A stretch of 61,601 nt of DNA. It comes from Oscillatoria salina IIICB1. Its GTDB lineage: Bacteria > Cyanobacteriota > Cyanobacteriia > Cyanobacteriales > SIO1D9. The DNA lies in NCBI RefSeq assembly GCF_020144665.1, contig NZ_JAAHBQ010000030.1, positions 1-61,601 on the forward strand, read 5' to 3'. Position 1 is the first letter of the stretch. Each line of letters begins with the position of its first letter. Made by a program: the position numbers and the translations under genes. Positions 1-61,601 of this stretch are shown one piece after another. Below the pieces are notes generated by a model, which saw only the letters and a program-made list of their open reading frames with translations, was not told the DNA's origin and ran no database searches.

Positions 1-43
1 TTGTATTTTACTTGTCATTAAAGAATTAATAACTAGAAAATAA

Positions 44-62
44 TGGGAGCAAGATGCTCCCA
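44..62. repeat. Hairpin downstream of chlD, REP-like family
   Basis: A perfect 7-bp stem (TGGGAGC / GCTCCCA) around the loop AAGAT. It lies 26 bp beyond the chlD stop, and on the minus strand it is followed by the T-rich stretch TTATTTTC, so it may terminate chlD. The same AAGAT loop with different but complementary stems occurs at 7218-7234 and 13560-13576. Confidence 0.6.
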
Positions 63-88
63 CGAAGAAGAATTTTCCTCTTTTAAGA

Positions 89-2131
89 TTAGCGGACAGA
101 AGCGATCGCGTCTTTGGTCATGGCAGCGATCGCGCGATCGGTGGCTTTGGGTAAATGATAGTATTTACCTCCGGCTTGTTTTGCCAATTCTTTCGCAAAG
201 CCCGTAGACACGAACTTATTTTCGGTGTCGATGACTAACATTTGCATTCCTAAAGCCCGAATTCTCGCCGCAATGTCTAACAATTCTCCTTTGATATCCG
301 GTTTCTCTCCTTCTGGGAGCGTGTCAACATCGCCGAGAGAACGAGCTAAGGGAATATTACCGCGTCCATCAGTAATCGCGACAATGACAACTTGACCGAT
401 ATCTCCCGACATTTGAGCATTTGTCCCGACGTGAACTGCACTGGAAAGTCCGTGTGCGAGAGGTGAACCGCCTCCACAAGGCATTTTTTCCAAACGCGAT
501 CGCGCCATTGTAATCGAACGAGTTGGAGGTAACAAAACTTCCGCTTGTTCCCCCCGAAAGGGAATTAACGCCACCATGTCGCGATTTTCGTAAGCTTCGG
601 TAAGTAAGCGCAAAACAGCGCCTTTGGCTGACTGCATCCGATTTAACGCCATCGAACCCGAAGCATCCACCACAAAGATAATCAACGCCCCGGCTTTTCT
701 GGCTAGGCGTTTTGAGCGAATATCACCCGTTTCCACAATCACCTGGCGATTTGGATAACGCTGACGACGTGCTTTCTGATAAGGTGCAGCCGCGCGTAAC
801 GTAGCATCCACGGCGATTCGGCGTACTTTGCCTTTCGGTAACATCGGCTTCACGTAACGTCCCCGATCTTCCGAGAAAATAATGCTGCGACTGCCTGATT
901 TTCCTTGGCGTTTCGCCATTTGCGCGAAATACAACACGCTGGGATCGAGAATTACCCCTTCCGAATCAAAGACAAATTCTTCAGGAATTCCCGGCGGTTC
1001 TTGTTCCGGCTCCTCATTATTTTCCTCTTCTTGCTCGTCTTGTTCTTGTTCAGACTCATTTTGAGGTTCTTCCTCTTGGGGAGGCGGTGGTGGCGGCGGT
1101 GGCGGCTCCTCTGGAGGCGTTTCGATGAGGGTGGAGCGCGGCACGATTACCAATTCTACTGCTCTGCGTAAATCTTCCGCGTTAACGCTGTTGCGTCCTT
1201 CTAAAGCTGCGGCTGCTTTCGCTACTCGCACCGCAAATAATTCAGCCCGATGTCCTTGTACGCCACCACGAATGGCTTCTTGGACTAAATAGCTAATTTG
1301 TTCTCGGTTAATTTGGACATCTTTGAGCCATTCTCTAGCTAAGATAATTTGGGTTCTCAGGTCGTCAATTTCTTCATCATACTTGCGGAGGAAGTCTTGA
1401 GCCGAGGTAGCAAATTCGATCGCTTGCGTCACTGCTTGGACTCGCCGATCTAAAGATAAAATGCCATCAGCCGAGAGGGTAATAGCAATTCTGTCGAGTA
1501 AATGTTCTCGCAGGGGACCTTCTTCGGGGTTGTAGGTAGCGATAAGTAAAGGTTTGCAGGGATGTTCGATGCTAATCCCTTCTCTTTCAATACGGTTGCG
1601 TCCCTCGGTAAGTACAGTTAGCAATTGATTGGCGATTTGGTCGTCGAGGAGGTTAATTTCATCGACATACAAAACGCCTCGATGGGCTTGGGCTAACAAT
1701 CCTGGTTGAAAGACCGATTCGCCTTGTTGAACCGATTTTTCGACATCTACGGAACCTAAAAGTCGGTCTTCGGTGACTCCGAGGGGTACTTGGACGAAAG
1801 GGGCGGGAATAATTTCCGTGGAGTAAGTTGGTGGTTCGGTAGTAGCGCTAGAACCATTTTGCGTACCATCTCTTGACAACTGCGCCCTTTCCTGTTCCCA
1901 TTCTGCCACCGAACAGTTAAAAGGCGACTCACAGACAACTTCAATCGGCGGTAACAAAGAATGGATCGCCCGCGCCATTACTGATTTTGCCGTACCGCGA
2001 CGACCAGCGATCGCTACTCCTCCCAATCCGGGATCGATTGCGGCTAACAACAAAGCGAGTTTGATCGCTTCTTGTCCCACTACAGCCGTCAGGGGAAAAC
2101 TTGGTTTGGCAGTCAATGTATTTGCAGGCAT
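89..2131 (-). CDS. chlD: Magnesium chelatase subunit D (ChlD)
   Basis: ChlD is the platform subunit of the ChlI-ChlD-ChlH complex that inserts Mg2+ into protoporphyrin IX, the first committed step of chlorophyll synthesis in the cytosol. The N-terminal AAA+ domain carries GRRGTAKS (about residues 43-50) and a Walker B-like VDEINLL. Next comes the typical acidic, proline-rich linker with a run of nine or so prolines, then a C-terminal von Willebrand A domain with the MIDAS motif DASGS near residue 489. About 680 aa is normal for the family. An upstream GTG at 2143 would add four residues; I prefer the ATG at 2131. It is transcribed towards the left edge, with a terminator-like hairpin after it. 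Confidence 0.96.
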
Positions 2132-2429
2132 AGGATTTCGCACTTAGCACCTCAGCTTTCTCAGCTTACCAAAGTTTGTGGTGCGCGCGATCGCCCGCTT
2201 CCTCTCGGCAATCTTCATCAAAACTTCATCAAACTAGTCTTTATTTTAAGTTAATTTATATAGTTGTTTGGGTAAATCAGCAAATTTACTGACAAAAATC
2301 TGTAAATAGAAAATTTTTTGTGTATTTAATATCTAATTAATAAGCTGTACTTATCTCAAAAAAACGATCTAGGTAAGCAGCAATCAGCTTGTAATTCAGC
2401 ATTTACCTCGTTTTCGGAGTTCAATATCT

Positions 2430-3341
2430 ATGAGTGTATTTCGCACAGCCAAAAACTTAGTCCAGTTTTCGGTAACTGTCACTGGTTTAACTCTCTTAGG
2501 ACTAGCAATCTCTGAGTCGGCTCGGGCAGCTAGTTTCACCGTGGGCGGTTATACTTGGGACGAAGCTAATACCGTCACTACCGCAGAAGTAGTTGAAGGT
2601 GATTTAGCTTTTGACCTCGGTTTCCGAACTGCATTTAATCCTGGATCTAGCTTCGATCCTAGTAAAAGTATCGGTCAATTGTTAGGATTTGAATCTGGTG
2701 GTCCGAGTGCTACTTCTGTACCCTTTCCTGACTCGAATAGCACTGAAGCATTACCAAATGTTGACCGCGCAACCATCGAACTAAGTTGGGGAGGACTACT
2801 GTTACCTAACTTCGATGGCGAAGATTTTGTCATTTATGAAGCTGGTAGCGCTACTTCTCCAGAAGGTTTTAGTGTCTCAGTATTTAACACTTTAACTAAT
2901 GAATGGACGAACAAACGTTACGAATTTTTCGATAGTTTCGATCAACCAAATGGCGTTCTCGCGACAGCTTTCGACTTCGATGATTTTGGCTTGGATAGCG
3001 ATGCGTTAATTTCCGCTATTCGCATTACTAATTTGTTTAACTCGGAAGCTGCTAATGGTGCAGATAAAGTTGACGATCCTTCCGGAGAAGGTAATGTTTT
3101 ATTTGCTGGAGATGCGGGTTATGAAGATGGTTTTGCCTTGCTAAATACAGCAAATGGAAGCGAATATCCTACGGGTTCTTTGGATACAGATTTGGTTTAC
3201 TTAGCAGGTTTACACGATATAATTTCTTCTGAACCAACTGACCCCACTGACCCCACACCAGTTCCCGAACCAACTTCTGTTTTGAGTTTACTCGCTTTTG
3301 GTTTGGTTAGTGTTAGTTCATTTTGGCAGCGTAAAAAGTGA
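2430..3341 (+). CDS. PEP-CTERM sorting-domain exported protein
   Basis: This is a secreted protein with an N-terminal signal peptide (hydrophobic core about residues 13-30, cleavage probably near ARA-AS). The C-terminal sorting tag has VPEPTS, a hydrophobic stretch and a basic QRKK end. PEP-CTERM tags are recognised by exosortase, which processes proteins at the membrane on their way to the surface or extracellular matrix. The body between them (about 230 aa) is rich in Asp, Ser and Gly and shows no domain I recognise. A TDPTDPTP linker precedes the tag. The ATG at 2430 has a GGAG 11 bases upstream. The roughly 290 bp between chlD and this gene are AT-rich and hold nothing else I can identify. 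Confidence 0.85.
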   Translation: MSVFRTAKNLVQFSVTVTGLTLLGLAISESARAASFTVGGYTWDEANTVTTAEVVEGDLAFDLGFRTAFNPGSSFDPSKSIGQLLGFESGGPSATSVPFPDSNSTEALPNVDRATIELSWGGLLLPNFDGEDFVIYEAGSATSPEGFSVSVFNTLTNEWTNKRYEFFDSFDQPNGVLATAFDFDDFGLDSDALISAIRITNLFNSEAANGADKVDDPSGEGNVLFAGDAGYEDGFALLNTANGSEYPTGSLDTDLVYLAGLHDIISSEPTDPTDPTPVPEPTSVLSLLAFGLVSVSSFWQRKK

Positions 3342-3347
3342 TCGGTT

Positions 3348-3375
3348 GTAGAGACGTTGTCAGCAACGTCTCTAC
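3348..3375. repeat. Perfect 12-bp hairpin after the PEP-CTERM gene
   Basis: The arms GTAGAGACGTTG (3348-3359) and CAACGTCTCTAC (3364-3375) pair perfectly around TCAG, 7 bp after the stop codon. There is no long T-tract, so it may be a weak terminator or a dispersed palindrome. It begins with GTAG, as do the other REP-like elements here. Confidence 0.65.
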
Positions 3376-3537
3376 TTCGTAGTATGTTCAGGTCTCGTTT
3401 GAAAACACTATCAATGGCTGTTTAGACAAATTCTAACTTTTGGCTGTTGTCAGACAAAACCGAGCCATCGGAAACTAAAGTTGAGAGCGATCGATCGCTG
3501 TGAGGCGATCGCCAACAGCTAGTGGAAAAGGTGGCAA

Positions 3538-4452
3538 GTGAAGATTAAAACTATATTTGAGCTACTTAAGGAAACATTTCAAGAGTGGCAGGAAGATAAA
3601 ACACCGCGACTGGCGGCAGCTTTAGCTTATTATACGGTTTTCTCGTTAGCACCCTTGTTAATTATTGCGATCGCGATCGCGGGCGCAATTTTCGGCGAAG
3701 AAGCTGCTAGAGGCGAAATTGTCGGACAAATTCAAGGTTTAGTCGGACAAAATGGCGCAGAAGTAATTCAAACAGCGATCGAAAATGCTAATCAACCCGA
3801 TTTGCGTAATACGGCTTCTTTAATTAGTATAATCGTGCTTTTGTTTGGTGCTTCTGGTGTTTTTGCTCAACTTCAAGATGCACTTAATACTGTTTGGGAA
3901 GTTAAACCTAAACCGGGACGAGGGATAAAGAATTTTATTAGAAAGCGGTTATTATCTTTCTCTGCGGTGCTAGGAATTGGTTTTTTATTAATGGTATCTC
4001 TCATAGTTAATGCGGCTTTAGCTGGTTTAAGCACTTATCTGAGCGAATTAGTTCCCGGCATAGATCTTCTCTGGCAAATTCTCAATTTTTTGCTTTCTTT
4101 TGCAATTATTACCTTTCTCTTTGCGTTACTTTATAAATATCTTCCCGATGTAAAAATTCAATGGAGTGATGTTTGGATTGGTGCGGCAATCACTTCTTTA
4201 CTATTTACCATTGGTAAATTTATTTTAGGAGCATATTTAGGTAGAGGTAGTTTTGGCTCAACTTACGGTGCGGCTGGTTCGTTAGTAATTGTTTTAGCTT
4301 GGGTTTACTATTCAGCCCAAATTCTCTTTTTCGGTGCAGAATTTACTCAAGTATATGCGAGAAGATATGGTTCGCAAATTGTTCCTGACGAACATTCGAT
4401 GCGCGTAACTGAAGCAGAAAGGGCAAAACAAGGAATGCACCGCGATCGCTGA
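3538..4452 (+). CDS. YihY/BrkB family inner-membrane protein (copy 1)
   Basis: A polytopic membrane protein of the YihY/virulence-factor-BrkB family (304 aa, usual length about 300). Family hallmarks are the AAALAYYTVFSLAP segment near residue 27, about six hydrophobic helices, and the STYGAAGS ... AWVYYSAQILFFGAEF block near the C-terminus. The function is not established; transport and envelope roles have been suggested, and the old label 'ribonuclease BN' is wrong. The start is GTG, preceded by GGTGG. A paralogue follows after 155 bp in the same orientation, so the pair arose by tandem duplication. Confidence 0.9.
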   Translation: MKIKTIFELLKETFQEWQEDKTPRLAAALAYYTVFSLAPLLIIAIAIAGAIFGEEAARGEIVGQIQGLVGQNGAEVIQTAIENANQPDLRNTASLISIIVLLFGASGVFAQLQDALNTVWEVKPKPGRGIKNFIRKRLLSFSAVLGIGFLLMVSLIVNAALAGLSTYLSELVPGIDLLWQILNFLLSFAIITFLFALLYKYLPDVKIQWSDVWIGAAITSLLFTIGKFILGAYLGRGSFGSTYGAAGSLVIVLAWVYYSAQILFFGAEFTQVYARRYGSQIVPDEHSMRVTEAERAKQGMHRDR

Positions 4453-4607
4453 AAACTTAGAGCAAATTTTGTGATTGAGCTAAGTGAATCAAATTGGGGA
4501 AATTTAACCCGAAAATTAGCTAATTTTTTCGCTCGGAACCAGACAAATTTATCTTAAGAAAATGGGGTGCAATCAAAGTATAGTCAAAAAAGTATAGGGA
4601 AAGAATA

Positions 4608-5519
4608 ATGAGTCCAAAAAATATTTTCGGACTATTAAAAGAAGCATTCAGTGAATGGCAAAAAGATAAAGCCTCCAGGCTAGCAGCAGCTTTAGCCTAT
4701 TATACCGTGTTTTCTCTCGCACCAGTGGTAATTATCGCCGTGGCGATCGCGGGTTCGATTTTTGGTGCAGAAGCCGCTAGAGGCGAAATTGTCGGGCAAA
4801 TTCAAGGGTTAGTTGGTGAAGCTGGTGCAGAGGTAATTGAAACCGCCATTGAAAATGCTAACCAACCCGATCTTAAAAATGTTGCCTCATTTTTTAGCAT
4901 TATTTTACTTTTATTTGGTGCTTCAGGCGTATTTGCCGAATTACAAGATTCGCTCAATACTGTTTGGAATGTTAAAGCTAAACCGGGGCGGGGTATTACT
5001 AATTTCGTGAGAAAGCGAATTTTGTCTTTTGCAATGGTTTTAGGAATCGGTTTTTTGCTGTTAGTATCTTTGGTGATTAGTGCGGCTATATCTGCTTTGA
5101 GTAATTATCCGCAAAGTTTACTAACAGGCTTTGAATTTATGGGGCAATTTATCAATATAATAGTTTCTTTTGGCGTAATTACACTTTTGTTTGCGCTAAT
5201 TTATAAATACCTACCTGATGTGAAAATTAAATGGAGCGATGTCAGAATTGGTGCAATTATTACTGCTTTGTTATTTACTCTCGGTAAATATATAATTGGT
5301 TTGTATTTAGGCAGAGGAAGTTTTGCTTCAACTTACGGTGCGGCTGGTTCGGTAATTATTATTTTGGCTTGGGTGTATTATTCGGCACAAATTCTTTTCT
5401 TCGGCGCTGAATTTACCCAAGTTTATGCTCGAAAATATGGTTCGCAAATTATGCCCGATCGCCATTCAGTTTCGGTTACTCGCCCGAAAAGTGCAAGACA
5501 AGGGATTGAAAGAAATTAA
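4608..5519 (+). CDS. YihY/BrkB family inner-membrane protein (copy 2)
   Basis: A paralogue of the preceding gene, with the same length (303 aa), the same N-terminal LAAALAYYTVFSLAP block and the same C-terminal GAAGS/AWVYYSAQILFFGAEF block. Divergence is concentrated in the middle helices and in the last 20 residues, so the duplication is not recent. It starts at an ATG preceded by AGGGAAAGA. The function is unknown. The 155-bp gap before it has no clear terminator, so cotranscription with copy 1 is possible. Confidence 0.9.
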   Translation: MSPKNIFGLLKEAFSEWQKDKASRLAAALAYYTVFSLAPVVIIAVAIAGSIFGAEAARGEIVGQIQGLVGEAGAEVIETAIENANQPDLKNVASFFSIILLLFGASGVFAELQDSLNTVWNVKAKPGRGITNFVRKRILSFAMVLGIGFLLLVSLVISAAISALSNYPQSLLTGFEFMGQFINIIVSFGVITLLFALIYKYLPDVKIKWSDVRIGAIITALLFTLGKYIIGLYLGRGSFASTYGAAGSVIIILAWVYYSAQILFFGAEFTQVYARKYGSQIMPDRHSVSVTRPKSARQGIERN

Positions 5520-5617
5520 CCTTCAAGATTGCAATAAAGATTGCTATAATTAAATAATAGTCAAAGAAAACTTAATCCCAATTACAAACGCCAATGCGCT
5601 AGGCTAGAGATAAGAGC

Positions 5618-6856
5618 TTGGTAATAGTGAACGTGCTGCTAAATCGATTTTTGATTGTTCGTTTGACTCTGGGAGCAATTGTTTTAGCTTCCTTGAGTAG
5701 TTGTAGCGGTGGAGATGCAGAAAAATGGTTTGCTGCCGATCCGCAGTTAAAAGAAAACCAACCAGTTATTGCTAGTTCTCCGGAAACCGATCGACCCACC
5801 CAAAGTACAACTAAACTACCGGATGATTTTCCGCAACAAATTCCTCTTTATCCCCAGGCAAAAATACTCAATGTTAAGTCAGAAGATACGTTGGGGAAAG
5901 TCCAAATTCTTTGGGCTTCTGCCGCTCCTAGTAACGAAATCGAACAGTTTTATCAAGAACAATTTCAGTCGGATAATTGGGAGATTGTTCAAGAATTTAC
6001 GGCTGCGAATAATAGCGATGAAAAAACGGCGATCGCGCGTCAGGGTGAGTTACAGGTAAAAGTTGCAGTTGCTTCACCGACAAGTGAATCTTCCTCAGAA
6101 GCAGAAGGGGCGACAACTTTTGCGCTGGAGTATCAGCAAGGAACAAATGTGGCAACAGCAGAGACAGAAAATCCGGAACCAGAAGCGGAAAATACCACCA
6201 CAGAAAGTGAGTTTACTGACTTAGAACAAATCCCCGAAATAACTCAAAAATATATCCAAGATTTAGCTAATTTAGGTGTTTTCGATCTCGACGGAAACTT
6301 TGAACCAAATAAAACAATTACGCGCCGCGAATATGTCGAATGGTTAGTTAAAGCTAACAATCTTTTTTATCAGAATAATCCCGGTAAACAAGTGCGTTTG
6401 AGTAGTACGGTTAATCAACCTGCATTTGCAGACGTTCCTACCTCAGATCCTGGTTTTCCGGAAATTCAAGGTTTAGCAGAAGCAGGGATTATTCCCTCTC
6501 GATTGACGGGAGATGGTGTAGCCGTGCAATTTCGCCCGAATGCACCGCTAACCAGGGAAGCATTGATTGCTTGGAAAGTACCGTTAGATAGTCGTTCCGG
6601 CTTACCTACAGCTTCGATAGAGGCAATTGAGAAAACCTGGGGTTTCCAAGATGCAGCGAAAATCGATCCAAAAGTGCAGCGATCGCTACTCGCGGATTTT
6701 CAAAATGGCGAACAAGCAAACGTGAGACGGGTGTTTGGTTACACTACTTTGTTTCAACCTCAAAAACCCGTTACTCGTGCCGAAGCTGCTACAGCTTTGT
6801 GGTATTTTGGCTATCAAGGTGAGGGAATTTCGGCGGCGGATGTCAGTACAAATTAA
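5618..6856 (+). CDS. SLH-domain lipoprotein
   Basis: The N-terminus is a lipoprotein signal: a hydrophobic run ending LASLSSC-S, with the lipobox Cys at about residue 29, so the protein is probably anchored in the periplasm or outer membrane. Residues about 60-150 form a globular region with IPLYPQAKIL, and a low-complexity Glu/Thr linker follows. The C-terminal half (about 195-405) holds SLH-type repeats (ITRREYVEWLVKANN, LTREALIAW, VTRAEAATALWYFGY). Such domains attach proteins to peptidoglycan or secondary polymers. The start is TTG at 5618; a GTG at 5627 is an alternative that keeps the signal peptide. Confidence 0.8.
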   Translation: MVIVNVLLNRFLIVRLTLGAIVLASLSSCSGGDAEKWFAADPQLKENQPVIASSPETDRPTQSTTKLPDDFPQQIPLYPQAKILNVKSEDTLGKVQILWASAAPSNEIEQFYQEQFQSDNWEIVQEFTAANNSDEKTAIARQGELQVKVAVASPTSESSSEAEGATTFALEYQQGTNVATAETENPEPEAENTTTESEFTDLEQIPEITQKYIQDLANLGVFDLDGNFEPNKTITRREYVEWLVKANNLFYQNNPGKQVRLSSTVNQPAFADVPTSDPGFPEIQGLAEAGIIPSRLTGDGVAVQFRPNAPLTREALIAWKVPLDSRSGLPTASIEAIEKTWGFQDAAKIDPKVQRSLLADFQNGEQANVRRVFGYTTLFQPQKPVTRAEAATALWYFGYQGEGISAADVSTN

Positions 6857-6937
6857 TAGTACAGTTCGTAGTTGGGTTTTAGCGTTGATTTTTTTAGGAG
6901 TGAAATAAATTGAATATTTTTCGGTTTTTTCTGGGAT

Positions 6938-7197
6938 GAAAGAGCGCTAAAGCGCTTACTACGAACGCTGATTTTTGGGGAAATTTCCCGGTTTTTTAGG
7001 AGTGAAATGAAAGAGCGCTAAAGCGCTTACTACGAGCGCTGATTTTTTGGGAAATTTCCCGGTTTTTTAGGAGTGAAATGAAAGAGCGCTAAAGCGCTTA
7101 CTACGAGCGCTGATTTTTTGGGAAATTTCCCGGTTTTTTAGGAGTGAAATGAAAGAGCGCTAAAGCGCTCACTACGAACGCTGATTTTCGGGAAATA
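6938..7197. repeat. 71-bp tandem repeat array, about 3.7 copies
   Basis: Units begin (GAAAGAGCGC) at 6938, 7009, 7080 and 7151, an exact 71-bp period with very few substitutions. Each full unit contains the palindrome AGCGCT-AA-AGCGCT followed by ACTACGA, and a second perfect palindrome GGGAAATTTCCC (6978-6989, 7049-7060, 7120-7131). The last copy degenerates after GGGAAAT. A partial ancestral flank (TTTTTTTAGGAGTGAAAT) also occurs at about 6888-6908. No coding sequence is included. Confidence 0.9.
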
Positions 7198-7217
7198 GAA
7201 AGTAGAAAAATAAATCA

Positions 7218-7234
7218 GCGAGCAAGATGCTCGC
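7218..7234. repeat. Hairpin with AAGAT loop, REP-like family
   Basis: GCGAGC (7218-7223), loop AAGAT, GCTCGC (7229-7234). It ends 7 bp upstream of the M42 peptidase start codon and could affect its translation. The stem is a compensatory variant of those at 44-62 and 13560-13576. Confidence 0.6.
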
Positions 7235-7241
7235 ACTCTAA

Positions 7242-8291
7242 ATGTTAAATTACGATCGCCTGTTTGAAACGATAGAAGAATTGGTGCTACATCATTCTCC
7301 AAGCGGTGTGGAGAAGGAAATTGACGAGTTACTGCTAAAAAAATTTTCGGCTTTGGGAGTGGAAACTTGGCAGGATCGCGCTGGAAATATCATTGCGAAA
7401 ATTCCAGGTGAAAGTAGTAATGATGCTGATGCGATCGCGATTACCGGACACAAAGACGAAATTGGTGCTATTGTCAAAAGTATCGACCTTGAAGGCTGTT
7501 TATCTATTCGTAAATTAGGCGGTTCTTTTCCCTGGATTTATGGCGAAGGAGTGGTCGATATTCTCGGCGGCAAGCAAACAATTAGCGGCATACTTTCTTT
7601 TGGTTCGCGTCACGTTTCCCACGAATCTCCGCAGAAAGAACAACAAGAAGATGTTGCTTTACGTTGGGAAAATGTTTGGGTAGAAACGAAACTTACTCCT
7701 GACGAATTAGCCACCGCCGGAGTTCGTCCTGGAAGTCGAGTTGTGGTGGGAAAACATCGGAAAAAACCAATTCGTTTGGGAGATTATATCGGTAGCTATA
7801 CTTTGGATAATAAAGCTTCCGTGGCAATTTTATTAGCTCTTGCTGAAGCAATTAAACAACCAGCAGTTGATGTTTATTTAGTTGCTTCTGCGAAAGAAGA
7901 AGTTGGTGCAATTGGGGCTTTATATTTTACCCAAAATCAACCTTTAGATGCGTTAATTGCTTTAGAAATTTGCCCTTTATCTTCCGAGTATCCAATTCAA
8001 CCAGGAAGCGAACCAGTGTTATTATCACAAGATAGCTATGGCATTTACGACGAAGGTTTGAATCGAGAATTACAACAAGCAGCAGAAAAAGCCGAGACGG
8101 GACTACAATTTGCGGCAATTAGCGGTTTTGGGAGCGATGCTTCCATTGCGATGAAATTCGGTCATGTCGCTCGCGCTGCTTGCTTAAGCTTTCCCACCGA
8201 AAACACTCACGGTTACGAAATTGCCCATCTCGGCGCGATCGCTAACTGTATCAGGATTCTGCAAACTTATTGCCAAATGCTGAGGAACTAA
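7242..8291 (+). CDS. M42 family metallopeptidase (glutamyl/deblocking aminopeptidase type)
   Basis: A di-metal aminopeptidase of the M42 (PepA/FrvX) family, probably cytosolic and acting on N-termini of peptides. Visible family motifs are GHKDEIGAIV near residue 69 (first metal His/Asp), DNKASVA (bridging Asp), AKEEVGAIGA (catalytic Glu pair) and a C-terminal HGYEIAHLGAI that supplies the last His. The length of 349 aa is normal. The start is ATG at 7242, with a small hairpin immediately upstream. Its last 4 bp overlap the stop of the convergent SH3 gene. Confidence 0.88.
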   Translation: MLNYDRLFETIEELVLHHSPSGVEKEIDELLLKKFSALGVETWQDRAGNIIAKIPGESSNDADAIAITGHKDEIGAIVKSIDLEGCLSIRKLGGSFPWIYGEGVVDILGGKQTISGILSFGSRHVSHESPQKEQQEDVALRWENVWVETKLTPDELATAGVRPGSRVVVGKHRKKPIRLGDYIGSYTLDNKASVAILLALAEAIKQPAVDVYLVASAKEEVGAIGALYFTQNQPLDALIALEICPLSSEYPIQPGSEPVLLSQDSYGIYDEGLNRELQQAAEKAETGLQFAAISGFGSDASIAMKFGHVARAACLSFPTENTHGYEIAHLGAIANCIRILQTYCQMLRN

Positions 8292-8923
8292 TAACAAAAA
8301 TCAATATTGCTACCTCCTGCTCTTTGACCAGAAATCCAACCTCTGCTGGGAGCAGAAATTTGATACCAAGTGCGTCCCTCACCACCTTGTTCAGTAACGC
8401 CTGTAATGGTCATTGTTTGACCTGCTTTCACCGAACCTTGGGCGGGAATTGCTCCTTCTAAAGGTTGAGGGCGAACTGCTAAATTAACTAAAGCTACGCG
8501 ACAGGAATTAACTTGTCTCGGGACGCGATTAGTCTCTCTGGTAGCAATCGGTCTAGTTGTAGTCGTTGCTCTGGGAGTAGGAAAGCTTTGTGCTTGGTTA
8601 TTATCGCACAAAGTCAGATGTCGGGCGATCGCATAACCTCCCACGGGCGAACTTACTAAAATCCAGCCGTTTGCGCCATTATCTTTGAGAACCACTGTCT
8701 CATTCTCTTGCAAAGTGTAGACCACACCACTACTCAACGAGGGAGATAAATAAATATCCGTCACTCTCGTCGCTTGACGACATTGTCCGGCGATTTCTCC
8801 TGTTTGGGCGAGTTGCAACTCGTTAGAGACTTTTTCTTCTGTCGTTGAAGCTACTGATATGTCAGCTACCGTGGCTGTTCCACCCACTAAACCACAAATT
8901 AACACTGCGAATAAGCGATTCAT
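8288..8923 (-). CDS. Secreted SH3-domain protein
   Basis: A 211-aa exported protein. It has a signal peptide with hydrophobic core FAVLICGLVGGTATV, then two bacterial SH3-like regions: about residues 45-110 (RVTDIYLSPSLSSGVVYTL, GWILVSSPVGGYAIARHLTLC) and about 140-211 (LAVRPQPLEGAIPAQGSVKAG, RTWYQISAPSRGWISGQ). A Thr/Arg-rich linker joins them. Bacterial SH3 domains usually bind cell-wall or other periplasmic ligands. It is convergent with the M42 gene, with overlapping ends. Confidence 0.8.
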   Translation of the reverse strand: MNRLFAVLICGLVGGTATVADISVASTTEEKVSNELQLAQTGEIAGQCRQATRVTDIYLSPSLSSGVVYTLQENETVVLKDNGANGWILVSSPVGGYAIARHLTLCDNNQAQSFPTPRATTTTRPIATRETNRVPRQVNSCRVALVNLAVRPQPLEGAIPAQGSVKAGQTMTITGVTEQGGEGRTWYQISAPSRGWISGQRAGGSNIDFCY

Positions 8924-9110
8924 CTATACTACCCTTGAATCTAAAATACTTTTCCCTAAAGCATATACAGCGCTACTTAATTAATGTCAATCTTTCTTTT
9001 GAGCGAGGGAATTATTTCCCCACCTGGGGATAACAATCTCAACATTCGTTCACTTTGAGACAAGCAATTTTCTAGAATAAATCCAGTAACCTACGATTTT
9101 ATCGCTAAAT

Positions 9111-9569
9111 ATGTCTAAATCTGTTGCCGATATAATGACTCCCAATCCTGTTACAGTGCAGCCGCAAACACCTCTGAAGGAAGCAATTAAACTGATTGCC
9201 GAAAAACGGATTAGCGGCTTGCCTGTGGTTAATGAAGCTGGTAAATTAGTCGGCGTAATCTCGGAAACTGACTTGATGTGGCAGGAAAAAGGTGTAGATA
9301 CGCCACCCTATATCATGTTTCTTGATAGTGTAATTTATTTGCAAAATCCTGCCCGTTATGACAAAGATATTCACAAGGCTTTGGGGCAAACTGTTGAGGA
9401 AGTGATGAGCGATAAGCCCATTACCATTAAACCAGATAAATCGCTACGAGAAGCTGCTCAATTACTCCATGAGAAAGAAATTCGCCGCTTACCAGTAGTA
9501 GATAACGAAGGTAAAGTGGTAGGAATTATCACCCGTGGGGATATTGTCCGAGCGATGGCTAGTGAATGA
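9111..9569 (+). CDS. CBS-pair protein
   Basis: A stand-alone Bateman module (152 aa) with two CBS repeats: residues about 1-65 (VADIMTPNPVTV ... GVISETDLMW) and about 90-150 (VEEVMSDKPITI ... GIITRGDIVRAM). CBS pairs bind adenine nucleotides and act as energy sensors. In cyanobacteria and chloroplasts single-pair proteins have been linked to thioredoxin regulation; no target is evident here. An NblB-like gene follows 63 bp downstream, separated by a hairpin. Confidence 0.9.
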   Translation: MSKSVADIMTPNPVTVQPQTPLKEAIKLIAEKRISGLPVVNEAGKLVGVISETDLMWQEKGVDTPPYIMFLDSVIYLQNPARYDKDIHKALGQTVEEVMSDKPITIKPDKSLREAAQLLHEKEIRRLPVVDNEGKVVGIITRGDIVRAMASE

Positions 9570-9592
9570 CAATAATAACGGATCGATTGTTT

Positions 9593-9618
9593 GTCGTTAG
9601 TTATTAGTTACTAACGAC
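9593..9618. terminator. Hairpin between the CBS and NblB-like genes
   Basis: GTCGTTAGT (9593-9601) pairs perfectly with ACTAACGAC (9610-9618) around an 8-nt AT-rich loop. No T-tract follows, so it may attenuate or stabilise mRNA rather than terminate it. Confidence 0.45.
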
Positions 9619-9632
9619 GATCGACCATAGCC

Positions 9633-10313
9633 ATGAATAAATTACCTGTAATGAATCTTACTCCTGAATCAGTTCAACAATTGCTTAATTCCGATGATTT
9701 TGGCGATCGCTTAACTGGAGTTAATCAATTACGTCAACTCGATCGCGCGATCGCTTTTGAGATGATCCAGCCTTTAATCCTTGACAAAAACGCTCGCGTG
9801 CGCTACTCAGCCGCGAGTCAAATGGATACATTAGGACAAGAAAATTTAGAGAAATCTTGGCAAATTTTACGCGATCGCCTCTTGAATGATTCGGAACCTG
9901 ATGTTCAAGCAGCAGCCGCAGATGCGATCGGCGCGCTCAAGCTGACTGAGGCTTTCAACGACTTAAAGCAAGTTTACTATCAATCTTCAGAATGGCTGGT
10001 GAAATTCAGTATTATTGCTGCTTTAGGTGAAATGGGCGATCCCCGTGGCTTTGATTTGCTGAAAGAAGCTTTAGAGTCAGACAATAATTTGATTCAAACT
10101 TCTGCGATCGGTTCTTTAGGAGAATTAGGCGATCCCCGTGCTATTCCTCTGTTGATTCCTTTTGCTACTGACTCAGATTGGCAAATACGCTATCGTGTAG
10201 TCCAAGCCCTCGGTCGTTTAGGCGGTGAAGAAGCGAAATTAGCCCTAGAAAAACTGGCTAAGGACGAAGTTGAACAAGTCGCTGAAGAAGCGAAAAGAAT
10301 ACTCGCAACTTAA
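9633..10313 (+). CDS. nblB: HEAT-repeat protein, NblB-like
   Basis: A 226-aa protein made of bilin-lyase-type HEAT repeats (LGELGDPRAIPLL, ALGEMGDPRGFDLL, VQALGRLGGEEAKLAL), the fold of CpcE/CpcF. Its size and its opening LTPESVQQLLNSDDFGDRL ... NQLRQLD match what I recall of NblB, which helps dismantle phycobilisomes during nutrient starvation by acting on chromophorylated subunits. The identification rests on resemblance and on the absence of a CpcE/F-specific context; other HEAT proteins such as IaiH remain possible. A second, different HEAT protein lies at 31024-31704. Confidence 0.6.
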   Translation: MNKLPVMNLTPESVQQLLNSDDFGDRLTGVNQLRQLDRAIAFEMIQPLILDKNARVRYSAASQMDTLGQENLEKSWQILRDRLLNDSEPDVQAAAADAIGALKLTEAFNDLKQVYYQSSEWLVKFSIIAALGEMGDPRGFDLLKEALESDNNLIQTSAIGSLGELGDPRAIPLLIPFATDSDWQIRYRVVQALGRLGGEEAKLALEKLAKDEVEQVAEEAKRILAT

Positions 10314-10324
10314 GCATAATTCAG

Positions 10325-10496
10325 TTCGTAGTGAGGACTTTAGTCCTCTCTTCAACTAGCCAAATAACGCCGTAGAAAACCCTTCGTACTCAGGAGTTTA
10401 GTCCCCTCTTCAACTAGCCAAATAACGCCGTAGAAAACCGTTCGTAGTGAGGAGTTTAGTCCTCTCTTCAACTAGCCAAATAACGCCGTAGAAAAC
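10325..10496. repeat. 58-bp tandem repeat that includes a gene's 3' end
   Basis: Three units start with TTCGTA at 10325, 10383 and 10441 (exact 58-bp period). Each has GTAG (or a variant), the hairpin GAGGACT-TT-AGTCCTC or a close variant, then about 29 bp that are the last nine or so codons and stop of the minus-strand gene at 10468. The third unit runs into the real gene end; the two outer units are non-coding copies lying downstream of its stop. Confidence 0.9.
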
Positions 10497-11343
10497 TTTC
10501 TAATGATTCCATCTGAATTTTATAAATCGATTCCAGATTAGCAATTTCTGCTGGCGTGCAAAAAAATTCATTTGCTAATAATGTCCGAAATGTACCTAAT
10601 TGTTTTTGCGCTTTCGGATTCAAAAATCCTAACCCCGTACGCACACCATCAACTACCAACAGTGGTGGATTGATAATAATTGGTTCTTTGTTGAAGATGC
10701 GCGAGAAAATTTGCGGAATGTCTTCCCGTTTGAGAATATCGGGTCCCCCGACTGGGAAAATTTTGTTTTTGGCTTTTTCAATTGTTACTGAATCAACAGT
10801 AATTTTTGCTAAATCGTCTGTACTGACGATAGAAGAGCGATTGCGGCGATCGCCAACTAACAAATAAATGCCTGTGTCGCGGAATCTTTCCGCCGCCGAG
10901 AGCAAATTATCCGCTAATCCAGAAGGTCGCAGAATTGTATAATTTAAACCACTCTTGCTCAAATATTTTTCTACTTCTCGTTTCGCTTTAAAAGTGGGAG
11001 CATCTTCGTAACCTCGATCTGCTCCTAATACAGAAATAAAGACAAAATGCTTAACTTTATTGGCGATCGCGCGATCGATTAACTCAATATTAGCTCTGTA
11101 GTCCAGTGCTTGAGCATCTCCATCGGAACCGTGGGCGCTGATGATATACTCAACTCCTTGGGTAGCTTTCTCGATGTCTTTATCTTCGCGCAGATCGCCG
11201 ATAAAGGTTTGCGCGCCGCGCTCTTCTAATTCCTCGTAACGAGAGCTAAGACGCACAAAAGCTCGTACGGGCAATTCTCGCTCCCGTAACAATCGCACTA
11301 CTCGTCGTCCAATTGAGCCAGTTGCACCAGTAACTAAATACAT
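10468..11343 (-). CDS. NAD(P)-binding atypical SDR, NmrA-like
   Basis: A 291-aa Rossmann-fold protein opening with the dinucleotide motif GATGSIG at residues 6-12, followed by an Arg-rich stretch typical of NADP binding (RLLRERELPVRAFVR). It resembles the atypical/extended SDRs of the NmrA/YwnB type (FIGDLRED, FVFISVLGAD, YTILRPSGL), many of which are redox sensors or assembly factors rather than enzymes. The substrate is unknown. Its last codons (FLRRYLAS-stop) are copied twice downstream in the 58-bp array. Divergent upstream sequence separates it from the small gene at 11507. Confidence 0.82.
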   Translation of the reverse strand: MYLVTGATGSIGRRVVRLLRERELPVRAFVRLSSRYEELEERGAQTFIGDLREDKDIEKATQGVEYIISAHGSDGDAQALDYRANIELIDRAIANKVKHFVFISVLGADRGYEDAPTFKAKREVEKYLSKSGLNYTILRPSGLADNLLSAAERFRDTGIYLLVGDRRNRSSIVSTDDLAKITVDSVTIEKAKNKIFPVGGPDILKREDIPQIFSRIFNKEPIIINPPLLVVDGVRTGLGFLNPKAQKQLGTFRTLLANEFFCTPAEIANLESIYKIQMESLESFLRRYLAS

Positions 11344-11506
11344 AGAACATTTCCTCTTTCTCGGAGCGATCGCTGTTTCTTACCTAATCTGGAGCGAGAA
11401 AGCTCGCCCAATAATCGCGTAATTTAGCGGCGAGATGAATCGAGCTTATTTTTCAGCTATTTGGGTCTATTCTGTCCTAGAATAACAAAGAATTTCCCGG
11501 AAAGCA

Positions 11507-11734
11507 ATGCTAGTATTTGAAACCTTCCTTGAAGGAGCAAAGGAGCAAGATGAAAAGCTAGATGAAGCAATTCGTCCGACAAGAATTGTTTGCCATTCTT
11601 GCCATAAATGTTGGCTGAATAAGTGTAGAATTAGGAAAAAAGAGTTAAGTTCTTATTGTTCTGTTTTAGGTTATGAATCTAAAACCACTGGCTGGAAATT
11701 ATCCAGTTTTCCCGATCGAGAAACACTTAGTTAA
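11507..11734 (+). CDS. Small Cys-rich hypothetical protein
   Basis: A 75-aa ORF in an otherwise empty 490-bp gap, starting at ATG with a weak GGAAAG upstream. I do not recognise it. The centre has five cysteines (CHSCHKCWLNKC then SSYC), a spacing that could bind zinc or an Fe-S cluster. The N-terminus is acidic and helical. It may be a genuine small protein or a chance ORF. Confidence 0.4.
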   Translation: MLVFETFLEGAKEQDEKLDEAIRPTRIVCHSCHKCWLNKCRIRKKELSSYCSVLGYESKTTGWKLSSFPDRETLS

Positions 11735-11839
11735 CAGGGAAGGTGGTTTCAGCCGAAACCGAGAAAACTGGTTTTTCGTGATTAAAAGCTGGAAACGCGA
11801 TAAGCTATCAGCTAGTACCAGAGGGCGAGTAGATTAGAA

Positions 11840-13483
11840 ATGACGAGCGCTTATGTCCTGATTGCAGCAGTTTTATTATTGGGAGGCTTACTGGCTGCAT
11901 TGGGCGATCGCTTGGGGACGAAAGTCGGTAAAGCACGGCTGCGGTTATTTAATCTCCGCCCCAAGCAAACGGCAATTCTGGTGACAATAGTTACTGGAGT
12001 ATCGATCGCTGCTTCGACTCTAGGGATTTTATTCGCGACAAGTGAGTCTTTACGCAAGGGTGTTTTTCAACTCGACGATATTCTCAAAAAACGTCGTCGC
12101 GTGCAACGAGAGTTGGATGAAGTAGAGGCGGAATTAGTAACTGTAAAAGAGCAAAAAGAGCGCGTAGAAGATGAATTAGCCGAAGCAAGAAAGGAGCAAG
12201 CTGAAGCTCAACAACGTCTTGATGAAATTAATCTCAAATTTCAGGAAGCTCAAGCTCAATTACAAGAGTTTTCTGCACAAGCTGATGAGTTACGTCAAGA
12301 AATTAATTCGCTGTTAACTTCTAAGCAAGAATTAATTGCTCAAAGAAACGAGTTACAACAACAAATTGCTCAGTTGCAAGCGCAGGTGGAAGAACGCGAT
12401 CGCGAATTGGCTCAGGGACGTGAGATAATTACTGAACAACAACAGCGCATCGAAACTCAACAGCAACAAGTTGCAGCCCAACAGGAGAAACTTGTCGAAC
12501 AAGAAAGTCGCTTAGCACAAATACAAAGACAACGCAATATTCTGATCGCAGAAATTAATAAACGTGATAATCAAATTGATACCCTCGATCGCGCGATCGC
12601 ACAACAAAATCAAGCTTTGTCACAACGAGAAACTCGTCTCAAAGAATTAGAAATTGAACTGGAAAAACAGCAAAGTCAGTTACAGAAAGAAATCGATCGA
12701 CGAGATGAAGCGATCGCGGTACTTGATTTGGCGATCGCGAATCGAGATCGAATTTTGCAAGCGCGTTCCTCCCGCTTAGTTGAGTTAGAAAAACAATTAG
12801 CATTGCTACAACAAGAACTAATTGGCTTAGAGGAATATTATGAAAATTATCAAGCACTTCGCGAAGGAAATTTAGCCCTTGTTCGCGGTCAAGTTCTTTC
12901 CTATGGTGTCATTACAAATGTTGATGCTTATACAGGAAGAACCGCCTTAGAAAAGCTTTTACGTCAAGCCAATAATACGGCAATTCGCGCCACTAATTTG
13001 CCCGAAAATGACCAACGAGTAGTAACAATTACACCTCTCCAAGTCGAACAAGCAATCGCGAAAATTGAAGACGGTCAAAATTATGTCGTGCAAATTGTTT
13101 CCGCAGGTAATTATTTAGAAGGAGAAACCCAAGTAAGAGTGTTTGCGGATGTAGTTATTAATCAAAAAATTTTCGATGCTGGTTCAGAAATTGCCACAGT
13201 TCCCATCGACCCAATTACAATGACTAAAGAGGAAGTCCAACAGCGAGTAGATTTACTTTTAGCTACCTCTAGCTTTCGCGCTCGTGGTGCAGGTATACTA
13301 GGCGATATTCAAGTTGCTGATGGTAGTGTTTCCGAACTGATTACTTTTATCGAGCAAGTGAATAAATATGAAGAACCACTTGATGAGATTAAAGCGATCG
13401 CATCGGAACCAACTTACGCTTCTGGTCCATTGAAAATGCGTTTAGTCGCTTTACAAAATGGCGAAATTGTGTTTCAAACTTAA
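11840..13483 (+). CDS. DUF3084 membrane-anchored coiled-coil protein
   Basis: A 547-aa protein with two N-terminal membrane helices (about 3-20 and 47-67) framing a short basic loop (RLGTKVGKARLRLFNLRPKQ), then a long Gln/Glu-rich coiled coil (about 80-330). The C-terminal globular domain (about 340-547, GQVLSYGVITNVDAYTGR) is typical of cyanobacterial DUF3084. The function is unknown; the architecture suggests an inner-membrane anchor with a long cytoplasmic or periplasmic rod. The RuvC/YqgF-like nuclease gene that follows is, as I recall, a frequent neighbour in cyanobacteria. Confidence 0.85.
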   Translation: MTSAYVLIAAVLLLGGLLAALGDRLGTKVGKARLRLFNLRPKQTAILVTIVTGVSIAASTLGILFATSESLRKGVFQLDDILKKRRRVQRELDEVEAELVTVKEQKERVEDELAEARKEQAEAQQRLDEINLKFQEAQAQLQEFSAQADELRQEINSLLTSKQELIAQRNELQQQIAQLQAQVEERDRELAQGREIITEQQQRIETQQQQVAAQQEKLVEQESRLAQIQRQRNILIAEINKRDNQIDTLDRAIAQQNQALSQRETRLKELEIELEKQQSQLQKEIDRRDEAIAVLDLAIANRDRILQARSSRLVELEKQLALLQQELIGLEEYYENYQALREGNLALVRGQVLSYGVITNVDAYTGRTALEKLLRQANNTAIRATNLPENDQRVVTITPLQVEQAIAKIEDGQNYVVQIVSAGNYLEGETQVRVFADVVINQKIFDAGSEIATVPIDPITMTKEEVQQRVDLLLATSSFRARGAGILGDIQVADGSVSELITFIEQVNKYEEPLDEIKAIASEPTYASGPLKMRLVALQNGEIVFQT

Positions 13484-13559
13484 TGGGGATTGGGGATTAG
13501 GGATTGGGGATTGGGGGTTGGGAGAATTGGGAATAGGAGATCGAAATTGGAGAGAAATA

Positions 13560-13576
13560 GCGACCAAGATGGTCGC
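13560..13576. repeat. Hairpin with AAGAT loop, REP-like family
   Basis: GCGACC (13560-13565), AAGAT, GGTCGC (13571-13576), followed by ACTACAAC. Read on the minus strand, GTAG stands just 5' of the hairpin. The stem is a third complementary variant of the AAGAT class. Confidence 0.6.
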
Positions 13577-13628
13577 ACTACAACTTCGCAATTACCGATA
13601 TTTTGATTAAAATGCCGAATAGTTTACC

Positions 13629-13745
13629 CAGTCACCACCTCCCCAGTCCCCAGTCCCCAATCACCAGTCACCACCTCCCCAGTCCCCAGTCCCCAATCAC
13701 CAGTCCCCAGTCCCCAATCACCAGTCCCCAGTCCCCAATACCCAA
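13629..13745. repeat. Degenerate heptameric tandem repeats (CCCCAGT/CCCCAAT/CACCAGT)
   Basis: A run of 7-bp units, mostly CCCCAGT, CCCCAAT, CACCAGT and CACCACC, resembling the short tandemly repeated repetitive (STRR) sequences known from cyanobacterial intergenic DNA. The preceding 13484-13545 stretch is a GGGGATT-rich counterpart in complementary sense. It ends about 11 bp before the next start codon. Confidence 0.85.
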
Positions 13746-13756
13746 TTAACCAAAAA

Positions 13757-14152
13757 ATGCTTTTAGGTTTCGATCCAGGAAGAGATAAATGCGGAATTGC
13801 AGTGATGGGATTTGACCGTCAACTGTATTACCATGAAGTAGTAACTGCCGAGAGTGCGATCGCGACAATCTTAGCAAAATTAAGAGAATTTCCGATTGAA
13901 ATCTTAGTCATGGGCGATCGCACAACGGCGAAAAGCTGGAAAAAGCAACTAGAAGCCGAAATTGATCTGGCGATCGCAATGGTAGACGAACATAATAGTA
14001 CCTTAGAAGCACGCGATCGCTACTGGCAAATGTATCCTCCCGGATTACTCCAACGTCTCATCCCCCAAGGAATGCGGCTACCACCACGCCCCGTAGACGA
14101 TATTGTCGCTATCCTACTCATCGAACGTTACCTGCAAAGCCAACTCTTCTAG
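13757..14152 (+). CDS. RuvC/YqgF-like RNase H-fold nuclease
   Basis: A 131-aa protein beginning LLGFDPGRDKCGIAV, the first strand and acidic residue of the RNase H fold used by YqgF and RuvC. It continues with EILVMGDRT and VDEHNSTLEAR (second acidic position) and ends with PVDDIVAILLIERYL (third acidic position). It is shorter than RuvC and close to YqgF in size. The likely role is a nuclease in rRNA maturation or Holliday-junction processing; the exact substrate is not known. STRR repeats lie immediately upstream. Confidence 0.72.
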   Translation: MLLGFDPGRDKCGIAVMGFDRQLYYHEVVTAESAIATILAKLREFPIEILVMGDRTTAKSWKKQLEAEIDLAIAMVDEHNSTLEARDRYWQMYPPGLLQRLIPQGMRLPPRPVDDIVAILLIERYLQSQLF

Positions 14153-14207
14153 CGCTCCTTTATCATATTTTTCATTAAAAGTCAAGAGTATTGGCGACAA
14201 TGACAGT

Positions 14208-14840
14208 ATGGGACTGTATTCTGACAGAATCAAATCTTTAAAAGTAGAAATTGAAAAGCTTTCACCTCTCCATCGAATTGCTTTTGCTGCATCTTGTTGC
14301 GAGCGGTTACTGCCAAATTGCTATATTTTTACAAGAGAGGAAGGTCAAGGAAACCCATCTCCTCTTAGAACTGCTCTAGATGAAGTTTGGCATATTTTAG
14401 AGGGTAAAGTAACTAAAAAAGAAACAATTCAGTTACTACTAACAGATTGTGAAAAAGCGATAGTTCCTAGCGATTACGTTCTAGAATCGCGGTATAGTGC
14501 CGAATCACATTTAGCAATAGTAGCGATTTCAAAGACATTAAAAGCTTGTCTTAGTAAGAATAATGTAGAAGATATCTTTAAAGTCATAGAAGTTGTAGGA
14601 GATACAATCTTTGGATTTCTCGATATTGACAAAGAAATTACCGATCCAGATTGGTTACAAAAATCCTGGGAAGAGGAAATTGAAGAGATATCAAATCATC
14701 CATTTACACTTCGAGAGATAGCAAAGCAGAATGAAGATTTGCAAAAATTAAAAGAGGCAGAAACTTTAGAACCCAAACTTCTAGAATGGCTGCGTACTAC
14801 TTCTTATAATAACGACAAAAGCTTAATCGACCTATCTTAA
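14208..14840 (+). CDS. DUF416 family protein
   Basis: A 210-aa protein of the DUF416 (YjaG) family, recognised by LSPLHRIAFAASCCERLLPN near the N-terminus and the acidic helical body. The function is unknown. The reading frame is open upstream to 14103, but that extension overlaps the preceding gene and has non-conserved composition, so I take the ATG at 14208 (MGLYSDRIK). A helical, charged C-terminus ends about 20 bp before the glycosylase gene. Confidence 0.8.
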   Translation: MGLYSDRIKSLKVEIEKLSPLHRIAFAASCCERLLPNCYIFTREEGQGNPSPLRTALDEVWHILEGKVTKKETIQLLLTDCEKAIVPSDYVLESRYSAESHLAIVAISKTLKACLSKNNVEDIFKVIEVVGDTIFGFLDIDKEITDPDWLQKSWEEEIEEISNHPFTLREIAKQNEDLQKLKEAETLEPKLLEWLRTTSYNNDKSLIDLS

Positions 14841-14859
14841 AAAAACAGACAAACGCTTC

Positions 14860-15558
14860 ATGAAAACTGCAAATTATCCTCTACAAAACGAGATTCCCGC
14901 ACTCCCCGAAAAGCAAGTCCAGTGGTTTCGCAGCCAGCTTCAAACCTGGTCTATTGCCAACTTTCGCGACTTTCACTGGCGGCGTACTGCCGACCCCTAC
15001 GCCATTTTCATCGCCGAACTGCTGCTACAAAAAACTGACGCGACTACTACCGAAAAAATCTACGAAACCTTTCTCGCTCGATATCCTTCCCCAAAAGCGA
15101 TCGCCACAGCAAAAATAGAAGAAATAGCCAGACTTCTAACCCCTCTGGGTCTTCATTTTCGAGCCGAACGACTCCATCGCGCTTGTCAAATGATTCTCGA
15201 AAAGCACGACGGAAAAATCCCGGCTACCGAAGCCGAACTGTTAGAACTTCCCGGAGTAGGCAAATATACAGCCCGTTCCATCTGCACTAATGCCTTCAAA
15301 CAACCCCTAGCAATCCTCGACACAAATGTTGCCAGAATCATCGAGCGTTTTTTCGGTATCAAAGGAAATCGGGTAAAATCTCGCTGCAAGGTACTTTGGG
15401 GAATCGCAGAAATCCTCGCCCCCAAAACAAACGTCGATTCCTGGAATCTAACTTTAATCGACTTCGGGGCAGCAACCTGCACTGCATCTCGCCCTTGCTG
15501 TCAGAATTGCCCGTTACAACAACAGTGCAACTATGCCAAAATAAGATTGGTAGAATAA
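14860..15558 (+). CDS. HhH-GPD DNA glycosylase, MutY/MIG-like, lacking the NUDIX-like domain
   Basis: A base-excision repair glycosylase of the endonuclease III superfamily (232 aa). It shows ELLLQKTDATT (the region holding the MutY catalytic Glu), the helix-hairpin-helix LPGVGKYTARSI near residue 125, ILDTNVARII with the catalytic Asp, and a C-terminal 4Fe-4S loop (C-x6-C-x2-C-x5-C) near residues 207-223. True MutY is about 350 aa with a C-terminal 8-oxoG-recognition domain, which is absent. A short MutY or a MIG-type T/G mismatch glycosylase is more likely; which one cannot be decided from the sequence. Confidence 0.8.
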   Translation: MKTANYPLQNEIPALPEKQVQWFRSQLQTWSIANFRDFHWRRTADPYAIFIAELLLQKTDATTTEKIYETFLARYPSPKAIATAKIEEIARLLTPLGLHFRAERLHRACQMILEKHDGKIPATEAELLELPGVGKYTARSICTNAFKQPLAILDTNVARIIERFFGIKGNRVKSRCKVLWGIAEILAPKTNVDSWNLTLIDFGAATCTASRPCCQNCPLQQQCNYAKIRLVE

Positions 15559-15635
15559 CGCGATCGCGCTCAACATTTTCAACGAACTTTAATCAATCTG
15601 GGAAAAACAATTTCCGAGACTATCTAAAAATAACT

Positions 15636-15686
15636 GGAGGCGGAGCCTCTGGATAGCATTCCCCGGCGGAGCCAGGGAACGAGGAA
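15636..15686. repeat. Double-hairpin intergenic repeat (GGCGGAGCC type)
   Basis: GAGGC-GGA-GCCTC (15637-15649), followed by TCCCCGGC-GGA-GCCAGGGA (15660-15678). Both hairpins have the loop GGA. This paired GGCGGAGCC motif is, to my knowledge, widespread in cyanobacterial intergenic DNA. It sits between the convergent glycosylase gene and the minus-strand gene at 15692, where it may act as a bidirectional terminator. Confidence 0.6.
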
Positions 15687-15691
15687 TTAGA

Positions 15692-16036
15692 TCATAAATT
15701 AGCTCTGAGAGTAAACTCATAATCGCCTCCTGGCTCTAATTGGTAGTCGCACCGCTCCAAAAAACGAGACAAAGGTTCGAGAATCAAAGCACGTCCTAAC
15801 GAAGGCTGAATCAACAACTGTCCTTGACGGAAACGCCATTGAAATTGCCATTCGTAGGTAGCGGCTCTTACTTCGCCTTCGATTTTCCCGTGATTCCAAG
15901 AATGTTGGGTAATGCGAACGTAAGCAGTTGTTTCGGGAAGATATTTAGAACTCACTATCGCCCTGATTTCGATCTGTTCTGTTGGATCACGATAACAAAA
16001 ATAAGCGTTGTTTGTGTGGTTAACAGCATCATTCAC
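15692..16036 (-). CDS. Conserved hypothetical protein
   Basis: A 114-aa protein that I do not recognise. It opens MNDAVNHTNNAYFCYRD, then alternates short beta-like segments with charged turns (TAYVRITQHSW, YEWQFQWRFRQGQLLIQPS), suggesting a small beta-rich fold with no signal peptide or membrane segment. It is convergent with the glycosylase gene, and its start lies 73 bp from the first Uma2 gene on the other strand. Confidence 0.6.
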   Translation of the reverse strand: MNDAVNHTNNAYFCYRDPTEQIEIRAIVSSKYLPETTAYVRITQHSWNHGKIEGEVRAATYEWQFQWRFRQGQLLIQPSLGRALILEPLSRFLERCDYQLEPGGDYEFTLRANL

Positions 16037-16109
16037 TACCAGAAAATTCCTGTCGCTTCAGTTCCAGGACTACAATTTAATCAAGTTGTGAATTATCTCA
16101 ATCCCTATC

Positions 16110-16775
16110 GTGACAACAACATCAACTGCGAACCCAAGTCAAAATGCGTACCCTAAAGTCGGCGCAGCCATCGCATTGCAAGGCGTTTCCTGGCAAACTT
16201 ATCAAATGTTACTCTCTGATGTTGGTGAAAATCGCGCTTGGAGAATTACCTATGACCAAGGTGTGTTAGAACTGAGAATGCCACTTCCTCAACATGAAGA
16301 ACCGAAACGACTAATAGAAAGTTTTATTGAAGCTATTGTTGATGAGCTAGAAATAGAACTGAGAAGCTTGGGTGCGTTAACTTTAGAACGAGACGATCTT
16401 GCTCGTGCAATTGAGCCAGATTCTTGTTTTTATATTCAAAATGAAGCGCAAGTTAGAGGTAAGCAATCAATTAATTTACTCACCGATCCGCCGCCAGATT
16501 TAGCGATAGAATCAGATTATACTAACTCTTCGATTAACAAATTATCTGTTTATGCTGCTTTGGGTGTTCCGGAAGTCTGGCGTTACAACGAAAGTAATTT
16601 AGAAGTTTATATTTTAAGTGAAGGTAAGTACGAACTTGCTCAAGAAAGTCTGGCTTTTCCTTTTTTACCAATTGCCGAAATACCTGCTTTAATTGAGCAA
16701 AGTCAAAACCTCGGACAAAGAGCGACGGTGCGTTTATTCCGAGCCAGAATTCGCGAAATTATCGCTAGTCAATAA
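16110..16775 (+). CDS. Uma2 family endonuclease-like protein (copy 1)
   Basis: A 221-aa protein of the Uma2 (DUF820) family, which has the PD-(D/E)XK restriction-endonuclease fold and is strongly expanded in cyanobacteria; its cellular role is unknown. Core motifs are the conserved Glu/Asp region DPPPDLAIESDYTNSS (PD-like) and VPEVWRYNESNLEVYIL (E-x-W-R-Y). The start is GTG at 16110. From about 16370 on it is nearly identical in DNA to copy 2, while the N-terminal halves differ. Confidence 0.88.
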   Translation: MTTTSTANPSQNAYPKVGAAIALQGVSWQTYQMLLSDVGENRAWRITYDQGVLELRMPLPQHEEPKRLIESFIEAIVDELEIELRSLGALTLERDDLARAIEPDSCFYIQNEAQVRGKQSINLLTDPPPDLAIESDYTNSSINKLSVYAALGVPEVWRYNESNLEVYILSEGKYELAQESLAFPFLPIAEIPALIEQSQNLGQRATVRLFRARIREIIASQ

Positions 16776-16841
16776 TGGTTATTAATTAATTTTTTTACTA
16801 CAAAGAAAATTAAATTTATTTCTCAATTAAATTGTCTTACT

Positions 16842-17486
16842 ATGGTGACAATAACATCAACTCCGAACCAAAATCAAAACGCCATTCAGTTAAAAGGCGT
16901 TTCCTGGCACACTTATAAAATGTTACTCTCTGATGTGGGAGAAAATCGCGCTTGGAGAATTACCTATGACCAAGGTGTATTAGAACTGAGAATGCCAAGT
17001 TTACCTCATGAAGTACCCAAAGGACTCCTAGAAAGCTTTATCGAAGCGACAGTAGATGAGTTAGAAATTGAAATTCTTAAAGCTGGTGCGTTAACTTTAG
17101 AACGAGACGATCTTGCTCGTGCAATTGAACCAGATTCTTGTTTTTATATTCAAAATGAAGCGCAAGTTAGAGGTAAGCAATCAATTAATTTACTCACCGA
17201 TCCGCCGCCAGATTTAGCGATAGAATCAGATTATACTAACTCTTCGATTAACAAATTATCTGTTTATGCTGCTTTGGGTGTTCCGGAAGTTTGGCGCTAC
17301 AACGAAAGTAATTTAGAAGTTTATATTTTAAGTGAAGGTAAGTACGAACTTGCTCAAGAAAGTCTGGCTTTTCCTTTTTTACCAATTGCCGAAATACCTG
17401 CTTTAATTGAGCAAAGTCAAAACCTCGGACAAAGAGCGACGGTGCGTTTATTCCGAGCTAGAATTCGCGAAATTCTCGCTAATTAA
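16842..17486 (+). CDS. Uma2 family endonuclease-like protein (copy 2)
   Basis: A 214-aa Uma2 protein, 66 bp after copy 1. The last 130 or so residues are identical to copy 1 apart from the final two or three, while the N-terminal 30 and residues about 60-80 differ. That pattern fits recent duplication or gene conversion of the catalytic half. It contains the same DPPPDLAIESD and VPEVWRYNESN motifs. It starts at ATG. The retropepsin-like gene follows after 23 bp, so the three could share a transcript. Confidence 0.88.
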   Translation: MVTITSTPNQNQNAIQLKGVSWHTYKMLLSDVGENRAWRITYDQGVLELRMPSLPHEVPKGLLESFIEATVDELEIEILKAGALTLERDDLARAIEPDSCFYIQNEAQVRGKQSINLLTDPPPDLAIESDYTNSSINKLSVYAALGVPEVWRYNESNLEVYILSEGKYELAQESLAFPFLPIAEIPALIEQSQNLGQRATVRLFRARIREILAN

Positions 17487-17509
17487 TCATGAATTTGGAG
17501 TAATTATCA

Positions 17510-18136
17510 ATGAGTGGCGACCTCTCACGAGAACAAAATCGTGCTATGCTCAAATGGTTTAACAAAAACTACCGTAATTTAAGAGAGTTATATCGAAATC
17601 AATATATTGCTTACAATGAAAATGGCTTAATTGCTCATAGTGAAGATTTAAGCTCAGTTTTAGAAATTGCTAAAGCTTCAGGAGAACATTTTGCTATTTA
17701 TTTTCTTCCTAAATCTACTGCTTCTGTACATATTTTACCAATCAAATTTCGTACAGTTGTTCGCCAGGATTGGATTCCTAATTATCAGGTTAAACTGAAA
17801 CATAACGAATTTGAAGTTACAGCATCAATGTTAGTAGATTCTGGTGCAGAACTCAGTTTGATTTCTTATAAACTTGGTCAAGAGTTAGGTTATGCTTTAG
17901 CTGATGCCGAATCTACTTTATTTGCCGAAACTATTGGGGGAACTGTAGAATATGTGTTACGGAATGTGGAAATGAATATTGATGGATATGATTTTATTGC
18001 TCCTGTAGCCTGGTTACAACAAAATTTGGCAGTAGAACAATTACTATTAGGACGGGAAGTTGTCTTCGATCGATTTAATATTGAGTTTAGACAAGCTGAT
18101 GAAGAAATTATTTTTACTTGGCGTAATAATTCTTAG
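17510..18136 (+). CDS. Retropepsin-like aspartyl protease domain protein with DUF5678-like N-terminus
   Basis: A 208-aa protein in two parts. Residues about 10-65 (KWFNKNYRNLRELYRNQYIAYNENGLIAHSEDL) look like the short DUF5678 module. Residues about 85-205 form a retropepsin-like domain with the catalytic triad VDSGAELSLIS (the usual D-S/T-G-A) and a later LLLGREVVFDRFNIEF strand near where the family has its second hydrophobic-Gly motif. A single DSG means it should act as a homodimer. The substrate is unknown. It lies downstream of the Uma2 pair and 84 bp before a GTPase gene. ATG with GGAG upstream. Confidence 0.75.
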   Translation: MSGDLSREQNRAMLKWFNKNYRNLRELYRNQYIAYNENGLIAHSEDLSSVLEIAKASGEHFAIYFLPKSTASVHILPIKFRTVVRQDWIPNYQVKLKHNEFEVTASMLVDSGAELSLISYKLGQELGYALADAESTLFAETIGGTVEYVLRNVEMNIDGYDFIAPVAWLQQNLAVEQLLLGREVVFDRFNIEFRQADEEIIFTWRNNS

Positions 18137-18220
18137 ATAACCTAATAATTTGCTACAAATGAACAAACTTTTGCTTAGAATCGAAAATAAAGGTAGACAT
18201 CTAGCATCGGAGGTATATCT

Positions 18221-19660
18221 TTGTCTGATTCTGTAGATTATGAAGGTTGGAACGTCGAAGAGTTCGATCGCGCAATTCTCAGTTTTGAGGAGATCCAAGG
18301 TGAGCTAAACTATAAGCAAGCGCAAGATTCGCTGCGGGGTTTGGTTCAGCGTCTTGACCTCTCTTCGAGGGAAAAAGCGGGTTTGGAGATCGAAATTGAG
18401 GATCTCGCAGCGATGCTGGATAAGTTGGATAATTCGGTGGTAACGATCGCTGCTTTTGGTATGGTGGGACGGGGTAAGTCTTCGGTTCTGAATGCGCTTT
18501 TGGGTCAGGATGTGTTTGAAACGGGTGCTTTACATGGCGTGACTCGCACCATAGATAGCGCTAAATGGCACTTAGCGACGGAAAATGTCGGATCGGGCGA
18601 TAAGGAGGTTCTGCGCGTTGCTTTGCCTGGAGTGGGCAATTCCCAGATTCAACTGGTGGATACTCCGGGTATTGATGAGGTGGATGGCGAAACTCGCGAA
18701 ATTTTGGCGCGGCGAATTGCGAAACAAGCAGATTTAATTTTATTTATTATTGCTGGTGACTTGACAAAAGTAGAACATGATGCTTTGTCTCAGTTGCGGG
18801 AAGTCGGGAAACCGATGTTACTGATATTTAACAAAATCGACCAATATCCGGAAGCCGATCGCGAGTTAATTTATCGTAAAATTCGCGACGAACGGGTGCG
18901 CGAGTTGTTACATCCAGAGGATATTGTCATGGTAGCTGCTTCGCCGTTGGTTTTGCAAGCCCAGAAAAAGGCTGATGGTAGCATTATTCGTCAGCGTCGT
19001 CGCGGAAAAGCCCAGGTTGAGGATTTAAAGCTGAAGATTTTGGAGATTTTGCACCGAGAAGGTAAATCTTTGGTGGCTTTGAATACAATGCTTTATGCTG
19101 ACGAAGTTAATGAAGAGGTGGTAAAAAGGAAGATGAGCATTCGCGATCGCGCAGCGAATGAGTTGATTAATAAAGCGGTGATGACGAAAGCTGTAGTTAT
19201 TGCGTTGAATCCGGTGACAGCTTTTGACTTGTTTACTGGGGCGATCGTCGATTTGGTAATGATTCTCGGCTTATCCAAATTATATGGCATTCCCATGACC
19301 CAACCGGGCGCGATCGCACTTTTGCAAAAAATCGCTTTCAGTATGGGTGGGATTAGTGTCAGCGAACTCTTAGCCAACCTCGGTTTAAGTTCCCTCAAAG
19401 GTATTTTAGGCATTTCCGTCCCTGCTACGGTAGGAGTTTCCCTCGCACCCTACATTTCCGTTGCGATTACTCAAGCAGGAGTTGCGGGAGTATCAGCTTA
19501 CGCGATCGGACAAATAACGAAAACTTATCTCGCCCAAGGCGCATCTTGGGGACCCGACGGACCCAAAGCCGTCGTCAAACGTATCCTTGACTCCCTCGAT
19601 GAAACCTCAATTCTCAATCGAATTAAACACGAATTAAACGCTAAATTGATCAATTCTTAA
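18221..19660 (+). CDS. Era/dynamin-like GTPase with C-terminal hydrophobic DUF697 region
   Basis: A 479-aa GTP-binding protein with all the motifs of a TRAFAC GTPase: P-loop GMVGRGKSS at about 79-87, G3 DTPG (DTPGIDEVDG), G4 NKID, and AASPLV as G5. The C-terminal third is hydrophobic (VIALNPVTAFDLFTGAIVDLVMILG, GVSLAPYISVAITQAGVAGVSAYAIGQ) and fits DUF697, so the protein probably associates with the inner membrane. The start is TTG at 18221, chosen because a strong GGAGG lies 8 bases upstream and no ATG competes. The biological role is unknown; cyanobacteria commonly have a member. Confidence 0.85.
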   Translation: MSDSVDYEGWNVEEFDRAILSFEEIQGELNYKQAQDSLRGLVQRLDLSSREKAGLEIEIEDLAAMLDKLDNSVVTIAAFGMVGRGKSSVLNALLGQDVFETGALHGVTRTIDSAKWHLATENVGSGDKEVLRVALPGVGNSQIQLVDTPGIDEVDGETREILARRIAKQADLILFIIAGDLTKVEHDALSQLREVGKPMLLIFNKIDQYPEADRELIYRKIRDERVRELLHPEDIVMVAASPLVLQAQKKADGSIIRQRRRGKAQVEDLKLKILEILHREGKSLVALNTMLYADEVNEEVVKRKMSIRDRAANELINKAVMTKAVVIALNPVTAFDLFTGAIVDLVMILGLSKLYGIPMTQPGAIALLQKIAFSMGGISVSELLANLGLSSLKGILGISVPATVGVSLAPYISVAITQAGVAGVSAYAIGQITKTYLAQGASWGPDGPKAVVKRILDSLDETSILNRIKHELNAKLINS

Positions 19661-19708
19661 ATTAATTGTCTAATTGCCAAATCTCTTATTAAATAATGAG
19701 CCTATTAA

Positions 19709-20488
19709 TTAAAAAATCCCCGGATATGTGCCTCCGTCAAGCAGCAAATTTTGACCTGTAACATATCCCATCTGGCTACTACACAAAAATGCACAAGCAT
19801 CTCCAAGTTCTCTCGGAGTCCCAAATCTGCCAGCCGGAATTTGAGCAAAACGTTGGCAGATTTCTTGTTCTGTAGTTACACCTTTTTCCTGAGCAGAAAA
19901 TTTCATAAACCTCTGGAAACTAGCTGTATTAAAAGAACCAGGTAAAAGATTATTAATCGTCACATTATAACGAATACTTTTGCGAGCAAGATTAGCCACA
20001 AAAGCAGTTAAACCTGCTCTCGCTGCACTAGACAAACCCAATCCCTCAAGAGTCATTTTCGTAGCCCTTGAAGTAATATTAACAATCCGACCAAACTTTC
20101 GTTCAATCATCCCATCAATAGTTCCTTTAATCATTTCAATTGGACCAATCATATTAATCAGCGCCGCATTAATCCAGTCTTCTTGGTTCCAATCTCGAAA
20201 ATTCCCCATCGGAGGACAGCTAGTATTGTTAATTAAAATATCTGGAGTAGGACAAGCCGCAAGGAGAGCTTTTTGTCCTTCAGTTGTTGAAACATCCCCA
20301 ATTACAGGAATTACTAAACTACCTGTTTCTTCCCGAATTTCGGCTGCTGTTTCGTGTAAACTCTTTTGATTACGACCATTAATTATTACTGAAACTCCTT
20401 CTCGCGCTAAAGACATTGCACAGGCTTTTCCCAGCCCTCTACTCGATGCACAAACAATTGCTTTCTTACCTTTTAGACCTAAATCCAT
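19709..20488 (-). CDS. Classical-type SDR oxidoreductase with altered YxxxK site
   Basis: A 259-aa FabG-like protein with the cofactor motif ASSRGLGKA near residue 14, the NNTS motif and a C-terminal GQNLLLDGG. The active-site helix reads LSSAARAGL where classical SDRs have YSASKAAL, so the catalytic Tyr is Ser and the Lys is Arg. The upstream Ser (NITSRA) is present. A subset of cyanobacterial and proteobacterial SDRs share this change. The protein may use a different acid or have lost reductase activity. Confidence 0.82.
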   Translation of the reverse strand: MDLGLKGKKAIVCASSRGLGKACAMSLAREGVSVIINGRNQKSLHETAAEIREETGSLVIPVIGDVSTTEGQKALLAACPTPDILINNTSCPPMGNFRDWNQEDWINAALINMIGPIEMIKGTIDGMIERKFGRIVNITSRATKMTLEGLGLSSAARAGLTAFVANLARKSIRYNVTINNLLPGSFNTASFQRFMKFSAQEKGVTTEQEICQRFAQIPAGRFGTPRELGDACAFLCSSQMGYVTGQNLLLDGGTYPGIF

Positions 20489-20609
20489 AACTGACTGAAA
20501 TCTTTTTAGCTGATTTGAGTGATACCTTAACTATATCAGAGTAGCTTTAAGATTTATTTAACACTTTACTTAAAGTTATGTTTCCAGCAAACTACTTAAA
20601 ATAGTTGGT

Positions 20610-20996
20610 TTACATTCCGTTTTCTTGATACTCAACAAGAATCATAATTGCCAAGATTATTTCTGCCATTTTTTCTTCCGAAGCTTTTCTTAATTTACGG
20701 ATAAATCTTTGACTATCTATTCCTCGTAATTGCAACGTATCGACAGCCGATACTTTCTTTAAACCATTATTAGCATTTGCTTCTATTCTAACGTGCCAGA
20801 AATTTCTACCAAAGTAATCTTTCCAGTCTGTAATCGGGGCAATAAGCTTGATCGGCAGTTGACCTGCCGCATCCGAACTTACTATAATTGCAGGGCGTGT
20901 TTTTTTAATTTCACTTCCGACAGTAGGATCAAAGTTAACTAGCCAGATTTCACTACGTTTAGGAATAGGAAAACGATTAGTAGTCAATAATGTCAC
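20610..20996 (-). CDS. PemK/MazF-type toxin
   Basis: A 128-aa protein with the MazF/PemK fold: an N-terminal RSEIWLVNFDPTVGSEIKKTRPAIIVSS (G-E-I-K-K-T-R-P block with the conserved Arg), LIAPIT, and a C-terminal VSAVDTLQLRGID. These enzymes cleave single-stranded RNA, often mRNA, to arrest growth. The start is GTG at 20996, inside the upstream antitoxin gene (20-bp overlap), the classical coupled arrangement. About 25 residues after the fold are helical and charged. Confidence 0.88.
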   Translation of the reverse strand: MTLLTTNRFPIPKRSEIWLVNFDPTVGSEIKKTRPAIIVSSDAAGQLPIKLIAPITDWKDYFGRNFWHVRIEANANNGLKKVSAVDTLQLRGIDSQRFIRKLRKASEEKMAEIILAIMILVEYQENGM

Positions 20997-21345
20997 CCAG
21001 TAAAAATTCTTTCCATTCTACGTTTTGTTGGTAATGAGTTACCATGTCTGTTGCTTGTTGTGCAAGAATGCGCCGACGTTCTTCCAGAGGAAGTTTGAGG
21101 AAATCTTTACGTTGTTCTAGTGAGAGAGAATGTTGATTTGCTTGTCCCAAGTTTTTAACAGAATATTCAATAGTTTGGGGATTAGTAATTCGTTGGGAAG
21201 CATTGAGAATTTCTAACTTAACAAGATTACCATCTTTATCGTAATCAAAAATTAGATCGTCTTTTTCTTTTTCACTTCTGAGTGTAAGTAGATCGTTAAA
21301 CTGAATGCTTAAAACATCTACTTGAGGATCGTAGATTATTTTCAT
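20977..21345 (-). CDS. DUF2283-containing antitoxin partner of the PemK-type toxin
   Basis: A 122-aa protein in two parts. Residues 1-65 match DUF2283 (MKIIYDPQVDVLSIQF, LIFDYDKDGNLVKLEILNAS). Residues 75-122 (LPLEERRRILAQQATDM ... WKEFLLGDIIDY) look like the C-terminal segment of cyanobacterial antitoxins that accompany PemK toxins. I infer a composite antitoxin: the acidic helical tail would block the toxin, while the DUF2283 part replaces the usual AbrB or RHH DNA-binding domain. Position and overlap with the toxin gene support the pairing. Confidence 0.75.
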   Translation of the reverse strand: MKIIYDPQVDVLSIQFNDLLTLRSEKEKDDLIFDYDKDGNLVKLEILNASQRITNPQTIEYSVKNLGQANQHSLSLEQRKDFLKLPLEERRRILAQQATDMVTHYQQNVEWKEFLLGDIIDY

Positions 21346-21442
21346 ATCTGAGTTTTTGCTAATGATCGGGTTATCTTTAGCTTATCGTAAAAATGGAAAA
21401 ATCTCCTAACTCCAGGACAAATCCCAACTAATCTTAACAAGA

Positions 21443-22048
21443 TTAATTTGCTTCTTCTAAATCTTCTTCGGAAGTTTCTTCCGGAATTTCTGATTCTTGT
21501 TTCCACTCAGATAACTCTCTTTCTACACCGTATTGAAAATCAATCGGGACTAACAAGACTTCTAACTCTTCTTCGGGATTACTTTGCGGATCGGTTTGCG
21601 CGTAGAGAAACTTATTATCGAAGTTAGGATTACCTAAAATTATTTGGTGACTTTCGTTATTTTTTAGTTGAATATTCACCGTGGCAAAAGGTCGATCTAG
21701 TCCGTAATCTTGGAGTTGATTAGTAGGAACAGAAAAAACTTTTTCGCTTTTCCCTCCAGCGATTAAATCTAATAAAAAAGATACCGCCGCATCAGAAGCA
21801 GTAACGTTTTCTGGTTGCTTCATTTGCCAAGGATTTAATTCATCTTCAGTGCGTTCAAATTCAAGCATTTCGCTATTTTTTTCAATAGTAAAACTTTGAA
21901 TTTGTTCTTTATCGAAAGCAAAAATTCTCTTTTGTTCTTCCTGAATTTCTGCTCGCTTTTCCGCTCCTTTGATTTCATAAAAATAGACAAAACCACCTAA
22001 ACTTAGGGCGAAAATTAATAAAATCCAAGTAGTTTTTTGTAATTTCAT
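21443..22048 (-). CDS. DUF4340 domain protein, last gene of the Gld-type operon
   Basis: A 201-aa protein with one N-terminal membrane anchor (WILLIFALSLGGFVYFY, about 8-24) and a periplasmic DUF4340 region (FAFDKEQIQSFTIEKNSE, WQMKQPENVTASDAAVSFLLDLI, LGNPNFDNKFLYAQTD). It ends in an acidic tail. DUF4340 proteins regularly accompany GldG-like auxiliary subunits of ABC exporters and presumably lie beside them on the periplasmic side. It is about 210 bp downstream of gldG in the same orientation. Confidence 0.85.
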   Translation of the reverse strand: MKLQKTTWILLIFALSLGGFVYFYEIKGAEKRAEIQEEQKRIFAFDKEQIQSFTIEKNSEMLEFERTEDELNPWQMKQPENVTASDAAVSFLLDLIAGGKSEKVFSVPTNQLQDYGLDRPFATVNIQLKNNESHQIILGNPNFDNKFLYAQTDPQSNPEEELEVLLVPIDFQYGVERELSEWKQESEIPEETSEEDLEEAN

Positions 22049-22261
22049 AAGCTCATTTCAGCAAATTAAATGATTTGCAAATTACATTTTTGTACTGCAA
22101 GCGTCTCGCTTACTAAGATTTTTTATTGTTAGCTAATTTTTTAATTACCTTCGCTACCTAACTTTCTCAATTAGCTTAACTCCCTAATTGTCTTAACTGC
22201 TAACTAATAATTGGTAAATGCGGCTGCTAACTGGTAACTATTCCCTGTTAACTCTTAACTG

Positions 22262-23914
22262 TTATCGTCGTCTCCACCACATAATTCCCGCAGTAATTAA
22301 ACCGAGTAAAGGAACAACTACCAAAGCACTCCAAAAGATAATTTCTGCTTTTTCTGGAGTCAAATTAATGCGCCTATTTTCGGGTTGTTTAGGACGAATA
22401 GAAAGAGATTTTTCGTCTTGTTTGCTTAACCAATCAACTGAATTAAGAAACAAATCTTGATTGAGTTGTTCGTCCAACCAACCATCAGTAGCAAAAGTCG
22501 AATTACCGATCGCAACTAATCTTGCTTCGGGATTATTTTCAGCTTCGTTAGCTGTTTCCTCAGTTTCTAAATCTTCGGCTTCAGTTTCAGTTATTTCTTC
22601 ATCAGTAGCAGGTGGTGTTTCAGCTTCAGTTTCTGGAGGTGGTGTTGTTTGAGTGGGAGTTGAAGAAACTGGACGAGAAAAAGCAAAACCGAGGTTTAAA
22701 GGTCCCGGAACATCACTAGCGGGATTGAACTCTAATTCTTCTGATTCTACATCGCTTTCTGCCCAACTTTGCTCGCTAGTAACAATCAAAGGAGTAGCGG
22801 TAATTCCTACTACTTGATTAGTATCGATTCGTCTCGCGAGAGGATAGATAGAGATTCCGTTAGCAAAATCTGCGACAATTGGATGATTACCGTAATCTCT
22901 AACTAGAGGTGTAACTGGACCAAAACCGAGAACGCTACCAGTACCAGAAGCATCAATAACTATGCGATTATCGAGGACAATTCCCCATTCTTGGAGTAAG
23001 GAATCTAAACCAGGATTAGTATTAGGATCGATGAGTAAAAATGCGCTACCACCATTGTCGAGATAAGTTTGGATTGCGCTAACTTCACCGGGAATTAAAG
23101 GACGTTTAGCCCCAGCGATCGCTACTACTCCCGCGTCTTCGGGTACTGCTGCAAGGGAAGCGAGGTTTAGGGGTTCGACTTCGTAGCCGCTTTTTTCTAA
23201 GCTAGCTACAGCTTGAGAAAATCCCCCTTGTTCGGCTTCTAAAAGGGGTTCTCCATGTCCTTGAATAAAATAGATTTTGGGGAGAACATCACGCTGTACT
23301 TTGGCGATCGCGTTGGTTAATTCAATCTCTGAGATCGGTTCTCCGGGACTTAAACTTTGGACTAGCTGTTTTTTATCTCCATATTCGAGATAAATTTCCC
23401 CAATTAAATTAACATCAAATCTTTGGGCTATTCCTACTTCTATTTGCGGATCGACAAATTCATATTCAAAGTTTTCCCCATAGCGACTATATCTGGCTAA
23501 TAGTTCTTGATCTGCTGGATTTGGAGTTGGTACAAACGCCCATACTTTCAACGGCTGTTCTAAATTTTTGACAATTTCTTGTGACTGTGGGGAGAGAGTA
23601 AAAAGTTGATTTTCCGTTAAATCTATTCGTCCCGTATAGCGAACGGCGAGAAAATTTATCAGTCCTAAAATTACTACCAATGCTACACTAGCAACGATAG
23701 CATTTGTACCTGCTTGGGTCGAACGACGAGCAAAAAAATTCTTTGCACCGCCAAAAGTAATTAACCCAAAAATAATAATTCCTAGCCCAATTACTAGGAA
23801 AATTATTGGTAGTACCGTCCATTCCCCGGTAACTAAGCCTGCTATCAGCCCAGCTACTAATAAACATGGACCTAGCCAAATTAAATATCGCCAATACTTA
23901 CTTTTTTTGCTCAT
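22262..23914 (-). CDS. GldG-like auxiliary component of an ABC transport system
   Basis: A 550-aa membrane protein with three N-terminal helices (about 10-30, 32-52 and 70-90), a large periplasmic domain (about 95-515) containing LFTLSPQSQEIVKNL and YFIQGHGEP typical of GldG/ABC_transp_aux, a low-complexity Glu/Thr/Pro insert (about 405-455), and a C-terminal helix followed by WWRRR. In Bacteroidetes GldG is needed for gliding with GldA and GldF; in cyanobacteria the exported substrate is unknown. The downstream DUF4340 and upstream permease and ATPase genes complete the operon. Confidence 0.87.
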   Translation of the reverse strand: MSKKSKYWRYLIWLGPCLLVAGLIAGLVTGEWTVLPIIFLVIGLGIIIFGLITFGGAKNFFARRSTQAGTNAIVASVALVVILGLINFLAVRYTGRIDLTENQLFTLSPQSQEIVKNLEQPLKVWAFVPTPNPADQELLARYSRYGENFEYEFVDPQIEVGIAQRFDVNLIGEIYLEYGDKKQLVQSLSPGEPISEIELTNAIAKVQRDVLPKIYFIQGHGEPLLEAEQGGFSQAVASLEKSGYEVEPLNLASLAAVPEDAGVVAIAGAKRPLIPGEVSAIQTYLDNGGSAFLLIDPNTNPGLDSLLQEWGIVLDNRIVIDASGTGSVLGFGPVTPLVRDYGNHPIVADFANGISIYPLARRIDTNQVVGITATPLIVTSEQSWAESDVESEELEFNPASDVPGPLNLGFAFSRPVSSTPTQTTPPPETEAETPPATDEEITETEAEDLETEETANEAENNPEARLVAIGNSTFATDGWLDEQLNQDLFLNSVDWLSKQDEKSLSIRPKQPENRRINLTPEKAEIIFWSALVVVPLLGLITAGIMWWRRR

Positions 23915-24086
23915 TGCTCATCCAAGTATTCTTGAGATATTGAATTAAGAATTATTTGCGGTTTTTTATTTCACCAACAATCATTTTGAATTTTACCTGT
24001 AAGTTATCCGCGTTGTTTTCAGAAAAATTTTAGCTTCTTGCTTGAGCGAAAACCTGGTTATTAATCTGTTTAATTCTTAATTATCA

Positions 24087-24884
24087 TTAACGCTGGAAAC
24101 GTAATGCTTCGATAGAGATTGCTGTCAAACAAACTCCTAAAATGATATAACTTGCCAACATTACTATACTACTGGTATCGATAATTCCTTGTACCAAATT
24201 ATTGTAATGTTGCAGCAAAGAAATGTGATTTAAAACTGCTCCTACTCCGCCACTAACTACATTAGCTACCAGTTCAATCAACCACAAAAACAGACAAAGA
24301 GCAAAAGTCATAATTGCTGATAAAATTGTGCTATCTGTTAGGGAAGAAATAAACATTCCTAAAGATAAAATTGCGGCTGCGAGTAAGATTAATCCGAAAT
24401 GTGCTACTAGGGGAACTGCTAATTTTATGGGTGGATCTGCTGCACTAAAGGCGATCGCTTGATAAAAGATTAAAGGTAGGAGCATAAATGTGAAAAAAGT
24501 TACTACCCCCAGGAGTTTTCCTACTGCTACTGACCAATTTGTAAGCGGCGATGTTGCTAATAATTCTAAGGTTCCTCGCTTGCGTTCTTCTGCATAAAGT
24601 CCCATTGACAGAATTGGGAGCAAAAATAACACTAAGGAACCTAAAACACCGAGGAAAAAGCGGAGAAATTCGTAAGCAACATCAATTGGCGGTCCGGGAA
24701 TTCCTAGTTGATCTCTTTGGGCTACTGATTGGATAATTCCTTCTGGTCCGAGTAATGAAGGAACGAAAAAGAAGCCTGCTATTAGCCAGAAGATAACTGC
24801 GACAATATAGGCTAAAGGTGAGGCAAAGTAGCCTTGTAATTCTTTACGGAAAATGGCGATAATATTCGCAATAATTACACGCAT
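24087..24884 (-). CDS. ABC-2 type permease, GldF-like
   Basis: A 265-aa integral membrane permease with about six helices, ending in the common FQR of this family. The LYAEERKRGTLELLATSPLTNW motif is the cytoplasmic coupling region that contacts the ATPase. It works with the ATP-binding protein encoded upstream (104-bp gap) and the GldG-like protein encoded downstream (172-bp gap). The substrate is unknown. Confidence 0.9.
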   Translation of the reverse strand: MRVIIANIIAIFRKELQGYFASPLAYIVAVIFWLIAGFFFVPSLLGPEGIIQSVAQRDQLGIPGPPIDVAYEFLRFFLGVLGSLVLFLLPILSMGLYAEERKRGTLELLATSPLTNWSVAVGKLLGVVTFFTFMLLPLIFYQAIAFSAADPPIKLAVPLVAHFGLILLAAAILSLGMFISSLTDSTILSAIMTFALCLFLWLIELVANVVSGGVGAVLNHISLLQHYNNLVQGIIDTSSIVMLASYIILGVCLTAISIEALRFQR

Positions 24885-24988
24885 AAATGCTTGGAATTTT
24901 AACTATCATTGAGTTGATTATTTGTCAAGAGAAACCCAAAATTTTTCGCAAAAATAAATTAAGTAATCAATTGGCGATCGCGCGCGTT

Positions 24989-26011
24989 TTAGCTTTCTTT
25001 GTCTGACTCATCTTCAGGAGGAACTTCTCTTGGAGATTCTGGTATTGCTGGGGTAGGAGTGTCAGCGACAGATTCTTGAGTTGTTAATTCTAAAAAGACA
25101 TCTTCTAGAGTAGGACGAGTACGAATCATTTCGCAAAGTCCCAAACCAGAATTAACGATCGCCGCCGCGATTTCTCGACCTGGTTCAGTACCAACTTCAG
25201 AGATAATACTAATCAGCGAGCGAGATTCGGAAGTTTCCGTAAGAGGAGAAACATCCAAGTGAGAAACACCAGGAATATTCCTCAGCGTTGATTGTACTTC
25301 AGTTGTGTCCCCAATAACCTCAACTTGATAGCCAGAATTTCCCGTGAGTTGCGCGAGTAAATTTTCCGGAGTATTCGTCGCTACCACCTTACCCTTATTA
25401 ATAATCGTCACGCGATCGCAAGTCATGCTCACTTCGGGCAAAATATGAGTAGAGAGGATAATCGTATGTTCTCCAGCCAGACTTTTAATTAAATTGCGTA
25501 CCTCAATAATTTGCCGAGGATCGAGTCCCACCGTAGGCTCATCCAAAATAATAGCAGGTGGGTCGTGAACGATCGCCTGAGCAATACCCACTCTTTGACG
25601 ATAACCCTTCGACAGTTTGCGAATCAGAACTGGCGACTTCTCCTCCAGATTACAACGCGCGATCGCCGATTTTACCCTTTCCGCGCGAGATCCCGGCGCT
25701 ACCCCCTTAATTCGCGCGACAAAGTCCAAAAACCCCTCCACCGTCATATCTAAGTACAAAGGCGGGATTTCTGGTAAATAACCAATCCTGCGTCGCACCT
25801 CAAGCGAACTTTCGTGAACATCATACCCAGCAACCCGCGCAGTCCCCGTAGTCGCAGGTAAATATCCCGTCAAAATTCGCATTGTCGTCGTTTTTCCCGC
25901 CCCATTCGGTCCGAGGAAACCCAAAATTTCTCCTTTCTCCACCGAAAAGGTAACATCTTGAATGGCAGGCGTTGAGCCGTATATTTTACTTAAGTGTTCA
26001 ACTTCAATCAT
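24989..26011 (-). CDS. ABC transporter ATP-binding protein, GldA-like
   Basis: A 340-aa ATPase, first gene of the four-gene minus-strand operon. It has Walker A GPNGAGKTT at 34-42, the signature LSKGYRQR, Walker B IILDEPTVGLDP and the switch His in STHILPE. A C-terminal extension beyond residue 215 (about 90 aa plus an acidic, Pro-rich tail) matches the DUF4162-like region of drug/GldA-type ATPases. It energises the GldF-like permease. Confidence 0.92.
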   Translation of the reverse strand: MIEVEHLSKIYGSTPAIQDVTFSVEKGEILGFLGPNGAGKTTTMRILTGYLPATTGTARVAGYDVHESSLEVRRRIGYLPEIPPLYLDMTVEGFLDFVARIKGVAPGSRAERVKSAIARCNLEEKSPVLIRKLSKGYRQRVGIAQAIVHDPPAIILDEPTVGLDPRQIIEVRNLIKSLAGEHTIILSTHILPEVSMTCDRVTIINKGKVVATNTPENLLAQLTGNSGYQVEVIGDTTEVQSTLRNIPGVSHLDVSPLTETSESRSLISIISEVGTEPGREIAAAIVNSGLGLCEMIRTRPTLEDVFLELTTQESVADTPTPAIPESPREVPPEDESDKES

Positions 26012-26040
26012 AGATAGTTGTTAGTTAGCACGTAGGGCGC

Positions 26041-26210
26041 ATTTACCAGTGAACAGTTATCAGTGAACAGTTACCAGTTATCAGTTATCAGTGAACAGTT
26101 TATCCCCTAATTCCTCCTTGTCTCCCTTGTCTTCCCCCTCCTCCTTGTCTCCCAATCCCCAATCACCAATCCCCAATCACCAATTCCCAATCACAAAGGA
26201 CAAAGATCAA
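26041..26210. repeat. Heptamer-type intergenic repeats (CAGTGAA/CAGTTAT and CCCCAAT/CACCAAT)
   Basis: Two adjoining tracts: 7-bp units of the CAGTTAT/CAGTGAA/CAGTTAC kind (about 26047-26100), then CCCCAAT/CACCAAT units (about 26150-26195). Both resemble cyanobacterial STRR sequences. The reading frame stays open across the tract to 26091, but the composition is non-coding. Confidence 0.8.
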
Positions 26211-26213
26211 ATT

Positions 26214-28289
26214 ATGGTTCAATCGACCTTATACGTCAACCCAAAAACAGGCAAAGATAATGCTACAGGTAGTATTAGCGATCCCTTAAAAACGATCGCG
26301 CGTGCGTGCGATCGCGCTCAAAATCAAGATACCATTCGCTTAGCAGCCGGAAACTACGACACAGCTAACGGTGAAAAATTTCCGCTTGTCATCCCAGAGG
26401 GAGTAACAGTTATCGGAGACGAAGCCAGCAAAGGCAAAAATATTCTCATTATTGGTAGCGGCGAATACGATAGTCTTACTTTCAAAATCCAAAATGTTAC
26501 CCTCCTCCTCGAAAATAATGCCCAACTCAAAGGTGTAACCGTTACTAACCCAGTAGCAAAAGGTACTGGAATTTGGATTGAATCTACTGCACCAACAATT
26601 ACTAACTGTACCTTAATTAACTGTCGTCGCGAAGGAATGTTTGTCACGGGTAACGCCAAACCCATTATTTCTGAATGTCTTTTTGCTCAAAATGCTTCTA
26701 GTGGCTTATTTTTAGTCCGCAATGCTAAAGGAGAAGTGCGGCGCAATGTCTGTCAAAATACAGGTTATGGTATTGCTGTCAGCGACCAAGCAGCCCCCTT
26801 GCTTTCCGACAATCAACTAATGAATAATAAAGCTGGAATTTATCTTTCGCGCCAAGCTAGTCCCGTCCTGCGCCGTAATTTAATCGCCAATAATAGTAAC
26901 GGTGGCTTAGTAATTACAGGCGAATCTCGTCCCGAATTGGGTAACGCTCAAGATCCCGCAGGTAACATTCTCCGAGATAATAATAATCTCGATCTACGCA
27001 ACGAAACGACTTTGAGAGTTATTTCCGTCGGTAATCAACTCAACCCTGCCAAAGTTAGCGGAAAAATTGAATTTCCGGCGGCAATTGTCGAAAGTCGTAC
27101 AGTTGGACCAAGTTTATTTAACGATACTTCCGGTCATTGGGCAGAACCATTTATTAATCAATTAGTCGATCGCAATTTCGTCTCTGGTTTTCCTGATGGT
27201 AGTTTTCGCCCCGAAGCTAACTTAACTAGGGCAGAATATGCCGTTTTAATCGCCAATGCCTTTAATTTACCCCGACAAGTAGGCGCAGACTTTGGTACAT
27301 TCAAAGACGTTCCGGAAAACTTTTGGGCAGCCAGAGGCATCCAAAAAGCAGCAGAAATGGGCTTTATCGCCGGATTTCCCGATGGCACATTTCGCCCCCA
27401 AAGTAAACTAACCAGAGTCCAAGCGATCGTCTCCTTAGTCAACGGTTTAGGACTCAGTGGCAGCAATCCCAACCTACTCTTGTTTTATCAAGATCGCGCC
27501 CAAATTCCCAGTTATGCGACCGTAGCGATCGCCACTGCCACAGAAAAACGTCTAGTAGTAAACTATCCCCAACCAGACATCCTCGAACCTTTACGAGACA
27601 TTACCAGAGGCGAAATTATCACTTTAATTTACCAAGCATTAGTAGCCACCAGTCAAGCAGACGCGATCGCCTCTCCCTACATCGTCTCCCCCACCCTCGA
27701 ACTACCCTCCTTCGTCGATCTCCAACAACATTGGGCAGCAAGTTTTGTCACTTCTCTTGCTAGCATGGATTTAATCAGTGGCTTCGCTGATGGCACATTT
27801 AAACCAGATACACCCATCACTCGCGCTCAATTTGCCGCCTTAGTCGTCAAAGTCTTTAACCCCTCGCCAATTCGCCCCGCAACCCAATTTCTCGACATTC
27901 CCGTGGATTTTTGGGCAAAAGACGCGATTCAACAAGCCTATCAAGCAGGCTTTTTCTCCGGCTTTCCCGATCGCACTTTCCACCCCGAACAACATCTGCG
28001 ACGCATTCACCTCATTGTCTCCCTCGCAAGCGGTTTAGCTTTCCCCACCACCGATGAAAACCTACTCAATATTTACGAAGATCGAGCCGAAATTCCCACT
28101 TATGCTCGTTCCGCCGTCGCTGCTGCTACCCAAGCAAATATTATCGTATCTCACCCCCAACCCAACAAGCTAAAACCTTTACACTCAGCCACACGCGCTG
28201 ACGCTGCTGCTTTTGTCTATCAAGCAATGGTTTATCGAGGACGAGTCAGCAACCTCGACTCGCCTTATATTGTAAAGATTGGAGAGTAA
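26214..28289 (+). CDS. Right-handed beta-helix (DUF1565) protein with SLH repeats
   Basis: A 691-aa surface-type protein. Residues about 1-290 start with LYVNPKTGKDNATGS ... DPLKTI (DUF1565) and continue as parallel beta-helix rungs with NxS/T and right-handed-helix signatures (IYLSRQASPVLRRNLIANN), a fold of polysaccharide-binding or -degrading proteins. Residues about 310-680 contain SLH-type units in two blocks (GHWAEPFINQLVDRNFVSGFPDGSF, HWAASFVTSLASMDLISGFADGTF). No classical signal peptide is visible at the ATG I chose (26214), and the extension to 26091 runs into STRR DNA. Export is inferred from the SLH units. Confidence 0.85.
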   Translation: MVQSTLYVNPKTGKDNATGSISDPLKTIARACDRAQNQDTIRLAAGNYDTANGEKFPLVIPEGVTVIGDEASKGKNILIIGSGEYDSLTFKIQNVTLLLENNAQLKGVTVTNPVAKGTGIWIESTAPTITNCTLINCRREGMFVTGNAKPIISECLFAQNASSGLFLVRNAKGEVRRNVCQNTGYGIAVSDQAAPLLSDNQLMNNKAGIYLSRQASPVLRRNLIANNSNGGLVITGESRPELGNAQDPAGNILRDNNNLDLRNETTLRVISVGNQLNPAKVSGKIEFPAAIVESRTVGPSLFNDTSGHWAEPFINQLVDRNFVSGFPDGSFRPEANLTRAEYAVLIANAFNLPRQVGADFGTFKDVPENFWAARGIQKAAEMGFIAGFPDGTFRPQSKLTRVQAIVSLVNGLGLSGSNPNLLLFYQDRAQIPSYATVAIATATEKRLVVNYPQPDILEPLRDITRGEIITLIYQALVATSQADAIASPYIVSPTLELPSFVDLQQHWAASFVTSLASMDLISGFADGTFKPDTPITRAQFAALVVKVFNPSPIRPATQFLDIPVDFWAKDAIQQAYQAGFFSGFPDRTFHPEQHLRRIHLIVSLASGLAFPTTDENLLNIYEDRAEIPTYARSAVAAATQANIIVSHPQPNKLKPLHSATRADAAAFVYQAMVYRGRVSNLDSPYIVKIGE

Positions 28290-28323
28290 TTATCCCACCC
28301 AACTACAACTTTATCTAACTTTC

Positions 28324-29001
28324 ATGACCGATCCGCTCAACCAATCAAAAATTGCTCAAGCTGTGGCTTTACTCAGCCATTACTGTTTTGAAATGAAAGG
28401 CTACACTGCTGAAGAATTAGTTTTTCAATGGTTAGAAAATTATTCAGCCACTTGGATACGTTTAGCAATCATCGAAGCTTTATATCAAGGACGCTACAAA
28501 GCAATTTCGGTTGAGCAAATCCTCAATTTTTGGGAACGGCGAGAACAACCTACCTATCATTTCAACCACGAATTTGAACGTTTAATTTGTCGCAAAATTC
28601 CCCGCGATTTACTCGCTCCCCCAGAAGATTTGCCAGAAAATATTGCCGAAGAGGAATGGTATTTTACCGAACCCGAACCATCTGCAACTCAAACCAAGAA
28701 TACTGAAATTGAAACTATTTTACAAAAAACCAATTTACCAGATTATTCCTTCCCTACTTCTGCGAACACATTAGAGTCAGAAAGACAATTTCGTTCTCGC
28801 GAACCCACTCCAGAAACTGAAAGCCAACCAGAAATTGAAGTTGATACGAACAAGCCTTCTTCCCAACCTAGTTGGACAAGGGTAGAAGTGGTACAAAGTC
28901 CCATTCATCAATTTACTCCCTCTGACGAAGCTTCGGAATTTTTGCTCAAACTAAAAGCTGTCGCGCAAGGTAATGAACGACGCAGAAATCACGATAGATA
29001 G
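28324..29001 (+). CDS. Conserved hypothetical protein
   Basis: A 225-aa protein that I recognise only as a conserved-looking cyanobacterial unknown. The N-terminal 90 residues are helical (AVALLSHYCFEMKGYTAEELVF, WIRLAIIEALYQGRYKAISVEQILNFWERR). The middle is acidic with Glu/Pro/Thr and looks disordered, and a short conserved-looking C-terminus (IHQFTPSDEASEFLLKLKAVA) follows. The ATG at 28324 is preferred to an in-frame TTG at 28279 that would overlap the preceding gene. It starts 34 bp after the beta-helix gene and may be cotranscribed with it. Confidence 0.7.
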   Translation: MTDPLNQSKIAQAVALLSHYCFEMKGYTAEELVFQWLENYSATWIRLAIIEALYQGRYKAISVEQILNFWERREQPTYHFNHEFERLICRKIPRDLLAPPEDLPENIAEEEWYFTEPEPSATQTKNTEIETILQKTNLPDYSFPTSANTLESERQFRSREPTPETESQPEIEVDTNKPSSQPSWTRVEVVQSPIHQFTPSDEASEFLLKLKAVAQGNERRRNHDR

Positions 29002-29033
29002 TTAGTAGTAAATTATCTAATAATTTATAGTTA

Positions 29034-29802
29034 GTAGTGAGCGCTAAAGCGCTCTCCTAAAGCGAAATAAAGAAGCGTTAAAGCCCTAAGTACGAACATT
29101 CATTTTCCTCCTCTTTCGGTTGTTGTTTTTTCTTTTCTATCGCCGCAATAAAAGTTAGTAGTGAGCGCTGAAGCGCTCTCTTAATCAAAGCCAATAGTCA
29201 ACAAAATTAGGCAATTTTGTCCCCAATTATAAGGCGGACAAATAGATGAATTTTCTCTAACTTTTTCCTCAGCCCTAAAGCGAAAGAAAGAAGCGCTAAA
29301 GCGCTAACTACGAACATTAATTTTCCTCCTCTTTTTCTGATTCTTTTTTCTTTTCTATCGCCGCAATAAAAGTTAGTAGTGAGTGCTGAAGCGCTCTCTT
29401 AATCAAAGCCAATAGTCAATAAATCAGGCAATTTTCTCCCCAATTATAAGGCGGACAAATAGATGAATTTTCTCTAACTTTTTCCTCAGCCCTAAAGCGA
29501 AAGAAAGAAGCGCTAAAGCGCTAACTACGAACATTAATTTTCCTCCTCTTTTTCTGATTCTTTTTTCTTTTCTATCGCCGCAATAAAAGTTAGTAGTGAG
29601 CGCTGAAGCGCTCTCTTAATCAAAGCCAATAGTCAACAAATCAGGCAATTTTCTCCCCAATTATAAGGCGGACAAATAGATGAATTTTCTCTAACTTTTT
29701 CCTCAGCCCTAGAGCGAAAGAAAGAAGCGCTAAAGCGCTAACTACGAACATTCATTTTCCTCCTCTTTTTCTGATTCTTTTTTCTTTTCTATCGCCGCAA
29801 TA
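29034..29802. repeat. 217-bp tandem array carrying paired hairpins and a copied gene 3' end
   Basis: Equivalent points (TTTTCCTCC) fall at 29103, 29321, 29538 and 29755, giving periods of 218, 217 and 217 bp. Each unit has a plus-oriented hairpin (GTAG then GAGCGCT-GA-AGCGCTC, first at 29158-29178), about 115 bp of AT-rich spacer, a minus-oriented hairpin (AGCGCT-AA-AGCGCT then CTAC, 29292-29311), and a copy of the last 16-20 codons of the DUF6887 gene. The final copy is the true gene end. A lone plus-oriented hairpin (29034-29054) precedes the array. Confidence 0.92.
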
Positions 29803-30005
29803 CGTTCGCGAATTGCTGTTTCCATAATTTGGATATTTTCCGGAATTGGTTCGCCTTCAGGAGTGCAAGGTGGCGGATAAAAAGTTGCTTCTGAGTCGGG
29901 AGTGCGACGACTGTATAAAACTCGCAAAGGTTCTAAATCTTCTCGATGTGTAAGTGCATATTGGATAAGTTCTTTGTTAGTCATTTTTTCAAATTTCGGT
30001 TGCAT
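29742..30005 (-). CDS. DUF6887 family small protein
   Basis: An 87-aa protein matching DUF6887 (MTNKELIQYALTHREDLEPLRVLY near the start, RRTPDSEATFYPPPCTPEG in the middle). The C-terminus is a highly charged helix (IEKKKESEKEEE). It pairs with the overlapping DUF6888 ORF upstream, the usual partner order in cyanobacteria as I recall; the pair's function is unknown. The last codons and the TAG stop (NECS-stop) come from the repeat flank CTACGAACATTC, so the C-terminus was shaped by the repeat. Three non-coding copies of its 3' end lie downstream. Confidence 0.8.
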   Translation of the reverse strand: MQPKFEKMTNKELIQYALTHREDLEPLRVLYSRRTPDSEATFYPPPCTPEGEPIPENIQIMETAIRERIAAIEKKKESEKEEENECS

Positions 30006-30195
30006 CTAAAAACCTCCAAAGTCCATTAGGATAAACAGTAATTTGTAGTTCTTCACCTGCAAAAATAAATATCACTCTTGTTTGCTCGTCAAATCTGAAT
30101 AGTTGAATGTCTCGATAACCATTAGACAACATCTGGCAAACTCTGACGCAGGCTTGTGCTTGTTCGTCGGTGGGATTAATAGCTAATTCCTCAAT
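29989..30195 (-). CDS. DUF6888-like ORF without a conventional start codon
   Basis: The frame reads NPTDEQAQACVRVCQMLSNG, then FDEQTRVIFIFAGEELQI and PNGLWRFLDATEI, an excellent match to DUF6888 (about 65 aa). It overlaps the DUF6887 start by 17 bp. No ATG, GTG or TTG lies in frame between the upstream stop (30214-30216) and the conserved region; the first in-frame ATG (30135) would remove the first third. Either a rare ATT start (30195) is used or a small mutation has destroyed the start and the gene is decaying. Confidence 0.6.
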   Translation of the reverse strand: MEELAINPTDEQAQACVRVCQMLSNGYRDIQLFRFDEQTRVIFIFAGEELQITVYPNGLWRFLDATEI

Positions 30196-30331
30196 TATTA
30201 CACAAAGCTTAAATTATCATCTTTTTGTTGAGGAGAATTAGAAAAAATCGGTCTTTATTATTCTGAGGCTCTAGACTAACCGATGAGGGTTTGCATAAGC
30301 TTTTTTATCGACGATTTTAATTATAAGAAAA

Positions 30332-30353
30332 TGAGCGCTTTAGCGCTCACTAC
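30332..30353. repeat. REP-like hairpin downstream of the CpcS-type gene
   Basis: TGAGCGCT (30332-30339), TT, AGCGCTCA (30342-30349), then CTAC (30350-30353). On the minus strand GTAG stands directly 5' of the hairpin and TTTTCTTATAA follows it, so it could also terminate the lyase gene that ends 10 bp away. Confidence 0.65.
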
Positions 30354-30362
30354 GAACGTTTA

Positions 30363-30887
30363 TTATTGAGAGGTGACGCGTCTTATTTCTGAATAAAAAG
30401 CAGCTTGATTGAAGCCTGTGTTATCTTTAACTAAGCTCATCCGCATCCGCAAGTTTTCGCTGGCAAACCATTGTCTTTCTTCGGCGTAAATGTTGCTATC
30501 TTCGACAATTAAGGTTAAAGATTCGTCACTATTAATCAGATAACGACCTGTTTGGAGCGTTGGGGAATTGTTACTTCCTTGACGTAATAATTTCCCTGTT
30601 TGCGGATTTTTTTCGTCGGGAATGAGAACAATAAAAGTAGCACCTTTTTGTTTGGCTTGACCCCATTCTCCTGAATTGTCCCAACTGATTTTTGCACCTA
30701 CAGATGTAGGAGTTAGTTGACAATTATTTGCTTGACAAATTTGCCCTAGTTGTGCATTACTAGGAGCGAGAATTTCAATCCCAATTTCTGATTTATTATG
30801 CTGGGTTTCGGCGGGATTTAATTCATAGTTGCTTCGCTGAGAAAGCCATTTACCTGCACTTAAGTCAAAAAATTTTTTGATGTCCAT
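30363..30887 (-). CDS. CpcS/CpeS-family phycobiliprotein lyase
   Basis: A 174-aa protein of the S/U-type bilin lyase family (lipocalin-like barrel), which attaches phycobilins to cysteines (often Cys84 positions) of phycobiliproteins. Characteristic are the opening FFDLSAGKWLSQRSNYEL, the LIVEDSNIYAEERQWFASENLRMR block and the C-terminal FYSEIRRV. Whether it is the CpcS, CpcU or CpeS type cannot be told without comparison. A HEAT-repeat gene lies 136 bp upstream on the same strand, which fits a phycobilisome role for both. Confidence 0.85.
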   Translation of the reverse strand: MDIKKFFDLSAGKWLSQRSNYELNPAETQHNKSEIGIEILAPSNAQLGQICQANNCQLTPTSVGAKISWDNSGEWGQAKQKGATFIVLIPDEKNPQTGKLLRQGSNNSPTLQTGRYLINSDESLTLIVEDSNIYAEERQWFASENLRMRMSLVKDNTGFNQAAFYSEIRRVTSQ

Positions 30888-31023
30888 TATCTAAGTTGCT
30901 CTGCTGATGTTTACTTGAAATCAAATAGTCAGGGATGGGAATTCCTGACTATCAGCTAAAGTTCTCGTATTTGATTTTAGGCGATCGCATCGCATCCCAC
31001 CCCATCCCATCCCACTCAGGTGT

Positions 31024-31704
31024 TTAAGTTTCTCTAGCTGCTTTGGCTAAACGCTGGAGGGAGATAGTAGCGGCTTGACTAACTTGGGTATGGCTGTCTT
31101 TTTGCAAGAATTTCAGCGCGGAAAGGCTTTTATCGGTGTTGAGGTTGCCGAGGGCTTCTGCTACTCTTTGTCTGATCAGCCAGTCGTCTGAGTCAACGAA
31201 GCGTAAGATTTCCTCAACAGTATCTTCTGCTTTAATTTCTCCTAAAGCGGCGATCGCGGCTTGTTCTAAGACGGTTTCGCCACTATTCAATGCTTGCAGC
31301 AAGACTTGTTTCGCCCTCGGATCTTTTAAATTTCCCAAGGATACGGCTGCACTAAAACGCACTAGCCATTCGGTATCTTCGTAAAATGCTCTGACTAAGG
31401 CTTCAAAGGCTCTTTCGTCTTCTAAATAACCTAAAGCACCTGCGGCATCGGCGCGAATTCCGTAATCGGGATCTGTCTCTAATAACTTCACTAGAATCGG
31501 GTAGCATTCCTCTGTGGGTTTCACTCCCAAGGCAAATACTGCCATCGATCGCACTTGCAGGTTATCGTCGTCTAAAACTTTCTTAATTAAAGGTACTGCT
31601 TCTTCGGCGGGTACATTTCGCAACCCCGCAAGGGCGACCATGCGATCGCGCGAGTTCTCGCTTTCGAGTTGACTAGATAAATGTTCTAAATTTGGTTTGT
31701 TCAT
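31024..31704 (-). CDS. HEAT-repeat protein (bilin-lyase-like type)
   Basis: A 226-aa solenoid of about six HEAT repeats (AVFALGVKPTEECYPIL, AAGALGYLEDERAFEALV, AAVSLGNLKDPRAKQVLL, AAIAALGEIKAEDTV, VAEALGNLNTDKSLSAL). The fold is that of CpcE/CpcF, NblB and IaiH. It differs clearly in sequence from the NblB-like gene at 9633. The neighbouring CpcS-type gene suggests a phycobilisome-linked or chaperone role, but nothing in the sequence fixes it. It starts at ATG 15 bp downstream of the antitoxin gene. Confidence 0.78.
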   Translation of the reverse strand: MNKPNLEHLSSQLESENSRDRMVALAGLRNVPAEEAVPLIKKVLDDDNLQVRSMAVFALGVKPTEECYPILVKLLETDPDYGIRADAAGALGYLEDERAFEALVRAFYEDTEWLVRFSAAVSLGNLKDPRAKQVLLQALNSGETVLEQAAIAALGEIKAEDTVEEILRFVDSDDWLIRQRVAEALGNLNTDKSLSALKFLQKDSHTQVSQAATISLQRLAKAARET

Positions 31705-31719
31705 TCGATTTTTTATAAT

Positions 31720-32040
31720 TTACTCTTCACTTATTCGCTGCTGGAAACGTTCAATCACTTTCGGACTTAACTCTTCTTCTGGCTCAACCATTTCCCTTGA
31801 TTTTAAAATCTCTTTAGCTTCTGCCACAGAAACATTACCTAAACTTTGCAATAAACTCTCAAAAGACGATCTTTGTTTCTCAACTTTATCTTTAGATACT
31901 TGACGTAATGAAGATGTTAGAGTAACTTGACGAGTCAGAGCATAAACAATGTACTGATTAAGAGAAATCCCCTCTTGTTGGGCAAGACTCGCTAATTCTT
32001 GATGAAGTGTTTCGGGTAATCTTAAGGTAAGACGGCTCAT
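31720..32040 (-). CDS. Ribbon-helix-helix antitoxin (HicB-type N-terminus)
   Basis: A 106-aa protein whose N-terminus RLTLRLPETLHQELASLAQQEGISLNQYIVYAL is a clear RHH DNA-binding motif as in HicB-like and other antitoxins. The remainder is charged and helical and would bind the toxin. It follows a PIN-domain toxin gene by 9 bp and has an excellent GGAGGAAAT ribosome binding site. Because the toxin reading frame is interrupted, it may now act as an orphan antitoxin or repressor. Confidence 0.8.
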   Translation of the reverse strand: MSRLTLRLPETLHQELASLAQQEGISLNQYIVYALTRQVTLTSSLRQVSKDKVEKQRSSFESLLQSLGNVSVAEAKEILKSREMVEPEEELSPKVIERFQQRISEE

Positions 32041-32049
32041 TATTTCCTC

Positions 32050-32418
32050 CTATCCTGCTAAAAGAATAACTAATTCTTGTGGAGTCATAACTTGCAAGTT
32101 CAATGTTTCCTTTGCCTTTTGAAAGTCTCGAAGATATGTAATGGGAGAAGAAGGTCGCCAAGAATAATAAATGGTTGTGAAATTAGCAAGGGCAAGAAGA
32201 GTTCCCAAAACAGGTTGAAGTTTCTCCCATCGCTCCCTTGAAAGCTTACGAGATAAGACATCTGCGTATTCGTATGCTATTGCATCGGACACCTATACCT
32301 CTAAGTAGCCGACAAGCCAAGCGTCCACAATTAACCCTGCGGCACTTCTTTGTTTGGTCAAACCCTCAAAGACAACATTAGTATCAATGACAACACGAGG
32401 TTTAGATCGGGCAAGCAT
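32050..32418 (-). pseudogene. PIN-domain toxin interrupted by an in-frame TAG
   Basis: The frame begins at ATG 32418 and encodes RSKPRVVIDTNVVFEGLT (first PIN Asp in VIDTNV), then reaches TAG at codon 42 (32295-32293). It continues in the same frame with VSDAIAYEYADVLSRKL and ends in TPQELVILLAG. Together the two parts make a 122-codon PIN RNase of normal shape, so a single nonsense change is the simplest explanation. A GTG directly after the stop could restart translation of the C-terminal part, but that would lack the first catalytic Asp. Confidence 0.82.
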
Positions 32419-32517
32419 GACACTATAATAGCATTATCGGCGGTGTCGCTATGCTGTGCGAACTTGCACTACGCCCATTGGAGATGTTTTCTCAACTTTG
32501 GTTTCCTGAAATAAAAG

Positions 32518-33117
32518 CTATTTCACTCGAAAATGACCGAAATGTTCCTCTCCTTGACGAGAGGGAACTGAATTAGTTACAGGTTTGAGGGTGAGAATTT
32601 CAAACTTAGTTGCAAATAACTCTTTAATTTCTTGAACAGTGGAACCAAAGGGAGGTCCGCCGGGACGATTATGAGTGAAAAATATGCCGATCAATTCTCC
32701 TTCAGGTTTGAGGATCGAACTGACTACTTCTAGATATTCAAGGCGTTTTTCGGGGTAAATGGCACAAAAACAGGTATGTTCGACAACGTAATTGAAATAG
32801 CTCGGAAATTCTTTAGGTAAGGCGAAAATGTCGCCCAAAAGAAACTGGGCTGGTACTTGTTGCTGTTTAGCTAAAGAAGTTGCTGCGGCGATCGCACTGG
32901 GAGCAAAATCAAAGCCGATCGCCGCAAACCCATGACGAGCGAATAAAATTGTGTCATAGCCTCGCCCACAACCCAAAACGGCTGTCTTACCTGGTTTCGG
33001 CGCGTCGGGACTAGCAAGAAAACTTGCCAGTGGTGGGGTTGCTCCCCCCAAATCCCAGCGAGTTGTACCTTCTTGATAGCGAGATTCCCAAAAATCTGAA
33101 TTGTCGCGATCGTTCAT
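32518..33117 (-). CDS. Class I SAM-dependent methyltransferase, TPMT-like
   Basis: A 199-aa methyltransferase similar to the thiopurine S-methyltransferase family: FWESRYQEGTTRWDLGGATPPL at the start, the SAM-binding VLGCGRGYDTILFAR (motif I), GFDFAPSAI (motif II, acidic) and LIGIFFTHN. Members methylate small thiol, halide or tellurite-like acceptors; the substrate here is unknown. Its ATG overlaps the stop of the phosphatase gene upstream as ATGA, so translation is probably coupled. Confidence 0.87.
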   Translation of the reverse strand: MNDRDNSDFWESRYQEGTTRWDLGGATPPLASFLASPDAPKPGKTAVLGCGRGYDTILFARHGFAAIGFDFAPSAIAAATSLAKQQQVPAQFLLGDIFALPKEFPSYFNYVVEHTCFCAIYPEKRLEYLEVVSSILKPEGELIGIFFTHNRPGGPPFGSTVQEIKELFATKFEILTLKPVTNSVPSRQGEEHFGHFRVK

Positions 33118-33971
33118 ATTTTCTGCTGTCGTGGAAACAGACGTTCTAAACTTACTTGCAGGTTATTATGAGGATAAATATCTGCTTTTTTACTCCAAAT
33201 ATATTCTAGCGTTTCTTGATAGCTCAGATGACTATTTTTCCAAAAATAATAAGCAATACTTACCGAGCCACTTCTGCCAATTCCGGCTCGACAGTTAACT
33301 AATACTTTCTTTCCTTGCTCAATTTGTGACTCGATCCAGTTTACTGCTGCTAACAATCCTTCGTCAGCAATGGGATTATGCGCTCCATCCCGAAACCCCA
33401 TTTTCTGATAAAAGATTTTCCCATTAACTGGAAAAGTTAAAGTTAGTTCTTCAGCTAAATTCAGCACCGCATCAAAACCTAATTCTTCAGCTTGAGAAGC
33501 AGCAATAAAGTTACCTACATATACCCCTGGTGAAAATTCAATATAACTCGCTCCTGTCGTCCAATTCATCCCTGGTTTTGGCGCTGCTAACTTCAGACAA
33601 CCATTTTCTTGAAATTGTCCCACCCATTGCCAAATATCTCGCTCTTCATCTAAACCAATGCGATAAGTAAATTCATATTCCCCGACACTTGTCGGCAGAA
33701 AAGAACCTTGAAAAATAAACGTTTTTTCCCCTACTTGAGTTTGATTTTCTAAATCAATGGCGTGCCACTTTCCTTCACTATTAAACTTAGTTAAAGTATT
33801 TGTCCAAAGCTGAACTTTTAATTTTTCTCCTGGATAATCGCTCGTTAGTTTCACGCTTGCGCCGAAACGCTCCAGCATATAAAGTTTGAGATGAGATTTT
33901 AAACCCGGATTGCATTCTTCGATGCGAGCAAAGTTAAATTCTGATTTGCTAGTCATGCTAGAAATACTCAA
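33114..33971 (-). CDS. Dual-specificity phosphatase with N-terminal carbohydrate-binding-like domain (laforin-like layout)
   Basis: A 285-aa protein. Residues about 25-125 form a beta-sandwich-like region (KVQLWTNTLTKFNSEGKWHAID, SVGEYEFTYRIGL) resembling glucan-binding or E-set domains. Residues about 145-275 are a dual-specificity phosphatase with the P-loop NCRAGIGRSG (Cys and Arg present, the usual preceding His replaced by Asn), a likely general acid in MGFRDGAHN, and SVSIAYYFW. A carbohydrate module plus DSP is the arrangement of laforin and plant starch-excess proteins, which remove phosphate from glucans. Glycogen dephosphorylation is an inference. Confidence 0.75.
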   Translation of the reverse strand: MSISSMTSKSEFNFARIEECNPGLKSHLKLYMLERFGASVKLTSDYPGEKLKVQLWTNTLTKFNSEGKWHAIDLENQTQVGEKTFIFQGSFLPTSVGEYEFTYRIGLDEERDIWQWVGQFQENGCLKLAAPKPGMNWTTGASYIEFSPGVYVGNFIAASQAEELGFDAVLNLAEELTLTFPVNGKIFYQKMGFRDGAHNPIADEGLLAAVNWIESQIEQGKKVLVNCRAGIGRSGSVSIAYYFWKNSHLSYQETLEYIWSKKADIYPHNNLQVSLERLFPRQQKI

Positions 33972-33988
33972 TCAGTTCCGTTTCCATT

Positions 33989-34873
33989 CTAACGCACAAT
34001 TAAGATTGATTTCACCGCTCGCTCGACTGGCTCTCCTGCCGCAGATATTTTCCCATAATAACTATTACCTTGGTAATAAATTGTTGCCGAACTGCCTCCA
34101 TCCAAATTCATCGCTTTTTCTGCACCCAAGGATTGCATTAAATTTGCTAATTCTGGTAAAGAAACTCCCGAAGCGTGGCTAAGATTTGGTTTCTGTGCAG
34201 CCATTACTAAGAGTAAATCGCCTTTTTTAGTAATTCCGATCGCGCTGCGGGCGTTGCGTCGATCGCTTCCTAAAGCATCTCTTTTGTTAGTATAATCTAC
34301 AAATGCTTCTTGCTCTAAATTTAGCTTTGGTAGTAAACTCGGACCTGCACCCAAAGCATCAATTAATTGACATTCTGGGGGGATGATTTCTTGACGTAAA
34401 GCAATTGTATAATGTCTGGTTTCACCGCATTGATAGCGTCGCCATTCGCTGCGGTTGAAAATGCGTTCTAAATAAGTAGTTAAATTAGGATTATTGATTA
34501 ATCTTTCGTTGTTTTGCGGATTGGCAACAATCTCTCCATTTTTAATAATATAAGAGGTGGTTTTTTGATTATGGGGGTCAAAAAATCCGCCGTTAATCGC
34601 CGCGATCGCGTTTTCTTGATTTGCTAAATTTCTTACTGTGTCTCCTTTTGAGGAAACTACTGGCGTGACTTGATATTGACTTTCGACAGGAATTAACAGG
34701 ACATAAATTAAACTATCAGGTAAATCAAGCTGGCGAAATTGCATTTCTGTTTCTACAGGGGCGAGATTTTTAGTTTGGGAAGAAGATAAACTTTTCAGGG
34801 AAAAAATGCCAGCCGATAACAAGATTAGTAAACTAATTATAGTGAAATTAATTTGCCCAAATATTTTTCTCAT
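33989..34873 (-). CDS. Phosphodiester glycosidase (NAGPA/DUF2233) family protein
   Basis: A 294-aa protein with an N-terminal membrane anchor or signal (NFTIISLLILLSAGIFSL). The family signatures are AAINGGFFDPHNQ, RNARSAIGITKKGDLLLV and the C-terminal MNLDGGSSATIYYQG. Relatives cleave N-acetylglucosamine-1-phosphodiesters or act on exopolysaccharide, so a periplasmic or surface glycan substrate is likely. It starts an apparent three-gene minus-strand operon, 17 bp before the phosphatase. Confidence 0.87.
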   Translation of the reverse strand: MRKIFGQINFTIISLLILLSAGIFSLKSLSSSQTKNLAPVETEMQFRQLDLPDSLIYVLLIPVESQYQVTPVVSSKGDTVRNLANQENAIAAINGGFFDPHNQKTTSYIIKNGEIVANPQNNERLINNPNLTTYLERIFNRSEWRRYQCGETRHYTIALRQEIIPPECQLIDALGAGPSLLPKLNLEQEAFVDYTNKRDALGSDRRNARSAIGITKKGDLLLVMAAQKPNLSHASGVSLPELANLMQSLGAEKAMNLDGGSSATIYYQGNSYYGKISAAGEPVERAVKSILIVR

Positions 34874-34974
34874 CTTTAGCTGCTGGCATTAATTCGTTAG
34901 TTGTAATCTGGGCTAGCAACATCTAACCCATTCCAGCACATTTTATCTTAATTTGAACTAAAAGAGAAAAAAAA

Positions 34975-35108
34975 TAGGGGCAACCAAGCTTACCCTAACC
35001 CTCTGCTGGAAGCAGAGGGGAGAATTTTTATAGTTATTAATATCTTAAATTATTAATTACTCCCCTTTCCTACAAAGTTAGGGGGGCAACCACGGGGGGT
35101 TGCCCCTA
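34975..35108. repeat. 134-bp intergenic element with 11-bp terminal inverted repeats
   Basis: TAGGGGCAACC (34975-34985) is the exact inverse of GGTTGCCCCTA (35098-35108). Inside are a perfect hairpin CCCTCTGCT-GGA-AGCAGAGGG (34999-35019) and a second GGGGCAACC near 35083 that can pair with the right arm. No ORF. It could be a MITE-like element or a composite of dispersed palindromes; a target-site duplication is not evident. Confidence 0.5.
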
Positions 35109-35173
35109 CTTTTTCGTTTGGTGCAGCAGGAAAATTTTCGCTTCTCAGCTTAGGTTAATTCAGGGCTAAACGG

Positions 35174-35641
35174 CTATTTACGAGCAGATTGCTGTTTTTT
35201 CTCAAAATACTGCTGATGGCTTTCATCGGCTAAATAATAGTCTTTCGCGGGCTGTATTTGCGTAACAATTTCTTGGTCAAATTTGCCGGAATTTTGCAGT
35301 TGACGTTTTGATAATCTCGCTACTTTTTCTTGCTCGTCATTGTGATAAAAAATAACCGATCTGTATTGTTCGCCTCGATCTGAACCTTGACGATTAAGCT
35401 GTGTGGGGTCGTGTATTGACCAAAATATTTCTAATAATTCTTCGTAGCTAATAATTTCTGGATTGTACTCGATTTGAGTTACTTCTGCGTGACCTGTAAT
35501 TCTCGATAAAACATCTAAGTAACTGGGGTTAGGAAAATCTCCGCCCATATAACCGACAGAAGTTGAAATTACTCCTTTAACTTGACTAAATGCTGCTTCT
35601 ACACCCCAAAAACAGCCTGCACCAAATGTTGCTTTTGCCAT
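35174..35641 (-). CDS. msrA: Peptide-methionine (S)-S-oxide reductase MsrA
   Basis: MsrA reduces methionine-S-sulfoxide in proteins using thioredoxin. The catalytic GCFWG lies at residues 8-12 from the ATG at 35641, followed by the family blocks GYMGGDFPNPSY, GHAEVTQIEYNP and FWSIHDPTQLNRQGSDRGEQYRS. At about 155 aa it is the short cytosolic type without extra resolving-Cys segments at the C-terminus. The frame is open to 35674, but the extension is not conserved-looking. Confidence 0.95.
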   Translation of the reverse strand: MAKATFGAGCFWGVEAAFSQVKGVISTSVGYMGGDFPNPSYLDVLSRITGHAEVTQIEYNPEIISYEELLEIFWSIHDPTQLNRQGSDRGEQYRSVIFYHNDEQEKVARLSKRQLQNSGKFDQEIVTQIQPAKDYYLADESHQQYFEKKQQSARK

Positions 35642-35735
35642 GTTTGCGCGCAATCCTGTGACGATAAAATGCAAATAACCTCAGTTGACTGCTGAGGCTT
35701 TGCTGATGAGTTAGGGAATTATTAACAATCGATTT

Positions 35736-35906
35736 TTAGCTAACAGCGAAGCTAACGAAAATTAAGGTGCTAACTAATAAAGCAGCAAAGACACCTTGGA
35801 TAGCATAGCGACGCTGCTGTTGCTGGGAAGGATCTTTCGCGTAATAAGGTTTGGTTTCTTTGGCGAAGTTGTTGATTAGTCCTTGTTCGTCAGTGGTGCT
35901 GTACAT
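35736..35906 (-). CDS. psb34: Psb34-like (ssl1498 family) light-harvesting-like small membrane protein
   Basis: A 56-aa single-span protein. The N-terminal part reads YSTTDEQGLINNFAKETKPYY, followed by the basic DPSQQQQRRYAIQG and one transmembrane helix (VFAALLVSTLIFVSFAV). Layout and motifs fit the ssl1498/Psb34 family, in which the Synechocystis protein binds CP47 in photosystem II assembly intermediates and competes with high-light-inducible proteins. The chlorophyll-binding HLIP motif is absent, as expected. It is a stand-alone minus-strand gene with a GGAGAAACC upstream. Confidence 0.8.
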   Translation of the reverse strand: MYSTTDEQGLINNFAKETKPYYAKDPSQQQQRRYAIQGVFAALLVSTLIFVSFAVS

Positions 35907-36037
35907 CTAGGTTTCTCCGGTTTTGTTACGTTCTGTAAACCATTATGTAACAATATGTAAAATTTTGTCAAGTGGTAGAGGGAATTATGGTAGAGAAAAT
36001 TTTGAGACAAAAGTCTCGAGGAGTTTTGTAGCTTAAT

Positions 36038-37696
36038 CTAATGTGGTCTTTGGGCAGAGCGTTGTTGGAGTTGCAAGCGAATTTGGGTATGAAATTCACG
36101 AGTGATGGGATACAAATAAGTGAAAACCAAGCCAGCAATTAAAGCTAAAGTAGGAAGAGGACCGATCGCGAGACGAATAGCGAGTAAAGCGCTTTCTGGT
36201 TGAGTAGGAAGCGGTTGTCCAGAAACAGACTCGACGAAACCAGCCCATTCTAAAGCTACACCGACGACAAACAAGGCGATCGCCAAACCTAATTTTTGCA
36301 GCAAGACCATAAAACCATAGAAAATACCTTCGCGACGCTGACCAGTTCTTAACTCATCAAGTTCGATCACATCAGGAACCATCGACCAAGGAATTAAATA
36401 AGCCACAGAAACGCCAAAACCTGCCAGAATAGCCAAAAAGTACATTAAACCTGTTTGACCTGGTTGCAGCAAAAATAAACCCGCCTGAGCGATAATCCAC
36501 AGCCCAGTTCCCAGAAAATAAACTGCTTTTTTGCCAACTTTTTCGCTCACTTGTTTCCAGACAAAAAGCATGACTAAAGCAGTTCCTTGTACAGCTAAAG
36601 CAACTATCGTCGATTGTGCTTCAGACAGCCCCATCCAAATCACCACAAAATAAATCAAAATCGAAGCTGTTAACTGGACAGCCAACCAGGAACTCAGGTA
36701 AATGCCAATCACGCATAAAAAAGCTTTGTTACTAAAAACAATCCGCAGTTGTTCTTGAAAAGATAAAGATTCTGTGGGTTCAGTTCGCTCAGTTAAAGAA
36801 GTATCATCTCTCAAATAAGCTTCGGGGCGATAAAATAACAGCGTCAAGCCAAAAACTCCAGTTAGCAAACCGAGAAGAATAGCGACAATACCATTCAAAG
36901 CTACTTCGGCGGTAATCACGCTGGTAATTCCGTAAAGATCGGCACAAGCAGCGATCGCCAACAGCACAAAACCAAGGATCTTTTTTTGTTGCTGGTTTAA
37001 AATCGCTTTTGCACCTCGTTCTTGCAAAATAGAAACGCACCAAAAAATCGGAATTATTCCCAGTATGCTCGTAATCACACCCAATACTAAATATTGCTGT
37101 TTACCATCGTTAGGAAAAGCGGCAAAAACTAAACCTGCCAAAACCAAAGATAAAATCGAAGCACCGATCGAAAAAGCAAAGCGAAAACTATTCAAACTGG
37201 TGCGTTCGTTGTAATCTTGAGTTAATTCTGGAGTTAGGGCGGTGTAAGGTAAATTAACTGCGGTATAAGCGAGATTGAAAAGAATAGCAATCAAAACATA
37301 ATAACCAAACAGCCACCAATCGTTAACTGCATCGTTATTGCTAAAGCGAGGGACAACCCACTGCAAGAAAAAGAGTATACCAAAAGGAATTGCCCCAAAC
37401 AGCATCCAAGGAAGACGACGACCCCAACGAGAACGAGTGCGATCGCTCATTACCCCAATTATTGGATCGTTAATTGCATCAGAAATCTTGCCAATTGTGA
37501 GAATGCTACCCGCTAAACCCGCAGGTAAACCCGCTACATTGGTAAAAAAAGGTAAGAGAAAAAATACTAAGACGTTAGCAGTAATAGCTGCACCCATATC
37601 TCCAGCACCAAAAGCTAATTTCGTAATAAAATTAAGTTTTTCTTGCTGGGGCTGCTTGTCTAAAATAACATCGTGAGAATTTGCCGGATCGTTCAT
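36038..37696 (-). CDS. MFS transporter of the GPH (MelB-type) cation symporter family
   Basis: A 552-aa protein with about 12 membrane helices. It begins with the family block KLAFGAGDMGAAITANVLVFFLLPF, then ISDAINDPIIGVMSDRTRSRWGRR (the MelB cation/sugar-site Asp region and the loop 2-3 Arg motif). A roughly 50-residue cytoplasmic loop (about 285-320) splits the halves. Sugar or glycoside uptake with Na+ or H+ is the family role; the substrate is unknown. Confidence 0.87.
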   Translation of the reverse strand: MNDPANSHDVILDKQPQQEKLNFITKLAFGAGDMGAAITANVLVFFLLPFFTNVAGLPAGLAGSILTIGKISDAINDPIIGVMSDRTRSRWGRRLPWMLFGAIPFGILFFLQWVVPRFSNNDAVNDWWLFGYYVLIAILFNLAYTAVNLPYTALTPELTQDYNERTSLNSFRFAFSIGASILSLVLAGLVFAAFPNDGKQQYLVLGVITSILGIIPIFWCVSILQERGAKAILNQQQKKILGFVLLAIAACADLYGITSVITAEVALNGIVAILLGLLTGVFGLTLLFYRPEAYLRDDTSLTERTEPTESLSFQEQLRIVFSNKAFLCVIGIYLSSWLAVQLTASILIYFVVIWMGLSEAQSTIVALAVQGTALVMLFVWKQVSEKVGKKAVYFLGTGLWIIAQAGLFLLQPGQTGLMYFLAILAGFGVSVAYLIPWSMVPDVIELDELRTGQRREGIFYGFMVLLQKLGLAIALFVVGVALEWAGFVESVSGQPLPTQPESALLAIRLAIGPLPTLALIAGLVFTYLYPITREFHTQIRLQLQQRSAQRPH

Positions 37697-38055
37697 AATT
37701 TAAATTGAGATTAGTTGAGGTTAGAGGAATGTCAGCTTTTCAGTTGTGAGTTTTATTGCAACTGATAAACTTTGAAACCAGAGCGATCGCCACGCGATCG
37801 TCTATCTGTAGCTAGTTGTAACATTCTTCCTTACCTAAGCTGCGAGCTTACTGTGCCAAAATTTTAATCATAACATCTTGAGCCATTCAACAGAACTTGA
37901 AAATAGCGATCGGGTGGGTTAAACGAGTAATCATTTCAATTCCGGACGAAAAGTTGAGATTTTTTGCTTTTCTCACCTCTTGAAAAGAGCAAATAAAATC
38001 AGTTATAATTCAACTAAAAAGATTAATCACAACTTAGAAAAAGGTGGCTGGAAAC
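37697..38055. other. Divergent intergenic region, nothing further identified
   Basis: About 360 bp between the MFS gene (-) and the Rpn gene (+), so promoters for both must lie here. It contains paired HIP1-type sites near 37783-37800. I see no ORF, tRNA or strong hairpin. Confidence 0.5.
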
Positions 38056-38994
38056 ATGAGATTTATTAGCCCAAAAACTGACTTTGCTTTCAAAAAAATC
38101 TTTGGTTCCGATCAAAGCAAAGATATTTTAATTTCTTTTCTTAATGCGATGATTTACTCAGGCGATTCGATAATCCAAGATTTAGAAATTATCGATCCCT
38201 ATAACGCTGGTGATGTCGTCGATTTAAAAGACAGTTATCTCGATGTTAAGGCAGTATTACAAGATCGAACTACTGTGATTATTGAAATGCAAGTTTGGAA
38301 TGTAGAAGCTTTCCAGAAACGAGTAGTTTATAACTTATGTAAAACCTATGCTAATCAGCTTAAGTCAGGACAAGGATATTTTTATCTCAATCCAGTAATT
38401 GCTCTAACTATTACCGATTTTAAGTTGTTTTCCTCAACAGAAAAAATAATTAACCGTTTTTTCTTCCAAGAAGAAGAAGAACACTTTTCCTATCAAGAAA
38501 ATGAGTTAAAAATGGTTTTTGTTGAACTTCCTAAATTCAACAAAAAACTTGAAGATTTGGAAGATGTAGTGGATAAGTGGATTTACTTTATTAAAGAGGC
38601 TCCTAGCTTGGAAGTAATTCCTCCGAAAATGAGTGAAGTCCCCCAAATAGAAAAGGCACTAAATATCGCTAATAAAGCTAGTTTAAGCGTTGAAGAATTG
38701 GAGAAGTTACACAAACAAGAACTATATTGGGAAGATAAACGAGGTGCAATTACTTTCGCTCAAAGAGAAGCCAGAGAAGTAGGAAGAGAAGAAGGTAGAG
38801 TTGAAGGTAGAGTTGAAGGCGAAAGAAACTTAATCTTACGTCAAATTGAGCGTCGTTTTGGCGAAGTAAGTTCCTCGACAAGAGAGTTAATTGAAGCTTT
38901 GAATTTACAAGATTTGGAACGTCTTGGAGAAGCAATGTGGGATTTTAATACGAATGAAGATTTACTCACTTGGCTGCAAGAAAATTCTCCCTAA
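38056..38994 (+). CDS. Rpn family recombination-promoting nuclease (PD-(D/E)XK)
   Basis: A 312-aa protein of the Rpn/PDDEXK_2 family. It opens RFISPKTDFAFKKIFGSDQSKDIL, with the catalytic strand VIIEMQVWN (E-x-Q) near residue 80. The C-terminus has a short degenerate repeat (GREEGRVEGRVEGERN) followed by a DUF4351-like helix pair (LILRQIERRFGEVSSSTRELIEAL). Members cut DNA and stimulate RecA-independent recombination; they are often annotated as transposases but have no terminal repeats. A GTG at 38044 in frame is an alternative start. Confidence 0.87.
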   Translation: MRFISPKTDFAFKKIFGSDQSKDILISFLNAMIYSGDSIIQDLEIIDPYNAGDVVDLKDSYLDVKAVLQDRTTVIIEMQVWNVEAFQKRVVYNLCKTYANQLKSGQGYFYLNPVIALTITDFKLFSSTEKIINRFFFQEEEEHFSYQENELKMVFVELPKFNKKLEDLEDVVDKWIYFIKEAPSLEVIPPKMSEVPQIEKALNIANKASLSVEELEKLHKQELYWEDKRGAITFAQREAREVGREEGRVEGRVEGERNLILRQIERRFGEVSSSTRELIEALNLQDLERLGEAMWDFNTNEDLLTWLQENSP

Positions 38995-39026
38995 TTATTA
39001 CTAGATTACTACTTACCAAATTTCTG

Positions 39027-40070
39027 CTAATTCAAGGGCATAATTCGTTGTGGAGGCCAATATATTTTGTAAGCTTTACCAATAATAGATTTAGCTGGGA
39101 GAAAACCCCAAACATGAGAATCAAAACTATGATTGCGATTATCGCCGAGAACAAAATAAGTCCCGTCTGGTACTGTTTGGGGTCCCCATTGATAAAAGAT
39201 ATCTTCAGTGAGATAATCTTCTTGTAAGGCGCGATCGTTAATATAAACTTGACCATTATTAATGTTAATTTTTTGCCCTGGCGTAGCAATAATTCGCTTA
39301 ATATAATATTCTTGTTTTTCGTTTCCTGATTGGGTGTCTAATTCAGCAGCTTTTGGTGGTTCTTTAAAAACGATTAAATCTCCTGTTTGTGGTAAATAAT
39401 TTTTAGCTTTGTGGACAAGAATTTTGTCTCCCACTTGCAGGGTGGGATACATAGATAAACTAGGAATTTGAAAGCGTTCGATTCTTGTTTCTAGCCAAAC
39501 AAAAGAGTATTTACTAGCAACTCCGCTTATCAGCACTAATACTGCGAAGATCGCCACGATCGCGCGCCCTGCAACTTTTTTCTCTTTGGGGAAAGTAGTA
39601 TAAGCATGATAGGTAGCTATTGCGCCGATTATCGGCGTCAACATCCCTAAAGTCAAGAAAACATCATCCGCGATCGCCAAAAATATCGTTACTGATAAAA
39701 ATAAAATAGCAGCGAGCGATTGGTGATTGTAAAGTTGACCTAAACCTGGTAAAATTCGCGTTAGGAAAACTGCAAACCAAGGATTTTTATTATTTCTCGG
39801 TATTTTCTCCTCTCGAAAATTATCTTGGAAAACTGAAGCATGAGCATCAAAAATATTGACTAAGTAAAGAGTCGCGATCGCCAATAATAAGCCAATGCCT
39901 GTTAGTGTGTTTCCTCTAGCATCTAAAAATGACCACAAGGCAAAACTAACTAAGATTAACTGACTCAATAAAAAGAAGATTCCTTTTGTGTCTTTTCGAG
40001 CATAAAATTGTCCCAGTCCCGGAAAAAACATCGAAAGATTAACTGCTAACCACGAATCTTTTTTCTTCAT
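39027..40070 (-). CDS. lepB: Signal peptidase I with a duplicated N-terminal membrane module
   Basis: The C-terminal half (about 195-347) is a type I signal peptidase: Ser206 in PSLSMYPTLQVGDK, Lys258 in YYIKRIIATPG and the GDNRNHSFDSHVWG box. It cleaves signal peptides on the periplasmic or lumenal face. The N-terminal 190 residues are unusual: two copies of a membrane unit each beginning with a PGLGQ-x-Y motif (residues 17-21 and 108-112) and containing two to three helices. Ordinary SPase I has one anchor and about 200 aa. The ICMT-like gene lies 33 bp upstream and may be cotranscribed. Confidence 0.85.
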   Translation of the reverse strand: MKKKDSWLAVNLSMFFPGLGQFYARKDTKGIFFLLSQLILVSFALWSFLDARGNTLTGIGLLLAIATLYLVNIFDAHASVFQDNFREEKIPRNNKNPWFAVFLTRILPGLGQLYNHQSLAAILFLSVTIFLAIADDVFLTLGMLTPIIGAIATYHAYTTFPKEKKVAGRAIVAIFAVLVLISGVASKYSFVWLETRIERFQIPSLSMYPTLQVGDKILVHKAKNYLPQTGDLIVFKEPPKAAELDTQSGNEKQEYYIKRIIATPGQKININNGQVYINDRALQEDYLTEDIFYQWGPQTVPDGTYFVLGDNRNHSFDSHVWGFLPAKSIIGKAYKIYWPPQRIMPLN

Positions 40071-40102
40071 TTTTTTTACCAGTTAGTTAGCCAGAAAATT
40101 AT

Positions 40103-40768
40103 TTACCAAATGAAGGGAATTAAGCGCGCTGTTTTTTCTTGATAATCGGTGTAATCAGGATATTTTTTTGCCATTGAATCTTCCTTTTGAGAGATGCGTT
40201 GAAGGTAGAGAAGCAAAATTACTGCCGGAACTAAATATGCCCACAGAGAACCTGCGACAATGCTAAAACTAAGATAACGTAATAAATCGCCGAAGTAGTT
40301 GATATGGCGAGCAAAACGCCAAATATTATCGACAATTAAATCAGCGCCATATTGCTTAGCAGTTAGCTTTTGCACGTCCGCGATCGCGTTAATTAAACTC
40401 CCGAAAATGAATAAAGGTAAAGCGAAGCTACACGCTATAAATCCCAAAGGTTCCGGGTTGGTAAAAGCTAAATAACCTGGTAAACTGTAAAAAACTCCGA
40501 CAAATAACACTATGGAAATAAATACCTTAGTATCCGCAGGTTCATTAAAAATTATTTCTCGGCGCTGAGGATAAATCCCTTGTTCGATTAACCACCACAA
40601 ACAGTAACTGATGTGCAAGCACAAATAAACTACTTGACGCCAATCTCGTACGCCAAAAATAATGCTTAAGGTAATCAAAATCAAAATTGTCAGGATTTTA
40701 GCCACATTAATCGCTGTAAGTTGAGTTATTGGTTGAATACTAACTGAGTTGGTATTTTCCATTTCCAT
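40103..40768 (-). CDS. ICMT/DUF1295-like membrane methyltransferase or reductase
   Basis: A roughly 221-aa membrane protein with six or so helices. Its C-terminal signature RHINYFGDLLRYLSF ... KKYPDYTDYQEKTARLIPFIW belongs to the isoprenylcysteine carboxyl methyltransferase / DUF1295 / steroid-5-alpha-reductase superfamily, where the R-H-x-N-Y-F and D/E-Y...T motifs bind the cofactor. The substrate is unknown. The frame is open to a TTG at 40828; I take the ATG at 40768, with a further ATG six bases later. Confidence 0.72.
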   Translation of the reverse strand: MEMENTNSVSIQPITQLTAINVAKILTILILITLSIIFGVRDWRQVVYLCLHISYCLWWLIEQGIYPQRREIIFNEPADTKVFISIVLFVGVFYSLPGYLAFTNPEPLGFIACSFALPLFIFGSLINAIADVQKLTAKQYGADLIVDNIWRFARHINYFGDLLRYLSFSIVAGSLWAYLVPAVILLLYLQRISQKEDSMAKKYPDYTDYQEKTARLIPFIW

Positions 40769-41170
40769 ACCTGCATGACTAAATTCGCTACAGATTAATT
40801 TTAGTTTAAATTTCTCATAGCCAGGCAATGCGATCGGTTAGTTGCTAAAATCCAAAGATAATTTTCGAGATTGAGCCTTACCTGAGAGAATCCTAATCCC
40901 CGCGATCGCTATGCGAGCCAAGTCTGCTAGATTTGTTTTGACTGTAATTGAGGGGTCTTACCCCTAGGATAAATAAGGGCAATCTATTATAAACTAATGA
41001 AATGAAAAAATTATTTAATTATAGCAGATTTATGTTCTCAACATCCCACATTTTGACCGGGCTGAAATTATTAATAATTATGGTAAATAACTGTCAGTTT
41101 TTTTGTGTCCTAGACAACAAACGAAACTCCTAGTTTGTTCTAAGATAAAATTTTAGATACGATTAGGGTT
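40769..41170. other. Divergent intergenic region
   Basis: About 400 bp between divergent genes. It is AT-rich, with a small GGGG-TCTTA-CCCC hairpin near 40953-40965. No ORF or RNA gene identified; promoters for the GGDEF/EAL gene and the ICMT-like gene are expected here. Confidence 0.45.
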
Positions 41171-44100
41171 ATGACTAAGAAAACTCGAAGGCTACAAAAA
41201 GCGATTATCGCTGGATCGGCTCTCGGTTTATTAGCGCTAGGCACAACGATTGCCCTAGTTAGCCTTAAACCCTTATACAAATATCTTAAGCAAGAAGAAG
41301 AAAGAAAATTACTGGTTAGCGCTAAAAACTATTCTCTAGCAATCGAACAGTGGTTCGATCGTGCTAGAGATGTAAGCTTTCAAATATCGAGACGGAGCAA
41401 ACTGCGCAAAAGTTTATCAGCTTATAATAACAACCAAATAACTCTTAGCGAATACGAATATTTAAATAAAGCTCAGTTAGCAGATGCACTAAATGAATCA
41501 GTAGTTGGTATTAGCCGTTTTGATGCTAAAGGTAACTTAGTAGTACAGGTAGGAATACCAATTCCCCAATCATCTTGGCAACTTCCTACTGGGGAAGATG
41601 AGAAATCTTTAATTACAGGTCCGCTACAAATTGGCGAAGAATTTTATTTAGTAGTTAGTACCTCAATAGTTGACGAAAAACGTCAAGGGACAAATATAAT
41701 TTTATTTCGACTCTCAAATTGGCAAGAAACGATCCTCGAAAATTCAGAGTCAGGTAAGTCGAGAAAAATAATTTTTGGCAAAGTAGAAGCAAATAATACC
41801 GATTTGTTCGTTCCTTTTGCCGAGCGAAAAATAAAGATAACCGTCCAAGAATTGCGGCAAACTACAGCAGTTCATCAAGCACTATTAAAAGCAAGTCAAG
41901 GCAAAGAAGGGACTTTGTGGTGCGATATTGGCAAGTATTTTATTGCCTACAGTCCGATAAATCAAAGTAATTGGGACATTATCGTCGCTCAAGAAAAAAA
42001 CGAGTTATACGCTCCAGTTTACAAGCAAATTTTCAACGTGGGCTGTTCGATTGTAATTTTAATTACTATTGGAATAACGAGTATTGTCTTTATTCTCCGT
42101 TCCCTAACAGGCAGAATGCAAAACGAAATTAAAGAACGCCTCAAAGTAACAGCAGCTTTACGGAAAGAAAGAGATTTTACCAAAACTTTATTTGAAGCAA
42201 ATCCGGCTTTTTTTGTTGCCCTCGATGCCAAAGGCAAAGTTATTTTAATGAATCCAGCAATTCTCAATGCTCTAGAATATAGATTAGACGAAGTAACAGG
42301 AAAAGATTACTTATCTACCTTTGTTCCCCAAGAAGAACAAAGATCGGTGAAAACAAATTTCAAAAAAGTAATTCAAGAAAAAAAATCGAGTTGCCAAGAA
42401 AACCATTTATTAAAAAAATCGGGAAGTAAAATTTTAGTAGAATGGCACGGACGAGCAATTTTCAATTCTGAAACTAACGAACAAGAATTCTTTTTTGGTG
42501 TGGGAACCGATATAACAGAACGCAAACGAGTTGAAGAAGAAATTAGGCTTTTGCAAAGAATTACTCAAGCAGTTTTATACGCAGAAGATTTTAATTCAGC
42601 TTTAGAATTAGCACTATTTATGCTTTGCGATGCTGCTGGTTGGGCATTAGGAGAAGCCTGGATTCCTAACGATGAAAAAACCCAGCTTGAATGCAGTCCA
42701 GTATGGTATTCTCCTCATTTAAGTCTGAAACAATTTCGCCACATAAGCGAAAATTTAGAGTTTCCACCGGAAGTGGGTTTGCCAGGAAGAGTATTTTCTG
42801 CTCAGAAACCAGAGTGGATAGAAGACGTTTCTCACGAGTCGAAGAAAATTTTTCTTCGCGCTCAGATCGCCGGAGAATGCGGATTGAAAGCAGGTTTGGG
42901 AGTGCCAATTATTTCTCACCAAAAAGTGCTAGCGGTACTGGTATTTTTTATGTTTACCGCTCAAACCGAAGACCAACGTTTAGTGAAAGTAGTTTCTTCA
43001 GTAGCGATGCAGTTAGGTTCAGTATTCGAGCGCAAACAAGCAGAAGAAAAGTACCGTCGCTTGTTTGAAAATTCAATTGAAGGTATTTTCCAAATTACTC
43101 CGAAAGGAGGCTGGTTGAATATAAATACTGCGTTGGCAAAAATGTTAGGTTATGCTTCACCAGCAGAAATTAAATCGAAGCTAACTAATATTGAAGAGCA
43201 ATTATATGTGGAGCCAAATTGCTATCTTGAGTTTCAACGTTTAATGAAAGAAGAAGGGATTGTATCCAGCTTTGAAGCGCAGTTTTATCGCCAAGATGGA
43301 AATCTGATTTGGGTACTGATGAACGCTCGTGCAGTTTATAACGATCGCGGCAAAATTAGCTATTATGAAGGCTCGATTATCAATATCAGCGATCGCAAAG
43401 AAAAAGAAGAACACCTGCGCTACCATGCTTCTCACGATGGTTTGACGCAATTGTGGAGTCGTAGCTTTTTCCTCGAACGAGTAGAACAAGCAATTGCCTG
43501 TGTACACCAGCAGCAAGACTATCGCTTTGCAGTGCTTTTTCTCGATGTCGATGGTTTTAAATTAGTTAATGATAGTTTAGGACATATCGTCGGCGATCGG
43601 TTGCTGGTGGCGATCGCGCAACGATTGCGCCAATGCTTGCGAGGTGGCGATACCTTAGCCAGACTGGGAGGCGATGAATTTACTATTTTAGTCGCTCGAC
43701 TCCAAGATCTTAACGATGCGATCGCGATCGCAAGACGAGTAAAAGCCGCGTTTCAGCCTCCGTTTGCGATCGCGGGTCAGGAAATCTATGCTGGAGTTAG
43801 TATTGGCATCGTTGAGGGTAATTCCAACTACCAAAAGCCCCAAGAACTACTGCGCGATGCTGATACCGCCATGTATCGAGCTAAACGACAAGGTAAAGGA
43901 GGTTACGCCATCTTCGATGCTACCATGCGCGTTGAGGCGATCGAACGCTTGGAGTTAGAAACAGATTTACGACGAGCGCTAGAAAGAAATGAGCTAGAGG
44001 TTTATTATCAACCGATTGTCAGTGTCTCGACTGGTAAAATTACCGGATTTGAAGCCTTGCTACGCTGGCATCATCCTCAACGAGGTATGATTTCTCCAGG

Positions 44101-44752
44101 ACAATTTATTCCTGTAGCAGAAGAAGCTGGTTTAATTAGTTTAATTGGTGAATGGGTACTGCGGGAAGCTTGCAGACAAACTGCTTTGTGGAATCAACGA
44201 TTTTGCGCTCGTGGTAATCACAGCCAAAGCAAATCTGCGTCTTTACAAATGAGTGTCAACCTTTCCGTGCAACAATTTACCAGCGACTTAAGCAAAATCG
44301 TTGCCGACATACTCGCCGAAACAGGTGTAACCGGACGAGATGTAAAGTTAGAAATTACTGAAACAGCACTAATGGCAGATCCCAATTCCGCGATCGCCAT
44401 TTTACGAAAATTAAAAGAGCAAGAAATCTTACTTTGTCTCGATGATTTCGGTACGGGTTACTGCTCTTTAAGTTATCTCCACACTTTTCCGATCGATATC
44501 TTAAAAATTGACCGCTCCTTCGTCAGCAGAATTCACAATAATGGCGAAATCGTGCGGACGATCGTTAGTTTAGCCCACAATCTTAACCTCGATGTCATTG
44601 CTGAAGGAGTTGAATCAATCGAGCAACTGCAACAGTTACAACTTCTCAATTGCAAATACGCTCAAGGTTACTTTTTTTCCAAACCACTGAACAAAGATGC
44701 TGCTACAGTCTTATTAGCCCAGCAAAAAATGAGCGAAGCTGGAGCTAGGTAA
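41171..44752 (+). CDS. Membrane sensor with Cache, PAS, GAF, PAS, GGDEF and EAL domains
   Basis: An 1193-aa cyclic-di-GMP enzyme. The order is: membrane helix (about 11-33), periplasmic dCache-type sensor (about 40-285, GISRFDAKGNLVVQVGIPIP), second helix (about 288-312), PAS (about 335-455), GAF (about 460-620), PAS (about 625-745), GGDEF with intact GGDEF at 833-837, and EAL with EAL at 961-963 (GFEALLRWHHP, plus DDFGTGYCSLSYL). Both catalytic signatures are intact, so it may make and break c-di-GMP, with an external ligand deciding the balance. The sensor resembles that of the chemoreceptor at 49815. Confidence 0.92.
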   Translation: MTKKTRRLQKAIIAGSALGLLALGTTIALVSLKPLYKYLKQEEERKLLVSAKNYSLAIEQWFDRARDVSFQISRRSKLRKSLSAYNNNQITLSEYEYLNKAQLADALNESVVGISRFDAKGNLVVQVGIPIPQSSWQLPTGEDEKSLITGPLQIGEEFYLVVSTSIVDEKRQGTNIILFRLSNWQETILENSESGKSRKIIFGKVEANNTDLFVPFAERKIKITVQELRQTTAVHQALLKASQGKEGTLWCDIGKYFIAYSPINQSNWDIIVAQEKNELYAPVYKQIFNVGCSIVILITIGITSIVFILRSLTGRMQNEIKERLKVTAALRKERDFTKTLFEANPAFFVALDAKGKVILMNPAILNALEYRLDEVTGKDYLSTFVPQEEQRSVKTNFKKVIQEKKSSCQENHLLKKSGSKILVEWHGRAIFNSETNEQEFFFGVGTDITERKRVEEEIRLLQRITQAVLYAEDFNSALELALFMLCDAAGWALGEAWIPNDEKTQLECSPVWYSPHLSLKQFRHISENLEFPPEVGLPGRVFSAQKPEWIEDVSHESKKIFLRAQIAGECGLKAGLGVPIISHQKVLAVLVFFMFTAQTEDQRLVKVVSSVAMQLGSVFERKQAEEKYRRLFENSIEGIFQITPKGGWLNINTALAKMLGYASPAEIKSKLTNIEEQLYVEPNCYLEFQRLMKEEGIVSSFEAQFYRQDGNLIWVLMNARAVYNDRGKISYYEGSIINISDRKEKEEHLRYHASHDGLTQLWSRSFFLERVEQAIACVHQQQDYRFAVLFLDVDGFKLVNDSLGHIVGDRLLVAIAQRLRQCLRGGDTLARLGGDEFTILVARLQDLNDAIAIARRVKAAFQPPFAIAGQEIYAGVSIGIVEGNSNYQKPQELLRDADTAMYRAKRQGKGGYAIFDATMRVEAIERLELETDLRRALERNELEVYYQPIVSVSTGKITGFEALLRWHHPQRGMISPGQFIPVAEEAGLISLIGEWVLREACRQTALWNQRFCARGNHSQSKSASLQMSVNLSVQQFTSDLSKIVADILAETGVTGRDVKLEITETALMADPNSAIAILRKLKEQEILLCLDDFGTGYCSLSYLHTFPIDILKIDRSFVSRIHNNGEIVRTIVSLAHNLNLDVIAEGVESIEQLQQLQLLNCKYAQGYFFSKPLNKDAATVLLAQQKMSEAGAR

Positions 44753-44785
44753 TTAGATTATCGAGGTGGGAACGCGAAATCAAAC

Positions 44786-44956
44786 TTATTTTTCGGGAAC
44801 GGGAACGCGATCGCTTTTTCGCAGCAAAAGTACCATACCTCCAATCGCGAGAAAGCCAATTCCCCACCAAAGAGAATTACCAGGCAGAATTTTGAGCAAA
44901 AGTGTGACTATTCCTGATGTAATCAGCGACGAAGCAATTGTGGTTCGATATTTCAT
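44786..44956 (-). CDS. Small two-helix membrane protein, hypothetical
   Basis: A 56-aa ORF: MKYRTTIASSLITSG, then two hydrophobic segments (about 10-25 and 29-46, separated by KILPGNS) and a basic tail RKSDRVPVPEK. Composition, size and membrane character favour a real protein over a chance ORF. I do not recognise a family. It is convergent with the GGDEF/EAL gene, 33 bp after its stop. Confidence 0.55.
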   Translation of the reverse strand: MKYRTTIASSLITSGIVTLLLKILPGNSLWWGIGFLAIGGMVLLLRKSDRVPVPEK

Positions 44957-45054
44957 TGTTAATAAAACTTTTTCGATGTCTATCCTCTGTTGTGACTAAA
45001 TTCTAGTTAGGAAATTAACCCATCACCTCCATCGAGAGAGATAATACCCAACAG

Positions 45055-45086
45055 AGCCGGGGCAGCCATAGGCGGCAGCCCCTACG
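45055..45086. repeat. Hairpin GGGGC...GCCCC before the NTF2-like gene's stop
   Basis: GGGGC (45059-45063) pairs with GCCCC (45078-45082), and GCAGCC is repeated in the loop. It lies 12 bp past the stop of the minus-strand gene at 45094 and may be its terminator. Confidence 0.4.
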
Positions 45087-45093
45087 AAAAAAA

Positions 45094-45999
45094 TTAGCGT
45101 TGCGGAAGATCCCTCGCCGCAGTATTACCCACCACGTGCAAACGTTGAGAAACAATTGTCATCCCATCACCGCGAATTAAAATCGCCGAAACCCAGCGAT
45201 CGCCAGGTTTATCGGTAATCCTGCCCACCTTGAAAATACCTCCAGCCGGAAGCAAATCTAACTCCAACTCCGTAGGTTCGAGATAGCGATCGCTACTCAC
45301 TTGTTCTTCGATCGCCGTTCCCATCAATAAATCATCTGCCAAAGGTTCAGTAACGATCGCATCAAAATTAAAAGGCTCGCCCAAACGCACTTGCTCTGGT
45401 AAATTCAATGTCACCTGGGGTGGATTATTGCCCGCAGTAACCTTCGTTGTTTCCGCCAAAATTTCCTGAGCAACAATTTCCTCGTTTTGAAAACGCTGGC
45501 GCGAGCGCAAAATAGATTCTATCCTCACCATTCTGCCATCTCGCATTACCGAACCATTCACATAAGTAATCGTTTCTGCAACAATTGCCTCACCTTCCCG
45601 CTCCCAAGACACCAATTCCGTGCGATAGTTTAATCTCGGATACTGTTCCCACAGTTTTTTCAGAGTTGCCATTAACTCTTGACGATTCAACTCATCAGAA
45701 TTAGTGAAACTCGAACTGTAAAACTCCTCGATCCTTTCCAAATCGCGATCGTTTGCCGCCGCTTCAATTTCACTAATTGCCTCGCGGAGTTCGGGTGGCG
45801 CACTTGCCGCATCCGCCGCCACACTCACAGTCCCCAAACCCAAACTGAGGAGAACCGAAATTGACGAAGTTATCGCAGCTTTCGTCATTGCACGACGAAA
45901 GCACGATGACCATTGCCCAGATTTGTTAGTCAAAAAAATTTGCTGAAGAGTTCCAAAATTGCCCATCGGTGATAGTTTGAATAATTGAACAATACTCAT
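45094..45999 (-). CDS. Exported protein with NTF2-like domain
   Basis: A protein of up to 301 aa. A signal peptide (ITSSISVLLSLGLGTVSVAADA) starts at an internal Met (residue 38, ATG at 45888), so the true start is either there or at 45999. Residues about 68-170 look like an NTF2/SnoaL-type cone (LREAISEIEAAANDRDLERIEEFYSSSF). Residues about 190-300 form a second beta-rich domain (QVTLNLPEQVRLGEPFNFDAIV). The function is unknown; export to the periplasm is likely. It is divergent from murG, with 45 bp between the start codons if the longer form is used. Confidence 0.7.
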   Translation of the reverse strand: MSIVQLFKLSPMGNFGTLQQIFLTNKSGQWSSCFRRAMTKAAITSSISVLLSLGLGTVSVAADAASAPPELREAISEIEAAANDRDLERIEEFYSSSFTNSDELNRQELMATLKKLWEQYPRLNYRTELVSWEREGEAIVAETITYVNGSVMRDGRMVRIESILRSRQRFQNEEIVAQEILAETTKVTAGNNPPQVTLNLPEQVRLGEPFNFDAIVTEPLADDLLMGTAIEEQVSSDRYLEPTELELDLLPAGGIFKVGRITDKPGDRWVSAILIRGDGMTIVSQRLHVVGNTAARDLPQR

Positions 46000-46044
46000 T
46001 AATCATTGTCTCGATTGTAGTCAAAGACAAACTAAAAAATACAG

Positions 46045-47124
46045 ATGACAAAAACACCTATTCCCTTGCTCATTGCTGCTAGCGGAACTGGAGGACATCT
46101 ATTTCCCGCCCTAGCAGTAGCAGAAAAACTCACAGATTATCAGATTGAGTGGCTTGGCGTTCCCGATCGCCTAGAAACCAGACTCGTTCCCGAATCATAT
46201 CCTCTACATACCATCGCTGTCGAGGGATTTCAAGAACGTTTTGGCTTGAATACCCTCCGCATTTTCCAACGCCTTGCTGGTTCAATTCGTCAAGTACGCA
46301 GGCTTCTCAAAGAGCGTCAGATTGAACTTGTCTTTACCACGGGCGGTTACATTGCTAGTCCGACAATTCTCGCTGCTCGTTCCCTGGGTTTGCCAGTTAT
46401 TCTCCACGAATCTAATGCTCTCCCTGGAAAGGTAACTCGTTGGTTTGCTCCCTTTTGTACTTCTGTCGCTCTCGGTTTTTCAGAAGCAGCCCAATATTTA
46501 CCCCGCAGCCGCACTGTCTGGGTAGGAACTCCCGTGCGTTCGATTTTTCTTACTCCTCAACAACTAGATTTACCTATTCCTGAATCTGCCTTTCTTATCG
46601 TCGTTGTTGGCGGTTCCCAAGGAGCAGTAGCAGTTAATCAAATGGTACGTGAATGCGCCCCAGCGTGGTTTGCGGCTGGTGCCTATCTCATTCACTTAAC
46701 TGGAGATCGAGATCCTGACGTTCATCTTCTCGAACATCCCCAATATTTATCGCTGCCTTTTTATGAGAATATGGCAGCACTCTTACAAAGAGCAAATTTA
46801 GCAATTAGTCGCGCCGGAGCGGGAACTCTGACTGAATTAGCCGTATCGAAAACGCCAGCAATTTTAATTCCTTATCCCTACGCGGCTGAAGATCATCAAG
46901 CTTACAATGCAGCAGTTTTTCAAAGTGCTGGGGCGGCTTTAGTTTACCCTCAAGCACAACTCACACCAGAAATCTTAAAAACCCAGGTTTTAGAGTTAAT
47001 TGCTAATCCTGCACAACTGGCACAGATGGCTCAACAAGCTACTGATTTGGCTGTCACCGATAGTAGCGATCGCCTAGCTAAACTCCTGCGGTTAACCTTG
47101 TCTGTTCAGGTGGTTAAAAAGTAA
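46045..47124 (+). CDS. murG: MurG, UDP-GlcNAc:lipid I N-acetylglucosaminyltransferase
   Basis: MurG makes lipid II from lipid I and UDP-GlcNAc at the inner face of the plasma membrane. The GT-B signatures are visible: ASGTGGHLFPALAVAEKL near residue 12, TTGGYIASPT, LHESNALPGKVTRW, VVGGSQGAVAVNQ and ISRAGAGTLTELAVSKTPAILIPYP. At 359 aa it is normal. Unlike in many bacteria there is no mur/fts cluster around it, as is common in cyanobacteria. Confidence 0.96.
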   Translation: MTKTPIPLLIAASGTGGHLFPALAVAEKLTDYQIEWLGVPDRLETRLVPESYPLHTIAVEGFQERFGLNTLRIFQRLAGSIRQVRRLLKERQIELVFTTGGYIASPTILAARSLGLPVILHESNALPGKVTRWFAPFCTSVALGFSEAAQYLPRSRTVWVGTPVRSIFLTPQQLDLPIPESAFLIVVVGGSQGAVAVNQMVRECAPAWFAAGAYLIHLTGDRDPDVHLLEHPQYLSLPFYENMAALLQRANLAISRAGAGTLTELAVSKTPAILIPYPYAAEDHQAYNAAVFQSAGAALVYPQAQLTPEILKTQVLELIANPAQLAQMAQQATDLAVTDSSDRLAKLLRLTLSVQVVKK

Positions 47125-47206
47125 TTAGTTTTGCCCTGATGACTGCTAATTTCTACTCGCTCGGAGTTATTAGTTAATTTTTTCTTTTTTGCTTTACCCA
47201 GTTAAT

Positions 47207-48004
47207 TTAACTAGCAAATATTCCTTCCGTTTCCCTTTGAAAAATGTAGTCGTAATCAAAAATCAAATGTTTAATATTACGCCCAATTGAAAATCCCAGT
47301 TCGCAAACAGCTTCCGTGGTAAATGTTACCAGAATTAATTCAATTAATTTTTTCGCTCCAATTTCGGGTTTTTGCACAAAATAATCTCGTTTGGCAAAAA
47401 ATACTCGCTCATCTTTAGGCACAATAATCCCATTTAGTCGGTGAGCGTTCTGAATTCGCTTGATGTATTTGTTGTAAAATTCTTCCTGATTGATTTGAAT
47501 GCGATACAGACGTTCGTGTTGTTGCCAACTCATTTGAAACATCATTTTGATGATTTCAAAGCCTAAAATATAGTTGAGGACATGACTTTGTTCTTCTGAA
47601 TTAACTACTAACCGTAAAGCTGACTCTAAATATTTATCTGGTTGGCGACTAACATCTTGAGCCGAATGAATGTAAAATTGCCTGATATATTTTCTCAGAA
47701 CTGAACCAGTTAGCTTAGTATCGATCCGAAACAATCTTAAATAAAACTGAACTCTTTCTTGGGCATCTTGGTCTTGTAAAATTTTAGCAATTAAACCATC
47801 AGCCGTATAATCGTCCAGAAATTGTGCTTGCATTTCTGGAGATGCCGCACATAAAAGATGACATAAAGATAAAACGTAGCGGCGCTCTTTCCAGGGTAAA
47901 CCTTCTGCCCATTTTTTGACTTCAACTGGTAATCTTTCTAGCATTTTGTCTGCCTTCGACCCTTCTTGTAGAACGGCGATTTTGTCTTTTAACTGTGTAA
48001 TCAT
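47207..48004 (-). CDS. Conserved cyanobacterial protein of unknown function
   Basis: A 265-aa all-helical soluble protein (KADKMLERLPVEVKKWAEGLPW, RRYVLSLCHLLCAASPEMQAQFLDDYTADG, VLRKYIRQFYIHSAQDVSRQPDKYLES). I recall close relatives in many cyanobacteria, sometimes labelled as a cobyrinic acid synthase; nothing here (no P-loop, no amidotransferase triad) supports that label. It is convergent with murG. The start is ATG at 48004. Confidence 0.75.
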   Translation of the reverse strand: MITQLKDKIAVLQEGSKADKMLERLPVEVKKWAEGLPWKERRYVLSLCHLLCAASPEMQAQFLDDYTADGLIAKILQDQDAQERVQFYLRLFRIDTKLTGSVLRKYIRQFYIHSAQDVSRQPDKYLESALRLVVNSEEQSHVLNYILGFEIIKMMFQMSWQQHERLYRIQINQEEFYNKYIKRIQNAHRLNGIIVPKDERVFFAKRDYFVQKPEIGAKKLIELILVTFTTEAVCELGFSIGRNIKHLIFDYDYIFQRETEGIFAS

Positions 48005-48777
48005 TTTTGATAATTTCCAAGCTACATCACATCATGTTAGTTTAGAAATAACCAGAGATAGGTAGCTGTAAATCCCTGGAAACTTTTTTTAGACAACTAC
48101 AGCAACAGTTAGTTCTTTTTTTATTATTCCCGATTAAATTCAGGAAATATCACTTTGCTGCACAAAATTTTACTTAACTCTATCGCTGAAACTTTGGCAG
48201 CGCTCGCTCGCCTAGCCCAACCTAGGAAACAGTAATAGTTGCTACTATAATTATTATCCTGTTAACTCGAAACTGACTGGCGGACATTCAAATTTTTAAA
48301 CTGTCACAGGAAGTTTTTTCCCTTGCCACCAGGAGAGTATAGTGAAAGAGAAGATTTGGATGTTGTATCCGTAGATTCTCGGATAATACATAATTGATTA
48401 ATCTTGTTATAGTAAAATAGCGATCGCTGAATTCCTCGGTCAAGTTAGTTGATAGTTGAAAATACCGATCTTGACTCTCTTTTAAGGTTAAAGCTAAACG
48501 ATTCAATCTTCCCTCGAAAGAGCAATTCCCTTTGACTGCGGCAATTATTCTTTTCCGAGAAAACTAACTGGTGAAGTTTAGCAAAAACCTAAAAAAAAGT
48601 ATTAAATAATACAGAAAGTTAGAAAAAATAGTGTATTTATTCGACTAAGTTATCTACCAGAAAAACTGCTCGATCTAGTGATTGTGGCTAGGAACGGCAG
48701 AAAGCAGCCAAAAACCCCAGCAGTGGTGTACTGTAAAATTGAGTAATCAGAACAATTTCTCCTGTCTATCCCTGCTT
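48005..48777. other. 773-bp intergenic region
   Basis: AT-rich, between divergently transcribed genes. It holds a small hairpin TATCCG-TAGATTCT-CGGATA near 48368-48387 and CCTAG...CCTAGG near 48210. A 72-codon open frame at 48288-48506 (-) lacks conservation signals. I see no RNA gene. Confidence 0.45.
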
Positions 48778-49809
48778 ATGGTTGAAATTCCCCAATCTAC
48801 CGCCGAACTGGCTGCGATCCTGGAAACGCCAGTAGACCTGAATTTCGAGCTTCCCGATCCCGAAGACGAAGCAATTCAGGAAAACGAATTTAACGATCGC
48901 ATCGAATACGCATGGAAAGTTTGCGATCGCTTCGATCTGCAAACCGATATTTGGCGGGGACGGATTATGCGAGCAGTGCGCGATCGCGAAAAAAAAGGCG
49001 GCGATGGACGCGGGACGGGTTTTCTCAATTGGCTCAAAAGCAGAGAAATTACCAAAAGTCAAGCTTATGCTTTAATTCAATTAGCCAATAGTGCTGATAC
49101 TCTCCTCGAAGCAGGACAACTCGATCCCGAAACAATTAATAACTTTAGCAAACGGGCATTTGTCGAAACTGCGAAATCGGCTCCAGAAGTGCAAAAATTA
49201 GTTAGCGAAGCTGCCCAAAATGGTTCTCGCATCACTCGTCGGGAAGTCAAGCAACTCGCTGACGAATGGACAGCCATGAATTCGGAATTGCTGCCCGAAG
49301 AAGTAAAATCAAAAGCAGCAGAAGGCACTTTACCTCCCCGTCACCTCGCACCTTTAGTGAAAGAGTTAGAAAAATTACCGAACTCGCACCTGAGTCAAAT
49401 ACAACGAGAAGTAGCCGAAAGTCCTGATGTAGATACAGTTAAACAACTAACCACCGATGCTCGAAGTTTAGCAAAATATCTCGATGCAGCAGCCCAAGTG
49501 CAAACTCTGCGCAACTCATCGATTGACATGGAAATGGCACTGGATGAAGCTTTACGTCTCGACTGTTTAAATACGGCGGCTGACTTAGTCAAACAAGCTA
49601 CCCAACTCGAACAAACCGTCGCCAAATTGTATACTACTTGGAAACGTCTCGGTAGTCTCAGCGATCGCCTCTACGTCGATACCGGAGCAAGTAACCCTCA
49701 TCTGCGATCGTTACTTACCTGTCTAGAAACCCTCACCAATGAAGTTATCGAAGTGCATTTAGATGACGCGGGCGAACGAACGGTTCGCTTAAAAGTTATT
49801 GACTCTTGA
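48778..49809 (+). CDS. Conserved hypothetical helical protein
   Basis: A 343-aa protein opening MVEIPQSTAELAAIL. Residues about 55-125 (WRGRIMRAVRDREKKGG, FLNWLKSREITKSQAYALIQLANSADTLLEAGQL) resemble ParB- or DUF3102-like helix-turn-helix regions, which suggests DNA or regulatory binding. The C-terminal half is alpha-helical with Leu/Ala heptads. I do not recognise a named family. The frame is open to 48682, but the extension is poor in coding character; ATG 48778 is preferred. Confidence 0.68.
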   Translation: MVEIPQSTAELAAILETPVDLNFELPDPEDEAIQENEFNDRIEYAWKVCDRFDLQTDIWRGRIMRAVRDREKKGGDGRGTGFLNWLKSREITKSQAYALIQLANSADTLLEAGQLDPETINNFSKRAFVETAKSAPEVQKLVSEAAQNGSRITRREVKQLADEWTAMNSELLPEEVKSKAAEGTLPPRHLAPLVKELEKLPNSHLSQIQREVAESPDVDTVKQLTTDARSLAKYLDAAAQVQTLRNSSIDMEMALDEALRLDCLNTAADLVKQATQLEQTVAKLYTTWKRLGSLSDRLYVDTGASNPHLRSLLTCLETLTNEVIEVHLDDAGERTVRLKVIDS

Positions 49810-49814
49810 GCAAT

Positions 49815-51545
49815 TTAGTGCTTCCTCATTATTAAAGTCGTTCGCTCATGATTAATCACTTTGATTGCATCAACAACCTGTTGAATAGCAGTAGCTTGTT
49901 CTTGAGTAGATAAAGAAATTTCTTGGGAACGAGCTACCACTTGCGAAACCACATCGCGAAAACTATCGAACACCAGTTCCGTTTCTTGAGCAATTTGCAC
50001 GCTCTGGGCTACTGTTTTTATTCCTTCATTAGTTGCTATCACCGTCGAATGAATTAATTTTTCGATCTCTGCTAATACAGACGTAATTCGAGCCGTCGAA
50101 TTACGACTTTGGTCTGCTAATTTACGAATTTCCGCCGCAACCACCGCAAAACCTTTTCCTTGTTCTCCAGCCCGAACTGCTTCTACGGCGGCATTTAAAG
50201 CCAACATATTCGTTTGATTAGCAACTTCACTCACTAACAAGATAATTTTGCCGATCTCCTGGGTACTCTGACTCAGAGATGTAGTTTGTTTGGCGATCGC
50301 GCGAACATTTTCTTTCAACATATTCATTCCTTCCAGAGTACGACTAACTGCGGCTGTTCCTCCTTCAACCAAATTCAACATTTTTTTCGCACTATTTCCT
50401 GCCACCAAACCTGCTTCAGCAACTTGTCGGGAGGAAGCATTCAACTCATCCATTTGTTGCAAAACTTGTTCCACCAAAATCCGCCGATTTTGTTCGAGTT
50501 CTAAAGCGGTTGTTTTCTCTGTCAATAACCTTTCTTTTTCCTCAACTTCTCGTTCTAACTCATCAGTTTTAATTATTGCCTGACCCGCCAAAGGACGCAA
50601 CAATAATACCATTCCGACCGTTCCCAACAAGCTTAAAATTACGACAATTGCTGCTATTTTCACGATTTCTTGATTTACCGAGGCATACAGTTCATTAGGA
50701 TTCATTTTCACAATAATGCCCCAATTACTCTCAGTAATTGCTCCAAACGCAATTACATTTTCTTCAGTACCCCTATTTTCATCTTTTAATAAACCCGTAT
50801 CGCCTGCTACCGTTTTTTCAAAAGTATTTTTTAGGAGATCGCTAGGAGTTTGAGTAGAATCTCTCAAGGGAAAAAATAAAACAGCTTCACCATTATCTAC
50901 TGCTCCTAAAATAGTTTCTCCTGTCTCTCCCAAACCAAGATAATCTTTAACAATTCGCTGTAAACTAAAAGTTGTCAATAAAACTAGATCTGTGCCTACT
51001 CGCTCTCCATTGGAATTAATAATCGGCGCTCCCACAACTAAATATTGTTCGCCATCTAATTGAATTGGACGACCGACAATAGCCTCATTTGTATTTAATT
51101 TAGGTATTTCCCCTAAAAAAGGCGGAATTCTTTTTCCTACTTGAATTGCCAAGTTACTATTGGCATCTAAACGACTAATTCCCACTAAATCTTTTGATTG
51201 ATTTAAAGCATCTTCGATAATTGGCGTACTAGCAGCAATGAACTCTTCTTTATTTATTTCCCCTTGATTATAGGAGATTAATAAATTACGCGCGCGAGTC
51301 CTACTGGCAATTTGTAAAGCCATATCTTTTGCACCTGCTAAAAATTCATCAACTACTAATGTTCGCAGCAACACAGCAGATTGTAAATTTCTTTCTTCTC
51401 TTTCTTTTAAACGATTATATAAAGGACTAACGCTGGCAAATGCCACTATTGTACTAATAATCAAAATTCCTCCGGCTGAATACAATATTAAGGAATTTTG
51501 TAGTTTTTTAGTATTAGTTGTTTTTCTGAATTGCGCCTTACTCAT
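49815..51545 (-). CDS. Methyl-accepting chemotaxis protein with dCache-type sensor
   Basis: A 576-aa chemoreceptor. It has membrane helices at about 18-40 and 297-318 around a periplasmic sensor ([39 protein letters not shown]). A coiled coil (about 325-375) follows without a clear HAMP domain, then the signalling domain with hairpin tip [28 protein letters not shown]. It would signal through CheA/CheW to type IV pili or another output. No che genes are adjacent. Its stop lies 5 bp from the convergent gene at 48778. The sensor resembles that of the GGDEF/EAL protein. Confidence 0.92.
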
Positions 51546-51785
51546 GTTGTCTTTGAACTAGAAAAACGCTATTTTTTTTATTAGTTAAACAAAATCGCTA
51601 ATTTCCTAATTAATTTGGTATTTAGATCGTATTTCAGCGAGATATTCGAGACTTGATGACAATTTCCAGAATTAGCGAGCGGCAATTATTAATTATCAAT
51701 TTATTTTCCAATTCACCTAATTTAACCAATCGCAATTCCTTAATTTTTAATTGACAATACGACGTCTTAACTTCCTAGCTAATTG

Positions 51786-52625
51786 CTAATTTTTAATTCC
51801 TGTGGTACCAATACCGCGAATAAACTGTCGCTGACCGATTAAAAATAACAAAATCACCGGGATTGTCGCAATAACCACAGCCGCCATCAACAAAGACCAA
51901 TTATTAGTAAACTGTTCTTGAAACTCAGCTAAAGCAAGCTGTACCGTTCTTAACTCTGGTCGTGTCGTAAAAATTAAAGGCTTAAATAAATCGTTCCACT
52001 CACCAATAAAAGTAAACAAAAACAAAGTTACCAAAGCTGGACGAGATAAAGGTAACATAATTCGCCAGAGAATTGCCAAGCGATTAGCTCCATCTAAAGC
52101 CGCAGCTTCCTCCAACTCCACAGGTACAGTGCTAAAATATTGTCGCATCAAAAAAATGCCAAAACCATTAGCTGCCGTAGGCAAAATCAACGCCGCATAA
52201 GTATTAATCAAATGTCCCCACTTCAACACTAAAAAAATTGGAATTACCAAAATTTGAAAAGGAATCACCAACGTAGCCAAAATGAGCAATAAAATTGCTT
52301 GACGACCGCGAAACTTCAGTCTTGCTAAAGCATAACCAGCCAAAGCCGAAGTGAGCAATTGAAAACCCGTAACAGCTAAAGCAACAAAAGTAGAATTAGC
52401 AAACGCCAGCAGAAAATCGCCTCGCGCCCAAGCCGAGCGATAATTAGCAAAAGTGAGAGAATCAAGAGGAATAGCTTCGCCAGCAGCAGTACCAGCAGGA
52501 CTTAAAGAAGTGAAGAAAACTACCCCCAGAGGTAGTAAAATCAAACCCACTCCCAATAGTAAAAGTAGTAGAATCCAGAAAGTGCTGTTAGTAGCAATAG
52601 ACTTGAACCAATATTTTCCAGCCAT
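51786..52625 (-). CDS. Carbohydrate ABC transporter permease (MalG/UgpE type)
   Basis: A 279-aa inner-membrane permease with six helices. The EAA loop EEAAALDGANRLAILWRIMLPL is the contact site for the ATPase. The type fits CUT1 sugar or polyol importers. Neither the partner permease, binding protein nor ATPase is nearby, so the rest of the transporter must be encoded elsewhere. Start ATG at 52625. Confidence 0.9.
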   Translation of the reverse strand: MAGKYWFKSIATNSTFWILLLLLLGVGLILLPLGVVFFTSLSPAGTAAGEAIPLDSLTFANYRSAWARGDFLLAFANSTFVALAVTGFQLLTSALAGYALARLKFRGRQAILLLILATLVIPFQILVIPIFLVLKWGHLINTYAALILPTAANGFGIFLMRQYFSTVPVELEEAAALDGANRLAILWRIMLPLSRPALVTLFLFTFIGEWNDLFKPLIFTTRPELRTVQLALAEFQEQFTNNWSLLMAAVVIATIPVILLFLIGQRQFIRGIGTTGIKN

Positions 52626-52743
52626 TGATAAGTATTTATACCGATATTAGTATAATCTGATAAGTTATTCTCGGCTTTGGGAACTATTTAAACACACAAA
52701 AGTACAATTCTAGGCAAAAGACGAGTAATTGAGGAAAGCCCAA

Positions 52744-53313
52744 ATGCAGCAAGCAGCAATTCTAGAAGCATTTGCTGACTTACCAGATCCACGCAGAAAA
52801 GCAGGACAAAGACATAGTATTTCTTTGTGTCTAGCTCTATTTACCTTAGCGATCGCCGCAGGGAATAGAGGATTTTTAGCGATCGGCGATTGGATAGACG
52901 CTTACCAAAGCGAATTAATTGAATTACTTGGCGTAGATCAGCAAAGACTACCATCATACAGCACAATTCGTCGGGTACTACTCCAACTCGACTACCAAAA
53001 ATATGCTCAGTGTATCGTCAAGTTTCTGGGCTTACAAAATGTCAACGAAGAAAGAATCGCTGTTTACAGCAAAGCTTTGCAGAAGTATACTCAACCGGAT
53101 AGTAGCAACTTTAACTTAGAACCTCATCCCGCTATTAACCTAGTTAGTTCATTCCTCGCAGAACGTGGCTTAATGTTAGAGACAAGCGAAGTAGATGCCA
53201 AACCCTACGGAATCAAAGGATTACCCGAAACAATCAAAACAATGGCACTCAAAGGTGTAACCTTTGCTCTTGATGCAATTAGGGCGCAACCGAAAACCAG
53301 CCCAGACAGTTAA
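52744..53313 (+). pseudogene. Truncated ISAs1-type transposase remnant
   Basis: About 190 aa against about 370 for a full ISAs1 transposase. The N-terminal DDE_Tnp_1-associated domain is clear (FADLPDPRRKAGQRHSISL, LPSYSTIRRVLLQLD). The middle has diverged, and the frame ends just after a stretch (LKGVTFALDAIRAQPKT) that corresponds to the first catalytic Asp region (DA-x-x-x-Q). The rest of the DDE core is missing and no terminal inverted repeats are obvious. The start is ATG 52744 after GAGGAAA, or TTG at 52729. It lies directly upstream of ado. Confidence 0.7.
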
Positions 53314-53420
53314 GGAAAAAGCAATTAGCACAGAAACCGCTATTTTGGCTGAGTTTAGGTGAACGCAAGGAAATTTTTAGAATGAAATAGTCCGATCGCG
53401 GGGACTGTCGATAACATAAG

Positions 53421-53478
53421 GAGTGGTTAAGAAAAAACTTGCAAAACTTGGAACTCAAGCAAACGAGTTCAGCCACTC
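53421..53478 (+). promoter_or_regulatory. Nested-hairpin leader upstream of ado
   Basis: GAGTGG (53421-53426) pairs with CCACTC (53473-53478), and inside it GAACTC (53451-53456) pairs with GAGTTC (53465-53470). This gives a two-tier structure ending 39 nt before the ado ATG and about 25 nt before its AGGAG. It could be a regulatory or stabilising 5' leader if the transcript starts upstream of 53421. Confidence 0.4.
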
Positions 53479-53517
53479 AATACTGTTAAAGATAAAACCA
53501 TAGGAGACAATCAACCT

Positions 53518-54213
53518 ATGCAAGAGCTTGCAGTCAGCCCAAAGCTAGACTTCAACAGCGAAACTTACAAAGATGCCTACAGCCGGATTAACGCGATCGT
53601 TATTGAAGGCGAACAAGAAGCTTACGAAAATTACGTTCAACTAGCTCAACTGCTGCCAGAACACGAGCAGGAATTGATTCGCCTCTCGAAAATGGAAAGC
53701 CGTCATAAAAAAGGATTTCAAGCTTGTGGACGGAATTTAAATGTCACTCCCGATCTGGACTTTGCCAAGGAGTATTTTGCTCAACTGCACGGTAATTTCC
53801 AAAAGGCACTTTCTGAAGGCAAAGTAGTTACTTGCTTACTAATTCAAGCGCTGATTATCGAAGCGTTTGCAATCTCAGCTTACAACATCTATATTCCTGT
53901 TGCCGATCCTTTTGCGCGTAAAATCACCGAAGGTGTCGTCAAAGATGAGTACAGTCACTTGAACTTTGGCGAAGTTTGGCTCAAAGAACATTTTGCCGAG
54001 TCTAAGGCGGAACTAGAAGAAGCAAATCGCCAAAATCTGCCTATTGTTTGGAAAATGCTCAATCAGGTAGAAGATGATGCTCGCACTCTGGCGATGGAGA
54101 AAGAAGCTTTAGTCGAAGACTTCATGATTAGCTATGGCGAAGCTTTGAGCAATATTGGCTTTACCACTCGCGAAATTATGCGGATGAGTGCTTACGGTCT
54201 TGCTGCGGCTTAG
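53518..54213 (+). CDS. ado: Aldehyde-deformylating oxygenase (ADO)
   Basis: ADO converts fatty aldehydes to alkanes or alkenes plus formate with O2 and reduced ferredoxin. At 231 aa it has the ferritin-like di-iron fold, and all six ligands stand at canonical positions: Glu32, Glu60, His63, Glu115, Glu144 and His147. An AGGAG sits about 11 bases before the ATG. It precedes aar, as in most alkane-making cyanobacteria, with a hairpin between the two genes. Confidence 0.97.
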
Positions 54214-54277
54214 TCTACTGTTGGCTTAGGTGTCATTTGTCTTTGATGACTAATGACAAGAGCAGCTTTTTTCGACA

Positions 54278-54296
54278 GCCGCTCGACAAGAGCGGC
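54278..54296 (+). terminator. Hairpin between ado and aar
   Basis: GCCGCTC (54278-54284) pairs perfectly with GAGCGGC (54290-54296) around GACAA, followed by AAATTTGTGTCTT. The U-run is imperfect. It may partly terminate ado and uncouple aar, in line with reports of separate ado and aar transcripts in cyanobacteria. Confidence 0.5.
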
Positions 54297-54384
54297 AAAT
54301 TTGTGTCTTATCTTGAAAACTTAATATTTTCTTAGCCTTACCTTAATAGTTGCCCCATTTAAGCTAAATAACAGCGAACAATTC

Positions 54385-55407
54385 ATGTTTGGTCTTATCG
54401 GTCATCTTACCAGTTTGGAACACGCCCAAGCGGTTGCTCAAGAATTAGGCTATTCTGAATATGCCAATGAAGGGTTAGATTTTTGGTGTTCGGCACCATC
54501 TCTAATTGTTGACGACTTTACTGTTACCAGTATTACTGGTCAAGTTATTCAAGGTCGCTATGTAGAATCTTGTTTTCTCCCAGAAATGCTCGCTAATCGG
54601 CGGATTAAAGCTGCGATCCGGAAAATTTTGAATGCCATGGCGACTGCTCAAAAGTCTGGTTTAGATATTACGGCTTTAGGTGGTTTTTCGTCGATTATCT
54701 TTGAAAACTTTAATCTGAAGCAACATACGCGGGTACGAAACGTAGAGTTGGACTTTGAGCGTTTTACTACTGGTAATACCCATACAGCTTATATTATTTG
54801 CCGTCAGGTTGAGCAGGCATCAGCCAAGCTGGGAATAGATTTGTCACGCGCAACAGTGGCAGTTTGTGGAGCGACCGGAGATATTGGTAGTGCAGTGTGT
54901 CGCTGGCTTGATGCGAAAACTGATGTGGCAGATTTGTTACTGATTGCTCGCAATCAAGAACGTTTGATCTCGCTACAAGCTGAGTTAGGACGCGGGAAAA
55001 TTCTCGGATTGGAAGAGGCATTACCTCTGGCTGATATCATCGTTTGGGTAGCGAGTATGCCTAAAGGTGTGGAAATTGATGCTACGGTATTGCCCAAACC
55101 TTGTTTACTGATCGATGGTGGCTATCCGAAAAATTTAGATAGTAAAATTCAACATCCTGATGTTCGCGTTCTTAAGGGTGGAATTGTCGAGCATTCCCTC
55201 GATATTGACTGGAAAATCATGGAAATTGTCGAAATGGATGTTCCAGATCGCCAATTATTTGCTTGTTTTGCCGAAGCGATACTCTTGGAATTTGAACAGT
55301 GGCATACTAACTTTTCTTGGGGACGCAATCAAATTACTGTCGCCAAAATGGAACAAATCGGTCAAGCTTCTCTTAAACACGGCTTTAAACCCCTGTTGAC
55401 CTGGTAG
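54385..55407 (+). CDS. aar: Long-chain acyl-ACP reductase (AAR)
   Basis: AAR reduces acyl-ACP to the fatty aldehyde used by ADO, with NADPH. At 340 aa it matches the family length. The Rossmann motif is [13 protein letters not shown] near residue 158, and the catalytic thioester Cys is Cys294 in QLFACFAEA. It is followed by accA (191 bp) in the same orientation, linking aldehyde formation with fatty acid synthesis. Confidence 0.97.
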
Positions 55408-55598
55408 GTTAGTAGTTATTAGCTATTTTTAGGCTTTTAAAGGCTCAAAAAATGGGAGGATATTTTTAGTTACCTCTGAAACAAGTTGCTGTTTACCACA
55501 TTAATCAGTAATCGTCAACTTTTGGACAAGAAGGTGACTAATTTTTCCTACCCATTAGCCTTTATTAACTACTAATTTCCAGTCTCAAATCACTAATT

Positions 55599-56588
55599 AT
55601 GGCAACGACTGAGCGAAAAACCTTTCTTCTTGATTTTGAAAAACCCCTGTCGGAATTGGAGTCGCGGATTAACCAAATTCGGGAACTAGCAGCCGAAAAT
55701 AATGTCGATGTATCGGAGCAAATTCACCAGCTAGAGGCAAAAGCGGTGCAGCTTCGCAAAGAAATTTACAGTACTTTAACTCCGGCTCAACGCCTACAAA
55801 TGGCACGTCATCCCAGACGACCTTCTACATTAGATTATATTCAGGCGATCAGCGATGAATGGTTCGAGTTACACGGATCTCGCGCTGGAAGTGACGATCC
55901 GGCTTTGGTAGGAGGAGTTGCTAGTTTAGCAGGTCGTCCGGTGGTCATGCTGGGACATCAAAAGGGTCGGGATACGAAAGATAATGTGGCTCGTAATTTT
56001 GGTATGGCTTCCCCAGGTGGCTATCGTAAAGCGATGCGCTTGATGGAACACGCTAATCGTTTTGCTATGCCAATTTTGACGTTTATTGACACTCCTGGTG
56101 CTTGGGCTGGGGTAGAAGCGGAAAAACTCGGTCAGGGTGAAGCGATCGCTTACAATCTACGCGAAATGTTTAGTCTCGATGTACCGATTATCTGTACGGT
56201 AATTGGTGAAGGTGGTTCTGGTGGCGCTTTAGGGATTGGTGTTGGCGATCGCGTTTTAATGTTGGAACACGCAGTTTATACTGTCGCTACTCCCGAAGCT
56301 TGTGCGGCTATTCTCTGGAAAGATGCCAAAAAAGCCGATCGAGCCGCCGCCGCTTTGAAAATAACCAGTTGGGATCTCAAAGAGTTGGGTATTATCGATG
56401 AACTACTCCCGGAACCCACCGGGGGCGCTCACTCAGATCCCTTAGCCGCCGCCTCTCTTCTCAAACAAGCACTTCTTAAAAACCTCGAAGAATTATCGCT
56501 GATGACTAATCAACAACGTCGTGACTTGCGCTACCAAAAGTTTCGCCAAGTTGGGGTTTTTCTCGAACTCTCGGCTGAAGTCAGTTAA
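55599..56588 (+). CDS. accA: Acetyl-CoA carboxylase carboxyltransferase subunit alpha
   Basis: AccA with AccD transfers CO2 from carboxybiotin to acetyl-CoA, giving malonyl-CoA for fatty acid synthesis. At 329 aa it has the N-terminal helical [20 protein letters not shown], the crotonase-fold core ([30 protein letters not shown] in two blocks, [31 protein letters not shown]) and the C-terminal dimer helices. The clustering with aar and ado is conserved in cyanobacteria. Confidence 0.97.
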
Positions 56589-57086
56589 ACGTAATTAAAA
56601 ATTACAAATACTTGCTAAAAACTGATTTTTATGCTAAGAAAATATATTTTGTGGTTTCTGCAAGGTGATTCTGAGAATGATATAATTCAGAAGTAACAAA
56701 AGTTTACCTTGAACTAAAAATCAATTTTCCCTTGGCATCCGATCGTTAACTTAAATCTGAGGATGTCAGTGCTTTGCTCTTAATTTATCCAGTTCTTACA
56801 CAGCATGGTTAAGAAAAGGATTTTTCAGGTAAATGAATGGCTTGCAATCAGTTTGACTAGGTGACCAATAGTTAGGAATTACTTACGTGCTTCTGCCTAG
56901 CTTGATAAGTTCAAGCTCAGATAAAAAACCTAGAAACTACTAGCAAAAGATTAGAGTTTCTAACTAATTTAAGCTTAGTCGTTGATTGATTTTTTGTGCA
57001 TTAAGATTAAAAAGCAATAGCTCTTTAAAACATTTTCTTTGTTGGTAAAGAGCAGTTAACAGAAAACAACAAAACCCAAAATCGCT
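56589..57086. other. 498-bp intergenic region between accA and the SDR gene
   Basis: AT-rich. A TATAAT hexamer stands at 56681-56686 without a good -35 element. A 21-codon ATG frame at about 56631-56696 has no support. No hairpin with a U-run or RNA gene recognised. The SDR promoter must lie here. Confidence 0.4.
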
Positions 57087-57815
57087 ATGACTTCTTCTCC
57101 AACTAAACAACGTGCCATAATCACAGGGGCAAGTAGTGGAATTGGGAAAGCAACAGCTTTGCAATTTGCTAAAGCAGGAATTGACTTAGCCTTAATTTCT
57201 CGTTCAGAAGAAAAATTAGCAGCAGTAGCTCGAGCTGCTCAAGAAGCAGGAGTAGAAGCAAAAACTTACAGTTTAGATTTAAAGAAAATCGAGCAAGTCA
57301 AAGAAAAAATTGCCGAGCTTGCTGCCGATTTTGGTTCTATTGACATATTGGTCAATAATGCTGGCATGGGCTACACAGGCAATCTTAGCGAAACACCTCT
57401 CGGTGATTGGCAGCAAGTAATAAATTTGAACCTGACGAGTGTTTTTCAATGTATTTTAGGTATTTTACCGATAATGCGCGATCGCCAGAAGGGTACAATT
57501 ATTAATGTTGCTTCAGTTGCGGCGGCTAATCCCTTTCCTGGTTGGGGTGCATACAGTGTTAGTAAAGCAGGACTAGTTGCTTTGTCTAAAACCCTTGCCG
57601 CAGAAGAAAGAGCTAATGGAATTCGCGTCGTCGTTATTTCTCCTGGTGCTGTTAATACACCTATTTGGGATACAGAAACAGTACAAGCTGACTTCAACCG
57701 ACAGATAATGTTAACCCCAGAAATTGTTGCTCAGTCAATTCTTCACGCCGCTCTACTCCCAGAGCAAGCAGTCGTAGAAGAAATGACCATCATGCCTAGT
57801 GCTGGAAGTTTATAA
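57087..57815 (+). CDS. SDR family oxidoreductase (FabG-like)
   Basis: A 242-aa classical SDR with an intact site: cofactor GASSGIGKA at residues 14-22, NNAG, Ser in NVASVAA, and the catalytic YSVSK. The C-terminus lacks a membrane segment. It stands in the conserved ado-aar-accA-SDR-folE neighbourhood and has been carried along in many cyanobacteria; a role in fatty acid or alcohol redox is plausible but unproven. Confidence 0.9.
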
Positions 57816-57898
57816 GGTTTAGTTGTAACCAAGTTCATTTATTAATCTCTACGAGATTTTTAGCCCAATACGAGGACGAATTTTACTTTTTTCTAATC

Positions 57899-58630
57899 AT
57901 GACAATTGCTTCTTCTAATGGTTCCCATCGCTCTCCATCTACTTCAATCCCCAACGGAAAAAATTCAGTTGTGCAGAACACATCCCAACCTCTTAGCACC
58001 AGACCAGATCGCAATACCCATATCGGTAGGCAAGCAGAAGTAGAAACTGCTTGCGAACCAGAAAAGGCAAAAATGATGGATGCCGTCCGGGACATTTTAG
58101 AGGGTGTTGGCGAAGACCCCGACAGAGAAGGATTGCTGAAAACTCCTAAACGAGTAGCAGAAGCGATGCAATTTCTGACTCAGGGTTACAATCAGTCTCT
58201 AGAAGAAATTGTTAACGGCGCCATCTTTGATGAAGGACACAATGAGATGGTGTTAGTGCGAGATATTAACTTTTTCAGCCTTTGCGAACACCACCTCCTG
58301 CCCTTTATCGGCAAAGCTCACGTAGCTTATATACCTAACGAAAAAGTTGTCGGTTTGAGTAAGCTTGCCCGGATTGTGGAAATGTATGCCCGACGCTTGC
58401 AAGTTCAGGAACGCCTAACTCGCCAAATCGCTGAAGCAATTCAAACTGTGTTGGAACCTCAAGGAGTTGCAGTCGTAATGGAAGCAACTCATATGTGCAT
58501 GGTCATGCGAGGCGTACAAAAACCTGGCTCTTGGACTGTTACCAGTGCGATGGTAGGTGTGTTTGAAAAAGAGCAGAAAACGAGAGAGGAATTTCTCAAT
58601 TTGATTCGCCATCAGCCTAGTTTCTTTTAA
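57899..58630 (+). CDS. folE: GTP cyclohydrolase I (FolE)
   Basis: FolE makes 7,8-dihydroneopterin triphosphate from GTP, the first step of folate and biopterin synthesis. At 243 aa it has a variable N-terminal 55 residues, then the core: [20 protein letters not shown], the zinc-site [20 protein letters not shown] and [20 protein letters not shown]. All zinc ligands (Cys, His, Cys) are present. The spacing of 84 bp from the SDR gene allows cotranscription. Confidence 0.96.
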
Positions 58631-58666
58631 TTGTTTCTAGTCAGCATCGGTCATTACTCACATTAT

Positions 58667-59311
58667 TTAGCAAAACAGTTTTTTCTGTTGCTGTAGCTTA
58701 GCAAACAATTGAGCTACTTTAGCTAAATCTTTGTCACCGGGCGATCGCTCGACGCCACTGGATAAGTCGATGCCGTCCGGTTTGACTTTTTCCAGGGCAG
58801 ATAAAATATTATCTGGTGTCAGCCCTCCCGCTAGCAACCAAGGGCGCGTCGGACGAAAGTTGCTTAAAGCTTCCCAGTTGAGAGTTTCTCCTGTACCACC
58901 TAGCAATTGCGGATGATAAGCATCTAAAAGCAAGCTATCTGTACAATTTGCATAAGCCGACTCCAAGGCTAAGGACGCCCAATTTTGCACTCGCAGAGCT
59001 TTGATAATTTCTACTTTCGGTAGCAATTCCTTTAATTGCTGACAAAATTCGGGTGTTTCTTGACCGTGAAGTTGTACGCCTGTCAAAGCAGAATCGACAA
59101 CAATTGCCACAATTTCTGGTAAAGTAGCATCAGCAAAAACACCAATCCTTCCCACAGATGAAGGTAATTGCTTGACAATTGCCTTCATCTGTGTTGAAGT
59201 GACATAGCGTTTGGATTGATGCACGCAGATGAACCCAAGTGCGGTAGCACCAAAGTTAGCGATCGCAATTCCTTGTTCTGGCTTAGTGATGCCGCAAATC
59301 TTAACTCGCAT
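58667..59311 (-). CDS. trpF: Phosphoribosylanthranilate isomerase (TrpF)
   Basis: TrpF catalyses the third step of tryptophan synthesis from anthranilate. It begins [14 protein letters not shown], with the catalytic Cys in KICGI, then [19 protein letters not shown]-type [11 protein letters not shown], and a C-terminal phosphate-binding GLTPDNI ... [16 protein letters not shown] (catalytic Asp). At 214 aa it is normal. The frame is open upstream to 59380, but the extension is not conserved. Confidence 0.96.
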
Positions 59312-59453
59312 TGTTGATTTTTTGTTGATATTTGTCAGTTTTGTAGCAAAACTTTGAATAACTGTTAACTCTTGAAACAAATTTAGGTTTTGTCCAGAGA
59401 GATTTTTATAATTATTTTTGTTTATAAAAGTTTATCAAGTCAGGAGCAAAAAA

Positions 59454-59732
59454 ATGATTCCTTCAACAATCCTTGCTGCCGTTCAAACAACCGTACCTCC
59501 AACACCAACTTGGAATCTTTCCGTAGCCATCATTATGATTGCTTGCAACGTACTTGCTTTTGTCATTGGACGCTTCGCAATCCAGAATCCTGGTAAAGGT
59601 CCAGATTTACCTGCCTCAAAACCAGCAATTTTAGGTAACTTTGGCATTCCAGAACTGCTGGCAGTTGCTAGCTTCGGTCATATTTTAGGGACTGGGGTAA
59701 TTTTAGGGTTAGCTAACGCAGGCGCTCTCTAA
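59454..59732 (+). CDS. psaK: Photosystem I subunit PsaK
   Basis: A 92-aa two-span thylakoid protein at the edge of photosystem I that binds chlorophyll and helps antenna docking. A short cleavable N-terminus precedes TPTWNLSVAIIMIACNVLAF (helix 1). The connecting loop is GRFAIQNPGKGPDLP, and helix 2 is in PELLAVASFGHILGTGVILGL. The ATG at 59454 is chosen because of CAGGAG seven bases upstream. It is divergent from trpF (142 bp). Confidence 0.95.
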   Translation: MIPSTILAAVQTTVPPTPTWNLSVAIIMIACNVLAFVIGRFAIQNPGKGPDLPASKPAILGNFGIPELLAVASFGHILGTGVILGLANAGAL

Positions 59733-59788
59733 TTAAATAGAGAAGTCCTTTCATTGTTTCATTTTCCTAGCACTTCCTCACAGTAAAA

Positions 59789-59833
59789 TCAAACTCCTCA
59801 TTACTACCTGAATCAGGGGGGTGAGGGGTTTGA
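59789..59833. terminator. Hairpin downstream of psaK
   Basis: TCAAACTCCTCA (59789-59800) pairs with TGAGGGGTTTGA (59822-59833), with one G-U pair and a 21-nt loop. It begins 57 bp after the psaK stop, with no U-run, so an mRNA 3' stabiliser is as likely as a terminator. The remaining gap to 60154 has only a weak 92-codon frame. Confidence 0.45.
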
Positions 59834-60154
59834 GCATCTAGCAACAAACCGTAAGATATTAGATAATTCCTTAATGGTAGTGGTCAATCCCCATAGCGAC
59901 GACTTTTGCTCGATCGAGACGTGGTTTTACTGCCACTCAGGAGCTTTAACAAAAGCAGCCTTATTACTGCTTTTGCGTTTTCTTCGCTTAGTTTTGCCAC
60001 AACTCATGTATCCTCGGAAAAATAAGAATAGTTGCTCAAAGTTGAAACTTCTAGTCCATCAAATCAATTTTAAATCAGTACAAGCGACTTCTGATGATAC
60101 TACGGTAGACTTAGAGATAAAGTCTGTTGTGGACAAACAAGCCCCACAATAGTT

Positions 60155-60607
60155 GTGGAAAGGCGACGAGGTTCCAGCCCAATCAGCACTTATTGTTTGA
60201 CAGATGGAACACCAGTGATAACACTTACTCTGCTGCATCCTCTCCAAGCCATACCCATTCAAAGCTGGGTGTTTGAACCAGAATCAGTCATTCGGATTGG
60301 ACGATCGACTGATAATGAAGTGGTTTTATATAGCGCGGTAGTTTCCCGTCACCATGTAGAAATTAGGCGTAACGATTTAGAATGGGAATTAGTCAATTTA
60401 GGCGCAAATGGAACCTACATTGATGGCAAAAGGATCGTTCGCACGACTGTGGTTGATGGAATGGTTGTACGTTTGGCTAGTTCTGGTCCGAAAATTCAGA
60501 TTCGCCTAGAAGAGTCAGACACAAACAGCAAGATGCGCCTAAGTAAAACAAAGCGATCGTCATCTCGACAATTGGATGAAAGCTCAAAAGACACTTTTAT
60601 TACTTAA
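60155..60607 (+). CDS. FHA domain protein
   Basis: A 150-aa protein. Residues about 22-45 (VITLTLLHPLQAIPIQSWVF) lead into a forkhead-associated domain (about 45-130) with the phosphothreonine-binding residues IRIGRSTDNEVVL, SRHHVEI and LGANGTYIDGKRI. A basic/Ser-rich tail (about 128-150) follows. FHA domains read phosphorylation by Ser/Thr kinases. The start is GTG at 60155, directly after the stop of a doubtful upstream frame; a later start is possible, since the first 20 residues are poorly supported. Confidence 0.85.
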   Translation: MERRRGSSPISTYCLTDGTPVITLTLLHPLQAIPIQSWVFEPESVIRIGRSTDNEVVLYSAVVSRHHVEIRRNDLEWELVNLGANGTYIDGKRIVRTTVVDGMVVRLASSGPKIQIRLEESDTNSKMRLSKTKRSSSRQLDESSKDTFIT

Positions 60608-60670
60608 AAAAAGTTTTTGTTCAACTCATAAAAGCACCAATTGCCAACTATGACGCGAAGGTTCTCAAAT

Positions 60671-61480
60671 TTAAGCTAAATAATTTGTCGCAGTTTCGGT
60701 AGTCTGTTTAATTTTGTCTAAATTAAACACTGGGCTTGGGCAATTTGTAGTTAACCAGAGGAGATATTCTATATTTCCGGCTGGACCCTTAATCGGCGAC
60801 CAAGTTAAACCGTTAGCTTTCCATCCTAGTTGTTCTGCGGCTTCGACTACTTGGAAAATAGCATTAGCTTGATCGCGAGAATTACGGACAACACCTTTTT
60901 TACCAACCAGCGATCGACCAACTTCAAACTGCGGCTTCACTAACAATACTGCTTCCCGTGGTGGTAAAAGTAAATGCCATAAAGTTAAAAGAATTTTTGT
61001 TAAAGAAATAAACGATACGTCTACGACTGCTAAATCAGCAGGTTGTTCTTTTTCATATAATTTTTCAGGTGTTAAATAACGAAGATTGGTTCGTTCTTTC
61101 AATACTAAGCGAGAGTCCTGACGCAAACTCCAAGCAACTTGCCCATAACCAACGTCAACCCCATAAACTCGCTTCGCCCCCTCTTGCAGTAGACAGTCGG
61201 TAAATCCCCCTGTAGAAATGCCACCATCTAAGCAAATCCGTCCCTCTACAACAATAGAAAAGTCTTTCAATGCTTTTGCTAACTTTTCACCACCGCGAGA
61301 AACATAGGGCGGTTTTTGTTTAACTTCAATTTCCGCCTCACAATCCACTTCAGTACCAGGCTTATCAATTATTTGCTGGTTTACCTTAACTTCTCCAGCA
61401 CGAATAACCCTTTGTGCCTGTTGCCGAGAAGCACACAATTTAAGTTTTACTAATAAACTATCAATACGTTGTTTTTTCAA
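60671..61480 (-). CDS. tlyA: TlyA family rRNA 2'-O-methyltransferase
   Basis: A 269-aa protein with an N-terminal S4 RNA-binding domain (about 1-60, RIDSLLVKLKLCASRQQAQRVI) and a FtsJ-like methyltransferase (about 80-245) with SAM motif LDGGISTGGFTDCLL, VYGVDVGYGQ and the catalytic-region DLAVVDVSFIS. TlyA methylates 16S and 23S rRNA cytidines in actinobacteria; many bacteria have the short form. The usual LDIGAS is changed to LDGGIS here. It lies just downstream of the rRNA operon end on the same strand. Confidence 0.93.
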   Translation of the reverse strand: MKKQRIDSLLVKLKLCASRQQAQRVIRAGEVKVNQQIIDKPGTEVDCEAEIEVKQKPPYVSRGGEKLAKALKDFSIVVEGRICLDGGISTGGFTDCLLQEGAKRVYGVDVGYGQVAWSLRQDSRLVLKERTNLRYLTPEKLYEKEQPADLAVVDVSFISLTKILLTLWHLLLPPREAVLLVKPQFEVGRSLVGKKGVVRNSRDQANAIFQVVEAAEQLGWKANGLTWSPIKGPAGNIEYLLWLTTNCPSPVFNLDKIKQTTETATNYLA

Positions 61481-61509
61481 ATTAGATCGTTAATAATTAA
61501 CACAAAACC

Positions 61510-61533
61510 AAGCCCCTATCGAAAAAAGGGCTT
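61510..61533 (-). terminator. Rho-independent terminator of the rRNA operon
   Basis: On the minus strand AAGCCC pairs with GGGCTT around a 12-nt loop rich in T, and GGTTTTGTGTT follows. It lies 17 nt beyond the 5S rRNA 3' end. tlyA starts 29 bp further on, so any read-through would enter it. Confidence 0.75.
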
Positions 61534-61550
61534 GATTTTAGTATATTAAG

Positions 61551-61601
61551 GAACCTGGCACCGAGCTATTGTCCCAGTCAGCAACCCGACCAGTATCGTA
61601 G
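61551..61601 (-). rRNA. rrf: 5S ribosomal RNA, 3' end, partial
   Basis: Read on the minus strand, the last 51 bases of the window contain GACAATAGCTCGGTGCCAGG and end in TTC, the conserved 3' third of cyanobacterial 5S rRNA (about 118 nt). The 3' CCAGG end pairs with the 5' CCTGG, which lies outside the window. It shows that an rRNA operon ends here from the right, transcribed leftward. Confidence 0.85.

Follow-up and report, generated by a model that had tools for sequence, protein, structure and literature searches.

How does a tandem array lying beyond the end of a gene come to carry coding DNA of that gene? The question is raised by a locus in the window, i.e. the whole 61,601-nucleotide stretch of Oscillatoria salina IIICB1 DNA that was analysed, in which a DUF6887 gene (29742..30005, minus strand; 87 aa; PF21826, 63.4 bits) is followed by repeats that contain its last codons. 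Directly upstream, and overlapping the DUF6887 ORF, is a DUF6888 gene (29989..30132, minus strand; 47 aa; PF21828, 64.5 bits); a literature search found no paper on either DUF6887 or DUF6888.

Structure of the array

Tandem Repeats Finder (TRF) gave a period of 217, with 3.4 copies, 96% matches and a score of 1359, for positions 29056-29802, a result far beyond chance. An earlier note on this DNA had described three tandem units of 218, 217 and 217 bp beginning at 29034; the sizes are right and the array is real, but its left end lies at 29029/29030, with a REP head at 29030, and there is a fourth, partial copy of 122 bp. All units lie on the minus strand. Unit U1 (29586-29802, 217 bp) is made up of the DUF6887 gene's own 3' tail and a BIME, that is, two inverted REPs with a linker, whilst U2 (29369-29585, 217 bp) and U3 (29151-29368, 218 bp) each consist of a copied tail with the stop TAA, and a BIME. 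Farthest from the gene is U4 (29029-29150), an incomplete copy in which some 94 bp of the linker are missing and which is the most diverged of all. Since the tail in U1 is that of the gene itself, only U2 and U3, in full, and U4, in part, count as extra copies, and the copy number may be misstated in an assembly that is a draft of 163 contigs.

Read along the minus strand, the unit starts within the DUF6887 gene at TATTGCGGCG and runs through the last codons into the REP head GTTCGTAG, then through the linker to a second, inverted REP whose plus-strand head is GTTAGTAG. As the earlier note had described for its three units, the junction GCCGCAATA is identical, here at all four joints (ends at 29150, 29368, 29585 and 29802), and each full unit contains the last codons of the gene. 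As read from the sequences, these are 19 codons and TAG in U1 compared with 16 codons and TAA in U2 and U3, the TAA falling three codons before the position of the U1 stop, where U1 has GAA and only later TAG. Between U1, U2 and U3 there is identity at 52-53 of the 53 positions ahead of the REP head and at 160-161 of 164 beyond it; the corresponding figures for U4 against these three are 46-47 of 53 and 62-63 of 69. The tail of U4 reads KKKQQPKEEENECS.. and its inner REP head has been changed to GTTCGTAC. The divergence of this copy, from which the earlier note took it to be the oldest product of a stepwise amplification, is thus real, and its pattern would fit amplification in steps; that U4 is the oldest copy is something that we infer.

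The palindromes as GTAG REPs

Small repeated elements in cyanobacteria are reportedly the subject of an earlier paper. The two inverted, BIME-like hairpins that had been noticed in each full unit are present in U1-U3 and can be identified as GTAG-headed REPs, in which GTTNGTAGT is followed by a stem of the AGCGCTNNAGCGCT type and paired heads point outward (BIME/REPIN). The outermost REP (29030-29053, plus strand, head GTTAGTAG) forms the left edge of the array and the gene-adjacent one (29726-29749, minus strand, head GTTCGTAG) provides the DUF6887 stop codon. On the plus strand the next unit has a REP at 29154-29177, followed by others at 29372-29395 and 29589-29612, and the minus strand has two more, at 29292-29315 and 29509-29532; the REPs at 29589-29612 and 29726-29749 form a heads-outward inverted pair, with equivalents in U2 and U3. 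The reading frame of the DUF6887 gene ends TGT TCG TAG, and both the last codon, TCG, and the stop, TAG, lie within the REP head GTTCGTAG, so that it is the REP that supplies the stop. When two hairpins were folded as DNA (n = 2), one gave a z of -2.58 and the other a z of only -0.97. The pattern GTTNGTAGTNNGNNNTNNAGNNCT has 138 exact sites in the genome (78 + 60), compared with none for a reversed-pattern control; among 100 genomes from the order, 29 have matches to it, this genome being one of them.

Tandem clusters of REPs or REPINs with flanking DNA are a known kind (PMC3116915, PMC3733652), and the DUF6887 array belongs there. In Pseudomonas fluorescens SBW25 three RAYT genes each have a tandem REPIN cluster next to them (Bertels and Rainey 2011, PMC3116915); that organism is of another phylum, however, and the coding 3' end of a gene is no part of the description of its clusters in the available portion of the paper. 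GTAG REPs are known from cyanobacteria, with families GTAG-15 and GTAG-16 (2013, PMC3733652), and the same account, as far as it is available, states that most large GTAG clusters consist of REPs or dimers in tandem together with flanking DNA of variable length, that GTAG termini often provide the TAG stop of flanking ORFs and that some REPs lie within ORFs. The DUF6887 array is like these clusters in its tandem REPs with flank and in taking a stop from a GTAG terminus, and the portion of the account available does not deal with array edges. A limited search of partly available literature yielded no description of the inclusion of gene 3' ends in REP arrays. Thus, of what had made the array appear special, the inclusion of coding DNA stands but the hairpins do not, since they belong to GTAG REPs that come with a RAYT and with similar arrays elsewhere in the genome.

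Origin of the repeated unit

The array is very probably the product of a local tandem duplication that was seeded by the BIME and took in the gene tail, and that was followed by unequal exchange or slippage. A BIME of two GTAG REPs with heads outward, placed where the DUF6887 gene ends and providing its stop codon, would have seeded the duplication, with breakpoints at the outer REP head GTTAGTAG at 29030 and at a site within the gene at 29802; the unit would in this way have gained 61 nt from the gene, of which 53 precede the REP head and the rest belong to that head, stop included. Three full units and one partial one may subsequently have arisen from these long, alike units by unequal exchange or slippage. 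Both the order of these events and the role of the REP as the cause of the duplication are what we infer from the arrangement. The duplication could have come from RAYT cutting or from replication slippage at a hairpin; hairpin-promoted slippage or unequal exchange is quite possible.

A local duplication is the best reading because outside the array the whole DUF6887 unit was not found, either in its own genome or in 99 relatives, the latter drawn from the same order as the nearest kinship available and searched with at most six candidates scored per genome, so that weak matches may escape. Matches to the unit elsewhere in its own genome extend over only 23-61 bp and fall at REP palindromes. 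A contig scan made for comparing copy number between strains gave two distant loci. Matches in the relatives were likewise mostly REPs, the exceptions being seven stretches, six in genome G035 and one in G051, that matched the purine-rich gene tail. Those in G035 are all copies, nearly identical, of a single coding repeat, transposase-like as judged from a reading of the ORF only, and on inspection none of the seven had a REP head; for these reasons they are read as probable low-complexity matches. The statement of the earlier note that the amplified piece includes coding DNA, in a way not explained by the mere spread of an intergenic repeat, is upheld; no dispersed unit was found in these genomes, and the contrary case that it had named, an ordinary dispersed repeat to which a gene end had been fused, was not encountered in the own genome or the 99 same-order relatives.

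It might instead be supposed that the tail arrived with a dispersed mobile unit, which entered at the DUF6887 locus and took the place of the original C-terminus. Such an insertion would be in keeping with the mobility of REP elements as a class, with the position of the gene's TCG and TAG within a REP head and with the variable C-termini of the DUF6887 family, but in the genomes searched the full unit with its linker is absent elsewhere, and three of six aligned orthologues align beyond the joint, which makes this origin highly improbable. These six were taken from 20 rows outside the own genome and the stretch past the joint amounts to a few residues. Similarity continues past it in G036, G002 and, more briefly, G017 (..AIRERIAAIEKKKESE in the window versus ..AIKQRIQEIENKKKQA in G036; aligned ends RERIAAIEKKKESE in the window, KQRIQEIENKKKQA in G036 and KQKIAKYEEKQKEK in G002), whilst G001, G031 and G015 have unrelated C-terminal ends. 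Despite the shortness of the alignment and the variable ends of the family, the tail would most simply be the gene's own DNA, as local duplication would have it.

REP arrays elsewhere in the genome

A survey of 330,572 bp from the same genome, in stretches selected for the most part for their REPs, revealed 30 tandem arrays that contain a REP head and have a period of at least 25 bp, from 25 sources and with three of them in the window. Their TRF periods range from 27 to 446 bp and they are composed of REPs and intervening DNA. Most are intergenic and 3' of genes, and by mechanically called ORFs eight lie between convergent genes, 14 between genes in the same direction and three between divergent genes, with five not assigned; the exceptions are L075, in a CobN ORF, and L131, in a 725-aa ORF. 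The two additional arrays in the window are at 6936-7196 and 10325-10496, the second extending 29 nt into the 3' end of an NmrA-type ORF.

Coding 3' ends of adjacent ORFs lie inside the unit in four of the 30 arrays, namely 29 nt of the NmrA-type ORF, 39 nt of a DoxX_2 ORF (L072), 61 nt of the DUF6887 gene and 391 nt of a WGR/PARP ORF (L068); the four genes were checked against Pfam and the DoxX_2 match is marginal, just above the cut-off. This count rests on mechanical ORFs of at least 80 aa that overlap the array by at least 12 nt and have at least 150 nt outside it, and leaves out overlaps of 2 to 11 nt and open-ended ORFs such as that of L075. Among relatives, a 3' end was included in one of 14 arrays in G001 (24 nt) and in none of 11 in G002, where one 5' end was included. 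Under loose scoring, many of the 30 arrays align with one another via common REPs. When scoring is made strict, some match is still shared by 242 of the 435 row pairs, and alignments longer than 60 bp (79-89% identity) are left in 11 pairs, all of them REP-rich. The units of the arrays are thus not all distinct from one another.

RAYT genes and the edges of arrays

The genome contains a RAYT flanked by REPs of the array's kind, at C106:212-808. The gene encodes a 198-aa Y1 transposase (NF047646 match, 99.0 bits; cut-off 80) and is flanked by GTTAGTAG/CTACGAAC palindromes; the surrounding stretch (L079, G000:C106, 1-1020) has the gene amid repeated REP pairs, with a spacer TATCCTGGAAAAAT... common to both gene sides. 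A second gene of the NF047646 family is found at C1:71620 (108.4 bits). Six of the 10 genomes that have 20 or more REP sites possess a close homologue of the C106 RAYT (E < 1e-38, a cut-off of our own), as do 10 of the 90 genomes below that number (Fisher p 0.001, kinship not corrected for); the other four REP-rich genomes have no close homologue. As in the REPtrons described in the available portion of PMC8266576, the Y1 transposase, here of the NF047646 family, lies between GTAG palindromes, but the CT/CA cleavage signature reported there is not consistent at the REPs of this genome, and cleavage and movement of these REPs by the C106 RAYT are putative.

A finer form of local duplication, compatible with it, would have RAYT drive the process, cutting at a REP head and joining the end to a nearby host 3' end, so that one end of the unit would be fixed at the head and the other could fall anywhere within a few hundred bases. 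As far as can be taken from that same source, TnpAREP cuts single-stranded REPs at CT, and one such protein also at CA, leaving a 5'-phosphotyrosine and a 3'-OH, and in vitro the cut end can be attached to a different 3' end (PMC8266576); by analogy, this strand joining may be counted in favour of a RAYT-driven duplication. The genome itself is rich in REP arrays, a few of them with coding DNA and a clear original copy, and is consequently a good place to test REP heads as breakpoints. In 16 of 28 untruncated arrays an outward REP head lies no more than 4 nt from an outer edge, compared with 6.63 (sd 2.09) expected for random phase and with none of 5000 trials as high; an earlier, overlapping set of arrays gave 15 of 24 edges at heads (expected 6.16; none of 20000 trials as high). 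The DUF6887 array was scored as a miss, its left edge being placed at 29056 by a head-blind program because of the deletion in U4; by hand, the edge is the head at 29030.

There are several points on the other side. The excess was not reproduced in G001 (four of 12, expected 3.65) or G002 (four of 10, expected 2.55), some of the 28 arrays neighbour each other at one locus, and edges at heads could also arise via preferential decay of the non-REP flank in terminal copies. The cleavage dinucleotides are inconsistent here: CA stands ahead of seven among the 21 outer heads, as against 33 among the 229 remaining ones, figures that tell neither way, and in the DUF6887 array TA takes the place of CT/CA ahead of the head. 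The excess of edges at REP heads is thus a fresh hint, in this genome only, and a RAYT-driven duplication is conceivable but rather doubtful. The wider proposition that in this lineage RAYT and REP duplicate adjacent host DNA one-endedly, with the head fixed and the other end at any nearby 3' end, including one within a gene, is unlikely; if it were true, REPs would be seeds turning gene 3' ends into local tandem arrays. Nothing related to RAYT and tandem duplication together was found among the literature matches listed.

Consequences for coding sequences

The effect on the DUF6887 gene itself looks small, the REP giving the stop and the downstream copies lying beyond the end of the reading frame. 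The earlier note had raised the idea that the copied tail might recombine with the gene and switch its C-terminus; the copies would then be a silent store of ends (EN*, ENECS* or a QQP variant). The stops of the copies do vary (TAA in U2 and U3; GAA and then TAG in U1), U4 has three different residues, and long, alike units may be expected to recombine readily. However, the tails of U1-U3 differ at only one of 53 positions, exchange between the tail copies and the gene was not seen in the sequences compared and 26 of the 30 own arrays include no 3' coding end of at least 12 nt. Nor are there distinct alternative coding cassettes beside the gene, the first three tails being 52-53/53 identical and only that of U4 more different (46-47/53). 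Switching is highly improbable and the suggestion is not supported.

Other arrays in the genome touch coding sequence in different ways. In L068 (G000:C37:29200-35200, 1737-3075) a 446-bp unit, present three times with the copies 99% alike, consists of the last 391 nt of the WGR/PARP gene and a REP, and the array leaves two 103-aa ORFs without the front part of the PARP gene. In L075 (G000:C116:9000-15200, 2859-3210) a CobN/magnesium-chelatase ORF contains, in frame, a REP array whose unit of 93 bp (31 codons) gives about four 31-residue protein repeats. At L050 (G000:C113, 7704-8327) CTTCTGACTTCTTCGGAAGTTGAATTAATGGAAAC recurs every 71-77 bp and, judging from the TRF units, this stretch resembles a CRISPR array.
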